A stretch of 64,000 bases of DNA from Psychrobacillus lasiicapitis (GTDB lineage: Bacteria > Bacillota > Bacilli > Bacillales_A > Planococcaceae): assembly GCF_006861795.1 (NCBI RefSeq), contig NZ_VDGH01000014.1:1332-65331 (forward strand). Direction: 5' to 3'. The translations under genes and the position numbers were made by a program. A model generated the notes under the pieces. That model did no database searches. It was not told where the DNA came from and was given only the letters and a program-made list of their open reading frames with translations. This document shows, piece after piece, positions 1 through 64,000 of the stretch (position 1 is its first letter; each line of letters opens with the position of its first letter).

Positions 1-114
1 TTTCCCATTACGCAAGTAAGTAAGATCCCTCAAAGACGATGAGGTAGATAGGTTCGGGGTGGAAGCGTGGCGACACGTGCAGCTGACGAATACTAATCGA
101 TCGAGGACTTAACC
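1..114 (+). rRNA. rrl: 23S ribosomal RNA, 3' end (partial)
   Basis: The window opens inside the last part of a 23S rRNA gene. The terminal stretch with GTGCAGCTGACGAATACTAA and the closing GGACTTAACC is the typical Bacillus 23S 3' end. The 5' part lies outside the window. The 5S gene follows after about 120 bases. Confidence 0.93.
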
Positions 115-184
115 AAATGTATTTATTGTAGAGATGTCGTTTATCCAGTTTTGAAAGAATAAATAAAAATTATTAAAATAACTA

Positions 185-212
185 TTGCAATTTTATCTAG
201 TTATGGTATAAT
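185..212 (+). promoter_or_regulatory. possible promoter in the 23S-5S spacer
   Basis: TTGCAA at 185-190 and TATAAT at 207-212 are separated by 16 bases, close to a sigma-A promoter, and lie about 25 bases before the 5S gene. It could add transcription of 5S and the tRNA array, but spacers are AT-rich and such matches arise by chance. Inference only. Confidence 0.35.
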
Positions 213-235
213 AAGACTTGCCTTTCAAATTAATA

Positions 236-354
<119 letters not shown>

Positions 355-363
355 TAGAAATAT

Positions 364-438
364 TCCGAAGTAGCTCAGTGGTAGAGCAATCGGCTGTTAA
401 CCGATCGGTCGTAGGTTCGAGTCCTACCTTCGGAGCCA
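364..438 (+). tRNA. tRNA-Asn (GTT)
   Basis: Acceptor stem TCCGAAG/CTTCGGA, anticodon GTT in a seven-base loop, TTCGA T-loop, CCA encoded. First of 16 tRNA genes after the rRNA genes. Confidence 0.96.
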
Positions 439-443
439 TTAAT

Positions 444-535
444 GGAGAGCTGTCCGAGTGGCCGAAGGAGCACGATTGGAAATCGTGTAGGCGGGTAACC
501 CTGTCTCAAGGGTTCAAATCCCTTGCTCTCCGCCA
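444..535 (+). tRNA. tRNA-Ser (GGA)
   Basis: Long variable arm of a class II tRNA, acceptor GGAGAGC/GCTCTCC, anticodon GGA, CCA encoded. Confidence 0.96.
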
Positions 536-557
536 GATAACTTCTCTAATACATAAT

Positions 558-632
558 GGCCCCTTGGTCAAGCGGTTAAGACACCGCCCTTTCACGGCGG
601 TAACACGGGTTCGAATCCCGTAGGGGTCACCA
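558..632 (+). tRNA. tRNA-Glu (TTC)
   Basis: Acceptor GGCCCCT/AGGGGTC, anticodon TTC, CCA encoded. Confidence 0.96.
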
Positions 633-661
633 TTCATTTATAAGATATACCAGCATTAAAC

Positions 662-737
662 GGAGGATTAGCTCAGCTGGGAGAGCATCTGCCTTACAAG
701 CAGAGGGTCGGCGGTTCGAGCCCGTCATCCTCCACCA
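662..737 (+). tRNA. tRNA-Val (TAC)
   Basis: Acceptor GGAGGAT/ATCCTCC, anticodon TAC, CCA encoded. Confidence 0.96.
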
Positions 738-766
738 TTAAATTAAATTAGTAAGTATAATATTAT

Positions 767-843
<77 letters not shown>

Positions 844-846
844 AAT

Positions 847-922
847 GGTCCCGTGGTGTAGCGGTTAACATGCCTGCCTGTCACGCAGGAGATCGCCGGT
901 TCGATCCCGGTCGGGACCGCCA
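847..922 (+). tRNA. tRNA-Asp (GTC)
   Basis: Acceptor GGTCCCG/CGGGACC, anticodon GTC, CCA encoded. Starts only three bases after the fMet gene. Confidence 0.96.
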
Positions 923-939
923 TTTAATTTATTTGTTTG

Positions 940-1060
940 AGATTTAGGATAAGCAAGCAGGTCGAGGAAGCAATCGAGTGAAAGAAGGAGCGTACCTAAG
1001 TACGTGACTGATAGAACGAGTGCAGCTGACGAAGAGATGCGAAGCTTAGCGTAAATCGAA
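940..1060 (+). repeat. conserved-looking spacer inside the tRNA array
   Basis: A 120-base, purine-rich and relatively GC-rich insert between tRNA-Asp and tRNA-Phe, whereas other spacers are 3-40 bases. It holds a CGTAC-CTAA-GTACG hairpin (about 991-1004) and a 14-base identity (GTGCAGCTGACGAA, 1020-1033) with the 23S 3' end at 77-90. Probably a dispersed rrn/tRNA spacer repeat; function unknown. Confidence 0.4.
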
Positions 1061-1062
1061 AT

Positions 1063-1138
1063 GGCTCAGTAGCTCAGTCGGTAGAGCAAAGGACTGAAAA
1101 TCCTTGTGTCGGCGGTTCGATTCCGTCCTGAGCCACCA
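1063..1138 (+). tRNA. tRNA-Phe (GAA)
   Basis: Acceptor GGCTCAG/CTGAGCC, anticodon GAA, CCA encoded. Confidence 0.96.
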
Positions 1139-1145
1139 TTAATAA

Positions 1146-1221
<76 letters not shown>

Positions 1222-1226
1222 CTCTT

Positions 1227-1310
1227 GGAGGGGTAGCGAAGTGGCTAAACGCGGCGGACTGTAAATCCGCTCCTTAGGGTTCGGCGGTTCGAATCCGTCC
1301 CCCTCCACCA
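1227..1310 (+). tRNA. tRNA-Tyr (GTA)
   Basis: Class II tRNA with a long variable arm, acceptor GGAGGGG/CCCCTCC, anticodon GTA, CCA encoded. Confidence 0.96.
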
Positions 1311-1316
1311 GTTTTT

Positions 1317-1390
1317 AGGGGCATAGTTTAACGGTAGAATAGAGGTCTCCAAAACCTTTGATGTGGGTTCGATTCCTACTGCCCCTGCCA
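1317..1390 (+). tRNA. tRNA-Trp (CCA)
   Basis: Acceptor AGGGGCA/TGCCCCT, anticodon CCA, 3' CCA encoded. Confidence 0.96.
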
Positions 1391-1413
1391 ATTAATAAGT
1401 TAACTTGAATAAT

Positions 1414-1490
1414 GGCGGTTGTGGCGAAGTGGTTAACGCATCGGATTGTGATTCCGACATTCGTGGGTTCGATTCCCATCAGTCGCCCCA
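1414..1490 (+). tRNA. tRNA-His (GTG), copy 1
   Basis: Anticodon GTG; an extra 5' G (G-1) faces C73, the tRNA-His identity element. CCA encoded. Identical to copy 2 at 1528-1604. Confidence 0.96.
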
Positions 1491-1527
1491 TATTCCTAAT
1501 AAGTTAGCTCTTTTTTTATTTTATAAT

Positions 1528-1604
1528 GGCGGTTGTGGCGAAGTGGTTAACGCATCGGATTGTGATTCCGACATTCGTGGGTTCGATTCCCATCAGTCGC
1601 CCCA
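1528..1604 (+). tRNA. tRNA-His (GTG), copy 2
   Basis: Base-for-base repeat of the 77-base gene at 1414-1490, separated from it by 37 AT-rich bases: a recent tandem duplication or an assembly repeat. Confidence 0.96.
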
Positions 1605-1605
1605 T

Positions 1606-1677
1606 TGGGGTATAGCCAAGCGGTAAGGCAACGGATTTTGATTCCGTCATGCCCTGGTTCGAATCCAGGTACCCCAG
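1606..1677 (+). tRNA. tRNA-Gln (TTG), no encoded CCA
   Basis: Acceptor TGGGGTA/TACCCCA, anticodon TTG. The discriminator G1677 is followed by TTT, so CCA must be added after transcription, unlike most neighbours. Starts two bases after tRNA-His copy 2. Confidence 0.94.
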
Positions 1678-1684
1678 TTTATTT

Positions 1685-1759
1685 GCGGAAGTAGTTCAGT
1701 GGTAGAACACCACCTTGCCAAGGTGGGGGTCGCGAGTTCGAACCTCGTCTTCCGCTCCA
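1685..1759 (+). tRNA. tRNA-Gly (GCC)
   Basis: Acceptor GCGGAAG/CTTCCGC, anticodon GCC, CCA encoded. Confidence 0.96.
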
Positions 1760-1770
1760 TTATTTCCTCC

Positions 1771-1844
1771 GGCGGCATAGCCAAGTGGTAAGGCACAGGT
1801 CTGCAACACCTTTATCACCGGTTCAAATCCGGTTGCCGCCTCCA
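1771..1844 (+). tRNA. tRNA-Cys (GCA)
   Basis: Acceptor GGCGGCA/TGCCGCC, anticodon GCA, CCA encoded. Confidence 0.96.
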
Positions 1845-1877
1845 GTTTTATAAATTAAACTTTGATACTTATATTTT

Positions 1878-1960
1878 GCCGGTGTGGCGGAATTGGCAGA
1901 CGCGCGGGACTCAAAATCCCGTATCCTCTGGATGTGTCGGTTCGACCCCGACCACCGGTA
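1878..1960 (+). tRNA. tRNA-Leu (CAA), no encoded CCA
   Basis: Class II tRNA with long variable arm, anticodon CAA. The acceptor pairs through G1-U72, and A1960 is followed by TCT rather than CCA. Last gene of the array. Confidence 0.94.
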
Positions 1961-1996
1961 TCTTAGCTAAAAACCAGTTAATACAAGAAATAATAA

Positions 1997-2039
1997 AACA
2001 CCCTCAAATGTTGATTTGATAACATTTAAGGGTGTTTTT
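1997..2039 (+). terminator. terminator of the rRNA/tRNA array
   Basis: Inverted repeat ACACCCTCAAATGTT / AACATTTAAGGGTGT followed by TTTTT, a rho-independent terminator 37 bases after tRNA-Leu. Confidence 0.9.
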
Positions 2040-2328
2040 GGTTTATATAATAGAGGCCAGCTTTTTGCTATTAGATTTTAGGTAGAAAACATAAAAGATA
2101 CTGGAGGATAGCGTTGGATATGTAACACTAAATACATGTTTAGCACATCAACTATTTTCTTGCGAAACAGGTAGATATTATAATAGATTTGATAGATATA
2201 TTTCCTTACAAAAGTGTGTATTATCGAAAAAGTTAAGGATGACTACATACCAAAAGAAGTTACCTATAGTATAAAACTTTAGTTTAGAACTTACATATTT
2301 TAATTAATATCAAACACTAATGCTTTTA
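2040..2328. other. intergenic stretch with no recognisable feature
   Basis: About 290 AT-rich bases between the tRNA terminator and the 3' end of the TRAP operon. I see no ORF with a ribosome site and no strong hairpin. Confidence 0.5.
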
Positions 2329-3621
2329 TTAACCGCCTGTTCCACCTATTAAATTCGGTAAAAACATAATAAATGGCTCTGCAAACATAAAAACAAATAG
2401 TAATATGATTAAGGCTATTGTAAATGGAAGTGTCGCTTTAGCAACTTGTTCTAAAGACAATCCACTAATAGCACTAGCAACGTTAAGGTTATCCCCAACC
2501 GGTGGTGTTAAAAAGCCAATTTCTGCTGCTAAAATCATGATAATTCCAAAGTGCACAGGATGCATTCCTAATTCTGTTACAACAGGCAATAAAATAGGGG
2601 CTAATAATATAATTCCAGCTAATGTTTCCATAAACATTCCGATAAACACAAGTAGTATAACAATTGCAGAAAGAATAACCCAGGAGCCGACAGGAAGAGA
2701 TGTTAAAAACTCCGCAATTAATATTGGGATTTTCTCTATTGTAAGAATTCTTCCATAAGTAGAAGCAGTCGCTATAATAATAAGGATTATCCCAGAAATT
2801 AAAGTTGTCTGCTTAAATAATTCAATTGCATCTGCCCGTTTTATTTCCTTATAAATAAAAATTCCTAAAAAAGCACTATATGCTACTGCAATACCTGCCG
2901 CTTCAGTAGGAGTAAATATTCCTCCGTAAATTCCACCTAGTACAACGATTGGCATTAAAAGCGTCCATTTTGCTTCATTAATATACTTAAAGCGTTCTTT
3001 CCAAGTAGCTTTTTTTCCGGATCCAATAAACCCTCTTTTTTTAGAGATAATATAACTAATCGACCAAAGTAACACTGCGATAAATAAACCAGGTATGATG
3101 CCTGCAATGAATAAATCGCCAATAGAAGTATTTGTTGTAATACCATAAATAATTAAAGGTATACTTGGTGGAATAATTATCCCAAGAGTTCCAGCGGAAG
3201 CAACTACTCCTGAACTGAATCCTGGATCGTACTTTTCTTTTACCATCGCTGGAATCATAATTCCCCCGATTGCTGCAACTGTTGCAGGACCAGATCCACT
3301 AAGTGCGGCAAAAACGGTACAAGCCAAAATTGCAACCCCAGCAAGTCCCCCAGTCTGGTGACCAACAAATGACTTTGCGACATCAATCAATCTTCTAGAG
3401 AGCCCTCCGTGTTCCATTATTAATCCAGCAAATACAAATAGTGGAACTGCCATCAAAGCATAAGAATCTACTGTAGTGAACATTCCTTGTGCAATGAACT
3501 GAAGTGGCATTTTTTCGGTGATCAATAATGTTAAAACGGATGATATACCAAGTGCAAACGCAATAGGAACACTAAGAACCATTAAAATAATAAAACTTCC
3601 AAATAATATTAGAGTAGCCAT
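2329..3621 (-). CDS. dctM: TRAP transporter large permease (DctM)
   Basis: Large membrane subunit of a tripartite ATP-independent periplasmic transporter, which imports organic acids by sodium or proton symport. The 430 residues match the usual DctM length of about 425. They consist almost entirely of hydrophobic helices, with the family's glycine/proline-rich loops (GIIIPPSIPLIIYG in the first half, FLTPPVGDNLNVA in the second). The ATG at 3621 is preferred over the GTG two codons upstream because GGGGGTG lies five bases before it. It is the last gene of a dctP-dctQ-dctM set; 19 bases separate it from dctQ. The substrate cannot be read from the sequence; the neighbouring enzymes suggest a carboxylate. 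Confidence 0.93.
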   Translation of the reverse strand: MATLILFGSFIILMVLSVPIAFALGISSVLTLLITEKMPLQFIAQGMFTTVDSYALMAVPLFVFAGLIMEHGGLSRRLIDVAKSFVGHQTGGLAGVAILACTVFAALSGSGPATVAAIGGIMIPAMVKEKYDPGFSSGVVASAGTLGIIIPPSIPLIIYGITTNTSIGDLFIAGIIPGLFIAVLLWSISYIISKKRGFIGSGKKATWKERFKYINEAKWTLLMPIVVLGGIYGGIFTPTEAAGIAVAYSAFLGIFIYKEIKRADAIELFKQTTLISGIILIIIATASTYGRILTIEKIPILIAEFLTSLPVGSWVILSAIVILLVFIGMFMETLAGIILLAPILLPVVTELGMHPVHFGIIMILAAEIGFLTPPVGDNLNVASAISGLSLEQVAKATLPFTIALIILLFVFMFAEPFIMFLPNLIGGTGG

Positions 3622-3640
3622 GCTCACACCCCCTGTAAAA

Positions 3641-4141
3641 TTAATGGCTTTCTTTTATGTTTTTCAATTCCTTAAAGCCATTTACGATATGTTGGGTAAC
3701 TCTAAATGTCATTAATAAAGCTCCCATTGGTAATCCAAGATATACAATATACATTGGAATTCGGTTGGCAGGTGATACTTGTCCCATGTTGAACTGATTC
3801 ATAACTGTTTGAACACTATAGTAATCTACAAATATTAGAAAACCTACCCAACAAAATAAAGCAATTATCTTAAGGATTTGACTATAAGTTGGAGAAATTT
3901 TATGAAGTATATTTACTAAAAAGTTAAATTTTACATGTCGCTGATATCTTACCGCAAAGGCTGCACTTGTATAAACAAACCAAACAAATGCATACCTGGA
4001 TAATTCCTCGGACCATGTCAATGACTCATTAAAGATATAACGCATAACAACTTGGAAGATACATAAAAATGAGAAGAAAATTAATAAAATTGCGGATAAA
4101 TACGTTTCAACATGGTCATCCAAATGTTTATAAAGATTCAT
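3641..4141 (-). CDS. dctQ: TRAP transporter small permease (DctQ)
   Basis: Small membrane subunit of the TRAP transporter, partner of the DctM protein. The 166 residues hold four predicted membrane helices and the DctQ signature region around TWSEELSRYAFVWFVY (first third), where W-E-E-R is conserved in the family. An upstream in-frame ATG (4162) is possible, but AAGGAGG sits eight bases before the ATG at 4141, so that start is used. It lies between dctP and dctM and is separated from dctP by a hairpin that could lower permease expression relative to the binding protein. Confidence 0.92.
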   Translation of the reverse strand: MNLYKHLDDHVETYLSAILLIFFSFLCIFQVVMRYIFNESLTWSEELSRYAFVWFVYTSAAFAVRYQRHVKFNFLVNILHKISPTYSQILKIIALFCWVGFLIFVDYYSVQTVMNQFNMGQVSPANRIPMYIVYLGLPMGALLMTFRVTQHIVNGFKELKNIKESH

Positions 4142-4177
4142 TAAAGTCGCCTCCTTGAACACATTTAAACTAAATTA

Positions 4178-4228
4178 CACCCAGAATTTCGTGATTAGAT
4201 AATGGTATAATCGCCAATTTTCTGGGTG
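4178..4228 (-). promoter_or_regulatory. stem-loop between dctP and dctQ
   Basis: A nine-base perfect stem (CACCCAGAA / TTCTGGGTG) with a large AT-rich loop lies between the binding-protein gene and the permease genes. There is only a weak T-run after it on the minus strand. It may be a leaky terminator or mRNA-stabilising hairpin giving more DctP than DctQM; inferred. Confidence 0.5.
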
Positions 4229-4243
4229 CTAATCTAGAAATTA

Positions 4244-5308
4244 TTATTTTATTGCATCTAGGAATTTATCGTTTCCAGTAGCTTCAAGTAGTTGGATTAG
4301 CTTTTCTTTATCCACTTTATCTGCATTCTTTTCATAAAAAGGCACAGAAGCTTCAATCCATGCATTATATTCTTCATCAGTTAGGTCTCTAAAGATAGCA
4401 CCTTCTTCTTCGAGCTTAACTCTTAGCTCTGCATCGATGGAACTATTTAATTCTCTCAAATACGTAACCGTATCATTTATAGATGATTGGATTATTGCTT
4501 GATTTTCTTTAGAAAGGCTATTAAAGAAATCTTTGTTCATAATATAGATTTCAGGATCATAAATATGCCCAGTTGTTGTAATATACTTACTAACCTCGTG
4601 GAATTTACCCGAATGGATTAGTCCAAGAACGTTTTCAACTCCATCGACAACACCTTGAGATAAACCTGTAAACACTTCAGTGAAAGCTAAAGGTGTTGGA
4701 TTTGCTCCTACTTCTTTCCAATAAGCGATATGCATAGGGACTTCCATCGTACGAATCTTCAGCCCGTTGATATCCTTAGGTGTAACGATTTCTCCTTTAT
4801 TGTTGGATAAGTGTCTATAACCAAGTTCACCATAATTCAATCCAACAAGTCCGCTTTGTTCTAATCCTTTCAATAATTCTTGTCCAAATTCACCATCAAC
4901 AACTTCATGTGCTGTCTTTGAATCTTTAAAAATAAATGGAAAATCAAATATTTGTAGTGCAGAAGAGAAGTTTGCAAGTACTCCAACTGAAGGAGAAGAC
5001 ATCTGAATATTACCTGCTTGTGTACTTTCTATCATTTCTCTTTCTCCACCTAGTTGACCATCAGGATAAATATCTACTTCGATATTCCCATCAGATCTTT
5101 CTTCAACAAGCCTTTTAAATTCCATAAATGCTTTATGTTGAGTAGTTTCTGTAGAGACAACATGCGCTGCCATAATGGTGATTTTTTTATCACTACTTGA
5201 AGCAACGCCACTACTACTTGACGTTGAATTTGTTTTAGAACACGCTACTAGTGTTAATGCAACAACAGCTAAAAGTAAAAACAATAACTTTTTTTTCAAT
5301 TTCTTCAT
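4244..5308 (-). CDS. dctP: TRAP transporter solute-binding lipoprotein (DctP)
   Basis: Extracytoplasmic substrate-binding protein of the TRAP system. Residues 1-23 form a lipoprotein signal peptide ending in the lipobox LVAC, so the mature protein is anchored to the outer face of the membrane by Cys23; a Ser-rich linker follows. The rest is a DctP fold: the GGEREMIE segment, GLKIRTMEVP with the conserved Arg that pairs with the substrate carboxylate, and NPTPLAFTEVFTGLSQGVVDG are typical. At 354 residues it has normal length. It is the first gene of dctPQM and is preceded by a GTCGAC-type operator at 5414-5428, so it is probably controlled by the GntR protein encoded at 7505. Confidence 0.94.
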   Translation of the reverse strand: MKKLKKKLLFLLLAVVALTLVACSKTNSTSSSSGVASSSDKKITIMAAHVVSTETTQHKAFMEFKRLVEERSDGNIEVDIYPDGQLGGEREMIESTQAGNIQMSSPSVGVLANFSSALQIFDFPFIFKDSKTAHEVVDGEFGQELLKGLEQSGLVGLNYGELGYRHLSNNKGEIVTPKDINGLKIRTMEVPMHIAYWKEVGANPTPLAFTEVFTGLSQGVVDGVENVLGLIHSGKFHEVSKYITTTGHIYDPEIYIMNKDFFNSLSKENQAIIQSSINDTVTYLRELNSSIDAELRVKLEEEGAIFRDLTDEEYNAWIEASVPFYEKNADKVDKEKLIQLLEATGNDKFLDAIK

Positions 5309-5411
5309 ATCCCCTTTATCAATGTGATAGGAACTTTCTTTTAGAACACACCATTCAATTACTTCATATGAATAATTTTAAAGTCATAGTTTTTTTATAT
5401 CTTCGCTCCTT

Positions 5412-6179
5412 TCAGTCGATTGTCGACATCAAAATTTTATTTTTTAATTCGCCAATACCTTTAATACGAACTACCATTTCATCTTTAGGATTTACGGGAC
5501 CTACTCCAAAAGGGGTTCCTGTAATAATTACATCTCCCGGAAGAAGGGTCATTATTTTGGAAACATAACTCACGATATAATCTATTCCGAAAATTAAATT
5601 TTCAGTATTGGAACTTTGCTTTAATTCACCATTTACATGGAGAGTGATATCTAAATTACTGGGATCGATGTCTCTTACAATACCTGGGCCAATTGGACAA
5701 AATGTATCAAACGATTTTCCCCTAGTCCACTGTCCATCAGAAAATTGTAAATCTCGTGCTGTTACATCATTTGCGATTGTATAACCCAAAATTGCGTCTT
5801 TAGATTCTTTTTCAGTTATGTTTTTAGTTTTCTTTCCAATGACTATTCCTAATTCTGCTTCATATTCAACATGATTAGTTTGTTTAGGGTAAATAACTAC
5901 ATCCTCTGTAGCAATTACCGTGGTGTTTGGTTTAAGAAAAATAAGTGGTTCTTTCGGTAGTTCAAGATTAACCTCTTTTGCATGATCAACATAATTAAGG
6001 CCAATACAAACTACTTTGGAAGGCTCAGTAGGGGGTAATAATTTTAAATCTGTTATGTCTAATTCTTGTTCTGTCACAGTAAAATTGGTAAAAATGTCTC
6101 CGTCAATCACTTTTACTTTTCCGTCTTTTAATAATCCATACAATATATTACTATTTTGATTTTCAAATCTAATTATCAT
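5412..6179 (-). CDS. fumarylacetoacetate hydrolase family protein
   Basis: The family cleaves or isomerises beta-diketo acids and related compounds (acylpyruvases, oxaloacetate decarboxylases, 2-hydroxyhepta-2,4-dienedioate isomerases) using a divalent metal. The 255 residues include the metal-site region HVEYEAELGIVIGKK (first acidic pair), the Asp in GYTIANDVTARDLQ, GKSFDTFCPIGP, and the late ITGTPFGVGP motif, in the family order. AAAGGAG lies nine bases before the ATG. It is divergent from the D-2-hydroxyacid dehydrogenase gene, with an operator in between, and upstream of dctP. The fold is certain, the substrate is not. Confidence 0.88.
   Translation of the reverse strand: MIIRFENQNSNILYGLLKDGKVKVIDGDIFTNFTVTEQELDITDLKLLPPTEPSKVVCIGLNYVDHAKEVNLELPKEPLIFLKPNTTVIATEDVVIYPKQTNHVEYEAELGIVIGKKTKNITEKESKDAILGYTIANDVTARDLQFSDGQWTRGKSFDTFCPIGPGIVRDIDPSNLDITLHVNGELKQSSNTENLIFGIDYIVSYVSKIMTLLPGDVIITGTPFGVGPVNPKDEMVVRIKGIGELKNKILMSTID
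5414..5428. promoter_or_regulatory. putative GntR operator upstream of dctP
   Basis: On the minus strand the site reads TGTCGACAATCGACT, the same 15 bases found on the plus strand at 7439-7453 before the regulator gene. It overlaps the stop codon of the upstream FAH-family gene and lies about 105 bases before dctP. Operator role is inferred from recurrence and position. Confidence 0.6.
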
Positions 6180-6349
6180 CGTAAATAACTCCTTTCATAT
6201 TTCTTTGATTTTTTACATAACCCATAAAAAGGTAACAGTAGATTGCGTTATATTAACCAGGTAACAGATTAATAGTTTTAATACTCTATGTTCAGGGTAA
6301 TCACATTTATTCTCAGCTAGAACTTTTCTAAAGTTTTTTTAGTAGTCAT

Positions 6350-6368
6350 ATTGTCGACTATCGACAAT
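6350..6368. promoter_or_regulatory. putative GntR operator in the divergent promoter region
   Basis: Perfect inverted repeat ATTGTCGA-CTA-TCGACAAT with eight-base arms, placed between the FAH-family gene and the hydroxyacid dehydrogenase gene, 26 bases before the latter. Best of three related sites in the island; a typical GntR-family operator layout. Confidence 0.7.
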
Positions 6369-6393
6369 ATAATAAAAATATGGAGGGAATTAT

Positions 6394-7410
6394 GTGACCA
6401 AAAAAAGGATTATTGCCTATAATCGATTGGAGAAACCAGTATTAGAAGAATTAAAAAGTAAGTATGACGTTAAGTTTTTTAAAAACATAAATACTAAAAC
6501 TGACAAAGTCTTTCTAGATTACTTAGAAAAAACGGAAGGGATTATTGGGCTAGAATTAGAGGTTGATAAGGATTTATTAGTAAATGCCCCGAATTTGAAA
6601 ATCGTCAGTAATGTTTCTGTTGGCTATAATAATTTAAATTTGGAAGAATTAGCGAAGAGGAATATTCTAGCAACAAATACACCAGATGTATTAACAGATA
6701 CGGTTGCCGATACTATATTTGGTTTATTATTAGCTACGGCAAGACGAATCCCAGAGTTAGACCATTACGTTAAATCAAAACAGTGGAATGACCCACTAGA
6801 ATCAGAACATTATGGCATAGATGTGCATCATAAAACATTGGGGATTATTGGAATGGGGAAAATAGGGCAAGCAATTGCTCAGCGTGCAAACCTTGGATTT
6901 GATATGAAGATTTTATACAATTCTCGTAATAAAAAGCCGAAAGCTGAAGCAAAGTATAATGCTACTTATTGTAGTTTGGATGAATTACTTAAACAATCTG
7001 ATTTTGTTATACTAATCACTCCATTAACGGAGGAAACAAATGGTTTTATTGGTCGAAGGGAGTTTCAACTGATGAAAAAGTCAGCCATTTTTATCAATGG
7101 GTCTCGAGGAAAAACCATTATAGAAAAAGATCTCATTGAATCATTAAAAAATGGGGAAATTGCCGCAGCTGGTCTCGATGTTTTTAAAATAGAACCGGTT
7201 GAACATGATAATCCATTATTAAACATGAAAAATGTTGTGACACTTCCTCACATTGGTTCTTCAACCTATGAAACTGAGTTGAAAATGTCTGAACTAGCGG
7301 CTAAAAATCTCGTTGCTGGTCTAAATGGTGAAAAACCACCTTCTTTAATTAATACGGACGTTTGGGAAAATATTAAGCCATTAGTAAGTAAAAAAACAAT
7401 TGACAAGTAA
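6394..7410 (+). CDS. D-2-hydroxyacid dehydrogenase
   Basis: NAD(P)-dependent reduction of 2-keto acids to D-2-hydroxy acids, of the glyoxylate/hydroxypyruvate reductase and gluconate reductase type. The 338 residues show the Rossmann motif GIIGMGKIGQA around residue 150, the catalytic Arg in NGSRGKTI, the Glu in KIEPVEHDNPLL and the proton-relay His in LPHIGSST. GTG at 6394 is the start, with TGGAGGGA nine bases before it; the ATG two bases upstream is followed at once by a stop. It stands alone behind a GntR-type operator and is divergent from the FAH-family gene. It probably handles a keto acid produced in the same pathway. Confidence 0.9.
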   Translation: MTKKRIIAYNRLEKPVLEELKSKYDVKFFKNINTKTDKVFLDYLEKTEGIIGLELEVDKDLLVNAPNLKIVSNVSVGYNNLNLEELAKRNILATNTPDVLTDTVADTIFGLLLATARRIPELDHYVKSKQWNDPLESEHYGIDVHHKTLGIIGMGKIGQAIAQRANLGFDMKILYNSRNKKPKAEAKYNATYCSLDELLKQSDFVILITPLTEETNGFIGRREFQLMKKSAIFINGSRGKTIIEKDLIESLKNGEIAAAGLDVFKIEPVEHDNPLLNMKNVVTLPHIGSSTYETELKMSELAAKNLVAGLNGEKPPSLINTDVWENIKPLVSKKTIDK

Positions 7411-7436
7411 AAAAATAGATTTATATTCTCTTACTA

Positions 7437-7453
7437 ATTGTCGACAATCGACT
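7437..7453. promoter_or_regulatory. putative GntR operator upstream of the regulator gene
   Basis: Palindrome ATTGTCGACAAT (7437-7448) extended by CGACT, identical over 15 bases to the site before dctP. Its place 52 bases ahead of the GntR gene suggests autoregulation and control of the gntR-gabD-aminotransferase unit. Confidence 0.65.
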
Positions 7454-7504
7454 AACTGGCTGATCTCTTCATTAAGGCAATATTAAGGGGGAATATCATT
7501 TATT

Positions 7505-8170
7505 ATGAATGATTCCATCAAACAAAAGTCCTTAGGTGAACTTGTAGCAAATGAAATAAGGAAAAGTATCTGGAATAAAGAACTAGAATTCGGCCAAAGG
7601 TTAATTGAAAATGATTTATCGGAAAAGTACGATGTTAGTCGGAGTACAATAAGAGATGCACTGAAAATTCTTGAATTTGAAGAATTGGTAATTAGTAAGC
7701 CAAGAAAAGGCACTTATATTTCTCCGTTTTCTAATAAAGATTGGCGAGAAATAATTGAACTTCGAACGATGGTAGAAGCTTATGCTTTCGTTAAAGTAAT
7801 TCCAAAACTTGAAAGTGAGCAAATCAAGAAATTAGAGATGATTCTAGAAGATATGAATATCAATACAATAAATGAAAATTGGAACAATTTATTTGACTTA
7901 GACATGAAGTTTCATAGTTACGTTGTAAATTTATCTGGAAATTCTCGAGTTATTAGAATTTACGAATCCATTCAGGTTCAAATAAGAACTTTTCTTGTTA
8001 ATCTTGATAAATATTATTCTAACCACCAGTCATTCTATGAAGAACAAAAAGAACTATTTGAAACTATGTTAACGAAGGACCCTGAACTAATTGATAAAAA
8101 GATCCGTATCCATATTGAATATGTAGAAGGTGAACTTCTGGCAGATGACCAAAATGCAATTAATGATTAA
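7505..8170 (+). CDS. GntR family transcriptional regulator (FCD subfamily)
   Basis: Ligand-responsive DNA-binding protein, most likely the local repressor of the surrounding catabolic genes. Residues about 8-70 form the winged helix-turn-helix (IRKSIWNKELEFGQRLIE, then DVSRSTIRDALKILEFEELV). The remaining 150 residues form an all-helical FCD domain, which in this family binds a carboxylate through a metal-bound His/Asp set (DLDMKFHSYVV, and IRIHIEY near the end). At 221 residues it has normal length. A GGGGGAA ribosome site precedes the ATG. Three GTCGAC-centred palindromes nearby are the likely targets. Confidence 0.9.
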   Translation: MNDSIKQKSLGELVANEIRKSIWNKELEFGQRLIENDLSEKYDVSRSTIRDALKILEFEELVISKPRKGTYISPFSNKDWREIIELRTMVEAYAFVKVIPKLESEQIKKLEMILEDMNINTINENWNNLFDLDMKFHSYVVNLSGNSRVIRIYESIQVQIRTFLVNLDKYYSNHQSFYEEQKELFETMLTKDPELIDKKIRIHIEYVEGELLADDQNAIND

Positions 8171-8194
8171 TTAACTTTATTAGAGGTGATAAGA

Positions 8195-9616
8195 ATGCAA
8201 AACTTATTGTTTATTGATGGAAATTGGACTGGGGAAAACTTGGAGAAGTTTCCGGTCTACAACCCGGCTACTGGTGACATAGTATCTGAAGTCCCAAAAG
8301 GCGGTAAAGAAGAGGCGTTTGCAGCCGTGGAAGCAGCACATCGAGCATTTGAATCATGGTCTGACACTACTGCTTATGAGCGAGCAGCTCTACTGAAAAA
8401 GTACTTTCATGTAATTATTGACCATGAAGAAGAACTAGCAGAATTAATGACAAAAGAAATGGGAAAGCCGTTTACTGAAGCAAAAGGTGAAGTTCATTAT
8501 GCTGCGAACTATATTGAATGGTACGCAGAACAGGCAAAACGGATTTATGGTGAAACAATTCCTAGTCATGATAAAAACAAACGACTTCAAGTTTGGAAAA
8601 AACCTATTGGTGTTGTTGCTGCAATTACACCATGGAATTTCCCAGCTGCCATGTTAACGAGAAAAATGGGTCCAGCTTTAGCTGCTGGATGTACAGTCGT
8701 TATAAAGCCAGCAAGTGACACACCATTAACGGCAATTAAACTTGTAGAATTGGCGGAAGAAGCAGGGTTTCCAAAGGGAGTTATTAATATTGTAACTGGT
8801 TCTTCTAGTGAAATAGGTGGTGTCTTTTTATCAGATCCACGAGTAAAAAAGATTACCTTCACGGGTTCTACGGAAGTTGGAAAAGTTCTAATGCGACAAG
8901 GTGCTGACACCGTGAAAAAGCTAAGTCTTGAGCTTGGTGGTCATGCACCGATGATTGTTCTTAACGATGCAAATATCGAAACTGCAGTTCAAGGAGTCAT
9001 GGCTTCAAAATTTAGAAATGGTGGTCAGACTTGTGTTTGTGTTAATCGGGTTTATGTACAGTCTAAAATCTATGAACAGTTCATCGATGTCTTTGCTGCT
9101 CGAGTAAAGGAACTTAAAGTAGGTAATGGGATGGAAAGTGGTGTAAATATCGGTCCGTTAATTAATCAGGCTGCCGTGGAAAAAGTCGCTGAACATGTCC
9201 AAGATGCTGAAAAAAATGGTGCTACAGTAGTTGTGGGTGGCGGCCAGCCAGAAGAAAAAGGGAATTACTATTTGCCAACAATCATTAAAGATGCAAATGA
9301 AAATATGTTAATTATGCGTGAAGAAACATTTGGTCCAGTTGCCCCAATCCAAAAATTTGAGAGCATTGAGGAAGCAATTAAATTAGCAAATGATACACCA
9401 TATGGTTTAGCGGCATATGTTTTTACAGAAAATATTTCGCAAGGTACAAAAATTATTGAAAGATTAGATTATGGAATTATCGGTTGGAATGACGGAGCAC
9501 CTTCTGCTGTGCAAGCTCCCTTTGGGGGCATGAAAGAAAGTGGGCTTGGCCGCGAAGGCGGTCATCAAGGGATGGATGATTTTCTAGAAATACAATATGT
9601 ATCGATCGGAATCTAA
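8195..9616 (+). CDS. gabD: NAD(P)-dependent succinate-semialdehyde-type dehydrogenase
   Basis: Oxidises an omega-semialdehyde (succinate semialdehyde in the best-known members) to the acid. The 473 residues are a complete aldehyde dehydrogenase: NAD-binding TPWNFPAAML, FTGSTEVG, catalytic Glu246 in ELGGHAP, catalytic Cys280 in GQTCVCVNR, and EETFGPVAP and PFGGMKESGLGREGG at the end. The upstream in-frame GTG at 8186 lies inside the ribosome site TAGAGGTG, so the ATG at 8195 is taken as start. It sits between the GntR gene and an aminotransferase, the usual pairing for turning an amine into an acid. GabD-type is inferred from motifs; the true substrate may differ. Confidence 0.88.
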   Translation: MQNLLFIDGNWTGENLEKFPVYNPATGDIVSEVPKGGKEEAFAAVEAAHRAFESWSDTTAYERAALLKKYFHVIIDHEEELAELMTKEMGKPFTEAKGEVHYAANYIEWYAEQAKRIYGETIPSHDKNKRLQVWKKPIGVVAAITPWNFPAAMLTRKMGPALAAGCTVVIKPASDTPLTAIKLVELAEEAGFPKGVINIVTGSSSEIGGVFLSDPRVKKITFTGSTEVGKVLMRQGADTVKKLSLELGGHAPMIVLNDANIETAVQGVMASKFRNGGQTCVCVNRVYVQSKIYEQFIDVFAARVKELKVGNGMESGVNIGPLINQAAVEKVAEHVQDAEKNGATVVVGGGQPEEKGNYYLPTIIKDANENMLIMREETFGPVAPIQKFESIEEAIKLANDTPYGLAAYVFTENISQGTKIIERLDYGIIGWNDGAPSAVQAPFGGMKESGLGREGGHQGMDDFLEIQYVSIGI

Positions 9617-9640
9617 ACATATATTAGGGGGAGAAGAAAT

Positions 9641-10948
9641 ATGTCAATAACACACGGGAAAAATTTAAAAGAAGAGTTAGTAGAGTTAGACAAAAAGCAT
9701 TTTATTCATCCGACATCTAATATGAAACAACTTCAAGAGGATGGTCCAACATTTATTTTTACTGAAGGTGATGGGATTTATTTGAAGGATGTAGAAGGAA
9801 GAAAATTAATCGACAGTCTTTCTTCCCTATGGAATGTAAACATTGGACATGGGCGCAAAGAACTTGCAGAAGTCGCAAAAAAACAAATGGAAAAACTAGC
9901 ATTCACTTCTACTTTTAATAACTGGAGCCATGAACCCGTTATAAGACTTGCCGCTGAAATTGCAAAATGGACACCTGGAGATTTAAATGCGACATTCTTT
10001 ACTTCTGGTGGATCGGAAGCTAATGATACTGCTTTTAAAACTGTTCGTCATTATTGGAAAATTAAAGGTCTACCAGAAAAAAAGAAAATTATATCTAGAA
10101 AACTTTCTTATCATGGCGTTGCTATGGGAGCTACAAGTGCAACGGGTATTGAACAATTTCATACGTTTACTACGTCAATTGCTCCCGATTTTCACTATGT
10201 CGATAGTTCAGTAGAATCATTGAAAGAACTGATTGCAAAAGAAGGTGCTGATACGATTGCTGCATATATTTCAGAGCCTGTTCAAGGATCTGGTGGAGTA
10301 AATCTTCCTCCCCAGGGATATTTCCAAGCAGTTAGAGAAATTTGTGACGAAAATAATATTTTATTTATTGCAGATGAAGTGATTTGTGGTTTCGGTCGTC
10401 TAGGAACCAATTTCGGTATTGAACGATTCGGTGTGATTCCTGACATTATTACAATGGCTAAAGGTATAACGAGTGGATACGCGCCATTGGGGGGGATGAT
10501 TCTTTCCGAAAGACTTCATAATGATATCATTGAAAAAACGGAAGGAAACTTCTGGCATGGGTATACGTATAGTGGTCATCCGACTGCAGCTGCTGTTGCA
10601 CTCAAAAATTTAGAAATTATTAAGAACGAAAATCTAATGGATAATGTTAATATAGTTGGAAAACAGATGCTTGAAGGTTTCGAGTGGATTAAGGAACAAA
10701 ATGATAATGTAGACAATGTTCGTGGAATGGGCTTACTAGGAGCGATTAGTCTAGAAAAAGCTTCAAAATCTGTTGAACCAATCGGGCCTAAAATAGTTGC
10801 AAAAGCACTTGAAAAAGGATTAATTTGCCGTTCTGTTATTTACGACGGACAAGATACTCTTGCATTCGCTCCACCACTTATAATAACGAAAAATCAAATG
10901 GATGATATGATTACAATCATCAATGAATCTATTAAAGCAGTAAAATAG
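9641..10948 (+). CDS. class III PLP-dependent aminotransferase
   Basis: Transfers the amino group of an omega-amino acid or amine to a keto acid such as pyruvate or 2-oxoglutarate, leaving a semialdehyde. The 435 residues hold the PLP elements of the class: FFTSGGSEANDTA, SYHGVAMGA, ISEPVQGSGG, the Asp in LFIADEVICGFGR, and the Schiff-base Lys274 in TMAKGITSGYAPLGG. GGGGGAG precedes the ATG. It follows the dehydrogenase after 24 bases and ends in a terminator, so both enzymes are probably cotranscribed with the regulator. The sequence resembles beta-alanine/omega-amino acid:pyruvate aminotransferases, but I cannot fix the substrate. Confidence 0.88.
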   Translation: MSITHGKNLKEELVELDKKHFIHPTSNMKQLQEDGPTFIFTEGDGIYLKDVEGRKLIDSLSSLWNVNIGHGRKELAEVAKKQMEKLAFTSTFNNWSHEPVIRLAAEIAKWTPGDLNATFFTSGGSEANDTAFKTVRHYWKIKGLPEKKKIISRKLSYHGVAMGATSATGIEQFHTFTTSIAPDFHYVDSSVESLKELIAKEGADTIAAYISEPVQGSGGVNLPPQGYFQAVREICDENNILFIADEVICGFGRLGTNFGIERFGVIPDIITMAKGITSGYAPLGGMILSERLHNDIIEKTEGNFWHGYTYSGHPTAAAVALKNLEIIKNENLMDNVNIVGKQMLEGFEWIKEQNDNVDNVRGMGLLGAISLEKASKSVEPIGPKIVAKALEKGLICRSVIYDGQDTLAFAPPLIITKNQMDDMITIINESIKAVK

Positions 10949-10954
10949 TATGGG

Positions 10955-10983
10955 CAGGTTGGCATTTATGCCAACCTGTTTTG
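10955..10983 (+). terminator. terminator of the aminotransferase operon
   Basis: Ten-base perfect stem CAGGTTGGCA / TGCCAACCTG with a TTTA loop, followed by TTTT, seven bases after the stop codon. Confidence 0.92.
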
Positions 10984-11095
10984 TGTTATGCTCCAGAGTT
11001 GCATGTTCTCATTATCTGGATAATTTTTACTAACAATTATTTATCACCTATCATGCTGATATATGAAAAACTATATAATCGAGCATTGGAACTAA

Positions 11096-11314
11096 AACAA
11101 TTACTTTCTTCAACTATATACGATGAATAGAGATCTAAAAATACTTATTGAATCTGCTAACTTGGTGATGCCAGATTTACATTGGGAATATTGGAAGATG
11201 AATAATTTGAAAGAGGAAATGGTAGATACAGAGAATGAAACAGTATTAAATCTATACAAATCCGTCGGGTTTGAGGTCATAGAAAAGGAAAATAGATATT
11301 TTATTGAGCTCTAA
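11096..11314 (+). pseudogene. remnant of a GNAT acetyltransferase (C-terminal part)
   Basis: The open frame 11096-11314 ends in a segment reading VDTENETVLNLYKSVGFEVIE. That is the motif-B end of GNAT N-acetyltransferases (the usual form has N-x-A-x-x-LY-x-x-x-GF). The acetyl-CoA-binding motif A is missing, and there is no ribosome site before the only ATG (11123). It is best read as a decayed gene rather than a functional 63-residue protein. Confidence 0.5.
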
Positions 11315-11491
11315 TTGTTAATTTCTTTCGACAGAGGGTCTTCGTTTAATGGTCATTGAGAGAAATTTATTAGTTAATTGTTTAATAAAAATGAAAACAG
11401 GGAAGTTAATAATATAGAAGTTGGCTAGGTGAAAGGTATTTCAGAGTGAGCCGACGTATAGAAAAATATTAGAAAAATGGGGGTCCTAAAA

Positions 11492-11641
11492 ATGATAAAA
11501 AAATATAACTTCATTATGAATGGTAAAATTATAGAAGTAAATGCTTCCTCTAAAGTAGAAGCGTATAAAAAAGCAATGGCGATAAACTTTGAAATGGATA
11601 AGGAAAAGAATCTTCCTACAAAGAATTGTGTATATTCCTGA
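11492..11641 (+). CDS. possible small protein, 49 residues
   Basis: ATG at 11492 to TGA at 11641 encodes a lysine-rich 49-residue peptide beginning MIKKYNF, with a predicted beta-hairpin (FIMNGKIIEVNASS) followed by an amphipathic helix. The GGGGGTC upstream could serve as a ribosome site. I do not recognise a family. It sits between a gene remnant and a decayed T-box, a region of debris, so it may itself be a leftover. Confidence 0.35.
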   Translation: MIKKYNFIMNGKIIEVNASSKVEAYKKAMAINFEMDKEKNLPTKNCVYS

Positions 11642-11670
11642 TAAAAATTTGATGAGGACATTAAAACAGG

Positions 11671-11800
11671 AATATATTGCAGCTTGTTGAGAGCTATATC
11701 GACGCTTTTTAAGTAAGCCTAAAACGATTCGATTATGTCAGCCATAATCGAGTCGTTTTCGTTAATAAATGTATTAGAGAGCTAAAAGTGAATTGAGTTT
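11671..11800 (+). pseudogene. decayed T-box leader, duplicate of the proS leader
   Basis: This segment aligns with the intact leader at 12531-12655. GCAGCTTG(T/C)TGAGAGCTATATC, CGAGTCGTTTTCGTTAA and GTATTAGAG(A/G)GCTAAAAG are shared. The terminal T-box sequence is lost (AAGATGGAGAGG where AAGGTGGTACCACG is expected), and no synthetase gene or attenuator follows. It is therefore a non-functional copy. Confidence 0.7.
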
Positions 11801-11849
11801 AAACCAAGATGGAGAGGATATCGGCCTGAACATGTAGTTGAATGGGGAA

Positions 11850-11884
11850 CAATAAAAGGCAGGTTCAACAAATTAACCTGCCTT
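11850..11884 (-). terminator. terminator of the VOC gene
   Basis: Inverted repeat AAGGCAGGTT / AACCTGCCTT (11856-11884) followed on the minus strand by TTTATTGTT, about 50 bases after the VOC stop codon. Confidence 0.75.
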
Positions 11885-11933
11885 AACTTTATTATATTAG
11901 TATGAGTTCGTGTTATAGTCTATACCGCTTTCA

Positions 11934-12305
11934 TCATCTATGCTGGTCTAAAAGAATTTGATTACCATCTGGATCTTCAATTGTAAAATATGCAGGTCCT
12001 TCTGTAGTTTCATCCGCTTCTTGCAGTATTTTTATTCCTTTTTCTTGAAGCTGTTTTTGAAGTTCTCGAACATCTGTAAACGCCTCAAGATTTTCTGCAT
12101 TACTATTCCATCCAGGATTAAAAGTTAGAATATTATTTTCAAACATACCTTGGAAGAGGCCAATTATACAATTATCATTTTTCATGATAAGCCAATTTTG
12201 TGTAATATCTCCTCCCATAGCTTGGAAACCGAGGTTTTCGTAAAATGTTTTTGATGTATTTATGTCTTTTACTTTTAAACTTACAGAAAATGCTCCTAAA
12301 TTCAT
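11934..12305 (-). CDS. VOC family (glyoxalase/bleomycin-resistance fold) protein
   Basis: A 123-residue protein with the two beta-alpha-beta-beta-beta modules of the vicinal oxygen chelate superfamily. It opens with FSVSLKVKDINTSKTFYENLGF and closes with AYFTIEDPDGNQILLDQHR, where the late Glu/Asp-Pro-Asp-Gly pattern is typical. Members are metal-dependent lyases, dioxygenases or drug-binding proteins; the sequence does not tell which. It is on the minus strand between the decayed and the intact T-box leaders, which suggests it arrived with, or was trapped by, the leader duplication. Confidence 0.8.
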   Translation of the reverse strand: MNLGAFSVSLKVKDINTSKTFYENLGFQAMGGDITQNWLIMKNDNCIIGLFQGMFENNILTFNPGWNSNAENLEAFTDVRELQKQLQEKGIKILQEADETTEGPAYFTIEDPDGNQILLDQHR

Positions 12306-12446
12306 ATCATAACCGCCTTTTAGTCAGAATTATTAATAAGTATAAGAGAGTAAACGAAATTATACAAGCACCAGAGAAGAGCATCATAACCCTGATGGCT
12401 CCATGGGAATAACTACGCTAGTGATTCCTTGAAGTCAGAATGGAGA

Positions 12447-12475
12447 TTGTATTAAATTCATCTATTTGGTATATT
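12447..12475 (+). promoter_or_regulatory. possible proS promoter
   Basis: TTGTAT (12447-12452) and TATATT (12470-12475) are 17 bases apart. Transcription from here would give a leader of about 260 bases, the usual size for a T-box. Confidence 0.45.
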
Positions 12476-12481
12476 ATTAAG

Positions 12482-12726
12482 TATATATAATCTTTGATGT
12501 GGCCAAGTAAATAAGAATTGTGAAACAGAAAATATAGCAGCTTGCTGAGAGCTATATCACCGCTTCTTGTTGAAACCTACCACGGAGATGTTATGCAAAC
12601 ATAACCGAGTCGTTTTCGTTAACAAACGTATTAGAGGGCTAAAAGGAATTTTAGCTAAACTAAGGTGGTACCACGTCTATCCAGCACAGAGACGTCCTTT
12701 TCCGAGGACTGCTCTGTGCTTTTTAT
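12482..12726 (+). promoter_or_regulatory. T-box leader of proS (proline-responsive)
   Basis: T-box leaders sense uncharged tRNA and switch between an antiterminator and a terminator. Visible here are GCTGAGAGC in stem I, GAAACCTACC with a CCT specifier codon for proline at 12576-12578, the T-box core AAGGTGGTACCACG at 12662-12675, and a terminator hairpin AGCACAGAG / CTCTGTGCT followed by TTTTT (12682-12724). The core contains the UGGU that pairs with the ACCA tail of tRNA-Pro. The gene follows 18 bases later. Confidence 0.9.
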
Positions 12727-12743
12727 TATTAGGAGGGAACTTT

Positions 12744-14183
12744 ATGACAAGTCAACAACAAAATGATTTTTCGAAATGGTATATCGACACAATTCAGAAG
12801 GCAGATTTAATGGACTATACGCCAGTCCGTGGGTGTATCGCATTTAAACCAGATGGCTTTGAGATCTGGGAACATATTCAAGCTGAAATGGATCGACGTT
12901 TTAAAGAGACTGGACATCGCAATGCCTATTTCCCAATGCTTATTCCGGAATCATTTTTCCAAAAAGAAAAAGATCATATCGAAGGCTTTTCACCAGAGCT
13001 TCCATGGGTAACAGAGGCGGCAGGTGAAAAATTAGAAGAGCGTCTAGCACTTCGCCCAACTTCTGAAACGATGATTGGTCATTTATATTCTGACTGGATT
13101 AAGAGTTACCGTGATCTACCTGTACTTATCAACCAATGGGCAAACGTATTCCGTTGGGAAAAGAAAACTCTTCCTTTCATACGTACTTCTGAATTTTTAT
13201 GGCAAGAAGGGCATACTGCGCATGCAGATGAAGAAGAAGCACGCAAGGAAACAATGCAGATGCTTAACATCTATAAAGAGGTAGTAGAAGAGCTATTAGC
13301 AATTCCAGTATACGATGGTCAAAAAACACCTTCTGAACGCTTTGCTGGGGCTGTAGATACGTATTCCATTGAAGCCATGATGAAAGACGGAAAAGCAGTG
13401 CAAGCTGGTACATCTCATTACCTTGGAACAAAGTTTGCGGAAGCATTTGATATTAAGTATTTAAATAAAGAAAACAAGCATCAGCATGTGCATACAACAT
13501 CGTGGGGAACATCTACACGTCTAATCGGTTCGGTTATTATGGTTCATGGTGACGAACAAGGGCTTGTATTGCCACCACGTATTGCACCAACTCAAGTTGT
13601 ATTAATACCAGTAGGACCTTGGAAAAAGAATCCTGCTATTATGGAAAAACTAGATGAAGTTTTTGCTTCCCTTAAAGCAAAAGGTATTCGTGTACGTTTA
13701 GACGATTCTGACCAATCTCCTGGCTACAAATTCAATGAGTGGGAGTTAAAAGGAGTTCCAGTTCGTGTGGAATTAGGACCACGTGATTTAGAAAATAACC
13801 AAGCATTATTAAAAGCGCGTGACGAAGCGGACAAAGTAACTGTAGATATTCCTAATCTAGTGGAGCGTATTGAAGAAGAACTAGCAACTATGCAAACACG
13901 TTTACTAGAAAAAGCTCGTGCATTCCGCGATCAAAACTCGCATACACATGTGAACTCATTAGAGGAGTTAAAACAACATCTTACTGATTCAACTGATAAA
14001 GGAGAAATCCCAGGCTGGATTCTTGCTGGATGGTGTGGCGATGACGCTTGTGAGGAGAATGTGAAGAATGAAACGAAATTTACGACGCGTAATATTCCAT
14101 TCAACCCACCTACTGAAAAAGCAACATGCATCAACTGTGGCAAGGATTCGAAACATACTGTATGGTTCGGTCGTGCATACTAA
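12744..14183 (+). CDS. proS: prolyl-tRNA synthetase, archaeal/eukaryotic type
   Basis: Charges tRNA-Pro with proline. At 479 residues it is the short type without the bacterial editing insert; this type carries a C-terminal zinc-binding domain and ends in tyrosine. That layout is seen: class II motif 2 region NQWANVFRWE, RTSEFLWQEGHTAH, the anticodon-binding domain (PTQVVLIPVG, VRVELGPRD), four Cys ligands (CGDDACEE and CINCGK) and the final GRAY. An open frame extends upstream to 12567, but it runs through the T-box leader; AGGAGGGA before 12744 sets the start. A proline T-box controls it. Confidence 0.95.
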   Translation: MTSQQQNDFSKWYIDTIQKADLMDYTPVRGCIAFKPDGFEIWEHIQAEMDRRFKETGHRNAYFPMLIPESFFQKEKDHIEGFSPELPWVTEAAGEKLEERLALRPTSETMIGHLYSDWIKSYRDLPVLINQWANVFRWEKKTLPFIRTSEFLWQEGHTAHADEEEARKETMQMLNIYKEVVEELLAIPVYDGQKTPSERFAGAVDTYSIEAMMKDGKAVQAGTSHYLGTKFAEAFDIKYLNKENKHQHVHTTSWGTSTRLIGSVIMVHGDEQGLVLPPRIAPTQVVLIPVGPWKKNPAIMEKLDEVFASLKAKGIRVRLDDSDQSPGYKFNEWELKGVPVRVELGPRDLENNQALLKARDEADKVTVDIPNLVERIEEELATMQTRLLEKARAFRDQNSHTHVNSLEELKQHLTDSTDKGEIPGWILAGWCGDDACEENVKNETKFTTRNIPFNPPTEKATCINCGKDSKHTVWFGRAY

Positions 14184-14205
14184 TTAAATAGAAAATATAA
14201 GTTAA

Positions 14206-14247
14206 AAAATCAACCATTGCTTGTTAAATGGTTGATTTTTTATTTTT
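14206..14247 (+). terminator. proS terminator
   Basis: Stem AAATCAACCATT / AATGGTTGATTT followed by a T-rich tract, 25 bases after the stop codon. Confidence 0.88.
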
Positions 14248-14310
14248 TCAACATTTCATGTAAGATAAATGAAATACATTCGTCTAATTATTAAAGAAAG
14301 GGGGGATCCC

Positions 14311-14823
14311 TTGGAGAAGAGCTTAATAGAAAAATGGTTTGAGCTATACGAACAAGATATAACCAGCTTTCTAATATACTACACTGGATCAATGGAAATA
14401 GAAGATCTGGTACAAGAAACATTTCTTCGAGCGTGGAGCAAAATAAATAAATATAATGAGAGCTCCCATCCAAAAACATGGCTTATATCCATCGCCAGAA
14501 ATATGGTAATAGATCGTTACAGAAGAAATCGAGTTTGGAGCAAAATCAGGCATACCTTATTACAAGAGCAGAATTTTTCTAATAGTACAGAACAGCATAT
14601 CATTCTAAATCAAGAAAACAGCCATTTATACAATGCTATTAGTCAGCTTCCATCAAAATATAAAGAAGTCATCATTCTTAAAGGGATTTTGGAGATGTCA
14701 TCCAAGGAAGTTAGCCATGTGATGAAAAGTAATGAGAATAATATAAATGTGATATATCATCGCTCCTTGAAAAAAATAAAGACACTCTTAGAAAAGGAGG
14801 GATATGAATATGGAGGATTATAA
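14311..14823 (+). CDS. ECF-type RNA polymerase sigma factor
   Basis: A 170-residue sigma-70 family protein with only regions 2 and 4. Region 2 is ITSFLIYYTGSMEIEDLVQETFLRAWSKI and WLISIARNMVIDRYRRNR; region 4 is ISQLPSKYKEVIILKGILEMSSKEVSHVM. It redirects RNA polymerase to a few target promoters. The frame is open to an ATG at 14269, but AAAGGGGGGATCCC lies directly before a TTG at 14311, which gives an N-terminus LEKSLIEKWFELYEQ typical of the family, so TTG is preferred. It overlaps the next gene, a single-pass membrane protein and the likely anti-sigma partner. Confidence 0.88.
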   Translation: MEKSLIEKWFELYEQDITSFLIYYTGSMEIEDLVQETFLRAWSKINKYNESSHPKTWLISIARNMVIDRYRRNRVWSKIRHTLLQEQNFSNSTEQHIILNQENSHLYNAISQLPSKYKEVIILKGILEMSSKEVSHVMKSNENNINVIYHRSLKKIKTLLEKEGYEYGGL

Positions 14824-15685
14824 GGAACTGCAAAATCGTTTGAGAAACCTTCCAAAGTATTCACTGGAGAATGAACAAAAAGAAAAATTATTGTATACGT
14901 TGAGAGCTAAGCAAAATATAGTTAAGAAACCAGTCTTATTAAAGCCAATATTTACGATTGTAGCCATATGCTCTATACTTCTTTTGCTTTTATTAACGCA
15001 TGAAGATTATTACAAATTAAGTGCACAACAAGGAACAGTTTTTACATTACCAGATAGAGATCAAGAAGTACTGGGAGTGGAAGGTAGGATAGGGATTCTT
15101 GTTTTTAATGAACAATTTGTTGCAGAGGACAAGAGAAGAGTGTCCAAGATGATGCTTTACTTCTGGGGAGATGAGCATGCGCTTGTGGACAAAAAGTTCA
15201 GAGTAGAAGCGGTAAATATAAAAAGAGAAAAGATTGTGTTAACAGAAGGTGTTCTCTCAAGCGGCCTTTATAGTGAGGATGCTCATACATTAGCTAGATT
15301 TATTCCGTTCCCATCAGAAGGGGAATGGCAGTTATCGTTTTATGTGGAAGATGTACTATTCGAAGCATTTACAGTTAATGTCTTCCCACCATTCCCTAAA
15401 ACGGAAAACTATGCACTCGTTGATTCTCCAAAGGAAATTCCAATCGGTGAAGCTTATGAAGTATATTTACAAAGTACACTTGGAGAAAAGGAAATAATCG
15501 AGGTGAAGTTACTCGATAACAAAGGGAGAGTAATGGAAACTACCGTTTTTAAGCAGGACAATAGCGTGATAGACGGTGAAGGGGGAGGAATAATTTATTA
15601 TTACAAGGGTAATCTAACATGGAAAGATCATGGAATGTGGAAGCTCCTTATTGATGGAGAACAAACGAGAATATTTGAGAATTAG
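14810..15685 (+). CDS. membrane protein with DUF4871-like outer domain, probable sigma-factor partner
   Basis: A 291-residue protein: a charged cytoplasmic N-terminus of about 40 residues, one membrane helix (IFTIVAICSILLLLLL), then an extracytoplasmic domain. That domain resembles YhfM/DUF4871 proteins (VEGRIGILVFNEQF ... LYFWGDE). AAAGGAGGG lies at proper distance from the ATG at 14810; an ATG two codons earlier is also possible. It overlaps the sigma gene, the arrangement of ECF sigma/anti-sigma pairs, yet I see no zinc-binding HxxxCxxC motif of the common anti-sigma fold. Anti-sigma function is inferred from context. Confidence 0.65.
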   Translation: MEDYKELQNRLRNLPKYSLENEQKEKLLYTLRAKQNIVKKPVLLKPIFTIVAICSILLLLLLTHEDYYKLSAQQGTVFTLPDRDQEVLGVEGRIGILVFNEQFVAEDKRRVSKMMLYFWGDEHALVDKKFRVEAVNIKREKIVLTEGVLSSGLYSEDAHTLARFIPFPSEGEWQLSFYVEDVLFEAFTVNVFPPFPKTENYALVDSPKEIPIGEAYEVYLQSTLGEKEIIEVKLLDNKGRVMETTVFKQDNSVIDGEGGGIIYYYKGNLTWKDHGMWKLLIDGEQTRIFEN

Positions 15686-15748
15686 TATGAAAAAGTATTC
15701 AAACTCTTGATGATAGTTTATACACATAATTTTCGATAAAATAATAGT

Positions 15749-15785
15749 AGAGACGTTCCTTCATTAAATGAAAGGAACGTCTCTA
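15749..15785. terminator. bidirectional terminator
   Basis: Stem AGAGACGTTCCTT / AAGGAACGTCTCT between two genes that converge here (sigma operon on plus, ATP-grasp gene on minus). Confidence 0.8.
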
Positions 15786-15799
15786 TCTACATAATGTAT

Positions 15800-16861
15800 T
15801 TACACTAATACTACAGAATCTTTGGAGGAAGATAATATTACTGGCTGTTCAATATGCGTTGCTTTCACATCAAACTTAGGATGAAGGGTTTCTAATTGAT
15901 CACCTAGTAATAACTTAATTGCATAATAGGGGAAATTAATATCGGAAAGACAGCTTATATGTAATCCACCACTCATACGAGGGTTAATTTCTAATAGTTT
16001 TGGGATACCGTCTTTATATCTTACTTGGATATTGAACACATAAGGAATTTTATATTGTGCAGCCATTTTCTCAGCGATTTCGATTAATTCTTTATTGTAT
16101 TCAATCTCACGAATTCGTCCATTTCCTTTTTTCCTCGGTATTGCCGTAAGTAGAGTTCCATCAGCTTCGGCTAGACAGTCAATGCTATACTCATAACCAT
16201 CGAGATATTCTAAAACCATCAAGTCGGGGAAATGCTCCTGCGTTTGTAAAATTTTAATAGCTGTATCATAAGAAATCTTTTGTGAGGAAGCGGTACTGAA
16301 TATAAAAGGAATAGTATCTGCTTTATTATCGATAATACGGAATCCGCTCGCACCTTCTCCAATGACAGGCTTAATACATAGCTTCGTATTATTCTTACTT
16401 AATGCCTCATAAGCAGCTTGGAATTCTTTCGCATTGTTGACAATTCGGTAGGAAGGGATAGCTACTATAAAATTCCCTTCATTCGCTTGGTTTTCTAAGG
16501 ATCGATACATCGCTGCTTTATCATCTACTATGGCCATTAAATCACCATCTGGACAAACTAACACTTTTACACCGATTTCCTCGAATTTGTCTAAGTGTTG
16601 AGAGATAAGCACATTTTCTTTTCGTGGAACAAATACATGAATCTGATTTTGTATGCAGAAATCTATACAAAACTGTAAATATTCTTCTCCCTCGATATCT
16701 GGTTCTGTCCCTGATACATCACAGTAATTAAAATACACAGTATCTGGATTAGGGTGTGTACCGTAAATAACGAACTCCTGTTGATCCGGGTTATGTCGAA
16801 TCATCTCCATGTAGTGGGCTACAGTTGAAAACCATCTATTGAACCAAATATTAATCGGCAT
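15800..16861 (-). CDS. ATP-grasp domain protein, carboxylate-amine ligase type
   Basis: A 353-residue protein with an N-terminal Rossmann-like domain (FVIYGTHPNPDTVYF) and a central to C-terminal ATP-grasp fold: KLCIKPVIGEGASGFRI binds ATP, MVLEYLDGYEYSIDCLAE follows, and PKLLEINPRMSGGLH carries the metal-binding Glu/Asn pair. The family joins a carboxylate to an amine or other nucleophile through an acyl-phosphate. It resembles the carbamoyl-phosphate-synthase-like stand-alone ligases. No partner enzyme lies nearby, so the product is unknown. Confidence 0.82.
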   Translation of the reverse strand: MPINIWFNRWFSTVAHYMEMIRHNPDQQEFVIYGTHPNPDTVYFNYCDVSGTEPDIEGEEYLQFCIDFCIQNQIHVFVPRKENVLISQHLDKFEEIGVKVLVCPDGDLMAIVDDKAAMYRSLENQANEGNFIVAIPSYRIVNNAKEFQAAYEALSKNNTKLCIKPVIGEGASGFRIIDNKADTIPFIFSTASSQKISYDTAIKILQTQEHFPDLMVLEYLDGYEYSIDCLAEADGTLLTAIPRKKGNGRIREIEYNKELIEIAEKMAAQYKIPYVFNIQVRYKDGIPKLLEINPRMSGGLHISCLSDINFPYYAIKLLLGDQLETLHPKFDVKATHIEQPVILSSSKDSVVLV

Positions 16862-16915
16862 GTTAATTCCTCATTTTCTATGTAATATTTTAGGATAATT
16901 AAAGAAAATTATATT

Positions 16916-16957
16916 ATTAAAACGCCCCTCCACAAAAGTGGGGAGGAGCGTTTTACA
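16916..16957 (-). terminator. terminator of the 18333-17125 operon
   Basis: Imperfect long stem AAAACGCCCCTCCAC / GTGGGGAGGAGCGTTTT. It is followed by T-rich sequence on both strands, about 170 bases after the last stop codon. The stretch between (16958-17124) shows nothing else. Confidence 0.6.
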
Positions 16958-17124
16958 TAGTAGGAAATCGCAGAGCACACTAATTAAAGATCGTTTGCTA
17001 TTGCAATGGATGGTCATTAGTCATGAGTCACAAAGTGAAAGGTTAGAGGTCATTGGTTTGTCTAATTCAATTTGAGAGTGATTTCCTAACTATGCCCTGA
17101 TAAGGAGTCTCACCTTACCAAGGG

Positions 17125-17640
17125 TTATGCGTATTTTTCATCATCAAAATTAATCGTGATGGAGTAGTTTTTGGCATTGATGATCCCTGATAGCTTGTTT
17201 GCTTCTTTTTCGTATTGTAGAGCATTTACACGATACTCTTCAGGATTAAATAAGGCAACCTGGACATAGGTGGTTCCATCACCGTATCCGTATTGTACTC
17301 TTTCTTTTTCAGAGACACCTAATTGTTTATATATTCTTGCTTGGGCACGCATTTGTGTAGCGAGCTCTATTGCTTCTACAATTGTATAAGCTTTGTCTTT
17401 AAATGTAACTGTATTGCTTATATTCGCTTCATAGATAAGTTTGTCGAGCGTTCGAATATCTTTTCGTGTTAATGTAATTTCATTGTCTACAACAGAGACC
17501 GTACGAGGTCCAATTTCAGGAGAAGTGCCTTTTTCAATAGTTATAAAAGCTACGCGCATAATTTCTTCTTCGAGCTCATGAATTCTCTTTAGTAAAATAC
17601 TTTTTAGTTTAACAGCCTCAGCTAACGAAATATTTGCCAT
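17125..17640 (-). CDS. hypothetical protein, DIP1984-like
   Basis: A 171-residue soluble protein. It begins with a helical, coiled-coil-prone stretch (LAEAVKLKSILLKRIHELEEEI) like that of DIP1984-family proteins, and a second long helix (EAIELATQMRAQARIYKQLGV) follows a short beta region. The family has no established function. Its start codon is three bases from the stop of the B3/B4-domain gene upstream, so the two are cotranscribed. The family match is by eye and tentative. Confidence 0.55.
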   Translation of the reverse strand: MANISLAEAVKLKSILLKRIHELEEEIMRVAFITIEKGTSPEIGPRTVSVVDNEITLTRKDIRTLDKLIYEANISNTVTFKDKAYTIVEAIELATQMRAQARIYKQLGVSEKERVQYGYGDGTTYVQVALFNPEEYRVNALQYEKEANKLSGIINAKNYSITINFDDEKYA

Positions 17641-17643
17641 ATG

Positions 17644-18333
17644 TCAAATCTCCCATTCTCTATTATTTTTATGTAAAACAGAAGAATTTGCTTCTCCACC
17701 ATGAATTTGAGTGAACATTGTTTCCATCGACTGGATTAGTTTTTGACCTTCCTCGATATTCATTGATGGACGGAGGAAGACGATTTGAACGGCATCCGTT
17801 GTTGTTTCAGTTACTGCTGTACGGATTGAATCGACAAATGGACTACCAAATGCACAGGCCGTATCTTGAAGCGTAAGTATATTATGTAATTTGTTTTCTC
17901 TACCATTCAATCCTTCATAAGTCGTGTCTTCATTGCCAATAGAGATTTGGATATCTCCTTCAATCTTTTCTAAATCGTATATGCCCATTGGTATTTCATA
18001 GCGCAACGAGAAGAAATTATTTAAATCTACTGCTGAATGCATTGGTGTGATATAATTTTGTTTTGCAATTCGTCGATATAGTGCTTCGGTTGAGTGACGG
18101 TATCTGTTTGGATCAGCACCAAACTTTTTCCACATAGCTCGCCATTCTTTTATACCGTCAAATTCGGTAACTTTTTTCTCTTCCATTTCAAAGAAAAGCT
18201 GTTCTTGAAATAATTGGAGACGACCTTTAAGCATTTGAGGCGAAGGAGAAACGACAATTTTGGTATAATGAATAATGCCTATTTTAAAATTAGGTTCGAT
18301 TTGCAATAAAGAATCATTTAATGTAAACATCAT
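17644..18333 (-). CDS. B3/B4 domain protein (PheRS-beta editing-domain fold)
   Basis: About 230 residues matching the stand-alone B3/B4 domain, the module that edits mischarged tRNA in phenylalanyl-tRNA synthetase beta subunits. EWRAMWKKFGADPNRYRHSTEALYRRI and AVDLNNFFSLRYEIPMGIYDLEKI are the typical core. Stand-alone copies are thought to act on aminoacyl-tRNA or free amino acid adducts. The frame is open to 18399, but AAGGATGG before the ATG pair at 18333/18330 fixes the start there. It is divergent from queG and cotranscribed with the DIP1984-like gene. Confidence 0.78.
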   Translation of the reverse strand: MMFTLNDSLLQIEPNFKIGIIHYTKIVVSPSPQMLKGRLQLFQEQLFFEMEEKKVTEFDGIKEWRAMWKKFGADPNRYRHSTEALYRRIAKQNYITPMHSAVDLNNFFSLRYEIPMGIYDLEKIEGDIQISIGNEDTTYEGLNGRENKLHNILTLQDTACAFGSPFVDSIRTAVTETTTDAVQIVFLRPSMNIEEGQKLIQSMETMFTQIHGGEANSSVLHKNNREWEI

Positions 18334-18388
18334 AGCAACCATCCTTACAACTATTTTCTTAAGTGTATCATAAGAAGGGAGAACAATT

Positions 18389-19528
18389 GTGAATATCAAT
18401 CAATTTCAACAACAACTAATAGAATACGCAGCTTCCATTGGAATTGATAAAATTGGGTTTACGTCTGCTTCTCCATTCAAAGAATTAAAAAATAGATTAA
18501 TTCGCCAACAAGAGCTAGGATATGCTTCGGGTTTTGAAGAATCGGATATTGAAAAAAGAGCGCATCCAGAGCTTTTACTTTCTGATGCAGAGAGTATAAT
18601 TTCGATTGCCATAGCGTATCCATCGAAAATGAAAGATGCTCCGAAAAGTATAAAAGGTGCGCGACGGGGAATCTTCGCTAGAGCTTCTTGGGGAACGGAT
18701 TATCACACCGTCTTACGAGAAAAGCTCGCACTCTTAGAGTTATATATATTAACCCATATACCGGATGCAAAACTGCGTTCCATGGTAGACACGGGTGAGT
18801 TGTCCGATCGTGCAGTTGCAGAACGTGCTGGAATCGGTTGGAGTGCCAAAAACTGTGCGGTTATTACTCCTGAATTTGGCTCTTACGTATATTTAGGTGA
18901 GATGATCACATCCATTCCATTTGCTCCAAGCGAACAGATGGAGGATCAATGTGGCGAGTGTACACTTTGTTTAGATATTTGTCCGACTGGGGCATTAATT
19001 CAAGGCGGACAGTTAAATGCACAAAGATGCATTGCTTTTATCACACAAACGAAAACAATGGTTCCAGATGAATTTCGCACAAAAATAGGGAATCGTATAT
19101 ATGGGTGCGATACTTGCCAAACGATTTGCCCGAAAAATAAAGGAAAAGCGAATTTGCATCAAGAAGCATTTACACCAGATCCAGAGCTTGTAAAGCCACT
19201 GCTTCTCCCATTGCTGAACATGACGAATCGGACGTTTAAAGAGACATATGGACATATGTCTGGTGCTTGGAGAGGGAAAAACCCAATTCAGCGAAATGCC
19301 ATATTAGCGCTTGCTCACTTTAAAGAAGTGTCCGCTGTACCAACATTGATTGAACTGATGGAAAAGGATGCTCGTCCAGTTATAAGAGGAACAGCAGCTT
19401 GGGCTATTGGAAAGATAAATACAGAAGAGGGTCTAACTGCATTGAAGAAAGCAGAGCAAAACGAAAAAGTAGAAGAAGTACTGGCAGAAATTCGTAAAGG
19501 ATTAGAGTTTTATACTATTGAGAAATAG
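18389..19528 (+). CDS. queG: epoxyqueuosine reductase
   Basis: Catalyses the last step of queuosine synthesis, reduction of epoxyqueuosine in tRNA, with cobalamin and two [4Fe-4S] clusters. The 379 residues contain the two ferredoxin-like clusters CGECTLCLDICPTG and CDTCQTICPKN, the upstream GARRGIFARASWGTDYH region and the catalytic Asp segment MVDTGELSDRAVAERAGIGW. A C-terminal HEAT-like repeat (AVPTLIELMEKDARPVIRGTAAWAIG) is typical of the long bacterial form. The start is a GTG with AAGGGAG upstream. trmL follows after a few bases, so two tRNA wobble-base modifiers are cotranscribed. Confidence 0.95.
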   Translation: MNINQFQQQLIEYAASIGIDKIGFTSASPFKELKNRLIRQQELGYASGFEESDIEKRAHPELLLSDAESIISIAIAYPSKMKDAPKSIKGARRGIFARASWGTDYHTVLREKLALLELYILTHIPDAKLRSMVDTGELSDRAVAERAGIGWSAKNCAVITPEFGSYVYLGEMITSIPFAPSEQMEDQCGECTLCLDICPTGALIQGGQLNAQRCIAFITQTKTMVPDEFRTKIGNRIYGCDTCQTICPKNKGKANLHQEAFTPDPELVKPLLLPLLNMTNRTFKETYGHMSGAWRGKNPIQRNAILALAHFKEVSAVPTLIELMEKDARPVIRGTAAWAIGKINTEEGLTALKKAEQNEKVEEVLAEIRKGLEFYTIEK

Positions 19529-19540
19529 GAAGTGGAAATA

Positions 19541-20014
19541 GTGAGTATTAATATCGTGTTATATCAACCAGAAATCCCTGCAAATACAGGGAATATCGCT
19601 AGAACATGTGCAGGAACAGGAGCAAAATTACATTTAATCAGACCTCTTGGATTTTCGACAGATGACAAAATGCTAAAACGAGCTGGCTTAGACTATTGGG
19701 AGCATGTGGATATTACGTATTACGATGGGTTAGATGAATTTTTTGAGGCACACCCAGAAGCGGAATATTATTTGATCACAAAGTTTGGAGCAAAGCCGCA
19801 TACTACTTATAACTTTAGTGACGCGGAGAAGGATCATTTCTTTATTTTTGGTCGCGAAACGAAAGGGTTGCCACGTGAACTAATTGATGCGCATCCCGAC
19901 CGAGCGCTTAGAATCCCGATGAATGATAATATTCGTTCCTTAAATTTATCTAACACGGCTGCTATATTAATATATGAAGCGTTAAGACAACAAGATTATC
20001 CTAATTTACATTAA
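19541..20014 (+). CDS. trmL: tRNA (cytidine(34)-2'-O)-methyltransferase
   Basis: A SPOUT-class methylase that methylates the ribose of the wobble base in tRNA-Leu. About 157 residues, with the family opening INIVLYQPEIPANTGNIARTC, the middle FIFGRETKGLP that forms part of the SAM knot, and LNLSNTAAILIYEALRQ at the end. GTG at 19541 fits the usual N-terminus and the AGGA ten bases upstream; GTG at 19532 is the alternative. It follows queG after 12 bases and is closed by a terminator. Confidence 0.94.
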   Translation: MSINIVLYQPEIPANTGNIARTCAGTGAKLHLIRPLGFSTDDKMLKRAGLDYWEHVDITYYDGLDEFFEAHPEAEYYLITKFGAKPHTTYNFSDAEKDHFFIFGRETKGLPRELIDAHPDRALRIPMNDNIRSLNLSNTAAILIYEALRQQDYPNLH

Positions 20015-20016
20015 AA

Positions 20017-20056
20017 AAAACGGACGAGCCCATAAAGGCATCGTCCGTTTTAACAT
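20017..20056. terminator. trmL terminator, bidirectional
   Basis: Stem AAAACGGACGA / TCGTCCGTTTT with flanking A and T tracts; serves trmL on plus and the small gene at 20063-20158 on minus. Confidence 0.88.
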
Positions 20057-20062
20057 ACATTC

Positions 20063-20158
20063 TTATTTTTTAGATGCACCTGGTTTGTCATCATATCCTG
20101 CAGTGAAGATCGCAGTAAGGAATGCTACACAAACGCCAAGAACTAGGATTAATCTCAT
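20063..20158 (-). CDS. small membrane peptide, 31 residues
   Basis: A 31-residue peptide starting MRLILVLGVC, with one hydrophobic helix of about 20 residues and a polar tail ending in GASKK. A strong GGAGGAGG ribosome site lies eight bases before the ATG, and a shared terminator follows the stop. It is unmentioned by most gene callers because of its length. The ribosome site, codon structure and terminator make it credible. Function unknown. Confidence 0.65.
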   Translation of the reverse strand: MRLILVLGVCVAFLTAIFTAGYDDKPGASKK

Positions 20159-20316
20159 ATTAAGCGCCTCCTCCAGTATATTCAACCATAAGTATACATC
20201 ACTTTAAGGTAAAAAGAAATATTGGCAAAAATGAATTTATGGCAAAAAATGTACCTTTTGAGAGTTGCATCTGCCATCTAATTCTACTAGGATATAGAAA
20301 AGGAGTGATTTTTTAA

Positions 20317-20499
20317 ATGAGTAATTTGAAAAATGGTCCAGAAAACGGTTCGATGGCAACAAATATGGAAGAAGTAAAGCAACTAGGAAAACAAATGGAG
20401 AAGCTTCGCGATGACAATGAGCTAGAAAAAGATCATCGAGTATCTGATCCGGCACAATCAGATGATACTTCTTCTATTAAACAAAGGAAAAACGACTGA
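20317..20499 (+). CDS. small hydrophilic protein, 60 residues
   Basis: A highly charged 60-residue protein without membrane helix. It has a helical centre (MEEVKQLGKQMEKLRDDNELEKDH) and a Ser/Asp-rich tail. AAAGGAGTG lies ten bases before the ATG. The size and composition recall small sporulation-associated proteins of Bacillales, but I cannot place it in a family. Its stop codon lies inside the following terminator hairpin. Confidence 0.6.
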   Translation: MSNLKNGPENGSMATNMEEVKQLGKQMEKLRDDNELEKDHRVSDPAQSDDTSSIKQRKND

Positions 20500-20518
20500 G
20501 CTTTTCAGTCGTTTTCTT
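20489..20518 (+). terminator. terminator
   Basis: Stem AAAACGACTGA / TCAGTCGTTTT with a short loop, followed by T-rich sequence; separates the 60-residue gene from the aldo/keto reductase. Confidence 0.85.
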
Positions 20519-20538
20519 TAAAAGAAAGGATGATCAAT

Positions 20539-21363
20539 ATGGAATTACATATGGATTCAACAAAACGTTTAGCAAACGGAGTAGAAATGCCACGTATTGG
20601 TTTAGGAGTTTACAAAATGACCGAACCAGATATTGCGCTACAAGCAATATCCACTGCCTTAGATAATGGCTATCGTCATATTGATACGGCTTCTCTTTAT
20701 GCAAATGAGAAAGAAGTAGGAGAAGCAGTTCGCAACTCTAAGCTTCCAAGAGAAAAAGTTTTCATCACAACAAAAGTATGGAATACCGATCAAGGATACG
20801 ATCAAACATTAAAAGCGTTTGAAAAGTCCTTAGAGCTTCTTGGCTTAGATTATATAGATTTGTATTTAACCCATTGGCCAGTAAAAGAAACGTTTGTGGA
20901 TACATACCGTGCAATTGAGCGTTTATATGAAGAGAAGCTGATTCGTGCAACAGGAGTTTCGAATCATCATCAGCATCATTTAGAAGCAATTGCAGCAAAA
21001 GCCAATATTCAACCAATGGTAAACCAGATTGAATGTCATCCAAGATTGACACAAGTGAATCTTAGAAATTATTGTACGGAAAAAGGAATTGCAATAACTT
21101 CCTGGTCACCTCTAGCAAGGGGGAGATTGCTCGATGAATCTACTTTAAAAAACATTAGTGCTAAATACGATAAAACAACCGCACAAGTAATTATTCGTTG
21201 GCACTTACAGAATGATTTAATCGTCATTCCAAAATCAGTGACACCTGCTAGAATAATAGACAACTTCCAGGTTTTTGATTTTGAGCTGTCAGCTGAGGAT
21301 ATGCAACATATCGATGCACTAAATTTAGATGAAAGAACTGGGATGGATCCAGATACTTTTTAG
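20539..21363 (+). CDS. aldo/keto reductase
   Basis: NADPH-dependent reduction of aldehydes such as methylglyoxal. The 274-residue TIM-barrel protein has the catalytic set Asp-Tyr-Lys-His: YRHIDTASLYANE (Asp and Tyr), FITTKVWN (Lys) and LYLTHWPV (His). NADPH-binding IPKSVTPARIIDNFQVFDF comes near the end. ATG at 20539 is chosen because AAAGGA lies eight bases upstream; the ATG at 20530 overlaps that site. It is closest in style to the YvgN/YtbE glyoxal reductases of Bacillus. Confidence 0.92.
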   Translation: MELHMDSTKRLANGVEMPRIGLGVYKMTEPDIALQAISTALDNGYRHIDTASLYANEKEVGEAVRNSKLPREKVFITTKVWNTDQGYDQTLKAFEKSLELLGLDYIDLYLTHWPVKETFVDTYRAIERLYEEKLIRATGVSNHHQHHLEAIAAKANIQPMVNQIECHPRLTQVNLRNYCTEKGIAITSWSPLARGRLLDESTLKNISAKYDKTTAQVIIRWHLQNDLIVIPKSVTPARIIDNFQVFDFELSAEDMQHIDALNLDERTGMDPDTF

Positions 21364-21381
21364 ATTGTCTAAGTGAATTAA

Positions 21382-21420
21382 GAGGTACATGAATTCTATT
21401 CATGCCTCTTTTTCTTTTGT
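21382..21420. terminator. bidirectional terminator
   Basis: Stem AGAGGTACATGAA / TTCATGCCTCT with T-run; lies at the junction of two convergent genes and overlaps the last codons of the minus-strand one. Confidence 0.7.
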
Positions 21421-22001
21421 TTCGCTTGTTTTATTTCTTTCATTTGTTCCTGATATTCTTTCTCTACGTCAGTAGTTGTCGGGATGAAGGGCTGCTGATT
21501 ATAATCGGTTCTTTTACCGTATCGTAACATCTCGTAAATAATCATCCCGTTATTAGGCATCCCATTTAAAGTTTTCATCGGCACCAAATCAAACAAAACA
21601 TAGTAAAACGCATAAAAAATAAAGCGTTCCCAAAAATCCTTTTGTTCTTGTATGAATCCATTTGCTAAAAGCGCATTAATAACTAATGCAAGTAATAGGT
21701 TAACGAGAATGGGACCAGCGTAAATAAAAATATAAGCAAATTTATTGTTTCTTTTTATATCATCATAAGAAAACCAACTATATAGATGATAATATTTTCG
21801 AACATCGAAAATTCCTATTTTAAAAATCCGAGGGCCAGATCCAATAGTGAGCCTTGGGTTTTCCACACCTAAAAGTTTACTTACAATTAAGTAGCCACTC
21901 TCTCTTAAAAAAACTACAATAGGCAAAATGATGAAAGCTGAAATAACTACTGATAGTAAATCCGCAAATCCAAACAAGTATATCGCTTCCCTTTTATTCA
22001 A
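21396..22001 (-). CDS. M50-like membrane protein lacking the zinc site
   Basis: A 201-residue membrane protein with the layout of a short site-2 protease. A first helix leads into a motif where HExxH is expected, then GSGPRIFKIG, further helices, and FYYVLFDLVPMKTLNG in place of the family's NLLPIPPLDG. Here the zinc motif reads RESGY: both His are replaced, and the LDG aspartate is replaced too. It should therefore be catalytically inactive and may act as a scaffold or regulator. The C-terminus is a Lys/Glu-rich cytoplasmic tail. It stands alone on the minus strand. Confidence 0.65.
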   Translation of the reverse strand: MNKREAIYLFGFADLLSVVISAFIILPIVVFLRESGYLIVSKLLGVENPRLTIGSGPRIFKIGIFDVRKYYHLYSWFSYDDIKRNNKFAYIFIYAGPILVNLLLALVINALLANGFIQEQKDFWERFIFYAFYYVLFDLVPMKTLNGMPNNGMIIYEMLRYGKRTDYNQQPFIPTTTDVEKEYQEQMKEIKQAKQKKKRHE

Positions 22002-22203
22002 GATACTACACTACTTTATGAATACCCATGTTAATTGAAATAAGTCTTGTAATCATTTTCCAAAAGATATGTTAATACTTTTTATATTTAACAGAAACTA
22101 GTAGAGACTCTAGGCATATTTTGTTTAGTTGATATATGACAGGGAAGACAAATAAAGAGTATGCATATAAATAATTTCAAAGAAAGGAATGGGAATATTG
22201 AAT

Positions 22204-22911
22204 ATGAATGAACAAAACAAACAACCATATGCCGATCAATTGAGCGCACAAGAGCGATTACAAACAGCTGCAATTGCGATGGAATCTAACAAGCTACTTC
22301 ATGCGACTGATATGAACGGAAAAAGGGGCACTAATACTACAGTGGACCTTCAAGTAGTCGAAGAATTGATACAGGACTGGCCAACACTCTCCAAAAAAGT
22401 AACGCAAAAAATGATCGAATTTTATGGCCCTCCTAATGACACTACTCATTCAACAATTGTTTGGTACTATAATGGTCCATGGAAGAAAACAATTGTTTAT
22501 AAGGAAGGGGTTCCCCATGATTTTCCGGAACCTCATGTAGATATGCTCGAACAATTTATAGATTATCATGTACCAGCATATAAAGCTGGGGAAATAGCAA
22601 AACTAGAAGGTAGCCTTGTTATTGATAGAACAAGAGGAGAGGTCTCCGTACATTGTGATAACGAAGGTGCCAATACTTTGTCTATGAATATGATGCATGA
22701 AATAGTAACTGGTAAAAGGACTGCTGAAGAAGCTCGAGAAAAAATTGCGGAACAAATTACCGAGTTTTTGATGAACAGACCTGCACCCTATGCAGAAAAG
22801 TTTCAGTTTGAACTTCCTCAAAAGGAACAGGTGGATCCGGATGTGACAATTGTGAAGGATGAGGAGCTAATGCAGGCAGTGGAAAGCGCAAAGAAAGAAT
22901 TAAATTTATAA
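22204..22911 (+). CDS. conserved-looking protein of unknown function, about 235 residues
   Basis: A soluble, acidic protein of about 235 residues, without signal peptide or membrane helix. The central part has clear alternating strands (TIVWYYNGPWKKTIVYKEG, then GSLVIDRTRGEVSVHCDNEGAN), and the C-terminal half is helical (EEAREKIAEQITEFLM). I do not recognise the family. The start is uncertain: ATG at 22189 sits on the ribosome site AAAGGA, TTG at 22198 or ATG at 22204 are better spaced. A terminator follows, so it is a single-gene unit. Confidence 0.7.
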   Translation: MNEQNKQPYADQLSAQERLQTAAIAMESNKLLHATDMNGKRGTNTTVDLQVVEELIQDWPTLSKKVTQKMIEFYGPPNDTTHSTIVWYYNGPWKKTIVYKEGVPHDFPEPHVDMLEQFIDYHVPAYKAGEIAKLEGSLVIDRTRGEVSVHCDNEGANTLSMNMMHEIVTGKRTAEEAREKIAEQITEFLMNRPAPYAEKFQFELPQKEQVDPDVTIVKDEELMQAVESAKKELNL

Positions 22912-22953
22912 AAAAATCAGTCTCGGAGAATAAGTTTTCCGAGACTGATTTTT
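22910..22953 (+). terminator. terminator
   Basis: Stem AATCAGTCTCGGA / TCCGAGACTGATT followed by T-rich sequence, directly after the stop codon. Confidence 0.9.
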
Positions 22954-22979
22954 CGATTTTTGAAGGGAAAAAGGCAGTG

Positions 22980-23828
22980 CTATCTCTTGTCTTCTACGAT
23001 TATTATTTCGCCTGTAATCGGATGAACAAATTGCACTTTAAAAGCATGCAATTCATACGTTTTAGTAGGTGTTTTCTTTGCTCCGTATAAATCATCACCC
23101 ACAATCGGATGACCTAGATGGGCAAAATGGACACGGATTTGATGTGTACGACCCGTTTCTAATATGGCATGTACCTTTGTAAACTGTGGATGTCTGCCGG
23201 CTACTTCGTAATGTGTGATGGCTTGTTGACCGGAAGGGGAAATCCGCTTTCTCGTTGGATGATGGCGATCGTTTCCGATTGCAGCCCGAATCGTGCCATG
23301 CTGGTTTTTTAACTGTCCTTCCAAAATTGCCTCGTACGTGCGGATAATTGTTTTATTCTCCAGCATACGATCGAGCATTCCTTTTACAATCGGGTTTTTC
23401 GCAACTACGATCAAACCTTTTGTGCCTTCATCAATTCGGTGAACATGTTCCCCATAATTTTGACCTTTACTTGATAAGTAGTGGGATACTGTATTCATAA
23501 ATGTATGATTTTGACCATCTTCGTTCGGATGAGTTGTAACACCACGAGGTTTAGATGCTATTAATAAGTATTCATCCTCATATGCAACATATAACGGGAT
23601 TTGGTCGGAAGGGACGTAATTGGACGATTCCCCTTCCCATTTAAAAACTAATACATCTCCTTTTTTGTTTGGTAATTTCCATTGTAATAGTTCCCCACTA
23701 GTATTACTCACAGCTTTTTGCATACGTAAATCATGGATAAGTTTTTTCCCGAGCTTCCAGTTGTTTTGTAAGATCGTCTCAATTGTTAGTCCGTCTTCCG
23801 GAACTGTATAAGTTAATGTATGTAGCAT
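22980..23828 (-). CDS. RluA-family RNA pseudouridine synthase
   Basis: Isomerises uridine to pseudouridine in rRNA or tRNA. The 282 residues begin with a short RNA-binding N-domain (no clear S4 domain is needed in this subgroup). They continue with the catalytic core: EHVHRIDEGTKGLIVVAKNP holds the nucleophilic Asp, and ETGRTHQIRVHFAHLGHPIVGDDLYG is the second family signature. The usual RLD is RID here. It belongs to the RluD-like group, but the exact target cannot be deduced. A monocistronic minus-strand gene. Confidence 0.9.
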   Translation of the reverse strand: MLHTLTYTVPEDGLTIETILQNNWKLGKKLIHDLRMQKAVSNTSGELLQWKLPNKKGDVLVFKWEGESSNYVPSDQIPLYVAYEDEYLLIASKPRGVTTHPNEDGQNHTFMNTVSHYLSSKGQNYGEHVHRIDEGTKGLIVVAKNPIVKGMLDRMLENKTIIRTYEAILEGQLKNQHGTIRAAIGNDRHHPTRKRISPSGQQAITHYEVAGRHPQFTKVHAILETGRTHQIRVHFAHLGHPIVGDDLYGAKKTPTKTYELHAFKVQFVHPITGEIIIVEDKR

Positions 23829-23879
23829 CCTTTATTCTCCTTTAAAAAAGGTCATGTCTAGAGGACACGACCTTTCCAA

Positions 23880-24350
23880 TTATTTTAGTACAACTTGATC
23901 AAAAAATGCTTGAATATTTTCATTTGGTTGTGCACCAGTCATTCTCGCCACTTCTTTTCCATCTTCAAAATAAATAGTTGTCGGTGTAGCTTCGATTAAA
24001 TAGTCATCCCAACCTTGTTCGTATTCCAGTACATTATATTTTACTATATCTACTTTGTTTTCCTCTGCAAGTGGCGTTAGTCTTGGTGTCATTTCCTGAC
24101 AGTGCACACATTCTGGACTGAAGAAATAAGCAGTAACAGGCTCGCCGCTATCAATTTTCTTTTTTAGATCATCTGGAAGGATAATATTTTGGTAGTTGGG
24201 ATCTTTTATAAGATCAATTGTAGACTGTCTTAATTCTTTTTTATCGTAAGGGTTGTCCGATAATGCTTGCTTGTTTTTTTGATCATTCAATACGAATATT
24301 AATACGAAAACTAATATAATGATTCCACCGAATATGGCTAATTTCTTCAT
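23880..24350 (-). CDS. membrane-anchored thioredoxin-like protein
   Basis: A 156-residue thiol-disulfide oxidoreductase: an N-terminal membrane anchor (LAIFGGIIILVFVLIFVL), then a thioredoxin fold with the active site CVHC in FSPECVHCQEM and the cis-Pro loop EATPTTIYF. It should work outside the membrane as the disulfide donor. It overlaps the bdbC-like gene by four bases, so the two make an oxidant pair like BdbC/BdbD or DsbB/DsbA. It is smaller than BdbD and is closer to BdbA-type or thioredoxin-like partners. Confidence 0.85.
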   Translation of the reverse strand: MKKLAIFGGIIILVFVLIFVLNDQKNKQALSDNPYDKKELRQSTIDLIKDPNYQNIILPDDLKKKIDSGEPVTAYFFSPECVHCQEMTPRLTPLAEENKVDIVKYNVLEYEQGWDDYLIEATPTTIYFEDGKEVARMTGAQPNENIQAFFDQVVLK

Positions 24351-24778
24351 AATGATTTTTCCTCCTTCAAACTTCTTAATACAAGTACACTACTAACCGC
24401 GATTAAAGTGAAAGCAATAAGTGCTAAAAATGGAATTGTAATAAATCCTAAATAATTTATGTACTCGCCAGTACAAGGGACTCTCCCACAAGCCGGTGCA
24501 GAATCTTGCATAAAGTCTAACTTTTGAATGCTATAATGGTATGCAGAAATACAAGCCCCAATGATTGAAAATGCAAGGGAAGTAAGTGCAATTTTAGCAT
24601 TTTTTTGGACGTAAGCAATTCCTACTATCAATACGAGTGGATACATGAGTATTCGTTGATACCAGCATAATTCACAAGGCTCATACTGTTTTATTTCAGA
24701 AAAGTATAACGAACCAAGTGTAGCAGTAAAAGCCACTACCCACATAAAAAGCATTAAATTTTCAACTTTTTTTGTCAT
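24347..24778 (-). CDS. bdbC: disulfide bond formation protein, DsbB/BdbC family
   Basis: Integral membrane protein that reoxidises the extracytoplasmic thiol oxidase and passes electrons to quinone. The 143 residues hold four helices, the first redox pair CELC in EPCELCWYQR, and the second pair in APACGRVPCTGEYINYLGF. AAGGAGAGG precedes the ATG. The ATGA overlap with the thioredoxin-like gene makes translation coupled. The pair is probably needed for disulfides in exported or competence proteins. Confidence 0.93.
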   Translation of the reverse strand: MTKKVENLMLFMWVVAFTATLGSLYFSEIKQYEPCELCWYQRILMYPLVLIVGIAYVQKNAKIALTSLAFSIIGACISAYHYSIQKLDFMQDSAPACGRVPCTGEYINYLGFITIPFLALIAFTLIAVSSVLVLRSLKEEKSL

Positions 24779-24908
24779 AGGCCTCTCCTTTTAAATACTT
24801 TGAACTCAAATCAAAGTATAAGGGTTCTTTGAAAGCATGTAAAACATTTTATCTGTGCAGAAAAGAGTTATATAATAGAAATTAGTGATTACTTGAGGAG
24901 TGGATAAT

Positions 24909-26450
24909 ATGTCGGAAGAATTTGACTTATCTCAATTTGAAAAAAGCATGGTTATCAGACAAACGACTTTTTCTGATATTGAATCTATTTTAGAAATACA
25001 GCGATTGTGCTTTCCAGGGATGGACCCTTGGGAAGTAGCACATTTACGCAGTCATTTAACGATATTCCCAGAAGGTCAATTAGTAGCAGAGCTGGATGGG
25101 AAAGTAATTGGCTCATGCTCCAGCCTTATTATTAACTTTGATGAGTATGATGACCGTCACTCTTGGTCTGACGTAACAGATTCAGGTTATATTACAAATC
25201 ATAATCCAGATGGCTATAACTTATACGGAATAGAAGTAATGGTGCATCCTGAATTTAGAAGGATGAAAGTCGGTCAACGCTTGTATGAGGGCAGAAAAGA
25301 TATTGCCAGACAGTTTAATTTAAAATCCATTATTATTGGTGGCCGCATTCCAAATTACCATAAACACGCAAACGAAATGTCACCAAGAGAATATGTAACG
25401 GCGGTTTCTCGTCATAAAATATATGATCCCGTATTAACCTTTCAATTGATGAATGGTTTTACATTGATGCGTATTAATCCAAATTATTTACCGGATGATA
25501 AGGCTTCTGTTAAATACGCTACTTTAATGGAATGGAATAACGTAGATTATATCCCATTATCAAAGCGTCATTTTAAAACGAGCTATCCTGTTCGAATATG
25601 CGCGGTCCAATATATGATGCGCAAAATTAATTCGTTCGAGCAATTTGCACATCAATGTGAGTATTTTGTAGACGTTGCATCCGATGCACAATCCGATTTT
25701 GTCGTATTTCCAGAAATTTTTACGACCCAGCTTATGTCTTTCTTAGATGAGCCTTCTCCAAGTCAGGCAGTTCGTAAATTAACGGAATATACCCCACAGT
25801 ACATGGAATTGTTTGCGGATTTAGCTGTTCGTTACAATATTAACATCATTGCTGGCTCTCATTTTGTAGAAGAGGAGAACGAGGAAATTTATAATATTGC
25901 TTATTTATTTCATCGTGATGGAGCGATTGACAAGCAATATAAAATTCATATTACACCAAACGAACGCAAATGGTGGGGAATTAGTGCAGGAGATTCCGTG
26001 CAAGTATTTGATACGGATTGTGGGAAAATTGCCATTCAAATTTGCTACGATATTGAGTTTCCAGAGCTTGCCCGAATTGCAACAGATATGGGTGCCAATA
26101 TTATTTTCACGCCATTTTGTACAGAGGATCGCCAAGGATACTTACGAGTTCGCTACTGTGCACAAGCGCGCGCAGTGGAAAACCAAATTTATACAGTTAT
26201 CTCAGGTACGGTAGGTAACTTACCACAAACAGAAAATATGGATATTCAATATGCACAATCGGCTATTTTTGCACCGTCTGATTTTGAATTCGCGAGAGAC
26301 GGAATTGTAGGCGAAACAGAACCGAATGTCGAGATGGTTCTAATAGGAGATGTCGATTTAGAAATATTAAGACGCCAACGACAAGACGGAACAGTTAAGC
26401 ATTTAAAAGATCGTCGACATGATGTCTATGGTATAGATTATAAAAAATGA
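24909..26450 (+). CDS. GNAT acetyltransferase - carbon-nitrogen hydrolase fusion
   Basis: Two enzymes in one chain of 513 residues. Residues about 15-200 are a GNAT domain (IRQTTFSDIESILEIQRLCFPG, and the acetyl-CoA loop VHPEFRRMKVGQRLYEGRK). Residues about 225-500 are a nitrilase-superfamily amidase with the Glu-Lys-Cys triad: FVVFPEIFTTQ, HITPNERKWWG and IQICYDIEFPELAR. GAGGAG eight bases before the ATG at 24909 sets the start; the GTG at 24900 lies within that site. Such fusions occur in several Bacillales; the substrate is not established. A phosphohexomutase gene follows closely. Confidence 0.88.
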   Translation: MSEEFDLSQFEKSMVIRQTTFSDIESILEIQRLCFPGMDPWEVAHLRSHLTIFPEGQLVAELDGKVIGSCSSLIINFDEYDDRHSWSDVTDSGYITNHNPDGYNLYGIEVMVHPEFRRMKVGQRLYEGRKDIARQFNLKSIIIGGRIPNYHKHANEMSPREYVTAVSRHKIYDPVLTFQLMNGFTLMRINPNYLPDDKASVKYATLMEWNNVDYIPLSKRHFKTSYPVRICAVQYMMRKINSFEQFAHQCEYFVDVASDAQSDFVVFPEIFTTQLMSFLDEPSPSQAVRKLTEYTPQYMELFADLAVRYNINIIAGSHFVEEENEEIYNIAYLFHRDGAIDKQYKIHITPNERKWWGISAGDSVQVFDTDCGKIAIQICYDIEFPELARIATDMGANIIFTPFCTEDRQGYLRVRYCAQARAVENQIYTVISGTVGNLPQTENMDIQYAQSAIFAPSDFEFARDGIVGETEPNVEMVLIGDVDLEILRRQRQDGTVKHLKDRRHDVYGIDYKK

Positions 26451-26468
26451 GGAATGGGTGTTTCACGA

Positions 26469-28190
26469 ATGTCTTATAAACAATTATTCGAGCAATGGAA
26501 TCGTTTTGCTGAGTTAGAATCTGTTTGGAAAGAAGATTTGGATCAGTTAGCAAAAGATGAAAAGCGTGTTGAAGATGCTTTTTATCGGGATCTAGAGTTT
26601 GGAACAGGTGGAATGAGAGGAGAAATAGGAGCAGGTACGAATCGTATGAATACATATACGATTCGTAAAGCTACTACTGGTCTTGCGGCTTATATTAAGA
26701 CGGCCGGAGCAGATGCGATGAAACGTGGAGTCGTTATTGCTTATGACAGTCGTAGATTTTCCCCCGAATTCGCAAACGAAGCGGCAAATACACTAGCTTC
26801 CAATGGTATTCAAGCTTATTTGTACAATGAACCTAGAACAACACCGCAGCTGTCTTATTCCGTGCGAAAACTAAATGCATTTATGGGAATTGTTATTACG
26901 GCAAGCCATAATCCTCCTGAATATAATGGTTACAAAGTATATGGAGAAGACGGTGCACAGTTAAATTTAGAAGATGCGGATGCTGTTATTCGTTATGTTT
27001 CTGATGCTGGTGATGCGCTTCAAATCAAACAAAATGCATTTGATGATCGCTTAATTACCTATCTAGATGAAGATATCGATCAGGCTTATATAGAGGAATT
27101 AAAAACCGTGCAAGAAAATTCAACAATCGCATCAACTACCGATTTAACAGTAGTTTTCACTCCACTTCATGGGGCTTCCGGTAAAACAGTGAAGCGAATT
27201 TTAAGTGAAGTGGGATATGAGCACATCCATTATGTAGAAGAGCAAATGGAACCAAATGGTGAGTTTCCTACAGTGAAATCACCAAATCCAGAAGAACAAA
27301 GCGCTTTTGAATATGCAATCCGATACGGAGAAAAATATGATGCAGACATTTTAGTGGCAGCAGACCCTGATGGAGACCGTGTTGGACTAGCCGTGAAAAC
27401 AACAGAAGGGTACAAACTGTTAACTGGAAATCAGACTGGCGCCATTTTAATCGAGTATTTATTAACACAGCGAAAAGAAAAAGGAACGATGCCCGCAAAT
27501 GGCCGTGTGTTTAAAACGATTGTGACATCTGATCTTGGACGAGTGATTGCAGAGTATCATGGTGCAAGCACGGAAGATGTATTAACAGGATTTAAATTTA
27601 TCGGAGAAAAGATTAAACAATATGAAGAAACGAAAGAATACGAGTTTTTGTTTGGCTATGAAGAAAGCTATGGTTATTTAGTGAAAAGCTTTGCGAGGGA
27701 TAAAGATGCGGTACAAAGTGTGTTATCCATCATAGAAGCTGCAGCTTTCTATAAAGAGAAAGACATGACACTAGTAGACGTTTTATATGCATTATACGAG
27801 CGACATGGTTATTATTTAGAAGGACTTGTTTCTGTTACGAAAAAAGGTGTGAGCGGAGCGAATGCGATAAAAAACTTACTAGAACAAGTTCGTGTCAATC
27901 AATTAACAGAAGTTGTTGGCATTGCTATTTCTTCACAAGAAGACTATTCGACATCCCTACGAACATTTGTTGATGGTCGTAAAGCGGAGCAGATTGTATT
28001 GCCAAAATCGAACGTACTAAAATACTTCCTTGCAGATGGCTCATGGGTTTGTGTTCGACCAAGTGGAACAGAGCCGAAGATAAAATATTATTTCGGTGTG
28101 ACAAGCGGGACAGAAGCAGAAAGCATGGAAAAGCTAGCACTGCTAAAAGAAGTATTCTCAACTGAAATGAATAAGTATTTAGAGGAATAA
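26469..28190 (+). CDS. pgcA: alpha-phosphoglucomutase/phosphomannomutase family enzyme
   Basis: Interconverts hexose 1- and 6-phosphates (glucose in PgcA), feeding UDP-glucose and wall-polymer synthesis. The 573 residues have the four domains of the alpha-phosphohexomutases: GTGGMRGEIGAGTNRMN at the start, the phosphoserine loop ITASHNPPEYNGYKVYG, the metal loop ADPDGDRVG, the sugar-binding FGYEESYGYL and the phosphate-binding VRPSGTEPKIKYY. ATG at 26469 is favoured, because the ATG at 26454 lies on GAGGA. It follows the fusion gene after a few bases and ends before a terminator. Confidence 0.92.
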   Translation: MSYKQLFEQWNRFAELESVWKEDLDQLAKDEKRVEDAFYRDLEFGTGGMRGEIGAGTNRMNTYTIRKATTGLAAYIKTAGADAMKRGVVIAYDSRRFSPEFANEAANTLASNGIQAYLYNEPRTTPQLSYSVRKLNAFMGIVITASHNPPEYNGYKVYGEDGAQLNLEDADAVIRYVSDAGDALQIKQNAFDDRLITYLDEDIDQAYIEELKTVQENSTIASTTDLTVVFTPLHGASGKTVKRILSEVGYEHIHYVEEQMEPNGEFPTVKSPNPEEQSAFEYAIRYGEKYDADILVAADPDGDRVGLAVKTTEGYKLLTGNQTGAILIEYLLTQRKEKGTMPANGRVFKTIVTSDLGRVIAEYHGASTEDVLTGFKFIGEKIKQYEETKEYEFLFGYEESYGYLVKSFARDKDAVQSVLSIIEAAAFYKEKDMTLVDVLYALYERHGYYLEGLVSVTKKGVSGANAIKNLLEQVRVNQLTEVVGIAISSQEDYSTSLRTFVDGRKAEQIVLPKSNVLKYFLADGSWVCVRPSGTEPKIKYYFGVTSGTEAESMEKLALLKEVFSTEMNKYLEE

Positions 28191-28251
28191 ACAAGAGAAT
28201 GGATTATCGTGTGCTAAAAAGTGTGCAACTTGAAGATATATATTCAACTTT

Positions 28252-28286
28252 AAAACCAGTCCTGTAGGTAAAGGGACTGGTTTTTC
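28252..28286 (+). terminator. terminator
   Basis: Stem AAAACCAGTCC / GGACTGGTTTT followed by T-run, 60 bases after the mutase gene. Confidence 0.88.
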
Positions 28287-28404
28287 TTGCTTTTGATAGG
28301 GAGAGTAAATTTTTTCAGTCAAAAGTATGAAGCTATGTAGATACTGTGAGGTTCGATTAAGTGATATGATGGAAAGTAAGAGAACATAAGGTGGAGGAGT
28401 TTAC

Positions 28405-29520
28405 ATGCAGTTAAATGAACTCTCAAATATTGAATTATTGAAAGAAATTGCAGAATTTCTAAACGAAGAAACAGAAATGGAGAAAATGCTTCAAGGTGCG
28501 CTTCGTAAGCTATTAGAAGGGACGATATTCGAGACCGGCTGGATATTTTTTATCAACGAAAAAGGGAAGCAAGAGCTAATTGCCCATGAAAATCTGCCAA
28601 ATGCATTGCAACAAAATGACTGTAAACACCTGCAAAAAGGTGGGTGCTGGTGTGTTACAAGATTTCTAAATAGCGAGTTAGACAAGGCTTCTAATATTAT
28701 CGAATGTAAAAGAATTGTCCATTCCAGAAGGAGTAGCAGTAAAGATTATAGTAATATTACACATCATGCAACTGTTCCTTTACAGTCTGGACAAGAGAGA
28801 TTCGGTCTTTTAAATGTTGCAACCCCAAACACGATTCGTTTTTCAGAAGGAGAACTTGCGTTGTTAGAGTCTGTTGCTTTTCAAATTGGATCTGCGATTA
28901 AGCGAATTTTATTAACAAAACAAGAGCAGCAAGTTGCACTTGTACAGGAAAGAAATCGACTCGCTCGCGATTTACATGATTCGGTCAATCAATTACTATT
29001 TTCAGTTACCTTAACTGCTAGAGGCGGGATAGAGATGACGGAGCAGCAAGATGTTAAGAACACATTTAAAGAGATTCAATATTTAACGCAAGAAGCTTTA
29101 ACGGAAATGCGAGCACTTATATGGCAGCTCCGCCCGAAAGGCTTAGAAAATGGAATAATAGAAGGATTAAAAGGGTATGGAGATATACTAGGATTAACGC
29201 TTAATGTGAATGTTAAAGGAGTCATCAATTTACCAGCTAAAATTGAAGAGACTTTGTTCCGAATCGCACAAGAAGCAATGAATAATGTACGAAAACACTC
29301 AGGCGTTTTACAAGCGGAGTTGTATTTAACCATTACTACTACAGATGTATTGTTAGTCGTAAAAGATGAAGGACGTGGATTTCATATGAATGAATTAAAC
29401 AGCCTTAGATCGTTAGGATTACAGAGTATGAAAGATAGGGCGTATTCCGTCAGTGGAACAGTAGATTGGGTAACAGAATGGGATAAAGGAACGGAGATAT
29501 TAGTCCGTTTACCGTATTAG
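28405..29520 (+). CDS. GAF-domain sensor histidine kinase, AirS/YhcY-like
   Basis: Cytosolic sensor kinase of 371 residues without membrane helices. Residues about 10-170 are a GAF domain, residues 185-270 the HisKA_3 dimerisation domain with the phospho-His in LARDLHDSVNQLL, and the rest the ATPase (EAMNNVRKHSG, DEGRGF, GLQSMKDRA). The GAF domain carries Cys73, Cys81, Cys83 and Cys101 (C-x7-C-x-C-x17-C), close to the cysteine set that binds a redox-active [2Fe-2S] cluster in staphylococcal AirS. Oxygen or redox sensing is therefore likely. The response regulator gene follows after 11 bases. Confidence 0.88.
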   Translation: MQLNELSNIELLKEIAEFLNEETEMEKMLQGALRKLLEGTIFETGWIFFINEKGKQELIAHENLPNALQQNDCKHLQKGGCWCVTRFLNSELDKASNIIECKRIVHSRRSSSKDYSNITHHATVPLQSGQERFGLLNVATPNTIRFSEGELALLESVAFQIGSAIKRILLTKQEQQVALVQERNRLARDLHDSVNQLLFSVTLTARGGIEMTEQQDVKNTFKEIQYLTQEALTEMRALIWQLRPKGLENGIIEGLKGYGDILGLTLNVNVKGVINLPAKIEETLFRIAQEAMNNVRKHSGVLQAELYLTITTTDVLLVVKDEGRGFHMNELNSLRSLGLQSMKDRAYSVSGTVDWVTEWDKGTEILVRLPY

Positions 29521-29531
29521 GGGGGATAGAA

Positions 29532-30179
29532 ATGATACGAGTATTAATCGCCGACGACCATCATGTAGTTAGACGAGGCTTAATGTTCTTTTTAAAAACG
29601 CAAAAAGATATGGACATAGTGGGAGAGGCCTCAAATGGAAAAGAAGCAGTTGAGCTGACAGCAACTTTGAAGCCTGATGTGGTATTAATGGATCTTGTGA
29701 TGCCAGAAATGGATGGTATTCAAGCGACAAAACGTATTAAAGCAAAATATCCACAAATTCAAATTCTAATGCTAACAAGTTTTTCTGATAGAGACCACGT
29801 CATCCCAGCATTAAAAGCAGGAGCTGCTGGGTACCAATTAAAAGATATAGAGCCCGATGATTTGGCAGAAGCTATCCGCAAATTAATGCGTGGAGAAAAT
29901 ACATTACACCCAGAGGCCACTTCACAGCTTCAAAAAGAAGTGGAAGTCACACCACTTTCCCCGCATGAAGAACATCCTTTAACTCCAAGAGAGCAGGATG
30001 TCTTGTCTGAGCTAACAAAAGGAAAAAGCAATCGTGAAATAGCATCATCCTTATTTGTAACAGAAAAAACCGTGAAAACACATATATCGAATATATTCGT
30101 TAAGCTACAAGTCCAAGATCGAACCCAGGCCGCGTTATATGCAGTCAAACACGGACTCACAGAGCCAAGTGGGCAATAA
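29532..30179 (+). CDS. response regulator, NarL/LuxR family
   Basis: Partner of the GAF kinase. Residues 1-120 form the receiver domain with the phospho-acceptor Asp54 (VVLMDLVMPEMDG), the Thr/Ser in MLTSFSD and the Lys in YQLKD. Residues about 150-210 are a LuxR-type helix-turn-helix (LTPREQDVLSELTKGKSNREIASSLFVTEKTVKTHISNIFVKL). The 215-residue length is normal. GGGGGGA precedes the ATG. It probably adjusts respiration or oxidative-stress genes as AirR/YhcZ-type regulators do; that role is by analogy. Confidence 0.92.
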   Translation: MIRVLIADDHHVVRRGLMFFLKTQKDMDIVGEASNGKEAVELTATLKPDVVLMDLVMPEMDGIQATKRIKAKYPQIQILMLTSFSDRDHVIPALKAGAAGYQLKDIEPDDLAEAIRKLMRGENTLHPEATSQLQKEVEVTPLSPHEEHPLTPREQDVLSELTKGKSNREIASSLFVTEKTVKTHISNIFVKLQVQDRTQAALYAVKHGLTEPSGQ

Positions 30180-30181
30180 AG

Positions 30182-30222
30182 TAAAAAGGAAGTTCGCAAA
30201 ATCTTCGCGAACTTCCTTTTTG
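30182..30222. terminator. terminator after the two-component operon
   Basis: Stem AAGGAAGTTCGC / GCGAACTTCCTT followed by TTTTT, placed just after the response regulator stop and before the convergent CDF gene. Confidence 0.88.
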
Positions 30223-30261
30223 AAACTGAAAATCTACGTTCGACCGAATTATAAAAAACGA

Positions 30262-31143
30262 TCAATCAATAACTTCTACTAAATGTGGCTCAATATGCAC
30301 AAGTACTACGGAAAAAGGCTTCAATTTCATAATACGCTGTTCAATTTCTTCTGTAATTCGATGACTTTCAATTACGTTAAGGTTGGGATTTACGGTAACG
30401 GTTATATCGACAAACATTAAATTTCCATGCATTCTAGCTTTAAAATCCTTTAACGTTTCTACCCCTTGTACGCGTTTTACGACAGTAGACAAGGACTCCG
30501 CCTCTTCCACGTTGAATCCATCTGATAATGTATAGGCAGCCTCATGAAAAATTGTATAAGCTGTATAAATAATGATGACACCAACAATTAATGCCGTAAT
30601 CCCATCTAAAATAGGGAAACCAAAAATGGACCCTAATATACCAATTGTTGCACCAATACTAACTAATGCATCTGAGCGATTATCATATGCAGCGGCTTTT
30701 AAAGCAGCACTATTTATACGAGTACCTAATTTTAAGTTGTATTTATACACTATATACATGGCGATTGCACTAATGAGCCCAACAATTGCAGTTAAGATGG
30801 AGGGAGTTTGTTGCACTGGATTTGTTATATGTTGAATTGCTTGAATAATTACTTGAATTCCAATCGATGCCATAATAAAAGCAGCTATTAAAGATGCAAT
30901 AGTTTCCGCACGTAAATGTCCGTACTGATGATGATCATCTGGTGGTTTTTGTGAAATTCGAAGTCCTATTAGGATGGCAATAGATGCAATAATATCTGTG
31001 AAGTTGTTTAATCCGTCTGCTTTTAATGCTTCAGAAGAACCGAGAAAGCCTGCACTAAGTTTAAAAGTACTTAACAGTAAGTAAATACCAATACTTACCC
31101 AAGCTCCTCTTTCCCCTTCACGTAAATTTGTATATAGCTCCAA
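30262..31143 (-). CDS. cation diffusion facilitator (CDF) family transporter
   Basis: Exports divalent metal ions (zinc, iron, manganese or cobalt, depending on the member) in exchange for protons. About 293 residues: six membrane helices with the metal-binding Asp/Asn sets in EALKADGLNNFTDIIA and AAAYDNRSDALVSIGA, then a cytoplasmic ferredoxin-like domain (FKARMHGNLMFVDITVTVNP). The open frame reaches 31209, but its upper part is the terminator of the next gene. A TTG at 31143 preceded by AGAGGA gives the family N-terminus LELYTNLREGERGAW and is chosen. Confidence 0.88.
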   Translation of the reverse strand: MELYTNLREGERGAWVSIGIYLLLSTFKLSAGFLGSSEALKADGLNNFTDIIASIAILIGLRISQKPPDDHHQYGHLRAETIASLIAAFIMASIGIQVIIQAIQHITNPVQQTPSILTAIVGLISAIAMYIVYKYNLKLGTRINSAALKAAAYDNRSDALVSIGATIGILGSIFGFPILDGITALIVGVIIIYTAYTIFHEAAYTLSDGFNVEEAESLSTVVKRVQGVETLKDFKARMHGNLMFVDITVTVNPNLNVIESHRITEEIEQRIMKLKPFSVVLVHIEPHLVEVID

Positions 31144-31176
31144 AGTGTTTCCTCTTTTCAACATTTTATTGCATAT

Positions 31177-31207
31177 GAAAACGACTCTCAATTTGAGAGT
31201 CGTTTTC
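31177..31207 (-). terminator. terminator of the CNNM/HlyC-type gene
   Basis: Perfect stem GAAAACGACTCTCAA / TTGAGAGTCGTTTTC (31177-31207), 20 bases after the stop codon at 31226 on the minus strand. Confidence 0.88.
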
Positions 31208-31225
31208 ATATAACTGTATAGTTTT

Positions 31226-32563
31226 TTATTGTTCTTCTGTTACTTCTTCTAGATCATTTAATGGAGTGGCTTTAATGATTTCCAAGTATTGAATATGATG
31301 CCCATCAATGTCTTTAACCATGAAATCATATCCTTGTTCGATAATCTTTTCACCTTTAACGGCTTCAAAGCTCCTTGTCATAAACCAGCCACCAATAGTA
31401 TCGATATCTTCTTCATCAATATTAATACCAAGAAGGTCATTGACATTTTCGATTAACATTTTTGCATCGATGATGAAATGATTTTCGTCAATCTTTTGGA
31501 CTTCTGGAAGCTCATCTGTATCGAATTCATCACGTATGTCACCGACGATTTCTTCGATAATATCTTCAATGGTAACAAGACCAGACGTACCACCATATTC
31601 ATCCATTAGAATGGCCATATGAATACGTTCTCTTTGGATTTTAAGCAATAAATCAGCAATCGGCATATTTTCAATCACTCGAATAATTGGCTGCATATAG
31701 TCAATCACTGGAGTAGATGCATTTGCGGGATCTTTAATATAAGCTGTTAATAAGTTTTTCATATTAACAAGTCCTATAATATGGTCTTTGTCTCCATCTG
31801 TTACAGGATATCTTGTATATTGTTCCACACCAATTAGCTCAAATACTTCATGTAACGTTAAATCTTTTTCGATCGAAATAATTTCCGTTCGTGGAACCAT
31901 AATTTCTTTTGCAATACGATCATCAAATTCGAAAATCTTGTTTACATATTTATATTCAGCTTGGTTGATCTCTCCACCTTTATAACTGTCAGAGAGAATC
32001 ATGCGAAGTTCTTCCTCTGAATGGGCTACTTCCGATTCTGAGACGGCTTTTAAACCAAATACTCGGGTAGCTAAAAATCGTGCAGACCCATTCATACCGT
32101 GAATAACTGGATACATAAGACGGTCAAAAATAATTAGCGGTTTTGCAACTGCTAATGTAATTTCTTCCGACTTTTGAATTGCCATTGTTTTAGGTGTTAG
32201 TTCCCCAACAACTACATGTATAAATGTTACTAGAGAAAATGCAATGATAAATGAAAGTACGGAGGTAACACTCTCCGGAAGCTCAAAATACTCGAATGCA
32301 GGATGTAGTATAGCTTCGATAGTCGGCTCTCCAAGCCACCCTAACCCTAGAGCGGTAATGGTTATTCCTAGCTGACATGCAGATAAATACTCATCCAAAT
32401 TAGAAACGACTTTTTTTGCATTTATCGCCCTTGTGTTTCCTTCAGCAATAAGCTGATCAATTCTTGTCGTTCTTACTTTTACAATTGCAAATTCACTAGC
32501 AACGAAAAATGCAGTGAATGCGATTAAGACAGCAAATGCTGTCAATCGTATGGCTATCTCCAA
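31226..32563 (-). CDS. CNNM/HlyC-type membrane protein (DUF21-CBS-CorC)
   Basis: A 445-residue protein often annotated as hemolysin, but of the family now linked to magnesium and cobalt transport. Residues 1-190 are the DUF21 membrane domain (FVASEFAIVKVRTTRIDQLI is a family signature). Residues about 205-330 are a CBS pair (EIMVPRTEIISIE, MDEYGGTSGLVTIEDIIEEIVGDI), and the C-terminus is the CorC_HlyC domain (DIDTIGGWFM). The only plausible start is TTG at 32563, directly after an in-frame stop. The strong AGGAGG lies about 50 bases upstream beyond a hairpin, which is unusual. Confidence 0.9.
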   Translation of the reverse strand: MEIAIRLTAFAVLIAFTAFFVASEFAIVKVRTTRIDQLIAEGNTRAINAKKVVSNLDEYLSACQLGITITALGLGWLGEPTIEAILHPAFEYFELPESVTSVLSFIIAFSLVTFIHVVVGELTPKTMAIQKSEEITLAVAKPLIIFDRLMYPVIHGMNGSARFLATRVFGLKAVSESEVAHSEEELRMILSDSYKGGEINQAEYKYVNKIFEFDDRIAKEIMVPRTEIISIEKDLTLHEVFELIGVEQYTRYPVTDGDKDHIIGLVNMKNLLTAYIKDPANASTPVIDYMQPIIRVIENMPIADLLLKIQRERIHMAILMDEYGGTSGLVTIEDIIEEIVGDIRDEFDTDELPEVQKIDENHFIIDAKMLIENVNDLLGINIDEEDIDTIGGWFMTRSFEAVKGEKIIEQGYDFMVKDIDGHHIQYLEIIKATPLNDLEEVTEEQ

Positions 32564-32569
32564 ATAATT

Positions 32570-32617
32570 ACTTTGTCCCTAACCCGAATGAGGGGTAGAA
32601 CAAAGTATACACCTCCT
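32570..32617 (-). promoter_or_regulatory. hairpin between the Shine-Dalgarno and the TTG start
   Basis: ACTTTGT / ACAAAGT (32570-32576 and 32600-32606) plus an inner CTACCC / GGGTTAG pairing form a stable stem-loop between AGGAGG (32612-32617, minus strand) and the TTG start at 32563. Folding would bring the two closer. A TTG inside the stem also opens an 11-codon leader frame properly spaced from the AGGAGG. Confidence 0.5.
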
Positions 32618-32785
32618 GTTTTCTAAAAAATAGTTTATACGTTTAATAATAAAATATATAAAAAGAAAATACAAATCTTTCTTCTCACATGGAACAAATT
32701 TCTATAGAAACTTAACATAAACTTATCAATTGTATAGTCCCAATAATGCGATAATAGTAGTGTTGTATAGATGGGAGGATATCAA

Positions 32786-33943
32786 TTGAAAGATACATAT
32801 TTTGAAATTATAAAGGCTTCTACTAAACTAGGTTTCACGTCCTTTGGAGGACCAGCCGCACATATTGGTTACTTTCGAGAAGAGTATGTGGAAAAGAGAA
32901 AATGGCTGGATGATAAAATGTATGCCGATATCGTAGCACTATGCCAGTTTTTGCCTGGTCCTGCTTCTTCCCAAGTTGGAATATCGATTGGTTTGTTAAG
33001 AGGAGGTATACTTGGAGGTATCCTTTCTTGGCTAGGCTTTACTTTGCCATCTGTCATTATATTAATGCTTTTTGCAGCGTACGTTACAACTACTGGTTCA
33101 TTTGATAGCGGTTGGATTCAAGGCCTAAAAATTGTTGCAGTCGCAGTTGTTGCACAAGCGCTTCTCGGTATGCAAAAGTCACTTGCTCCTGACAAAATTC
33201 GTATTTCTATTGCCGTAGTATGTGCTATTTTAACTTTGCTTATTCCAACTGCTATTGGGCAAATTAGCATCATTGCTGTTGCCGGGCTATTTGGTTATAT
33301 ATATTACAAATCAGAACCGGTGGAACCAGCTCCTAATATGGTACTTACTTTTGGCAAAAGGACTGGTATTATAAGTTGGATTTTGTTTTTTGGACTATTG
33401 ATTTTATTGCCTGTTGTTAAACCTTTTTTTCAATCTGTATATTATTCTATTTTTGATACGTATTATCGAGTTGGATCTATTGTGTTTGGGGGAGGGCATG
33501 TCGTTTTACCGATGCTTGAACGAGAAGCGGAAGTAGCTCCAGATATATTTCTTGCTGGATATGGAGCAGCACAAGCAGTGCCAGGACCTCTGTTTACACT
33601 AGCAGGCTATTTGGGTCAATTGACTGCTGGAATTCCTGGAGCTATTATAGCAGTCATTGCGATGTTTTTACCGTCGTTTTTATTGGTAATAGGTACTTTG
33701 CCATTTTGGTCTTTTATCAGGTCGCAAAAGGGGATTCAGGCCGCCTTAAAAGGAGTTAATGCAGCTGTGGTGGGAATTCTTCTAGCTGCGTTATATGATC
33801 CCGTTTTTACGAGTGCGGTAACAAGCACGTTTGATTTTATTATTGTATTAATTACTTTTATGTTATTAGTCGTGTATAAATGGGCACCTTTTAAAGTAGT
33901 ATTAATAAGTACGTTATTAGGTGCAGGTGTACAATTAATCTAA
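32786..33943 (+). CDS. chrA: chromate transporter family protein
   Basis: Membrane protein of the CHR family, whose characterised members export chromate; many bacterial copies have other or unknown anions as substrate. The 385 residues contain two homologous CHR halves, with the signatures FGGPAAHIGYFREEYVEKRKWL and LCQFLPGPASSQVGISIG in the first, and FGGGHVVLPMLEREAE and GAAQAVPGPLFTLAGYLG in the second. TTG at 32786 is used because GGAGG lies eight bases before it; the upstream ATG at 32771 overlaps that site. A single-gene unit. Confidence 0.9.
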   Translation: MKDTYFEIIKASTKLGFTSFGGPAAHIGYFREEYVEKRKWLDDKMYADIVALCQFLPGPASSQVGISIGLLRGGILGGILSWLGFTLPSVIILMLFAAYVTTTGSFDSGWIQGLKIVAVAVVAQALLGMQKSLAPDKIRISIAVVCAILTLLIPTAIGQISIIAVAGLFGYIYYKSEPVEPAPNMVLTFGKRTGIISWILFFGLLILLPVVKPFFQSVYYSIFDTYYRVGSIVFGGGHVVLPMLEREAEVAPDIFLAGYGAAQAVPGPLFTLAGYLGQLTAGIPGAIIAVIAMFLPSFLLVIGTLPFWSFIRSQKGIQAALKGVNAAVVGILLAALYDPVFTSAVTSTFDFIIVLITFMLLVVYKWAPFKVVLISTLLGAGVQLI

Positions 33944-33966
33944 TAAATTTCTTTTTTCAAAATGTA

Positions 33967-33996
33967 TTGACAACGGAAATTTTTATATGCTAATGT
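33967..33996 (+). promoter_or_regulatory. promoter of the bmr-like operon leader
   Basis: TTGACA at 33967-33972 and TAATGT at 33991-33996, 18 bases apart, near-consensus for the housekeeping sigma factor. It precedes a leader of about 330 bases containing two tiny ORFs and an attenuator-like hairpin. Confidence 0.65.
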
Positions 33997-34034
33997 TAAG
34001 GGACACTAAATAAAAGGAAATGGAGGTATGAAAA

Positions 34035-34103
34035 ATGATTCGTTTAAAAGATAGCGCAAAAAACTTAATAATTTATTCATACCGACCATTAGACGAAAAA
34101 TGA
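34035..34103 (+). CDS. leader peptide 1 of the bmr-like operon (22 residues)
   Basis: ATG at 34035 to TGA at 34103, with GGAGG nine bases before the start; peptide begins MIRLKDSAKN. It lies between a strong promoter and a terminator-like hairpin ahead of a BmrCD-type ABC exporter. In B. subtilis the bmrCD genes are switched by translation of the bmrB leader ORF, which prevents terminator formation when ribosomes stall. Position and spacing suggest the same role here. The peptide does not obviously resemble BmrB and is shorter. Confidence 0.6.
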   Translation: MIRLKDSAKNLIIYSYRPLDEK

Positions 34104-34108
34104 TTTAT

Positions 34109-34181
34109 TAATAGACATGTAAGAAAAGAATTATGTCTATTTTTAAAGCACATTGCCGTATTGTGGGCAATGTGCTTTTTT
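34109..34181 (+). terminator. attenuator region: two successive hairpins
   Basis: First stem AATAGACAT / ATGTCTATT (about 34110-34140), then a strong terminator AAAGCACATTGCC / GGCAATGTGCTTT (34145-34178) followed by T6. It lies inside the leader, after leader peptide 1 and before the exporter genes, so readthrough must be regulated. Confidence 0.8.
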
Positions 34182-34234
34182 GCGTTTAATGATTTCCATT
34201 TTTTGGTGAAAAATTAGATGGGGGAGTGTTGGAT

Positions 34235-34291
34235 ATGACTATTCAGCGAACAAAACAAATTTTATTAAAGGAATCTCTAGAAGGCGGATAG
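34235..34291 (+). CDS. possible leader peptide 2 (18 residues)
   Basis: ATG at 34235 to TAG at 34291, preceded by GGGGGAGTG; peptide begins MTIQRTKQIL. It lies after the attenuator and 44 bases before the first exporter gene. It may couple translation to the exporter gene or be incidental. Confidence 0.4.
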   Translation: MTIQRTKQILLKESLEGG

Positions 34292-34334
34292 CCGAACGTA
34301 TAAGTGGATTTGAAGAGGAAAGAGGGGTTAATGA

Positions 34335-36077
34335 ATGTTTTCTGTTTTATTTAAATTAAAATGGTTTTTCCAAGATAACTGGAAGCGGTATACAGTTGCG
34401 GTAGGACTGCTTATTGTTGCGAGTGTTATAGAAATTTTACCTCCTTGGGTAGTAGGGAATGCAATTGATACTATTACTTTGGGTGAAATGACGTCCAGTC
34501 AATTATGGCAATACTTTTTCATCTTTATCGCAATAATTATTGTAGCGTATGCACTAAATTTTATATGGCAATATCAGTTATTCGGTGGTTCGATTTCAAT
34601 TGAGCGAATTTTGCGTACTAAGTTAAATCGCAAATTTTTAAGTATGACACCAACTTTTTATGAAAAAAATCGTACGGGTGACTTAATGGCTCGTGCAACA
34701 AATGATTTAAATGCAGTATCACAAACTGCAGGCTTTGGAATCATGACACTAATTGATTCGACAATGTATATGGCAGCTTTAATATTAGCAATGGGCTTCA
34801 TCATTTCTTGGAAGCTTACATTCTTCGCACTTTTACCTATACCGATTTTGGCAATTATCATGCAATATTTAGGGAAAATCATTCATGAAAAATATATGAC
34901 TGCCCAAGATGCATTTGGTGAGTTAAACGACCGCGTTTTAGAATCGATTGCTGGTGTTCGAGTTATTCGTGCATATGTGCAAGAGCGTGCGGATGAAAAA
35001 ACGTTTGCTGATATGAGTGAAGACGTATACCAAAAAAATATGGTAGTGGAACGAATTGATGCACTTTTTGGACCGATTACGAAAGTAGGTACGGGCATAA
35101 GCTATGTAGTTGCTTTAGGATACGGTGCGTACTTAGTCTCTAGAGGCGAGATGACAGTTGGGAATTTGATCACGTTTAACGTGTACTTAGGTATGGCAAT
35201 CTGGCCAATGTTCGCAATTGGTGAGCTGATAAATGTCATGCAACGAGGGAATGCTTCTTTAGATCGTGTACAGGAAACATTGGATTATGAACAAGATGTA
35301 AAAGATCCGACCAATCCAATCACTTTAAAAAATGCAAGCTCCGTTGGTTTTGAACAGTTTGGATTCCAATATCCGCTGTCCCAAGTGAAAAACCTGCAAA
35401 ATATCCAAGTGAAACTGAAAAAAGGGCAAACGCTTGGAATCGTCGGGAAAACTGGTTCAGGGAAAACGACTTTTATGAAACAATTATTGAAGGAATATCC
35501 GATTGGTACAGGTGCTTTAACGATTGGAGAGACGACAATTTCCGAACAAACTAAAGCTCAAGTGTTAGAATGGATTGGCTATGTTCCACAGGATCATGTG
35601 TTATTTTCTCGAACGATTCGTCAAAACATTCTATTTGGAAAAGAAGATGCAACGGAAGATGAGCTAGAAGATGCAATTCGCTTAGCGCATTTCCAACAAG
35701 ATTTGATGAATTTACCGATGGGCCTAGAAACATTAGTAGGAGAAAAAGGTGTTTCTTTATCGGGTGGTCAAAAGCAGCGTGTGTCGATTGCTCGCGCGCT
35801 TATTAAAAATCCTGAAATACTATTGTTAGATGATTCGCTTTCAGCGGTAGACGCGAAAACAGAAGCGAAAATCATTGAAAATATTCAAACAGAACGTAGT
35901 GGGAAGACAACAATTATTACGACGCATCGATTATCCGGTATTCAGCATGCAGACCATATTATCGTGCTAGATGAAGGACTGATAGTAGAAGAGGGTACTC
36001 ACGAAGAGCTTCTTTTACAAAATGGTTGGTACAAAGAGCAATACGATCGTCAACAGCTTGAGGGGGTGTCGTCATGA
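34335..36077 (+). CDS. bmrC: heterodimeric ABC exporter subunit, BmrC/YheI-like
   Basis: Half-transporter of a multidrug exporter: six membrane helices (residues 1-310), then the ATPase domain with Walker A GKTGSGKTT, Q-loop YVPQDHVLFSR, signature LSGGQKQR and Walker B ILLLDDSLSAVDAK. Walker B ends in Asp rather than the catalytic Glu, the degenerate-site feature of heterodimeric exporters such as BmrCD. Many segments match BmrC (FYEKNRTGDLMAR, DRVLESIAGVRVIRAYVQE, NVYLGMAIWPMFAIGELINVMQRGNASLDRV). 580 residues, against about 585 in BmrC. It overlaps the bmrD-like gene by four bases. Confidence 0.93.
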   Translation: MFSVLFKLKWFFQDNWKRYTVAVGLLIVASVIEILPPWVVGNAIDTITLGEMTSSQLWQYFFIFIAIIIVAYALNFIWQYQLFGGSISIERILRTKLNRKFLSMTPTFYEKNRTGDLMARATNDLNAVSQTAGFGIMTLIDSTMYMAALILAMGFIISWKLTFFALLPIPILAIIMQYLGKIIHEKYMTAQDAFGELNDRVLESIAGVRVIRAYVQERADEKTFADMSEDVYQKNMVVERIDALFGPITKVGTGISYVVALGYGAYLVSRGEMTVGNLITFNVYLGMAIWPMFAIGELINVMQRGNASLDRVQETLDYEQDVKDPTNPITLKNASSVGFEQFGFQYPLSQVKNLQNIQVKLKKGQTLGIVGKTGSGKTTFMKQLLKEYPIGTGALTIGETTISEQTKAQVLEWIGYVPQDHVLFSRTIRQNILFGKEDATEDELEDAIRLAHFQQDLMNLPMGLETLVGEKGVSLSGGQKQRVSIARALIKNPEILLLDDSLSAVDAKTEAKIIENIQTERSGKTTIITTHRLSGIQHADHIIVLDEGLIVEEGTHEELLLQNGWYKEQYDRQQLEGVSS

Positions 36078-37813
36078 GTACAGGAAAACGACTCTACCAT
36101 TACGCATTATTTTATAAAAAACCAATTTTGCTTGGTTTAATCTTTTTAACAATTGCGGTGTTTGCCGATTTATCGGGGCCTTTCATCGCCAAGACAATCA
36201 TCGACAAACATATTGTAGAAGGTGCCATTGAATTTCAACCGATTCTACTGTTACTAGGATTGTTTTTTGGATTAAGTGTTGTTACGGCAGTTTTTCGATA
36301 TTTCATGTTTATACAGCTACAAATAGGAGCGAATCGGGTGGTACAAAAACTGCGAAACGATGTATTTCAACATATCCAGACGCTACCGATTCAGTACTTT
36401 GACAATTTGCCTGCTGGTAAAGTGGTAGCTCGTGTTACAAATGATACAGAGGCAATTCGTAATTTATATGTGCAAGTATTATCACAATTCGCAACGAGTA
36501 TTATTTCTATTCTAGGGGTCTACATCGCGCTCTTCATACTAAATGTACGAATGGCTTTGATGGCTTTATTTGTTCTACCGATCATTTATATTTGGATGAT
36601 TAGTTATCGTAAATATGCCTCTAAATATAATCATATCGTTCGGACGAAAATTGCGGATTTGAACGCAATGCTCAATGAATCGATTCAGGGGATGTCCATT
36701 ATTCAAGCGTTTAAACGAGAAAAGCAAATGGACCGAGAATTTGAAGAGATGAATGAAGAGCATTATCGCTATCAGAAAAAATTATTAATACTAGATTCCG
36801 CAACATCGTTTAACTTAGTAAGTGTCCTGCGTTCCATTATGTTTATTATGTTCATTACTTATTTTGGCTTCCAATCAATGGATCCAAGTATTATCGTATC
36901 AGCTGGTATGTTGTATGCATTCGTAGATTATACGACTAGATTATTCAACCCAATTACAGGAATCGTAAATCAGTTCTCGCAATTGGAAAGATCACTTGTA
37001 GCTGGTTCTCGTGTTTTTACATTACTTGATGAGTCAGGCGAAAAAGTAGCGGATAAGAAAATGGAGCGATACGAAGGAAATGTAGAGTTTCAAAATGTTT
37101 CATTCGCATACAAGGAGCAAGAGTATGTGTTAAAAAACTTGAACTTTATAGCAAATAAAGGAGAAACGGTGGCACTTGTAGGGCATACAGGATCTGGTAA
37201 AAGCTCCATTATGAATTTATTGTTCCGTTTCTATGATTCTTCCAAAGGGAAAATTCTAATTGATGGAATCGATATTACCAGCCTACCAAGACAAACAATT
37301 CGCGAGCATATGGGAATTGTTTTGCAGGATCCCTACTTGTTTTCTGGAACGATTGCATCGAATGTGAGCTTAAACGATCCGAAAATCTCCCGGGAGAAAG
37401 TAGAGGCTTCATTAGCTGCAGTTGGTGGAGAACGAGTGTTAAAAAACTTGGAAAAAGGTTTGGATGAACCGGTTATTGAGAAAGGGAGCACATTATCTTC
37501 TGGCCAAAGGCAACTCGTGTCTTTTGCTAGAGCACTTGCATTCGATCCAGCTATTCTCATTCTCGATGAAGCAACGTCTAATATTGACACGGAAACTGAA
37601 GAAATCATCCAACATGCAATGGATGTATTGAAAAAAGGAAGAACCACTTTCATCATTGCGCACCGACTTTCTACTATTAAAAATGCAGACCGTATTTTAG
37701 TATTAGACCGCGGGGAAATTGTAGAGAGTGGAACACATGAAGAATTGCTAGAACTGCAAGGTCGCTATGAGCAAATGTATAAATTGCAAGCAGGAGTATC
37801 CTCATACGCATAA
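36074..37813 (+). CDS. bmrD: heterodimeric ABC exporter subunit, BmrD/YheH-like
   Basis: Second half of the exporter: six helices then an ATPase domain with Walker A GHTGSGKSS, Q-loop IVLQDPYLFSG, signature LSSGQRQ and Walker B LILDEATSNID with a catalytic Glu. This subunit therefore supplies one Walker B Glu and its partner the degenerate site. At 579 residues it lacks the roughly 90-residue insertion in the membrane domain of B. subtilis BmrD (about 673 residues). GGGGGTG precedes the ATG, which overlaps the stop of the bmrC-like gene. Substrates are probably amphipathic drugs, by family. Confidence 0.9.
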   Translation: MSTGKRLYHYALFYKKPILLGLIFLTIAVFADLSGPFIAKTIIDKHIVEGAIEFQPILLLLGLFFGLSVVTAVFRYFMFIQLQIGANRVVQKLRNDVFQHIQTLPIQYFDNLPAGKVVARVTNDTEAIRNLYVQVLSQFATSIISILGVYIALFILNVRMALMALFVLPIIYIWMISYRKYASKYNHIVRTKIADLNAMLNESIQGMSIIQAFKREKQMDREFEEMNEEHYRYQKKLLILDSATSFNLVSVLRSIMFIMFITYFGFQSMDPSIIVSAGMLYAFVDYTTRLFNPITGIVNQFSQLERSLVAGSRVFTLLDESGEKVADKKMERYEGNVEFQNVSFAYKEQEYVLKNLNFIANKGETVALVGHTGSGKSSIMNLLFRFYDSSKGKILIDGIDITSLPRQTIREHMGIVLQDPYLFSGTIASNVSLNDPKISREKVEASLAAVGGERVLKNLEKGLDEPVIEKGSTLSSGQRQLVSFARALAFDPAILILDEATSNIDTETEEIIQHAMDVLKKGRTTFIIAHRLSTIKNADRILVLDRGEIVESGTHEELLELQGRYEQMYKLQAGVSSYA

Positions 37814-37819
37814 TGCGTG

Positions 37820-37842
37820 TGGGGATATTCCCTTTTTTATGG
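37820..37842 (+). terminator. weak terminator after the bmrD-like gene
   Basis: GGGGATATTCCC self-complementary stem followed by T6, 15-20 bases after the stop codon. The stem is short, so termination may be partial. Confidence 0.45.
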
Positions 37843-37915
37843 TGAGCATGTAAAGATAGTGCTTCTTAGAATTGAGCAGGGTAAACGATGAGCCATTCCA
37901 GTAGCTTGATCGTAG

Positions 37916-38160
37916 TTTGGACAATTTCCTCGCGAGGTTGGACGATCTCCCTTGTAAACTGGACAATCATTGCAAGGTTGGACAATCCCTCTCAGAAGCT
38001 GGACAATCTTTTCAAAAAGTTGGACAATCTCTCCTCAAAGTTGGACAATCACCTCCAGGAGTTGGACAATCCCTTTCAGAAGTTGGACGATCTTTTCAAA
38101 AGGTTGGACGATCTCCCTCACAAACTGGACAATCATACAAAGTCGTTCAATCTCTCTCCG
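37916..38160 (+). repeat. 21-bp tandem array, core GTTGGACAATC
   Basis: TGGAC(A/G) begins at 37918, 37939, 37960, 37979, 38000, 38021, 38042, 38063, 38084, 38105 and 38126. Steps are exactly 21 except one of 19. Units fall into subtypes that recur in order (CTCTCAGAAG, then CTTTTCAAAA, and so on), so a longer block was duplicated. Because 21 is a multiple of three, all forward frames stay open, but none has a ribosome site. It lies about 105 bases after the bmrD-like stop, in the same orientation. Confidence 0.85.
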
Positions 38161-38273
38161 ACTATTCTTTTATAAGAGAATTTTTTATCCGATGCGGAGG
38201 AATCCCTATTGAAGTTTTATGACGCTCATCGTATATTTAGAGAGACGAAATAAAATTAAAAAAGAGGTTGTCT

Positions 38274-39530
38274 ATGTTAAATTGGCTACGGGATTGGAAA
38301 ATCAAAATAGCTTCCTTCAATAGAAATATTCGATTGTTCATGCTTGCCAATATGCTCATTCAAACTGGAATGGGAATATTTGCAGTTATGTACAATTTAT
38401 ATATTAAAGAATTAGGATTTCCGGAAACTGTTAATGGAACCGTCATCTCTATGACTTCCCTTGCAACGGCAATAATACTTATTCCAGCAGGATTTTTAAG
38501 CGACCGATACGGGAGAAAAGGAATGATTATTCTCGGGACTATCGTTTCTGTATTAACTCTTTTTTATCGAAGCGTTACAATAAGCGAACAGTCCATTATA
38601 TACGCGGCATTTCTAACTGGTTTGTTTATGGCGTTAGTACAGGTTTCAGGTGTTCCCTTTCTAGCAGAAAATTCGCGTGCTAGCGAGCGAATGCATTTAT
38701 TTAGTATTCATTTTTCATTGGTTACAATAGCAAGTGTTATTGGAAGTTTAGGGGGAGGGGTATTGGCGGATGCATTGCATCTATATGCTAATATGTCCGT
38801 GCTTATATCGATCAAATGGGTATTAATAATAGGGTCGTTCATATTTGGATTGGGGTTAATTCCTTTATTTCAATTAAAGCCAAGTGAAAAAGTGGAAGAA
38901 ACAGTAAGAGGGACAGATGCAAAAACAAAAGAAATTCCTAGTAATTTCAAACGAAATATTACTGTAATTGTGCTGTTTGGATTTGCCAATTTGCTAATAG
39001 GTACGGGTTCTGGATTAGTCATTCCTTATTTGAATTTATATTTTTCCAATCGATTTGATGCTTCCAATGCTTATGTTGGGTTAATCTTGTCACTAGGTTC
39101 GGCAATGACTGCAGTTGCTATGTTACTAGGACCTGCACTTGTGAAGAGAGTAGGGCATGTGCGTGCCTTAGTGATATTCCAACTACTTTCTATTCCTTTT
39201 TTATTTATCACAGGCTATACAAATTCTCTTATCATTGCATCTCTTGGATTTTTACTTCGCCAAGCGTTGATGAATGCTGGAAACCCGATCCAAAGTGCAA
39301 TTGCAATGGACCTTGTGCATGATAAATATAAAGGACTGGCAAATTCAGTAAATCAGATGGTATTCCACATTGGCTGGGCGAGTACAGGAGGAATTGCAAC
39401 AGGGCTTGTAATGGCCTATGGATTTTATTGGGGCTATGCATATACGTTTTCAATTACCGGTGTTTTATATATTATCGCTTCTACTTATTTTTATATTTTA
39501 TTTGGACGCAAGAAGCTGGGGTCAGCATAA
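38274..39530 (+). CDS. major facilitator superfamily transporter
   Basis: A 418-residue permease with 12 predicted membrane helices and the MFS loop 2-3 signature GFLSDRYGRKGM. The middle loop (about residues 205-230) is charged. The second half contains MNAGNPIQSAIAMDLVHDKYKGLANSVNQMVFHIGWA, a stretch common in the drug-efflux and sugar-efflux like MFS groups. ATG at 38274, with AGAGG six bases upstream, is favoured over the TTG two codons before. Substrate unknown. A strong terminator follows. Confidence 0.88.
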   Translation: MLNWLRDWKIKIASFNRNIRLFMLANMLIQTGMGIFAVMYNLYIKELGFPETVNGTVISMTSLATAIILIPAGFLSDRYGRKGMIILGTIVSVLTLFYRSVTISEQSIIYAAFLTGLFMALVQVSGVPFLAENSRASERMHLFSIHFSLVTIASVIGSLGGGVLADALHLYANMSVLISIKWVLIIGSFIFGLGLIPLFQLKPSEKVEETVRGTDAKTKEIPSNFKRNITVIVLFGFANLLIGTGSGLVIPYLNLYFSNRFDASNAYVGLILSLGSAMTAVAMLLGPALVKRVGHVRALVIFQLLSIPFLFITGYTNSLIIASLGFLLRQALMNAGNPIQSAIAMDLVHDKYKGLANSVNQMVFHIGWASTGGIATGLVMAYGFYWGYAYTFSITGVLYIIASTYFYILFGRKKLGSA

Positions 39531-39567
39531 AAGCGCAAGGGAGGAGGATCCCTTGCGCTTTTTTAGT
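39529..39567. terminator. bidirectional terminator
   Basis: Stem AAAAGCGCAAGGGA / TCCCTTGCGCTTTT with T6, between the convergent MFS and yheE genes; it overlaps the end of both. Confidence 0.88.
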
Positions 39568-39790
39568 CATACACATGAAAAAGCATGAGTTCATGAATCA
39601 TTTTCTTTACTGCTTGTTCGTCTGTAGGGGGCTCGCCTAGCCATTTTATCGTTCCATCTGGTTCATATTCCGCAGTATATCTTGTATTTCGATAGAAGAA
39701 TGAAATCGACCAACCTGGTAATTGCTTATTTTCATATAATGGTTTGAAGCTAAAATGCTGCAGCAATTCTATCAACCTTTCATGTGGCAT
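39563..39790 (-). CDS. yheE: YheE family protein
   Basis: A 75-residue soluble protein of the small YheE (DUF5342) family, function unknown. Recognised from LPGWSISFFYRNTRYTAEYEPDGTIKW and its place between the bmr-like genes and yheB/yheA, as in B. subtilis. The ribosome site is weak. It is divergent from the ferritin-like gene. Confidence 0.78.
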   Translation of the reverse strand: MPHERLIELLQHFSFKPLYENKQLPGWSISFFYRNTRYTAEYEPDGTIKWLGEPPTDEQAVKKMIHELMLFHVYD

Positions 39791-39838
39791 AATTTTCTCG
39801 CATACACTAGTAGAAATGACTAAAGAAGGAGCGTCAAA

Positions 39839-40228
39839 TTGTTTACTGAAAAATTAAAACAAGCAATACTAAACGAATATGAAGATTATCACTTTTATCG
39901 TTCTATGTATAAATTAACTGACGATCCGTATTGGCAAAGTTTTATCGAGCATATATATTTAGATGAAAAAAGCCATTACGAAATGTTCCAACAATTATAT
40001 TATATGCTTACAGGGACATTTGTTCAAAGTTTCCCGGAGCCTAAAGAGTGTTTTGATTTGAAAGAGTGTGCAAAAAACGCAATAAAAGATGAGTTGGAAG
40101 GGGCAGAAATGTATAAGGAAATGCTGCTCCAAATACCGATTCAGCAAGCATACGCTCCCCTGTTTGTGGCGATGCATGACGAAACGGAGCATGCTATTCG
40201 TTTATCTACGATGTACAACGCATTGTAA
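39839..40228 (+). CDS. ferritin-like protein, 129 residues
   Basis: An all-helical 129-residue protein with Glu/His spacing of ferritin-like di-iron bundles: ILNEYEDYHFYRSM in the first helix, YLDEKSHYEMFQ in the second, IKDELEGAEMYKEM in the third, and HDETEHAIRL in the fourth, giving the E...ExxH pairs. It may bind iron or act in rubrerythrin-like chemistry. The start is TTG with AAGGAG upstream. A comparable gene occurs at this place in relatives; the function is not established. Confidence 0.8.
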   Translation: MFTEKLKQAILNEYEDYHFYRSMYKLTDDPYWQSFIEHIYLDEKSHYEMFQQLYYMLTGTFVQSFPEPKECFDLKECAKNAIKDELEGAEMYKEMLLQIPIQQAYAPLFVAMHDETEHAIRLSTMYNAL

Positions 40229-40295
40229 TTACTTTTAGTGTTTGTCCTTCCTCTGCTATAATAAGTTAGAAGCTAGAGGAAAAAAGGTGAAAAAG

Positions 40296-41438
40296 ATGAA
40301 TTTTATATGGACAATCGCATTTATGGCAATCGTTGGAGCAGCAATAGGAGCAGTAACGAATCATTTGGCCATTAAAATGTTATTTAGGCCGCATGAAGCA
40401 AAATATATTGGATCATGGCGAGTTCCATTCACACCAGGTTTGATACCAAAAAGAAGAGATGAACTGGCAAAACAATTAGGCAATACGGTGATTAATCACC
40501 TATTAACTCCTGACATTTTTAAACGAAAATATTTCAATGAAGAAATGCAAGAAAAGACAACCAAATTGATCGTTCGCCAATTGAATGAAAAGATACTCCT
40601 TTCTGATAAAACAATTGCAGATTGGTTAAAGCTTGGAGGTCTTGAAAATATTGCGTCCATGGCAAATGGAAAAATTGAAAACCAAGTAGATATCCAATTT
40701 CAACAATTAAAGTCAAGATTTGAACGGGAAACAATCCGTGAGCTAGCACCTGCCGAATGGCAACAAAAAGCTGATACAAAAGTCGGTGAAATTGTTACTT
40801 ATATTCTTGAAAAGGGAGAAGAGTTTTTCGAGTCCGAACAAGGAAAAATGACTGTAAAAAACTTAATTGATGATTTCCTTTCCACTAAAGGGACACTCGG
40901 AAGTATGATCCAAATGTTCGTTGGAGAATCGTCCTCACTTGCAGGAAAAGTACAACCCGAAATCTTGAAGTTTCTAAAAGCACCGGGCACGAAAAATATG
41001 TTAGAAAACATTGTACGAAATGAATGGGAAAAGCTAAAAGATCGCCCGATTGTGGAGATGATTGATGGATTTGATTTTGAACCGGTCATTGCGAATGTGA
41101 AGAAGTATTTAACTGAACAGTTGGCCATTGAAGAACGTTTAAGTCATAGCTTAGTCCATTATTTCCCTGAAGCAACAGAATGGACCCAAACAAAGCTAGT
41201 TCCTAAGCTTACTAATTATGCTTTTATAGAAGCAGAAGCAAAATTAGAAGAAGTATTGCGCAAAATGAAATTAGAGGATATGGTAAAAGAGCAAGTCGAT
41301 TCTTTCCCAGTAGAACGTTTGGAAGAAATCGTACTTGGTATTTCCAAAAGAGAATTTAAAATGATTACCGTTTTAGGTGGATTTCTTGGAGGTCTCATTG
41401 GGATTATTCAAGGAATTATTGTATTTATAACGGGATAA
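40296..41438 (+). CDS. yheB: DUF445 family membrane protein, YheB
   Basis: A 380-residue protein with membrane helices at both ends (FIWTIAFMAIVGAAIGAVTNHLAI and MITVLGGFLGGLIGIIQGIIVFI) and a long helical domain between. The N-terminal motif GAVTNHLAIKMLFRPHEAKYIGSWRVPFTPGLIPKRR is the hallmark of DUF445/YheB proteins. Two halves carry related patterns, typical of the family. The frame extends to 40242, but AAAAGGTG before the ATG at 40296 sets the start. Function unknown; in the same order as in B. subtilis, next to yheA. Confidence 0.9.
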   Translation: MNFIWTIAFMAIVGAAIGAVTNHLAIKMLFRPHEAKYIGSWRVPFTPGLIPKRRDELAKQLGNTVINHLLTPDIFKRKYFNEEMQEKTTKLIVRQLNEKILLSDKTIADWLKLGGLENIASMANGKIENQVDIQFQQLKSRFERETIRELAPAEWQQKADTKVGEIVTYILEKGEEFFESEQGKMTVKNLIDDFLSTKGTLGSMIQMFVGESSSLAGKVQPEILKFLKAPGTKNMLENIVRNEWEKLKDRPIVEMIDGFDFEPVIANVKKYLTEQLAIEERLSHSLVHYFPEATEWTQTKLVPKLTNYAFIEAEAKLEEVLRKMKLEDMVKEQVDSFPVERLEEIVLGISKREFKMITVLGGFLGGLIGIIQGIIVFITG

Positions 41439-41452
41439 AGGGGCTAACTACA

Positions 41453-41797
41453 ATGATCAATATTTATGACGACATTAACAAACTAGAAGCATCACTACGA
41501 AAAACTAACGAGTTCGCAAACGTAAAGGCAGCTGTGGAGGCTGTAAAAGGAGATTCTGAATCATTAGCATTATTCCAAAGCTTTCGCAAAATCCAATTAA
41601 CTCTACAGGAAAAGCAAATGAAAGGCGAAGAAATTGCTGGCGAAGAATTAGAATACGCACAAAAAACTGCACAGCTTGCGCAAAACAATGAAAAAATTGC
41701 TAACATGCTTCAAGCCGAAATGGGATTAAGTCAGTTGATTGAAGAAGTAAATCGTGTATTGATTAAGCCGGTACAAGAATTATACGAAGGTATTTAA
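41453..41797 (+). CDS. yheA: YlbF/YmcA family protein, YheA
   Basis: A 114-residue helical protein of the YlbF/YmcA family. Its best-known members form the Y-complex that assists RNase Y-dependent mRNA maturation; the YheA paralogue is less understood. The pattern IYDDINKLEASLRKTNEF ... AAVEAVKGDSESLALFQSFRKIQ is characteristic. It starts 14 bases after yheB and is followed by a terminator, so the two form a unit. Confidence 0.88.
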   Translation: MINIYDDINKLEASLRKTNEFANVKAAVEAVKGDSESLALFQSFRKIQLTLQEKQMKGEEIAGEELEYAQKTAQLAQNNEKIANMLQAEMGLSQLIEEVNRVLIKPVQELYEGI

Positions 41798-41800
41798 TAG

Positions 41801-41836
41801 AAAGGATCTCTCCACAATTGGATGAGATCCTTTTTA
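41801..41836 (+). terminator. yheA terminator
   Basis: Stem AAAGGATCTC / GAGATCCTTT, then T-rich sequence. Confidence 0.85.
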
Positions 41837-41916
41837 TATTATAAAGAAGGAATATTGTAAGCGATGACGAATGTATTATTAATGAATGACTATTCACTGA
41901 CAAAGGGGAGTATGGA

Positions 41917-42696
41917 ATGTATAATACATTACGATTAGAAAAAGAAGGAAGAGTTGCTACATTAACATTAAATCGACCAGAAGCAATGAACTCGATGAAC
42001 GAAATTATGATGCAAGAGCTAGCAGTTTGTCTGGAATCTCTAAAGGAAGACACTGCTATACAAGTTCTCTTGCTTAAAGGAGAGGGACGTGCATTTTCGG
42101 CTGGTGGGGATATTAAAGCGATGCTAGATACGGAGAATCCTTTTAATATAGAAGAAGCGATGGAATATGTTTCACGCATTGCATTAGCATTATATACTTT
42201 ACCGCAAATAACAATCGCATCGGTACACGGAGCAGCAGCTGGACTTGGTTTTAGTATGGTACTTGGCTGTGATATAGTCATTGCCGAAGAAAATAGTAAA
42301 TTGGCAATGAACTTTATAGGTATTGGATTAGTTCCAGATGGCGGAGGACATTTCTTCTTAAAAGAAAGAGTGGGAGTTCCAAAAGCAAAGCAACTTATAT
42401 GGAGTGGTCAGTTGTTAAAAGGGATAGAGGCAAAAGAACTTGGTTTAGTAGATGAAGTTGCATCTGATGGCCTTGGATGGGCAACCGCAACATCCTATGC
42501 ACAAAAACTTCTCCAATCTCCAATCGCAGCGATGATTGCCTCAAAACAAATTTTACATGCAAGTAAAATAGAGGAACTGCAGTCCATCCTAGAACAAGAA
42601 GCAATTACTCAAACCGCAATGCGTAAAACCGCTGATCATATAGAGGGTATAAGTGCATTTGTTGCGAAACGAAAACCCGCATTCACAGGACAATAG
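41917..42696 (+). CDS. yhaR: enoyl-CoA hydratase/isomerase family protein
   Basis: A 259-residue crotonase-fold enzyme. The first oxyanion-hole segment is GRAFSAGGDIKAML; the second is HGAAAGLGFSMVLGCDIVIAEENSKLAMNFIGIGLVPDGG. The position of the second catalytic Glu of true hydratases appears as Asp or Gly in GLVPDGGG, as in several isomerase or accessory members, so the reaction is uncertain. It is the counterpart of B. subtilis YhaR by position and style. GGGGAG precedes the ATG. Confidence 0.85.
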   Translation: MYNTLRLEKEGRVATLTLNRPEAMNSMNEIMMQELAVCLESLKEDTAIQVLLLKGEGRAFSAGGDIKAMLDTENPFNIEEAMEYVSRIALALYTLPQITIASVHGAAAGLGFSMVLGCDIVIAEENSKLAMNFIGIGLVPDGGGHFFLKERVGVPKAKQLIWSGQLLKGIEAKELGLVDEVASDGLGWATATSYAQKLLQSPIAAMIASKQILHASKIEELQSILEQEAITQTAMRKTADHIEGISAFVAKRKPAFTGQ

Positions 42697-42710
42697 TTAA
42701 CGAAATATCT

Positions 42711-42747
42711 GCAGAAGATCACTATAATTAATCTTCTGCTATTTTTG
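42711..42747 (+). terminator. terminator after the enoyl-CoA hydratase gene
   Basis: Stem GCAGAAGAT / ATCTTCTGC followed by TATTTTT, about 15 bases after the stop. Confidence 0.75.
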
Positions 42748-42758
42748 TGGAAAAAATA

Positions 42759-43120
42759 CCTTTTAAAACTAAATGCCTCAGAATTCCAACTAACCGCTCT
42801 AAAATTCCAACTAAACTCAATTCTCGAGAAAAATCCAGCCAAAAAATCCGCTTTCTCATGCTATCATATTGGATAAGTTTTCCTTTTACAACTAAATGCC
42901 TCAGAATTCCAACTAAACTCTCCATTTTTCCAACTAACTGCTCTAAAATTCCAACTAAACTCAATTCTCGAGGAAAATCCAGCCAAAAAATCCGCTTTCT
43001 CAGGGTATTCCATTGGAAAGGATATCCTTTTACAACTAAACGTCTCAGAATTTCAACTAACCGCTCCATTTTTCCAACTAAACATCCTAGAATTCCGACT
43101 AACTTCACTTCTACAAGAAA
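42759..43120 (-). repeat. 21-bp-phased repeat array, core TTTAGTTGGAA
   Basis: Three direct copies of a long unit, beginning (plus coordinates) at 42759, 42882 and 43026. The steps are 123 and 144, and they differ by exactly one 21-bp module. Within a copy the CCAACTA core (TAGTTGG on the minus strand) recurs every 21 bases (42765, 42786, 42807). Each copy also carries a GGATTTTTTGGCTGGATTTT block and a CTCGAG site. The array lies after the terminator of the yhzD-like gene and in that gene's orientation. Confidence 0.85.
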
Positions 43121-43128
43121 AAAACACA

Positions 43129-43163
43129 AAAAAAGACTAAAACCTAGTCGGTTTCAGTCCTTT
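43129..43163 (-). terminator. yhzD terminator
   Basis: On the minus strand AAGGACTGAAACC / GGTTTTAGTCTT with a short loop is followed by T7; placed just after the yhzD-like stop. Confidence 0.85.
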
Positions 43164-43178
43164 CGCTCTTTAACTAGT

Positions 43179-43364
43179 TCATACATGAAACAATACAAGC
43201 TTCCCTGCGCTATTCACCAAACGATGTGTCTTTTCAAGCAGTCCTTTTTCTTCGATTGCAGCTTCCCCTTTTTTCTTCGCTTCCTCATCGTTCTCAAAAG
43301 TCCAAGTTTCTTCAACAATCAGTTTTCCTGTTGGTTCAAATGCTGTAAATTTATATGTTTTCAT
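43179..43364 (-). CDS. yhzD: YhzD-like small protein
   Basis: A 61-residue soluble protein with a beta-hairpin (YKFTAFEPTGKLIVEETWTFEN) and an acidic helix (DEEAKKKGEAAIEEKGLL). Size and position match YhzD of B. subtilis, function unknown. AAAGGGGTGTG lies upstream of the ATG. It is divergent from the XRE regulator gene. Confidence 0.7.
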   Translation of the reverse strand: MKTYKFTAFEPTGKLIVEETWTFENDEEAKKKGEAAIEEKGLLEKTHRLVNSAGKLVLFHV

Positions 43365-43423
43365 GATAACACACCCCTTTATTCGTCTTCATTCTATTAT
43401 ACATTAATAATTCTAAATATAAA

Positions 43424-43470
43424 TGTAAAGTAAGCTTGACAACGAAATGACTTGTAAAGTTAGCTTTACA
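43424..43470. promoter_or_regulatory. operator/promoter of the XRE operon
   Basis: Perfect inverted repeat TGTAAAG-TTAG-CTTTACA at 43453-43470 and another TGTAAAG half-site at 43424-43430, flanking a TTGACA (43436-43441). Its place directly before a small helix-turn-helix regulator gene suggests autoregulation. Confidence 0.55.
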
Positions 43471-43488
43471 AAGAAAGTAGGAATTCTG

Positions 43489-43686
43489 ATGGAAAATTTA
43501 GTTAGAGAAAAGCGAATGGCTCTAGGTATGACGCAGGATGAACTATCAATCAGGTTAGATGTTTCTAGACAAACGATTAGTTCATTAGAAAAAGGACGTT
43601 ATAATCCATCCATCACATTAGCTTTTAAGCTTTCAAAATTGTTCCAATGTACGATTGAGGAAATATTTATATACGAGGAGGAATAG
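43489..43686 (+). CDS. XRE-family transcriptional regulator
   Basis: A 65-residue Cro/C1-type helix-turn-helix protein (VREKRMALGMTQDELSIRLDVSRQTISSLEKGRYNPSITLAFKLSKLFQCTIEEIFIYEE), nothing but the DNA-binding domain. The frame is open to 43447, but GTAGGA precedes the ATG at 43489. Two small membrane protein genes follow within 20 bases. That is a common Bacillales module in which the regulator controls its own membrane partners. A palindromic operator lies just upstream. Confidence 0.9.
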   Translation: MENLVREKRMALGMTQDELSIRLDVSRQTISSLEKGRYNPSITLAFKLSKLFQCTIEEIFIYEEE

Positions 43687-43688
43687 GG

Positions 43689-44000
43689 ATGTATGAGGGG
43701 TTTGATTTATTTTCATTTTTAATCGGTTTGCCTTTAGCGATTATCATAATAGCAATAGTTTCTTTAATCATGAGGCGGATTGGAAAGCAAAAAAGATGGT
43801 TTGATGAACGTTATGTTAGAATCCATGAAAAGGCCCGCTCCTTGTCTTGGACCGTTACTACGGTAACGATATTAATCGTGTGGATGATTATTATTTTTAT
43901 GGAAGGACCAGGTTTAGCTTTTTTCTTAATGACTGCTATTTGGGTGATTCATATGCTTTCCTATGCGATCGGGTCATTCATTGCCAATAAAACTAACTAG
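43689..44000 (+). CDS. small membrane protein, 103 residues
   Basis: Three predicted membrane helices (FLIGLPLAIIIIAIVSLIM, TVTTVTILIVWMIIIFM, AFFLMTAIWVIHMLSYAIGSFIA) around a charged segment KRWFDERYVRIHEKARSLSW. That last pattern (DERxxxIxxKA) is common in DUF3796/DUF2178-type proteins encoded next to small XRE regulators. It starts two bases after the regulator stop. Function unknown. Confidence 0.75.
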   Translation: MYEGFDLFSFLIGLPLAIIIIAIVSLIMRRIGKQKRWFDERYVRIHEKARSLSWTVTTVTILIVWMIIIFMEGPGLAFFLMTAIWVIHMLSYAIGSFIANKTN

Positions 44001-44021
44001 AACGAATGGAGGATAATGAAT

Positions 44022-44219
44022 ATGAAAAACAATACAAAACTAGCGCTAGGTGTTTCTTTGTTTGCATTGATTGGGATTCCGTTGATTTTTCTATTTGTCT
44101 CATTAATAACGGAGAATTGGAAGTTTCTTATCTTCAGTATTTTCCCGGCTTTTTTAGCGGGATTCACTGGCTTAATGGCAACCCTTAAGCAAATGAAAAA
44201 AGAGCGTATTTATAATTAG
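44022..44219 (+). CDS. small membrane protein, 65 residues
   Basis: Two predicted helices (LALGVSLFALIGIPLIFLFVSLI and FLIFSIFPAFLAGFTGLMATL) with a positively charged tail. GGAGG lies ten bases before the ATG at 44022; ATG at 44016 is the alternative. Last gene of the XRE operon, followed by a terminator. Confidence 0.7.
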   Translation: MKNNTKLALGVSLFALIGIPLIFLFVSLITENWKFLIFSIFPAFLAGFTGLMATLKQMKKERIYN

Positions 44220-44226
44220 TAATGAA

Positions 44227-44272
44227 TAGAAAAGATTGTCTACATTTGATTGTATGCAATCTTTTCTTTATG
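44227..44272 (+). terminator. terminator of the XRE operon
   Basis: Stem AGAAAAGATTG / CAATCTTTTCTT with an 18-base loop and T-rich end. Confidence 0.7.
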
Positions 44273-44316
44273 TTAAAATAAGAACAAATATTCGTTTTTA
44301 AAGTGAGGCGGAAATA

Positions 44317-45528
44317 ATGACAGAAATTCGATTTCTTCATATAGCGGATTTGCATTTGGACAGCCCTTTTAAAGGGATTTCCTCTATTCCGCAAAGCAAG
44401 TGGAAGGACATACGTGAAAGTACATTTAACGCTTTCACAAATATTATTGACTACGCATTGGAAAATAAGCCAGATTTCGTCCTAATAGTTGGTGATATTT
44501 ATGATGGGGAAAATCGGAGCTTACGTGCGCAAGCACTATTTCAAAAAGGAATGGACTCGCTACAATCAGTAGGAATTCCTGTTTTAATTTGCTATGGAAA
44601 CCATGATCATTTAAGTGGGAGTTGGGTTCGTTTTCAGCTTCCAGACAATGTGCAAGTATTCGAAGGAGAAGTGGAAACAAAAACACTAACTATTAAAGGA
44701 CAAGAAATTTATATATCAGGATTTAGCTATAAAGAGCGACATGTTTTAGAAGGAATGCATCGTCATTACCCAACTGCTAAAGGAAACCATATTCATATTG
44801 GGATGCTGCATGGTAGTGTGGAAGGAAATGTGGAACACGATGTATATGCTCCTTTTCAAAAACATGAACTATTAGAAAAAGGCTATGATTATTGGGCACT
44901 GGGCCATATTCATAAACGTCAAACTTTGCATAGTGATCCTCCTATTGTATATCCAGGTAATACACAAAGCCGCCACAAAAACGAAAAAGGTGTAAAGGGA
45001 TTTTATGAGGTCACCTTAACAAAGCATCATGCAGTGCTTCAATTTATCCCATCATCTGCATTTCTTTATGATGTAGTAGAAGTTTCTTGTGAAGGAATTG
45101 TCCATGCAAATGAATTAATAAAACATATAGAACTAACTCTAGACCACTATAGGAAAGCAAACGGAAATGCATTGATTGAACTTATTTTAATAGATATTAG
45201 TGAAGAGACGAAAGAGCTCATTCAAGGTTCTTCTAAGGAAGAGTGGCTACTACTTCTACAAGAAAGCTTGGAGATGGAAAGTCCATTTATAATCGTGAAG
45301 GATTTGCATATAGCTCAACCTAAAAAAGATCGAAAAGAATTAAATATGCTTTTAGAAAGGATGAATGAATGGGATTCTTCCGCTTGGAAGCATGTTTTAA
45401 AGGATCTTTATCGACATCCGAAAGGTAGCAGATATTTACCTCCAATAGACGATCTGTTTTTGAATGAAACACTGCAAGAGGCAGAACAGCTGCTTTCAAA
45501 AGTGGGGACAAAGGTGGATAAACAGTGA
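44317..45528 (+). CDS. yhaO: DNA repair exonuclease, YhaO (metallophosphoesterase)
   Basis: SbcD/Mre11-like nuclease of 403 residues. The two-metal phosphoesterase motifs are complete: HIADLHLDSPF, LIVGDIYDGENRS, CYGNHDHLSG, GMLHGSVEG and WALGHIHKRQ. The C-terminal half is the family capping region. AGGCGGA precedes the ATG. It overlaps yhaN by four bases; with its SMC-like ATPase the pair should form a complex like SbcCD or Mre11-Rad50. Confidence 0.93.
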   Translation: MTEIRFLHIADLHLDSPFKGISSIPQSKWKDIRESTFNAFTNIIDYALENKPDFVLIVGDIYDGENRSLRAQALFQKGMDSLQSVGIPVLICYGNHDHLSGSWVRFQLPDNVQVFEGEVETKTLTIKGQEIYISGFSYKERHVLEGMHRHYPTAKGNHIHIGMLHGSVEGNVEHDVYAPFQKHELLEKGYDYWALGHIHKRQTLHSDPPIVYPGNTQSRHKNEKGVKGFYEVTLTKHHAVLQFIPSSAFLYDVVEVSCEGIVHANELIKHIELTLDHYRKANGNALIELILIDISEETKELIQGSSKEEWLLLLQESLEMESPFIIVKDLHIAQPKKDRKELNMLLERMNEWDSSAWKHVLKDLYRHPKGSRYLPPIDDLFLNETLQEAEQLLSKVGTKVDKQ

Positions 45529-48239
45529 AAATAGAAAAGCTCCATATTTATGGTTTTGGAAAACATGAACATGTAGAAATCAGTCTAATGAATGGGATCA
45601 ATATATTTTACGGAGAAAATGAAGCCGGAAAGTCTACAATCCAGCAATTCATTTTGCATATTCTTTTTGGGTTCCCACAAAAAAATGCGCAGCTTTTACG
45701 ATATGAACCTAAAAGTGGGGCCATGTACGGTGGTAAAATTCATCTTATAGACCAGTTTGGGGATCGTGTGATAGTAGAACGTGTAAAAGGCAAAGCAAGT
45801 GGGGACGTAATCTTATATTTTGAGGATGGTACAAGAGGTGGGGAGAAGGAACTTTCATCTTTACTTCATTCATACAGTCGTACAGATTTCGAAGCAATTT
45901 TCTCTTTTTCATTGCTTCAATTGCAAGGCTTCGAAAGAATGACAGAAGAAGAGCTGACAAGAACGCTTCTCACATCAGGTACGACTGGGATGGACATGTT
46001 AACAAGCGTGGAAACTCAATTTGTAAAAGAAATGGGAGAACTGTTTAAGCCAACTGGGAAGAAACCATTGATCAATCAAAAAATGGAAGAATTACGAGCA
46101 TTGGAGTTAGCATGGAAACAACAGATGGAAGAAGTACAAATGTATGAGCCTTCTATCAAACGTCTGCAGGAACTTGAACTGCTCATAGTAGAAAGGCTAG
46201 AAGAGGAGAAAAATATCTCCAATCAATTACAACAGTATTTACAGTGGAAGCAATTAAAACCCATAAAAGAAAAAGAAATAGCATTAGAACAAGCATTGGA
46301 AAAAGTGAAACATCAAACCTTTCCATCGGATGGTATTCGTAGATATGAACTAATAAAAGATAAAGAGACAAGCGTAAAAATTGCCACTGAACAAATAAAA
46401 GAAGAACTTAGTTCAATAACAAACAGCAAAACTGCCCTCTCACAAGAAGAATTGGAAGCACTACAGGCCTTTTTAAATAATGAAAGCGAGTGGCATGAGC
46501 TAAGAGCGAAGCGAATACAAATAGAAGAGGAACAAAGTAAAACTTTACAAAGTCAAATGCAACAATTAGCTCTAATTGGAGTAGATTGGGAAAAAAGCTT
46601 AACTCAAATGGTTCAAGCGGATGTCTCCATAGGGAAGGAGGATAAACTTGTTTCCTTCTTAAAAAATCAGGAACAACTAGATAGACAAATCGTTCAAGAA
46701 AATCGTTTATTGCAAATGAAAAAAGAAGACTTCGAAAAACATCAACATCATTTAAACGAATCGAAACGGACGAACAGACCCTCTTCCCAGAAGACCAATC
46801 CAAACGGGATAGCTTTTTTGCTCATTGCAGTTATTCTATTAATCGGTTTTACTTTTAGCTTTCTCCAAGCAAATTGGATAATTGCACTTACAACTGTACT
46901 TATCAGTGCGATTGTTTATATTGGCTTTAAGTTCCTGCTTAAAGCATTGCAGCAAACAAATGATGTGCAAAAGTATGAGCATTTATTGCTGAAAGAACAA
47001 CAGGCTTTAAAAGAGCAAATAGAACGACTTGAATATACTCTACGTGAACTAGAAAGAGAAAAAAGTGAAATTGGTCATCAGGTACGTACATTTTTAGCAG
47101 AGTACCATATTAGTGAGCTTTCCCCTAGCTTATTGCCTAAAGTTTTTAATAGACTTCGAATGATTCAAGAGCAACAAATACTATTAGATCAAATGGAAAC
47201 TAAATTATATGAAGTGAGTAAAAGAGTTCAAACACTATTCGGACGGGCCAAGGAAGTGGCAGCCATCCAGTTAATAGAAGAGATGCTTTTTCACCAGCTG
47301 CGTGAATATTATTTAACTGAAAAGAGAAAAGCAGAAGAACAGGAGTTTAAAGCTGGAAAGATCGACCAATTGGAAACAAAATTACAGGAAGCTAGATTAG
47401 TTCTCGCCACATATGAAGAAAAAATCGAGGAGCTATTCAAGGAAGCAAATGCAGTAACAGAAGAAGATTATTACATGGCATCCACTATTTACGAAGAAAA
47501 GCTAGCACTAACAATAGAACTCGAGCAAATTAGAATGCAACTAGGCAATAGAGAAATAAATATGCAGGATTTTAACGAAAGCTTTGAAATAGAATGCAAA
47601 GAAAAACTACAAGCCTCTCAACAAGTACGAAATCAAATGCTAGAAGAAAAAGCAACTCTTCAATACAAAACCAAAATGTTAATCGAAAATGATGAACAAA
47701 GTGAAAAGCTACAGCAGTTAGAACAAAAAAAAGCAGAGTTATATAAATTAGTGAAAAAGTGGGCTGCTTATAAGGCCATTGTAGAAGCGATACAACAAAC
47801 TTTTGTGCAGTTAAAGGAAAAACGTCTCCCAGAAGTTTTGGAGTACGCACAGAGCTATTTCCGCACGCTCACAGCTAATGTTTATGAAGAATTGATCCTA
47901 TCGCCAGAAGGGAACTTTGAGGCAGTGAGATTAAACGGACAGCGTTTTAAAATTGCCGAGCTTAGCCAAGCAACAAAAGAACAGGCATATATTTCGCTAC
48001 GAATTGCACTTGCAGTAGCATTAAAAGGGACGACACCATTTCCAATTATAATGGACGATCCATTTGTACATTTCGATCGTTTCAGGCTGCAACACATGGT
48101 ACAATTAATGACAGAGCTACAGAAAAAACATCAACTACTGTATTTTACATGTCATGAAAATATGCGATATGGATGGAAAGATGCACATATCGTTGAAGTA
48201 GCAGACATATTAGCCGGAAGTGGAGGGAATGTGAAATGA
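45525..48239 (+). CDS. yhaN: AAA ATPase with coiled coils, YhaN (SbcC/Rad50-like)
   Basis: A 904-residue protein. The ATP-binding head is split: Walker [15 protein letters not shown] at the start, and the signature [20 protein letters not shown] with Walker [12 protein letters not shown] at the end. The 700 residues between are two long coiled coils with a membrane-like hydrophobic hairpin ([45 protein letters not shown], about residues 425-475). The hairpin is characteristic of YhaN and absent in SbcC. The start is GTG overlapping the yhaO stop, with AAAGGTGG upstream. It works with YhaO. Confidence 0.93.
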
Positions 48240-49174
48240 AAGGTATTACACAACTACGAGTAGGGGATCCAGTAGATCATTTCTTACTAATAAAACAATC
48301 AACAAAAGGGATAACAACTGTCGGAAAACCGTTTATGTCACTTGTTTTACAAGATAAAAGCGGCGATATCGAAGCGAAACTATGGGATACAAATGAAGAG
48401 CACGAAAAACTATATGCCGCTAGTCAAATTGTACGTGTTGGAGGAGAAATTCAAGATTACCGAGGAAAGTTCCAGCTTCGAGTAAAAAGCATCCGTCCAG
48501 CAAAATCAGACGAACAAGTCACGATAAATGACCTTGTGCCCTCAGCTGAAAAGTCGAAAGAAGAACTAATGGAAGAAGTAATGCAATTCTTCTTCGAAAT
48601 GAAAAATCCTTTGATTCAACGTGTTACTCGTCACTTACTAAAAAAACATCAAGCTGCTTTTATGACATACCCAGCGGCGACGAAAAATCACCATGATTAT
48701 GCATCAGGTTTAATCGACCATGTTGTTTCCATGTTAAAGCTTGCGAAAGCATTATGCGAATTGTATCCGACACTTAACAAAGACCTTTTATATGCAGGCA
48801 TTATTCTACATGATATCGGAAAAGTAATCGAGCTATCTGGACCGGTTGCAACAACCTATACAACGGAAGGAAATTTACTTGGTCATATTACGATAATGGT
48901 CAATGAAATTTCAAAAGCGGCAGATGAGCTTCAAATTGAAGGGGAAGAAGTAATGCTTCTTCAGCATATGGTGCTTTCTCATCATGGTAAAGAAGAATGG
49001 GGAAGTCCAAAGCGACCAATGGTTCGTGAAGCGGAAATCTTGCATTATATAGATAATATTGATGCAAAAATGAACATGCTGAATCGTGCATTAGACAAAA
49101 CAAATCCTGGAGAATTTACTGAACGTCTATTCCCGTTAGAAAACCGTTCGTTTTATAAACCTACATTTGAATAA
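48236..49174 (+). CDS. yhaM: 3'-5' exoribonuclease YhaM
   Basis: Single-strand 3'-5' exonuclease that trims RNA ends. The 312 residues combine an OB-fold (residues 15-95, [22 protein letters not shown] ... [21 protein letters not shown]) and an HD phosphohydrolase domain. The HD metal ligands lie in [33 protein letters not shown] and [15 protein letters not shown], plus YIDNIDAKM. It overlaps yhaN by four bases, completing the yhaO-yhaN-yhaM operon. Confidence 0.95.
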
Positions 49175-49178
49175 CAAC

Positions 49179-49213
49179 AAAAAGCGTAAAGGCTCATGCC
49201 CTTACGCTTTTTG
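49179..49213. terminator. bidirectional terminator between yhaM and prsA
   Basis: Stem AAAAAGCGTAA / TTACGCTTTTT, with A and T tracts on both sides. Confidence 0.9.
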
Positions 49214-49222
49214 TATGAAAAA

Positions 49223-50170
49223 TTATTTGTTTTCTTCTGTTGAAGAATCTGCATCTTCAGTTGTTTTATCTGCATCAGTTTCAGTTGGTGCTGGTGTATC
49301 AGCAGCATTTAAAAACTCATCCAATGCTGTTTTTAAATCTTCGTCTTTGATTTTGATATCTGCATCTTTCATCATTTTCGCTACTTTTGTTAATAGCGTT
49401 GAAGTATCTGCTTTTTCAAGCTTTAATTGTTTTTCAAGCTCAGCTTTTTTATCTTCGTATGATTCTTTAATCTCACGCTTGTCCGTTACTTCAATGATGT
49501 GATAGCCAAAGCTAGATTGTATCGGATCACTTAGCACATTTTTCTCTAATGCAAAAGCACCTTCTAAAAACTTCTCATCCATATTAGTTGATTTGTTAAA
49601 CCAACCTAGATCTCCACCTGTTGTTTGTGCTGCTTGCTCAATAGAATACTCTTTTGCCACTTCTGCAAAATCTTTTCCAGATTCAATTTCAGCTTTCGCT
49701 TTTTTGGCAGTTTCTTCGTCTTCTACTACTATATGACGAGCTTTGATTTCATTTTTGATATTTTCGTATTCCGCTTTAACTTCCTCTTCAGTTACATCCA
49801 CGTCTTCAACTAATGCTTTTTCTTGCATTAAGTTAAGTTCTAGGTATTTTTTGTACGAAGATTCTGTATATCCTTGTTGTGCGATCATGGATTCGAAGCT
49901 ATCGCCATATTGCTTTTTATCTGCTTCTAGTTGTGCATTTACTTCATCTTCTGTCACTTTGTACTTCGAGGAAAGTACTTTTTCAATCATCAGAAGTTGA
50001 AATGCTTGATCCCCTATAGATGCTTTCATCTCTTCATATAAGTCATTCTGAGTGATATCTCCAACTTTAGAAGTAGCAATTACTTCGTTGTCAGCTGCGG
50101 AATCATTACTACAAGCACCTAATGCTAAAACGGATGCTGCAAGTGTGAATGTTAATACTGTTTTTTTCAT
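49223..50170 (-). CDS. prsA: foldase lipoprotein PrsA (parvulin-type PPIase)
   Basis: Membrane-anchored chaperone and peptidyl-prolyl isomerase that folds exported proteins outside the cell. Residues 1-20 are a signal peptide ending in the lipobox LGAC. A helical N-domain follows, then the parvulin domain (KARHIVVEDEETAKKAKAEIESGKDFAEVAKEYS, GGDLGWF, SSFGYHIIEVTD), and last an acidic Thr/Glu-rich tail. The frame extends to 50233, but AGGAGAG before the ATG at 50170 fixes the start. 315 residues. Confidence 0.95.
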   Translation of the reverse strand: MKKTVLTFTLAASVLALGACSNDSAADNEVIATSKVGDITQNDLYEEMKASIGDQAFQLLMIEKVLSSKYKVTEDEVNAQLEADKKQYGDSFESMIAQQGYTESSYKKYLELNLMQEKALVEDVDVTEEEVKAEYENIKNEIKARHIVVEDEETAKKAKAEIESGKDFAEVAKEYSIEQAAQTTGGDLGWFNKSTNMDEKFLEGAFALEKNVLSDPIQSSFGYHIIEVTDKREIKESYEDKKAELEKQLKLEKADTSTLLTKVAKMMKDADIKIKDEDLKTALDEFLNAADTPAPTETDADKTTEDADSSTEENK

Positions 50171-50307
50171 AAAATTCTCTCCTAACTTCTTGTTGCTGCA
50201 GATGTAACTATAACATAAACGAAATAAAAACAAAAATGGTTCCCGTTCATTTGCCTACCGATTCTTCAAAATATCGCATAGGATACATGGAAAAGGAGGT
50301 GTTTTAA

Positions 50308-50406
50308 ATGGGCGGACAATATAACGGTGGTTATGGTTCTGGCTTTGCTTTGATAGTTGTTCTATTTATTCTATTGATCATTGTAGGGGCAGCGTTTCTT
50401 TACTAA
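50308..50406 (+). CDS. YjcZ/SscA-family sporulation peptide, 32 residues
   Basis: ATG at 50308 to TAA at 50406 with a perfect AAGGAGGTG eight bases upstream. The peptide starts MGGQYNGGYG, then SGFALIVVLFILLIIVGAAFLY, the Gly/Tyr-rich head and single hydrophobic helix of the YjcZ family. One member, SscA, is needed for spore coat assembly in B. subtilis and lies in the same neighbourhood (near prsA). It marks the organism as a spore former. A hairpin follows. Confidence 0.85.
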   Translation: MGGQYNGGYGSGFALIVVLFILLIIVGAAFLY

Positions 50407-50414
50407 TGAAGACG

Positions 50415-50451
50415 TGAACTAAGATCGTGAAAAATCGGTCTTAGTTCCTTA
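50415..50451 (+). terminator. terminator of the spore peptide gene
   Basis: Stem GAACTAAGA / TCTTAGTTC with an imperfect upper part, nine bases after the stop codon; T-run is weak. Confidence 0.55.
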
Positions 50452-50487
50452 TTCATTTTTAGTACTATGCAAAGCAGAAAAAAGAAA

Positions 50488-50526
50488 TGACCCTAAATCA
50501 TTTAGATGATTTGGGTCCATTTTTTT
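50488..50526. terminator. bidirectional terminator
   Basis: Stem GACCCTAAATCAT / ATGATTTGGGTC, followed by T7 on plus and T-rich sequence on minus; terminates the 61-residue gene on the minus strand. Confidence 0.75.
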
Positions 50527-50529
50527 CTC

Positions 50530-50715
50530 TTAAACTGTGTAAAATAGTTCTACATAGAAGGAAACAAGAAGAATCGTGATAAGTATATTAATGGTACGAA
50601 AAATCTTCGGGTGTTTTTCTTCTGGAATTTCTTTTGACATAACTAAAGCGTATGTCATTCGGTTTATTTGTAGCAAATAAAATGCTGAGAATAGAACTAA
50701 CGTAAATATGATCAT
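50530..50715 (-). CDS. small membrane protein, 61 residues
   Basis: Two hydrophobic helices (IIFTLVLFSAFYLLQI and TINILITILLVSFYVELFYTV) joined by a charged loop MSKEIPEEKHPKIFR. GAAGGGAG lies seven bases before the ATG at 50715; the longer frame to 50751 lacks such a site. No family recognised. Lies between the spore peptide gene and the yhaJ-like gene. Confidence 0.65.
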   Translation of the reverse strand: MIIFTLVLFSAFYLLQINRMTYALVMSKEIPEEKHPKIFRTINILITILLVSFYVELFYTV

Positions 50716-50784
50716 GTCTAGACTCCCTTCATATACTAGTAAGCATATCAAAGAAGGAACGAATTTTACAAGTGTTACATTTTG

Positions 50785-51330
50785 CTAAGTATGTGTCGGA
50801 GCGATCAAAATTTCAAATCCTGCTTCCGTTTCTTCAATATATGCACTCTTTGGAGATTTGCTTAAATGCTTTACATATATTAAATCGATTAAACAAATAC
50901 CACAATGGTACGCTAATAGCATAGTAAAGTAATGAGAAAAAACAGGTATAAGTAAAGCTCCTATTATTAAGACAAGATTGATAAAGATAAAAGGCGCTAA
51001 TAAAGAATAGATAAATCTTTTTTTATTAATTGGTTCTACTACTCTAATTGAAACAGTAGGTAAAAATCCAAATTGTTTCTTGTTTACGATCTTCAAGTTA
51101 TTACGGAACTTATAAAGTGGGATGAAGTGTAATAACTTATGAAGCGGGTAAATGCTTAAAAATCCTAGCATAAATAATAGAAAATAATCATCTGATTTAT
51201 GTGTATCATTAATAATTCCTAACAAAACGTATGCGAAAGAAAAAACGATTATAACTAATAGAGAAGATAATAGAAATAACCTTTCTAAGCCATATTGCTT
51301 TTTTACATTAATAGTTTTCCAACAGTGCAA
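50785..51330 (-). CDS. yhaJ: DUF3267-type membrane protein, YhaJ-like
   Basis: About 181 residues, with four to five membrane helices. It opens with HCWKTINVKKQYGLERL, typical of DUF3267 proteins such as YhaJ, and its position between prsA and hpr matches B. subtilis. A TTG at 51330 with AGGAG ten bases upstream gives this N-terminus; the ATG at 51372 has no ribosome site. DUF3267 proteins resemble M50 metalloproteases with an HExxH-like motif; here it reads HKLLH, so the catalytic Glu is missing. Confidence 0.68.
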   Translation of the reverse strand: MHCWKTINVKKQYGLERLFLLSSLLVIIVFSFAYVLLGIINDTHKSDDYFLLFMLGFLSIYPLHKLLHFIPLYKFRNNLKIVNKKQFGFLPTVSIRVVEPINKKRFIYSLLAPFIFINLVLIIGALLIPVFSHYFTMLLAYHCGICLIDLIYVKHLSKSPKSAYIEETEAGFEILIAPTHT

Positions 51331-51445
51331 ATTGTATGCAACTCCTAAAGAAGAGAATAACTTCAGATACATACAATACGACTTTTACTTTTAAAATGCA
51401 ATACATAAATTATTAAAAATTATAGAGCGCTTACACTAGCAAAAA

Positions 51446-51979
51446 CTATTCCTTTTGGGTGAAGGATTCGTCGATATTTTTTATAGAACGTTCAAATATT
51501 TCCATGAAGTCCTCCCCATAAATATTGCGAATCACCGTCATTACATCTAAAAATTCTGGAAACTTTCCATACAATTGTTTCATGGAGCGGGATCCTTCTA
51601 TGACAGAATGTGGTGTCTCATGATAATTTTCATACATTTCGTCGAGTAATGCTTTTCCTTTTGGTGTAATCTCTACGTATGTATTTCTTTTGTCGGAGTC
51701 TCTTTTGGAAAAAGCCAGTAAGTCGCGCTCTTCTAACTTTTTAGAAAAATTAAAAGCAGTGGAAACATGCATCACACCAAATTTTGCTACTTCCGATACG
51801 GTAGCGCCCTCTAAATGATAAGAAATCCATAAAATATGGTGTTCATTAATATTCAAGTCATAAGGTTTTATCCATGCTTGCCAATCTTTTTCTACAGCTT
51901 TCCATAATGCTTTAGAAAGTTGTGCAATACGCTGACTATAGATCATGGCTTCTTTCATCGTATAAAACTGTTCATTCAT
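51446..51979 (-). CDS. hpr: transition-state regulator Hpr (ScoC), MarR family
   Basis: Represses extracellular protease and sporulation genes in Bacillus. The 177 residues hold the winged helix of the MarR fold ([52 protein letters not shown]). They also have the Hpr-specific N-terminal [49 protein letters not shown], nearly invariant in the family. AAGGAAGG precedes the ATG. Monocistronic on the minus strand. Confidence 0.94.
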
Positions 51980-52100
51980 ATGTATACCTTCCTTCTCTAT
52001 TATAATCTTTCAAACATTATAGCAAGAAAGTATGTAACTGAATACATATTATCGAAAAAAAATGATAGTTCGTAATATAAAGCAGGGAAAAGTATTAAGC

Positions 52101-52421
52101 CACTTATATAAGTGAAACTTCAATCAGTGGGGGTTTTTCGAAGCACAGGACGTGCTAGTGGGGACGCTGCGACATGGACGTCGCGCTTATAGTCCCCGTC
52201 ATCCCCCACTGATTGTTAGTTGAGGCCCACACGATGTGGGTCACACAGACGTTGCAAACGCTCTTTTATTTTGCGACGAGCTTTGCGCAGGAGCAACATG
52301 ATGTTGCGTACTAGTCTGGGATCATTTCATCGGGCGCATGCCAGCAGTTGATCTTCCACTTATCTTTTCGATTTTCTTCAATCTTGAAGTGGGAGTCTTA
52401 CTGCCCGTTAATGCGGGATAA
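52101..52421 (+). ncRNA. GC-rich multi-stem element, orphan structured RNA or IS200/IS605-type remnant
   Basis: A 320-base block, far richer in GC than its surroundings, with nested stems. The outer stem is AATCAGTGGGGG / CCCCCACTGATT (52122-52133 with 52203-52214). It encloses AGCAC/GTGCT and GGGGAC/GTCCCC with an inner GCGAC/GTCGC. Outside it come CCCACA/TGTGGG (52226-52240), CAACATGATGTTG (52294-52306) and a 3' part GAAGTGGGAG with CCCG-TTAATG-CGGG (52386-52417). The 3' part resembles right ends of tnpB-type IS elements; no transposase or tnpB frame is present. Strand is uncertain. Confidence 0.5.
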
Positions 52422-52493
52422 AGAAAGACACATACAATATAGGAATAATGGGTCATCTAACTGTTCCATTCTTCAACTTTCTTGGCCATAAAA

Positions 52494-52532
52494 AATAGAA
52501 CCCTTCTTGTTAGAAGGGTTCTATTTTTATTG
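52494..52532 (-). terminator. yhaH terminator
   Basis: Stem AATAGAACCCTTCT / AGAAGGGTTCTATT with T-run on both strands, just after the yhaH stop. Confidence 0.88.
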
Positions 52533-52542
52533 GAAAATAAGC

Positions 52543-52917
52543 TTAGTTTACAGCAGCCTCTTTTTTCTTTGGTAATGCTTTTTCCATTTCTTCGATCGCT
52601 GATTGAATAGCGGAAATTTCATCTTGAAGTTTTGTTTGGAGTGGGGCAGTTTCACTTTTCCATTGCTCCACATCTGCCTTAATTTCTTCGATTGCCTCTG
52701 GGATAACTTCTTTCGATTCTTTTGTTAGAGTACGAATAGAATTTTTTACATCTTGCAATTGAAGTTTTATATCAGATAATTTATCCCGAAAATCAGTTGA
52801 AGTCGATTTTAAGGAAACACGTACTTCACTACCCGACTTTGGAGTGGATAACAATACAGTAGTAGCCCCAGCTAATACACCTGTTGCAATCCCTAAAAAT
52901 AACGGCACTATTTTCAT
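52543..52917 (-). CDS. yhaH: YtxH-domain protein, YhaH
   Basis: A 124-residue protein: a short membrane segment at the N-terminus (VPLFLGIATGVLAGATTVLLSTPKSGSEVR is the YtxH signature) followed by about 90 residues of amphipathic helix with coiled-coil character. YtxH proteins are general-stress proteins of unknown action. Position between hpr and trpP matches yhaH in B. subtilis. GGGGTGAA precedes the ATG. Confidence 0.85.
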   Translation of the reverse strand: MKIVPLFLGIATGVLAGATTVLLSTPKSGSEVRVSLKSTSTDFRDKLSDIKLQLQDVKNSIRTLTKESKEVIPEAIEEIKADVEQWKSETAPLQTKLQDEISAIQSAIEEMEKALPKKKEAAVN

Positions 52918-52985
52918 TTATATTCACCCCTTATGTATTGTATTATTCCTTTTCATAACCTAATTAAAACATATTAATCAAAACA

Positions 52986-53014
52986 AAAAAAGCTTTCCTT
53001 CATAAAAGGAAAGC
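52986..53014 (-). terminator. trpP terminator
   Basis: Stem GCTTTCCTT / AAGGAAAGC followed by T-run on the minus strand, just after the trpP stop. Confidence 0.8.
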
Positions 53015-53022
53015 GAGTAATT

Positions 53023-53547
53023 TTAAGCTGTAAGTGCTGTTTCAAACTTAGATCGTTTAACCAGCTTGCCGATAATTGGATAGATGATAAAAAATGCTAT
53101 TGCATTAATCGCAATTGCTGGAAGAACAACTAAAACAAATAATTCTCCAAATGCTGCACCTGCTCCAAAAACGAAAATCGCAGATGATAAAAATACCGTA
53201 CCTGATACAAGTGTTCCTACACATGTAAGCACAACAGCTACAGGTAATTTGTTAGCAAAATTAGTAAGTAATAGTACTAATCCAAAGAAGACAAATGCTG
53301 TTACCGATTTATCAATAATATTCGGAACAAATCCACCTGGGAATGTAGAAAATAATCCAGAAATCACTCCTGTTGAAACACCAAGTAGAAATACACTTTT
53401 TACTTCAGGGAATAATAGGATGCCTATAAACATCATCGTTAACATGAAGTCTGGTTTCATCCCACCATTAAATCCAGGGATAATAATATAAAGCACTGCA
53501 CCGACCCCTATTAATAGGGACATTAATACTAAATTTTTCGTATTCAA
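53023..53547 (-). CDS. trpP: tryptophan transporter TrpP
   Basis: A 174-residue membrane protein of the TrpP family (ECF-transporter-S-like fold), with five to six helices. Its signatures are IPGFNGGMKPDFMLTMMFIGILLFP and STFPGGFVPNIIDKSVTAF. It imports tryptophan. The start is TTG with GAGGAG nine bases upstream. The region around the ribosome site contains several GAG and TAG triplets, the kind of site TRAP binds on the trpP mRNA in B. subtilis. Flanked by yhaH and hit as expected. Confidence 0.92.
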   Translation of the reverse strand: MNTKNLVLMSLLIGVGAVLYIIIPGFNGGMKPDFMLTMMFIGILLFPEVKSVFLLGVSTGVISGLFSTFPGGFVPNIIDKSVTAFVFFGLVLLLTNFANKLPVAVVLTCVGTLVSGTVFLSSAIFVFGAGAAFGELFVLVVLPAIAINAIAFFIIYPIIGKLVKRSKFETALTA

Positions 53548-53615
53548 TTCTCATCTCTCCTCAGCTTTTCTAAGCTCATATTGTTAAAATTCCTCTAACG
53601 TATCCTCGTGATCGT
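53540..53615 (-). promoter_or_regulatory. possible TRAP-binding triplets over the trpP ribosome site
   Basis: On the minus strand the 75 bases before the TTG carry GAG, TAG, GAG, GAG, TAG, GAG, GAG and GAG triplets, the last ones covering the Shine-Dalgarno. TRAP bound to tryptophan blocks translation at such sites in B. subtilis trpP. Spacers here are irregular, so the match is suggestive only. Confidence 0.3.
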
Positions 53616-53667
53616 TAGCAAGAATCTTACTCCTGATTGTAAGTCTTTTTTCCTGTAATTGCAATAA

Positions 53668-54093
53668 TTAGTTTGCTAGTTTTTCTGCTAGTTCTTTTGC
53701 TAAATCTTGAATTACTTCTGATGTGAAGGTTTTTTCTTTTGTATGCCATGTAGCTCGGAAACCATCCGTCTGGTCATAACGTGGAATAAAGTGTAAGTGA
53801 AAATGGAAAACACTTTGTCCAGCAGGTGCCCCATTATTATTGAGCAAGTTCATGCCGACAGGTCCGAATGTTTCTTTTAAAACAGAAGCAATCTTTGGAA
53901 CTACTTTAAATAGATTACTTGCTTCGTCTTCAGATAAATCATAAACAAATTCTTTATGACTTTTTGGAATAACGAGCGTATGTCCTTTTGTTAGTGGCTG
54001 AATATCCATAAAGGCATATACATGCTCATCCTCATAAATTTTCGCACTTGGAATAGAACCGTCGATTATTTTGCAAAAAATACATTCACTCAT
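53668..54093 (-). CDS. hit: HIT family protein
   Basis: Histidine-triad nucleotide-binding protein of 141 residues, likely a nucleoside phosphoramidase or dinucleotide hydrolase. The zinc site CIFCKI opens the chain, and the catalytic triad is HFHLHFIPR (His-x-His-x-His). GGAGG precedes the ATG. It is divergent from ecsA, exactly as in B. subtilis. Confidence 0.95.
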   Translation of the reverse strand: MSECIFCKIIDGSIPSAKIYEDEHVYAFMDIQPLTKGHTLVIPKSHKEFVYDLSEDEASNLFKVVPKIASVLKETFGPVGMNLLNNNGAPAGQSVFHFHLHFIPRYDQTDGFRATWHTKEKTFTSEVIQDLAKELAEKLAN

Positions 54094-54205
54094 GGAAAAA
54101 CCTCCTATTCATTGTTACCAATAGTTTAGCATATAATAGGACAACTTAAAGAAGATTTTTCGTACAGGTTTTGATAAACTATTTAGAAGAGATGAGGTGC
54201 AAGAA

Positions 54206-54955
54206 ATGACAGTATTAGAACTAACTAACGTAACAGGTGGCTATACAAGGAAGCCGGTGCTACATGATCTAACTTTTTCTATTGGAAAAGGAGAGCTAGT
54301 TGGGTTAATAGGATTAAATGGGGCAGGGAAGAGTACTACGATTAAACACATTATAGGAACAATGAACGCTGCAAAGGGAGAAATTCTGCTAAATGGAAAA
54401 TCGTTAAAAGAGGATCCCGCAACGTATCGTACTTCTTTTTCGTATATACCGGAAACGCCAGTATTGTACGATGAGTTAACGTTAAAAGAACATTTAGAGC
54501 TAACTGCGATGGCTTATAACCTAGAACAAACTGTGTTCGAAGCAAGAAAAGAATCTCTATTAAAAGAGTTTCGAATGGAAAAACGGTTGAATTGGTTTCC
54601 AGCACACTTTTCAAAGGGAATGCGTCAAAAAGTAATGATCATGTGTGCTTTTTTAGTGAATCCCGATTTATATATTATTGATGAACCTTTTGTAGGTCTA
54701 GATCCGTTAGGTATTCAATCGCTACTTGATCAAATGAAGGCACGAAAAGACGAAGGTGCCTCCATTCTTATGTCGACACATATTTTATCGACAGCAGAGA
54801 AATATTGCGATCGCATTCTACTTTTGCATAATGGGAAAATACGTGCACAAGGAACAATGGATGATTTACGAGTTGCTTTTAACAAGCCATATGCAACATT
54901 AGACGATTTATATATCGAAATGACGAAGGAACAACAAGATGAACAATTTGCGTGA
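54206..54955 (+). CDS. ecsA: ABC transporter ATP-binding protein EcsA
   Basis: ATPase of the Ecs exporter, which affects protein secretion and intramembrane proteolysis by RasP in B. subtilis. Walker A GLNGAGKSTT, Q-loop YIPETPVLYDELT, signature FSKGMRQK and Walker B LYIIDEPFVGLDP are intact over 249 residues; the signature FSKGM is the EcsA version of LSGGQ. GAGGTG precedes the ATG at 54206. It overlaps ecsB by 17 bases. Confidence 0.93.
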   Translation: MTVLELTNVTGGYTRKPVLHDLTFSIGKGELVGLIGLNGAGKSTTIKHIIGTMNAAKGEILLNGKSLKEDPATYRTSFSYIPETPVLYDELTLKEHLELTAMAYNLEQTVFEARKESLLKEFRMEKRLNWFPAHFSKGMRQKVMIMCAFLVNPDLYIIDEPFVGLDPLGIQSLLDQMKARKDEGASILMSTHILSTAEKYCDRILLLHNGKIRAQGTMDDLRVAFNKPYATLDDLYIEMTKEQQDEQFA

Positions 54956-56135
54956 AATATGGGGTAAACGTTTTGTCTATTATATAAATGAATTACAAAA
55001 ATACTTAAAGTATATTTTCACTGGCCATATAGCGATTGTAATTGTTTTCGTCCTAGGTGCAGGGGGATATACATACAGTGAGTGGCTTAATACAGCTCCG
55101 AAAGATTTTCCTGCTTTTTTAGTTGTAGCTTTCATTTTAAGTATTTTGTTGGCGATGAGCACACCGGCTACGCTCATGAAGCACGCAGATAGTGTATATT
55201 TTTTACCTTTAGAAACAAAACTGAAGGAATATTTAAAGCTTGCACTGAGATGGACTTACTTTTCATCTATTTTTCTATCGCTTGCAATTTTTGTTGTTAC
55301 TATACCCTTACTGACGAAAGTTGCCGGTGCTACAAAAGAAGAGATTTTATCTTTTTTCGTTTTTATCCTTGTGATGAAGTATTGGAGTATTCACACGGAA
55401 TTTAATTATCGTTTTGCTTCGAATGGGAAATCGGTGTGGATGGACCGTTTTATACGTTTTCTTTTGTTATTTGCAGCTCTCTATTTCTTAATGAGTGGAA
55501 ACTATCTATTTTTAATTGCGATTGTTGTTATTCAATTAATATATACAATCGTATGGCAAAGGAAAAAGAGCGAGGTTCCGTTTCCATTTGATCATTTTAT
55601 CGAAGTAGAACAGTCTCGCATGATGCGTTTTTATCGATTTGCGAATTATTTCACCGATGTTCCGCATATAAGAGGAATGACGAAAAGAAGAAAATGGCTA
55701 GATGTTATTTATAACATTGCTCCATATGTGCAAAAAAATAGTCAGCTATATCTAGTGATGCGGACCTTTATACGCACGAATGATTATTTCTATTTGTGGG
55801 TAAGACTTACAGCTATATCGGTTATTGGTGTGTATTTTATTCCATTTCCAATAGTTGCGGTTATCTTCTCCAGTGCGCTTGCATTTGCCACAGTTGTGCA
55901 ACTGCGACATGCTTTGTTATCTGGACATGAGTTTCGAATGGATCAGTTATTTCCGGTAGATCCGAATGCTAGGAAATGGGCAGTCAATAAGTTAATGCGC
56001 GTGATTCAATTCGTACAAGCAGTTTTGGTACTTATCGTAGTGTTAGTGCAAGGTGAGTTTACGCTACAATTGTTCTTCATACCACTTGCTGTCTACATTG
56101 TTTCAGAGCTGACCATTCGAATGAGTAAGAAATAA
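54939..56135 (+). CDS. ecsB: ABC transporter permease EcsB
   Basis: Membrane subunit of the Ecs system, 398 residues with about nine hydrophobic helices and positively charged loops (RMMRFYRFANYFTDVPHIRGMTKRRKWLD is a family signature). It overlaps ecsA and ends at a strong terminator. The third gene of the B. subtilis operon, ecsC, is not present after it. Confidence 0.92.
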   Translation: MNNLREIWGKRFVYYINELQKYLKYIFTGHIAIVIVFVLGAGGYTYSEWLNTAPKDFPAFLVVAFILSILLAMSTPATLMKHADSVYFLPLETKLKEYLKLALRWTYFSSIFLSLAIFVVTIPLLTKVAGATKEEILSFFVFILVMKYWSIHTEFNYRFASNGKSVWMDRFIRFLLLFAALYFLMSGNYLFLIAIVVIQLIYTIVWQRKKSEVPFPFDHFIEVEQSRMMRFYRFANYFTDVPHIRGMTKRRKWLDVIYNIAPYVQKNSQLYLVMRTFIRTNDYFYLWVRLTAISVIGVYFIPFPIVAVIFSSALAFATVVQLRHALLSGHEFRMDQLFPVDPNARKWAVNKLMRVIQFVQAVLVLIVVLVQGEFTLQLFFIPLAVYIVSELTIRMSKK

Positions 56136-56165
56136 AAAAGGCTGTCGATCGACAGCCTTTTTTTA
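56134..56165. terminator. bidirectional terminator
   Basis: Perfect stem AAAGGCTGTCGA / TCGACAGCCTTT followed by T7; shared by ecsB and the convergent M20 hydrolase gene. Confidence 0.92.
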
Positions 56166-57332
56166 TTTCGTTTGATATTGAATAGCAGCTGTTCCTAATG
56201 TTTTGGCTGCAATAAGCATAGCACGTTCATCAAAGTCAAACTTAGGACTATGATGTGGGTAAGCTTCGCCTTCTGGCATTGCGCCAGTAAAGAAAAATGT
56301 TCCAGGAATCTCTTCCATATAATAACCAAAATCTTCTCCAATCATCAGAAGCTCTGACTCTTTTACTAGTTCCACACCCGGTACCTCTTTTGCAACTTCT
56401 GCTAGAAACTCAGTTTCAGCTTTGTGATTAATAACTGGTGGATATCCACGAGTATATTTCAACGTATATGTACAATCAGCGGCAAGACAAGTACCTTCGA
56501 GTACACGTTCTAATTCACGCTCCATTAAATCCCTTACTCCAGCATCAAAAGTACGTACTGTCCCAGCCAGTTTTACATTGTCCGCAATAATATTAAAAGC
56601 ATTTTCAGCAACAAAAGAACCGACAGAAAGAACAGCAGATTGTGTAGGATCCACTCTTCTAGCTACTAATTGCTGCAAGTTTACGACAAGTTGGGAGGCA
56701 ACAACAATTGCATCTTTTGACTGATGAGGATTCGCTCCATGTCCACCTTGCCCTTGAATCGTAATTTCAAAACGGTCCGCTGCCGCCATAATTGGACCAG
56801 TTTTATATTCGATAGATCCAAGTGGGAATAAAGACCATAGGTGCGTACCGAAAATAGCGTCGACACCCTCTAGACATCCCGCTTCAATCATAGGTTTTGC
56901 TCCGCCTGGTGCATATTCTTCTGCATGCTGATGAATAAATACATACTCTCCAGCTAACTCGTCTTTTAATTCATTGATTGTACGTGCAAGAATGAGCAGC
57001 GTTGCGGTATGGCCATCATGCCCACATGCATGCATAACACCGTCTACGGTAGATTTGTATGGGACATCTTTTTCATCTTGAATAGGTAGAGCATCGAAAT
57101 CAGCGCGTAGTGCAACTGTCTTACCAGGTAAAGCGCCTTTTACTCTTGCGACAACGCCATTTCCTCCTACATTTGCTTCAAACGGTATACCTAAATTCGT
57201 ATAAAAATCTTGAATATATTGAGCCGTTTTTGTTTCCTGAAACGATACTTCGGGATGCATATGTAAATAACGACGGATTTCGACCATCTCTTCAAATGCA
57301 CTATCTAATTTTTCTGTTAATTCTTTTGTCAT
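56163..57332 (-). CDS. M20 family amidohydrolase, YhaA-like
   Basis: A 389-residue aminoacylase/carboxypeptidase-type hydrolase that frees amino acids from N-acyl or similar conjugates. Motifs in order: RRYLHMHPEVSFQETKT, RADFDALPI, HACGHDGHTATLL with metal ligands, IHQHAEEYAPGGAKPMIEAG with the catalytic Glu, GQGGHGANPHQSKDAI, and MIGEDFGYYMEEIPGTFFFTG with the last His region. Position next to ecsB matches yhaA. GGAGG precedes the ATG. Its true substrate is unknown. Confidence 0.9.
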   Translation of the reverse strand: MTKELTEKLDSAFEEMVEIRRYLHMHPEVSFQETKTAQYIQDFYTNLGIPFEANVGGNGVVARVKGALPGKTVALRADFDALPIQDEKDVPYKSTVDGVMHACGHDGHTATLLILARTINELKDELAGEYVFIHQHAEEYAPGGAKPMIEAGCLEGVDAIFGTHLWSLFPLGSIEYKTGPIMAAADRFEITIQGQGGHGANPHQSKDAIVVASQLVVNLQQLVARRVDPTQSAVLSVGSFVAENAFNIIADNVKLAGTVRTFDAGVRDLMERELERVLEGTCLAADCTYTLKYTRGYPPVINHKAETEFLAEVAKEVPGVELVKESELLMIGEDFGYYMEEIPGTFFFTGAMPEGEAYPHHSPKFDFDERAMLIAAKTLGTAAIQYQTK

Positions 57333-57529
57333 TAATCTAAGCCTCCATTTATCTTTTTCTTATTATAACAAAAAAGAAGACTATTAGTTGGGTAGATTGA
57401 TATTTTCCATTTTATTAGTAAATGTAAGACTTTGTGTGATGAATGCTGGAATTCGCTTTGCAAAATTAGGGACTTTCATTAATTTAAGTGAAGACATTTT
57501 TTAGGGAAACTACTAAGTAGTGAGCTTGA

Positions 57530-57612
57530 AGAAAGTGACCGCTGGAATTAGCACGGCAGCGCTTCGCTTTCCACGGGCTCGTCCGCCTCGCGACGGCGCA
57601 CTAAATCCCTCC
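57530..57612 (-). repeat. Bacillaceae-type GC-rich intergenic repeat, copy 1
   Basis: A GC-rich block (GACCGCTGGAATTAGCACGG ... CCACGGGCTCGTCCGCCTCG) in an AT-rich gap. It reads on the minus strand as the GCGGAAAGCG-type intergenic repeat that is common in many Bacillaceae genomes. No gene or ribosome site. The rest of the gap to 57800 shows nothing I can name. Confidence 0.5.
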
Positions 57613-57805
57613 AATTATGTAGTTGCAGAATAAGTATCTCCAGAGAATGGATAAGGGCGACCAAACAATTGTCGAAAGCAACCAATTTTCATAAAACAAG
57701 TTTACTTGGAGTGAGACGCCAATATTAAGGGAGCATTATTTAGGATTACTTTACTAAAGCTTAATGATAAATAGTGACGCTAATTAATTTGCATTATTTC
57801 TTATG

Positions 57806-57941
57806 GATTGTAGCGGAAGGGTGTCGACTCCAGCCGGAATAGCTTGAGCTAAGACCCTGGACTGAGCGTAGCGAAGGAAGCGGCAGAAGCCAAGCCGGCG
57901 GAAAGCGTAAGCCCTGCAGTGGAAATCTCAGCGGACACTTT
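57806..57941 (+). repeat. Bacillaceae-type GC-rich intergenic repeat, copy 2
   Basis: Begins GATTGTAGCGGAAGGGTGTC and continues with GACTCCAGCCGGAATAG, GTAGCGAAGGAAGCGGCAG, GGCGGAAAGCGTAAGCCC and GGAAATCTCAGCGGACAC. This order matches the widespread Bacillaceae intergenic repeat (GATTGTAGCGGAAGGCGGCG... GCGGAAAGCG...). It is in opposite orientation to copy 1. Function unknown; probably a non-coding structured or mobile repeat. Confidence 0.65.
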
Positions 57942-58171
57942 ATTCAACTCACTACCGCACAGTTTCCCTATAATATGCAATAGCAGAGCATGTGATTTTA
58001 AACTAAACGGGAGTTTACATGAAGATTTTATAGTTCTAATGAGGTACTTCTATCTTGTTAATAGAAAAAAGTAAACCGTCCCTAAACCGTAGCGAGCAGG
58101 GATGGTTTACTTATCATTTGCAGATCAACTTTAAAGCAAAGTTATTTTATTTATTGTGTACTAACATTAAT

Positions 58172-58660
58172 TTAGTCTTCTTCATTTGTTGATGAATAAG
58201 TAGATACATAAGGGGCACTTGTGAAGAATTGCTGTTTATCGGCAATGTCGTCAAAATTCATTTGGTGAGACTTTGCCCAAACCTCATAGCTGTTTGGACC
58301 TGACCATTCTGTTAAAATAATGTAAGTGTCTGATTTAATTGGTTTTAATACACGTAATGCTATAAAACCTGGCTCACGTTCAAGAGTTGGCGATAAGTTT
58401 GTATATTTATATTCAAAAATGGGTTTGCCTTCGTCTGAAAGGGGAATGTTTTGTATAGCGAAATAGCCCTTTTTGGAGAGTTGTCCAGAAGCTTCAATAA
58501 TTTCATATTTTCTAGGAGCTTGAAAAACAGATTTTTTGTCAGTTTCATGGATGAGTACAGAATTACCTATTCCATGTAATGCATATAATTGCTCATTGGG
58601 ATGTTTCTTTTTTATAGATTCCATAAATTCGGGTGTTCCAGAAGTAATATATAAATACAT
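58172..58660 (-). CDS. hmoB: heme-degrading monooxygenase family protein, HmoB-like
   Basis: A 162-residue protein whose C-terminal half is an ABM (antibiotic biosynthesis monooxygenase) fold: FIALRVLKPIKSDTYIILTEWSGPNSYEVWAKS. The N-terminal half is a second, less typical domain. HmoB (YhgC) of B. subtilis has this length and layout, degrades heme to release iron, and is encoded near hemEHY, as here. The ligand His (SHQMNF) seems kept. Monocistronic, divergent from hemE. Confidence 0.82.
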   Translation of the reverse strand: MYLYITSGTPEFMESIKKKHPNEQLYALHGIGNSVLIHETDKKSVFQAPRKYEIIEASGQLSKKGYFAIQNIPLSDEGKPIFEYKYTNLSPTLEREPGFIALRVLKPIKSDTYIILTEWSGPNSYEVWAKSHQMNFDDIADKQQFFTSAPYVSTYSSTNEED

Positions 58661-58862
58661 GTAAGTACCTCCTAAATTTGTTTATTTCTATTACTTTTCC
58701 CCTAATTGCAAATTTAAAAACCTTTGAATCCAATTTAAAAGAGGAATCAGGACAAATTTATGACAATTACACTATATACCTATACAATAGGAAATAGAAC
58801 GACTATAGTGAAGACGTATATTGGAAAAATGATCGTGAGTAGAAGAAAGGCAGGAATTTTGA

Positions 58863-59915
58863 ATGACTACTTTTAATGATACACTTCTTCGTGCAGCCCG
58901 CGGAGAAGAGGTTGAGCACACTCCAGTTTGGTATATGAGGCAAGCAGGAAGATCCCAACCTGAGTATAGAAAAATAAAAGAAAAGTATTCTTTAGAACAA
59001 ATTACGCATGAACCAGAATTATGTGCTTACGTTACACGTTTGCCAGTAGAAAATTACAATGTGGATGCAGCAATACTGTATAAAGATATTGTAACCCCAC
59101 TACCTGGGATCGGTGTAGATGTGAAGATAAAAGCTGGTGTAGGTCCAGTAATTTCAAATCCGATTAGCTCGGTGCAAGATGTAAATAATCTTGGAGATTT
59201 ATCTCCAGAAGATGATGTGCCTTTTGTATTAGAAACGATAAAATTGTTAACAACTGAACAGTTGAATGTTCCATTAATCGGTTTTGCTGGAGCACCATTC
59301 ACACTTGCTAGTTATATGATTGAAGGTGGACCATCTAAAAGTTACAACAAAACAAAAGCATTCATGATTTCTGAATCAGAAGCTTGGTTTGCATTAATGG
59401 ACAAACTTGCAGATATGATTATCGTTTATATTAAAGCACAGGTAAAAGCCGGAGCGAAAGCGATTCAGATTTTCGACTCATGGGTAGGAGCTTTGAATGT
59501 AGCAGATTATCGTATTTTCATTAAACCTGTAATGACAAGAATTTTTACAGAACTTCGTGAGCTAGGTGTTCCATTAATAACCTTTGGTGTTGGTGCAAGT
59601 CATTTAGCAAATGAATGGCATGACCTTCCGGTAGACGTAGTTGGACTAGATTGGCGTTTATCGATTGAAGAAGCGCGTGCAAAAGGATTGACGAAACCGC
59701 TTCAAGGAAACTTGGATCCATCTTACCTAATCGGAGACTGGGCGGAAATTGAAAAACGTGCGAAGCTTATTATTGAGCAAGGGGTAGCACAACCAGGTCA
59801 TATATTTAATATTGGTCACGGCGTATTCCCTGAAGTGAATCCTGATACATTAAAACGTTTAACAACATTTGTACATGAATATAGCCGCGAACTCATCGCA
59901 GCAAAGTCTAACTAA
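58863..59915 (+). CDS. hemE: uroporphyrinogen decarboxylase
   Basis: Decarboxylates the four acetates of uroporphyrinogen III to give coproporphyrinogen III in heme synthesis. The 350 residues start with the signature [16 protein letters not shown]. The catalytic Asp region is [16 protein letters not shown], and [33 protein letters not shown] and [17 protein letters not shown] follow. It begins the hem unit, with hemH 20 bases downstream. Confidence 0.96.
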
Positions 59916-59935
59916 ACTTTTTGAGGTGACAATTG

Positions 59936-60865
59936 ATGAAAAAGACAATGGGTTTATTAGTAATGGCATATGGCACTCCTTACGAAGAAGCAGATATTGA
60001 ACGTTACTATACGCATATTCGCCATGGCAGGAAACCAAGCGAGGAACAATTAGCAGACCTAACGGGTCGTTACAAGGCAATTGGAGGAATTTCTCCACTG
60101 GCGAAAATAACGCAAAATCAAGCAGAAGGTCTTTGCAAACGCTTAAATGGAGTGCAAGATGAAATCGAATTCAAGCTATATATTGGATTAAAGCATATTG
60201 AGCCTTATTTAGAAGATGCGGTTGCACAAATGCATAAAGATGGAATTACAGAAGCGGTATCTATCGTGTTGGCGCCACATTTCTCTACATTCTCGATCAA
60301 ATCATATAATGGTCGCATCAAGGAAGAAGCGGAGAAATTAGGCAATTTAACGATTACATCCGTGGAAAGTTGGTATGATGAGCCAAAATTCATCCAATAT
60401 TGGAATGAAAAAGTAAGCGAAGCATTTGCAGCAATGTCGGAAGAACAAAGAGAAAAAGCTTGTTTAATCGTTTCTGCTCACTCCCTACCTGAAAAAATTC
60501 TTGCTATGGGAGATCCATATGCAGATCAATTAAACGAGACAGCAGATTTAATCGCAAAAGCGGCAGGCGTGAAAAACTATGCGGTTGGTTGGCAAAGTGC
60601 TGGACAAACTCCAGAGCCATGGATCGGGCCAGATGTACAAGATTTAACCCGCGAATTACACGAAGAAAAGGGCTATACAACTTTTGTGTATACACCAGTT
60701 GGTTTCGTAGCAGAGCATTTAGAAGTACTATACGATAACGATTATGAGTGTAAAGTTGTTTGTGAGGAAATTGGAGCTACTTATGTACGCCCAGCGATGC
60801 CAAATGATCAACCACTATTCATCGATGCAATGGCGGATGTTGTGTTAAAACAGCTTCGTGCGTAA
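59936..60865 (+). CDS. hemH: ferrochelatase (coproporphyrin type)
   Basis: Inserts iron into coproporphyrin III in Firmicutes. The 309 residues begin [30 protein letters not shown], with metal-path [22 protein letters not shown] (catalytic His), [19 protein letters not shown] and [19 protein letters not shown] with the conserved His-x-Glu. GAGGTG precedes the ATG at 59936. In B. subtilis hemY follows; here hemH is followed by a terminator and repeats, so the oxidase gene is elsewhere or absent from this operon. Confidence 0.96.
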
Positions 60866-60880
60866 TTAATAGAAAAATGA

Positions 60881-60926
60881 CATCCCCGAAAACTATTCTA
60901 AGGTGGTTTTTGGGGATTTTTTCTTG
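60881..60926 (+). terminator. hemH terminator
   Basis: Stem ATCCCCGAAAAC / GGTTTTTGGGGAT followed by T6, 16 bases after the stop codon. Its 3' end is shared with the beginning of the repeat unit that follows. Confidence 0.88.
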
Positions 60927-61190
60927 GAAATTTAGTTTAGTTGGAATTTCGGGGAGTTTAGTTGTAAATTTAACATATTTAGTTGTAAAATCTGAGCGTT
61001 TAGTTGTAAAAGGATATTTTATCCAGATTCTAATGGCTTTTTTCAATCCACAAACTCTTTCTCCTTTGATTTTGAGGGATTTTTTCTTGGAAATTTAGTT
61101 TAGTTGGAATTTCGAGGAGTTTAGTTGTAAATTTAACATATTTAGTTGTAAAATCTGAGCATTTAGTTGTAAAAGGATATTTTACCCAGA
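60915..61190 (+). repeat. 21-bp-phased repeat array, core TTTAGTTGTAAA
   Basis: Two direct copies of a 112-base unit, beginning at 60915 and 61078 (GATTTTTTCTTGGAAATTTA). Within the first, GTTGGAA/GTTGTAA begins at 60940, 60961, 60982 and 61003: exactly 21 bases apart. The copies end GGATATTTTA(T/C)CCAGA. Between them is a 51-base spacer that ends in the same TGATTTTGAGGG context as a terminator arm. It follows hemH, in the same orientation. Confidence 0.88.
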
Positions 61191-61265
61191 AACGGCTCAT
61201 ATCTTTAGTGGAATTTCAAACTTTCTTCACACGTATTCGGTAAAATAGTGTTAGGGGGTGGAGAT

Positions 61266-62204
61266 TTGAAAAAGCTAAGTATATTGTTCGTCTTGTTTTT
61301 GCTGGGTGCGTGTGGAAAGCCCTCGTTGCCATCTATTGATCCATCGGTAAAATTTGTCGCAAGCTTAAATACGATAGAAGGAACGATAGATTTCATCTCC
61401 GAGGAGCAGGAAGTTATGGAAAGTTGGCAGCTGGATGCAGCATATACAGGATTTACGTTAGTATCAGATGACCTTTTATTACTATATGGATTTACATTAG
61501 AAGAAGCGGTACTTATTCAGTTGTCTACGGGGAAACAATTGGCAACGTTGGATGTACGAGAAGGAACGACCTTTGCTTACGCTTATGAAGAAAATATTTA
61601 CATAGCAAATGGAAAAGAAAATACGGTTTCTCTTTTCGATCAAAAAGGAGAACTTCTAGCAGAGGCAGCTACTGGGAATTATCCGATGTCGATGATTGCA
61701 CAGGATGGTGATCTGTATGTAGTAAACTTCAAAGATGAAATCCTTTCGATCTTTTCATTAAATTTAACGGAAAAAACGAAATGGGATATTCCGAGTTCCT
61801 CGCATGGGATTTTAGTAAATGGAAACGAACTATGGCTCGGGGGACATGGAGCTGGTAGTAGTCCTAATCGAGTTATTAAAAGATATAATATTAAAACTGG
61901 AGAGTTACTCGGTGAGATAGAAGCACCAATGATGCCGATTGATATGACGGAGGCAGGAAATGGACATATTTTTGCGGTGAGTCATGGAAGCAGCACAGTT
62001 TATGACATTTCAAAAACGGGAGAGGTACTAGCTTCCATGAAAGCAGGCGCGAACCCATTTTCCATCGCAACATTTGGAGAAAACATTGTACTGGCAGGTT
62101 ATGATGATCATCAACTATACTTTATTCATTCGGGAAAAGTAACGAATAAGCTTCAAGTAGGTAAAGGTCCATTTCAGTTAGTCGTAAGGGAGGTTAGCAA
62201 ATGA
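61266..62204 (+). CDS. beta-propeller lipoprotein (YncE-like)
   Basis: A 312-residue exported lipoprotein: signal peptide with lipobox LLGAC, then about six repeats of WD/YVTN-like beta-propeller blades (TGKQLATLDVREGTTFAYAYEENIYIANG, KGELLAEAATGNYPMSMIAQDGDLYVVN, KTGEVLASMKAGANPFSIATFGENIVLAG). Such proteins bind ligands or partners outside the cell. The start is TTG at 61266, because GGGGGTGG lies just upstream and the following codons give the signal peptide. It overlaps the response regulator gene by four bases, so it probably belongs to the signalling unit as a sensor accessory. Confidence 0.82.
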   Translation: MKKLSILFVLFLLGACGKPSLPSIDPSVKFVASLNTIEGTIDFISEEQEVMESWQLDAAYTGFTLVSDDLLLLYGFTLEEAVLIQLSTGKQLATLDVREGTTFAYAYEENIYIANGKENTVSLFDQKGELLAEAATGNYPMSMIAQDGDLYVVNFKDEILSIFSLNLTEKTKWDIPSSSHGILVNGNELWLGGHGAGSSPNRVIKRYNIKTGELLGEIEAPMMPIDMTEAGNGHIFAVSHGSSTVYDISKTGEVLASMKAGANPFSIATFGENIVLAGYDDHQLYFIHSGKVTNKLQVGKGPFQLVVREVSK

Positions 62205-62875
62205 CAACGATATTAGTAGTAGATGATGAACAGGAGATGCGCAAACTAATTGAATTGCATTTGCAAAAAAATGGTTTTGATGTGTTGCATGCTGAAAATG
62301 GAGAAGAAGCCATCCAAATGGTTCATTCAATTTCGATTGATTTAATACTACTTGATGTCATGATGCCTGGGAAAAGCGGTTTTGAAGTGTGCCAGGAATT
62401 AAGAGAGTTTTCATCGATACCAATCATTTTTCTCACAGCATTAGATGCAAAAACAGACTTAGTAAAAGGACTTAAGCTAGGTGGGGATGATTATGTCATT
62501 AAACCGTTTACTGCGATTGAACTAATAGCGAGAATAGAGGCTATTTTAAGAAGAATGGGGAAAGAATCGAAAGATGTAAAAATCACAAAAGGAATCTTAG
62601 TAAATGATCCTGCTGGAAGACAAATATTAAGTGGTGGTAAAAAAATCAACCTTACATTGAAGGAATATGAGCTGCTTCATTTATTTATGGACAATGAAGG
62701 GGTGGCCTTCGCAAGAGAGCAGCTCCTAGAAAGACTATGGGGGCTAGATTATGAAGGCGGAACTCGGACAGTAGATACACATATCAAAACGCTTCGATTA
62801 AAGCTTGGTACTGCTGCAGGAAGATACATTGAAACAGTTTGGGGAATTGGTTATCGTTTTGAGGTAAGAAAATGA
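62201..62875 (+). CDS. response regulator, OmpR/PhoB family
   Basis: A 224-residue regulator: receiver domain with the acidic pocket DDEQ, the phospho-acceptor Asp in LILLDVMMPGKSG, Thr in FLTALD and Lys in VIKPF. A winged-helix output domain follows (LTLKEYELLHLFMDNEGVAFAREQLLERLWG ... RTVDTHIKTLRLKL). The start overlaps the lipoprotein stop, and its stop overlaps the kinase start. Likely phosphorylated by the following kinase. Targets unknown. Confidence 0.93.
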   Translation: MTTILVVDDEQEMRKLIELHLQKNGFDVLHAENGEEAIQMVHSISIDLILLDVMMPGKSGFEVCQELREFSSIPIIFLTALDAKTDLVKGLKLGGDDYVIKPFTAIELIARIEAILRRMGKESKDVKITKGILVNDPAGRQILSGGKKINLTLKEYELLHLFMDNEGVAFAREQLLERLWGLDYEGGTRTVDTHIKTLRLKLGTAAGRYIETVWGIGYRFEVRK

Positions 62876-64000
62876 AGAAACTATCGGTTAAAATTTGGAT
62901 GTTGTTGCTTTTATTTATCACAACGACGATTGTTTTTTTAGTCATCTTTACGAATTTCTTATATGAGGAGCTTTATGTGCAGCATACAGAAGCTATTATG
63001 AAAGAAGTTGCAGAGAATTTGCAGCGTACCTATGAGGGCGGAGTCGTAACAGATGATTTTATTAAACAAACCGAAGATTATAATCGTTTTTCAGATGTGG
63101 AAGTATTTACGGTGCGCAATCCAAGAGAGCTGAGTGCTTGTCTACCGTTCGATATTGATTATGATACGTTAATTGGAGCAGAAGAACGAGTCGAACTAAT
63201 AAATGGAAATGCAATAACAAAACGTGGGTATGAAAAGCGGTTTGACCGGGAAGTAGTGTCGGTTATTTATCCACTTGTTGATGAGAATAGATTAGAAGGA
63301 ATTATTTATATATATGTACCTTTAACCAAAATTGCTGAGATGGCATCCAGTGATGTACTTTTTTTAATAGCGATTGTTTCTCTTCTATTAATTTGCTTGG
63401 CATATATTAGCCTGAAGAGTTTGCAAAGAGTGCTAAAACCATTAGCCATATTAAATGAGGCAGCATTAGATATGGCTGCCGGAAAGTATGATACACGTGT
63501 GAAAGTGGAGTCTCAAGATGAAGTAGGAGATTTAGCGCGAAGTTTTAACCAAATGGCCACATCCATTCAGCAAGAAGACGACAAGAAACGCAACTTTCTG
63601 TCTGTCGTTTCCCATGAACTTCGCACACCGATTAGTTATATTAAAGGGTATGGAGAGGCATTTGAACAAAAACTAATACCCGAAGAGAAAAAAGCAGAAA
63701 TATACAATCTCATCGTGCGAGAAGCAAATCGTATGCAGAAGCTTACCAATGATTTGTTAACTGTAGCAAGATCAGAAACGTTAGAAGAGGTAGAAAGTGG
63801 ACCACTCGTTTTAGCAGAAACAATTCGGGAGGTAATACAGCTTGTTAAACCAATGGCAAACGAAAAAGAAATAACGTTTGCTATTTCGATAGACGAAGAG
63901 ACGATTTTATGTGCAGACGAACAAAAAACAAAGCAAGTGCTTATTAACATTTTAGAAAATGCCATTAGATATTCATCAAACACATCCAAAATCGTTATTT
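62872..64000 (+). CDS. sensor histidine kinase (partial, runs off the window)
   Basis: Membrane kinase, cut at the window end after about 376 residues. A first helix (VKIWMLLLLFITTTIVFLVIF), an extracellular sensor domain of about 130 residues, and a second helix (FLIAIVSLLLICLAYISL) lead to a HAMP domain (LNEAALDMAAGKYDTRVKVESQDEVGDLARSFNQMA). The HisKA domain holds the phospho-His in SVVSHELRTPISYIKGYG. The ATPase domain begins (QVLINILENAIRYSS is its N box); G boxes lie beyond 64000. Forms an operon with the lipoprotein and response regulator. Confidence 0.93.
   Translation, partial: MKKLSVKIWMLLLLFITTTIVFLVIFTNFLYEELYVQHTEAIMKEVAENLQRTYEGGVVTDDFIKQTEDYNRFSDVEVFTVRNPRELSACLPFDIDYDTLIGAEERVELINGNAITKRGYEKRFDREVVSVIYPLVDENRLEGIIYIYVPLTKIAEMASSDVLFLIAIVSLLLICLAYISLKSLQRVLKPLAILNEAALDMAAGKYDTRVKVESQDEVGDLARSFNQMATSIQQEDDKKRNFLSVVSHELRTPISYIKGYGEAFEQKLIPEEKKAEIYNLIVREANRMQKLTNDLLTVARSETLEEVESGPLVLAETIREVIQLVKPMANEKEITFAISIDEETILCADEQKTKQVLINILENAIRYSSNTSKIVI

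Follow-up and report, generated by a model that had tools for sequence, protein, structure and literature searches.

Direct-repeat arrays with a constant 21-bp pitch and changing core words at gene 3' ends in Psychrobacillus

What is the row of short direct repeats that follows the ferrochelatase gene (hemH) of Psychrobacillus lasiicapitis, and is it a peculiarity of this locus? The window, i.e. the whole stretch of 64,000 nucleotides that was analysed, carries at this place eight cores of the form TTTAGTTGKAA, in exact 21-bp steps within each of two copies of a larger block (Table 1). The GTTGGAA/GTTGTAA cores that an initial annotation, made from the sequence alone, had placed at 60940, 60961, 60982 and 61003 are present and recur in the second copy at 61103, 61124, 61145 and 61166. 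Its repeat unit of 112 bases in two copies was slightly short: there are indeed two copies, but the aligned block measures 124 nt, with 95% identity between the copies and starts 163 bp apart. The alignment places the start of copy 1 at 60904, within the right arm of the terminator hairpin; the block then crosses the T-run, in which the unit had been said to begin. On direct reading, the second copy terminates in GGATATTTTACCC. The window contains 14 copies of TTTAGTTGKAA, where shuffles predict 0.27. When lags of 14-35 bp were scanned over the 64 kb, matches were obtained at 21 only and came from three loci: (i) hemH, (ii) an array at 42.8 kb, located between yhzD (43188-43364, minus strand) and an enoyl-CoA hydratase gene (plus strand) according to Pfam, and (iii) an array at 37.9 kb with another core (scan matches at 37962-38141), which comes after an ABC-transporter gene (Pfam) and has nine spacings of 21 and one of 19.

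Table 1. Features of the array loci in the window
Feature	Position	Strand	Basis
hemH (ferrochelatase), gene preceding the array	59936..60865	+	Pfam Ferrochelatase, E 5.9e-85
Intrinsic-terminator-like hairpin and T-run of hemH	about 60882-60917 (hairpin), 60917-60922 (T-run)	+	direct reading
hemH array block, copy 1, 124 nt	60904..61027	+	repeat alignment
Four TTTAGTTGKAA cores, copy 1	60936, 60957, 60978, 60999 (span 60936-61009)	+	exact pattern match
Tail palindrome of copy 1, GGATATTTTATCC	61012..61024	+	direct reading; comparable tails at other arrays
hemH array block, copy 2, 124 nt	61067..61190	+	repeat alignment
Four TTTAGTTGKAA cores, copy 2	61099, 61120, 61141, 61162 (span 61099-61172)	+	exact pattern match
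Next gene, lipoprotein-like by eye	61248..62204	+	weak Mala_s_1-like match, below cut-off
42.8-kb array, TTTAGTTGKAA core, three units with 4, 4 and 3 cores	42763..43103	-	pattern and repeat reading
37.9-kb array, core (G)TTGGACRATC (GTTGGACAATC type), 11 copies	37918..38146	+	lag scan and reading

The idea of a 21-bp repeat family present in several loci was borne out well beyond the window: the family is genome-wide, keeps a strict 21-bp pitch and is located after genes. Indeed, the host genome (4.49 Mb, 28 contigs; G000 in the genome comparisons) contains 109 TTTAGTTGKAA cores against 16 for a reversed control, and 95 same-strand core pairs at 21 bp against 1 for the reversed control when up to three mismatches are allowed; 23 clusters were read in it, a few weak extra ones among those listed lying outside this count. 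The fairest view of the spacing is given by a single-core search blind to distance, drawn from the 100 of the 109 exact cores that were listed: neighbour distances of at most 100 bp are 21 in 39 of 52 cases, 42 in eight and 63 in one, the remaining four being 39, 81 (twice) and 100. Over all loci with one mismatch, distances of 21 (248 times), 20 (7), 22 (1), 27 (1), 40 (1), 42 (8) and 65 (1) were counted, i.e. 248 of the 256 distances below 25 bp are 21, a distribution that is biased in that the majority of loci were retrieved with a 21-bp pattern. A core-free lag scan of 329,514 bp of Psychrobacillus DNA, a non-random sample made of the window and 14 stretches syntenic with its array sites, gave 13 matches at lag 21, eight at lag 42 and at most two at every other lag from 10 to 45, and 280 kb around the origin of G003 gave two matches at lag 21 (one known array and one new core) and one at each of three other lags. 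A larger histogram, with 69 matches at lag 21, is biased because most of its DNA was retrieved by the TTTAGTTGKAA core. The 21-bp lag is less exclusive in stretches from the wider family than in Psychrobacillus: 20 contig-start stretches of family genomes (370 kb without N) gave seven matches each at lags 21 and 40 and five each at lags 16, 20 and 42, partly simple repeats. In 20 contig-start stretches from other families (388 kb without N), the three matches at lag 21 do not rise above lags 12, 18 and 24 and look coding-like by eye.

Each unit of the TTTAGTTGKAA type consists of an 11-bp core, which varies much only at its first base (T or G) and at the K position, and a 10-bp spacer, which is A/T-rich at its start and T-poor afterwards; the columns of both are G-rich and C-poor on the sense strand. 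Among 89 continuous arrays, four of them non-Psychrobacillus, the number of cores is 2 (9 arrays), 3 (9), 4 (42), 5 (28) or 7 (1), i.e. four or five in 70. The K=T variant builds up toward the 3' end of the row, with T at 3, 0, 1, 13 and 14 of 28 at positions 1-5 of the five-core arrays (orthologues counted separately), and past the last core a short inverted partner, e.g. GGATATTTTATCC or TTCCA, is often seen by eye. Palindromic spacers were considered and rejected (z 2.2 in 22 units of the GTTGGACAATC family and 0.7 in 248 TTTAGTTGKAA units). Some spacer columns of the TTTAGTTGKAA type are enriched in Watson-Crick pairs (13 and 21, z 5.5; 14-21 and 9-21, z 4.4; 12-21, z 3.9), which is read as two spacer types, a T-run with final A and an A-run without it, and not as a stem; the alternation of these two types is weak (81 unlike neighbours against 67.7 expected, z 2.3).

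As 21 bp correspond to seven codons, the arrays might encode small heptad-repeat proteins. The TTA-GTT-GKA frame is open across 80 of the 89 arrays and, in the 80 arrays of at least three cores, holds 11 stops where column shuffles give 23 (sd 3.8); stops are also depleted in one reverse frame (40 stops against 58.4, sd 5.4). However, within the core, third codon positions vary as little as the other two, 19- and 20-bp spacings exist and the arrays lie in both orientations between genes, and a coding function is considered extremely improbable.

Outside the host, two exact TTTAGTTGGAA at 21 bp were found in 44 stretches of the named collection, namely 40 from Psychrobacillus, two from Paenisporosarcina sp. 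HGH0030 and two from other MAGs. Triplets of GTTGKA at this pitch are present in 11 of 19 Psychrobacillus genomes and in 43 of 261 family genomes; among the eight Psychrobacillus genomes devoid of them, G001 has another core. In the class sample, 15 of 398 genomes match, five of them within the family and 10 among the 359 outside it, and six out-of-family arrays that were inspected are near-perfect tandem repeats or coding-repeat-like by eye. The reversed control pattern is itself frequent in G069 (73) and G200 (77), with 9-16 matches in G004, G013, G108 and G114; G200 also has a 21-bp core of its own, GCCCATAA. Near the end of a Lachnospiraceae-labelled MAG contig, possibly mis-binned, a four-core TTTAGTTG array was noticed (L179 5197-5270). 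Viral contigs gave no exact match for three phased cores, and a phage origin was rejected, a looser pattern having returned 14 viral stretches, all within stop-free frames of at least 123 aa. Such arrays are not described in the literature covered, including the consulted sections of a Psychrobacillus genome paper (PMC11376405), which is weak evidence of novelty since most subscription journals lie outside this scope.

Where the arrays stand relative to genes was determined for 76 clusters (23 from the host genome, 20 from G016 and 33 from the named set), of which four are not from Psychrobacillus. An initial sort based on open reading frames gave 31 convergent, 20 tandem-sense, 18 tandem-antisense and one divergent context, and six at a locus edge. 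Once the four non-Psychrobacillus clusters had been removed and two others (42.8 kb and L094) reassigned as convergent because of ORF-caller errors, the 72 Psychrobacillus clusters comprised 33 convergent, 17 tandem-sense, 16 tandem-antisense, one divergent and five edge cases; without those of G016, which are largely orthologous, the figures are 22, 11, 13, one and five (n=52). By comparison, these loci contain 288 further gaps of 80-600 bp between genes, of which 37 are convergent, 169 tandem and 82 divergent. The arrays are placed at gene 3' ends, and divergent promoters are avoided.

In the three loci of the window, the array does follow a gene and run in its direction, as the initial annotation had noted (hemH; yhzD on the minus strand; the ABC-transporter gene ending at 37813). 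Extended beyond the window, this sense-direction rule fails, tandem-sense and tandem-antisense clusters being nearly equal in number; it is a small-sample effect, whereas the 3'-end placement is real. For some clusters, antisense placement is firmly established, namely at L104, which lies between a methyltransferase gene and a 459-aa frame, and at L105, which adjoins a peptidase gene; both recur in P. soli and in G016. Of the two survey outcomes that had been named as counting against the proposal when found together, random orientation is roughly what tandem contexts display, and a lack of 21-bp excess is clearly false. As to the roles that had been suggested, the placement is consistent with a DNA-level role between transcription units, and the arrays may have a role in chromosome packaging or DNA topology, while 3'-end formation that depends on the sense strand is unlikely, since sense and antisense are about equally represented in tandem contexts.

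An action at the transcript level, whether 3'-end processing, read-through control or Rho-dependent termination of antisense transcripts, would agree with the arrays abutting terminators, TTTTT being present within 40 bp upstream of 42 of the 76 clusters and downstream of only 15, and with the antisense strand of TTTAGTTGKAA arrays being C-rich and G-poor over 80-100 nt. On the other hand, sense and antisense are nearly balanced in tandem contexts, AAAAA lies within 40 bp after 32 of the 76 clusters, and the strand bias is not general, as GTTGGACAATC units have more C than G on the sense strand. Furthermore, RNA folding of six array regions on both strands revealed no excess stability over shuffles (z -0.9 to +1.8), and an exact 21-nt pitch is of no evident need to a flexible RNA. 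Transcript-level action is thus quite improbable, and the lack of both a tandem strand preference and excess folding points to DNA rather than RNA. Within window positions 37000-62000, Rfam gave no match over the three arrays, the sole matches above the gathering score being two Bacillaceae-1 RNAs in tandem on the minus strand at 52142-52330.

The cores are also better conserved than their surroundings. Between the host genome and G016, substitutions at 18 loci amount to 67 of 978 positions in cores (6.9%), 178 of 676 in spacers (26.3%) and 304 of 1998 in the 60-bp flanks (15.2%), counts that are inflated because of unit reshuffling at three loci. When these three (L101, 42.8 kb and hemH, with reshuffled units or poor registration) are set aside, the values are 35 of 736, 111 of 509 and 256 of 1653, respectively. 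The 37.9-kb locus was mapped in this comparison and is devoid of TTTAGTTGKAA cores; L088, L094, L100 and L103 are without counterpart in the set of stretches on which these counts rest. Copy number shifts mostly by whole 21-bp units in the comparisons read: L088 has four cores in the host and one in G016 (63 bp), L105 has five in the host, two in G016, four in P. soli and three in OK032, L104 has three against five and five in its orthologues, and L100 has four against three in both G016 and G009. In G011, about 40 bp were gained and 21 lost at L100, which is not a clean multiple of 21, and the L088 site is without array in G011, G009 and G013. As the arrays of L104 and L105 are common to P. 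soli and G016, these two are old and their cores have been kept; a recent spread might also keep cores conserved, but orthologous arrays across species make this less likely. In G016, the L088 site is adjoined (L334) by a dispersed repeat whose motifs are CTTTCCGCGGGC-like and GCTGGAGTCGCCACC-like and which lies within about 500 bp of extra DNA next to the shrunken array; variants of this repeat also lie 3' of hemH in G004, G006, G007 and G008 (L125, L118, L126 and L122, respectively) and in several Psychrobacillus intergenic regions.

Different cores occupy the same sites at the same pitch. Among 19 species read 3' of hemH, a TTTAGTTG array is present in five (G000, G016, G009, G011 and G013, the last with several tandem units) and a 20/21-bp array of ATCTCAGAAAATC in G003 and G010; TTTGTGAAACTC-like pairs near hemH in G004 and G007, being two copies only, were left out of the counts. 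At the 37.9-kb site, for which nine species have both flanks, the core is GTTGGACAATC in G000 and G016, TTTGGGGAACTC in G013, GCGCCCGAG-like in G014 and TAGTTGGAA in G005, while G010, G011 and G017 have no 21-bp array and G003 has no gap there. The orthologous stretch of G017 (L277 11955-13284) carries repeated copies of very roughly 190 bp with AAAATCGTTGAAAAAGGCG where other species have the 21-bp array. At the 42.8-kb site, TTTAGTTG is found in G000, G016, G011 and G013 and TTTAGGRGC in G001, among 16 species read, some of whose stretches do not span the site. Elsewhere in the family, five of the 20 contig-start stretches have 21-bp arrays of other words, intergenic-looking by eye (G051, G097, G190, G200 and G220), spacings of 19 and 20 bp exist in some other core families, and several core types coexist within one genome in G000, G003, G010, G013, G107 and G114. 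By eye, units of G107 and G111 have spacers alike and cores different. Further repeats were noticed: at 21 bp, a CGAGACYAA-like one at L395 15667-15750 (G003) and a ACCGATCATA-like one at L416 5888-5974 (G202), and, at the contig start of L312 (G208), one with a period of roughly 20/40 bp in which GAGCGGTTCCAACG alternates with GGGCGCTTCCCCGGAG.

The pitch of two helical turns, the conserved cores with free spacers, the near-fixed number of cores, the lack of RNA structure and the lack of tandem strand preference argue for cooperative binding to duplex DNA. We therefore tentatively read the arrays as rows of binding sites for a putative protein, in the niche occupied elsewhere by REP/BIME elements, with a probability of roughly 0.4. 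A putative core-specific DNA-binding protein would recognise each 11-bp core; with the repeat on one strand every 21 bp, neighbouring molecules would stand on the same face of the helix and could form a cooperative row of four or five. Such rows would fill the short intervals next to intrinsic terminators, especially those separating convergent genes, and could serve as anchors or barriers between transcription units, as proposed for BIMEs. In each lineage, core and protein would drift together, with pitch and location persisting. Selection on place and pitch, combined with co-evolution of the core and its reader, would be expected to leave different species with different cores at shared 3' sites, as is observed. 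Several core types in one genome would require several readers. The 19- and 20-bp spacings, the irregular change at L100 in G011 and the patchy presence of the arrays, with GTTGKA triplets missing from 8 of 19 Psychrobacillus genomes, count against protein binding.

Duplication and spread of whole units make a serious rival of another reading, in which the arrays are selfish or neutral REP/MITE-like repeats; these would disperse as four- or five-core units and simply be tolerated where genes end, with unequal recombination adding or removing 21-bp units. Whole-unit duplications are seen at hemH (163 bp), at 42.8 kb (three units) and at hemH in G013 (several tandem units); units at separate loci of G107 have position-specific spacers in common by eye; and presence in 11 of 19 Psychrobacillus genomes is patchy. 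The placement profile is likewise REP-like, REPs being located mainly between unidirectional and convergent ORFs according to the consulted sections of PMC3733652. Spread of this kind nevertheless leaves several features unaccounted for: at orthologous loci the core is about four times better conserved than the spacers and twice better than the flanks, the pitch is strict although the spacers have diverged, a single mobile family does not account for unrelated cores that share both pitch and site, and none of 10 flanking or window proteins is a transposase according to Pfam. The selfish-repeat reading is regarded as somewhat doubtful. Cooperative protein binding could also be part of a wider scheme, held to be rather doubtful, in which Planococcaceae would use a pitch-coded chromosomal mark: two-turn rows at gene 3' ends would carry a lineage-specific core word read by its own fast-evolving putative protein, new cores would replace old ones at these sites without any change in the 21-bp pitch, and orientation may also follow replication.

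Comparison with known systems places the arrays, in our rating, as a variant of dispersed 3'-end repeats. REP/BIME elements (GTAG and CGTC families) are described, in the same sections of PMC3733652, as short dispersed intergenic repeats downstream of genes, with several families per genome and a proposed role in supercoiling or at 3' ends. The arrays are also dispersed, intergenic, located at gene 3' ends in convergent or unidirectional contexts (one of 72 divergent, against 82 of 288 background gaps) and of several families per genome. Unlike REPs, which are palindromes of 20-40 bp, they are direct repeats at a fixed 21-bp pitch, non-palindromic apart from the frequent short tail and without stem-loops in the folded regions, and the lineages that carry them swap the core and keep the pitch and sometimes the site. 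CRISPR/TIGR-type arrays also alternate near-identical repeats with variable spacers, the repeats differing among arrays, as is the case here. However, CRISPR repeats measure at least about 24 bp, have spacers of comparable length and occur at one or few loci, whereas the present arrays have an 11-bp core and a 10-bp spacer, form 23 clusters or two dozen tiny arrays genome-wide, and have spacers that remain alignable between species at orthologous positions. Plasmid iterons and ParR/parC-type partition arrays consist of helically phased direct repeats to which a single protein binds cooperatively, at one site per replicon beside the gene of that protein; the arrays occupy dozens of chromosomal 3'-end sites.

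LytTR-type regulators recognise repeats 9 bp long with a GTT-centred consensus, and the arrays could be multi-site operators of such a regulator binding direct repeats about 21 bp apart. In the consulted sections of PMC6193735, 12 bp separates most direct repeats, i.e. about 21 bp from centre to centre if the repeats are 9 bp long. The pitch thus agrees, but the described sites are pairs upstream of promoters and the arrays line up four or five repeats at 3' ends; in addition, all 19 genomes have 2-6 LytTR matches, with or without arrays and with no correlation, and this regulator type is a very improbable reader.

Dispersed 3'-end intergenic repeats are known. Here, the words differ among related species, sometimes at identical places, and this suggests that keeping the spacing fixed counts for more than which word is used. 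What was observed at hemH is part of something larger than the initial annotation saw: a family defined by its constant helical pitch, in which core words change and sites shared by related species are rewritten, points to a putative DNA-binding system and an unusual concerted evolution, and would bear on what lies between bacterial transcription units.

Finally, the orientation of the arrays may be linked to replication. A process tied to fork direction might make, keep or use oriented 21-bp arrays, e.g. as fork barriers or segregation signals; this is unlikely. The orientation bias, though suggestive, is not consistent from one genus to another. The grouping of clusters was manual, the terminus was either placed by a few GC-skew points or assumed to face the origin, and in drafts gene strand is only a proxy. 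With these approximations, G202, one of four chromosomes examined, runs the opposite way, 9 of 10 clusters being on the lagging side, and only 19 of the 33 named-set clusters (four of them not Psychrobacillus) agree with the local gene majority. Leading-strand orientation was found for 8 of 12 clusters in G010, a weak bias that alone is not significant, for 17 of 22 in G107 (GC skew at 10 points) and for 13 of 15 in G003 (10 of the TTTAGTTGKAA core and five of another). Among the 31 clusters called convergent, 18 strongly agree with the local majority gene strand and three oppose it. In G003, the origin was forecast in advance at 3.1-3.5 Mb from the arrays and hemH, and dnaA was then found at about 3.192 Mb, together with a GC-skew flip.
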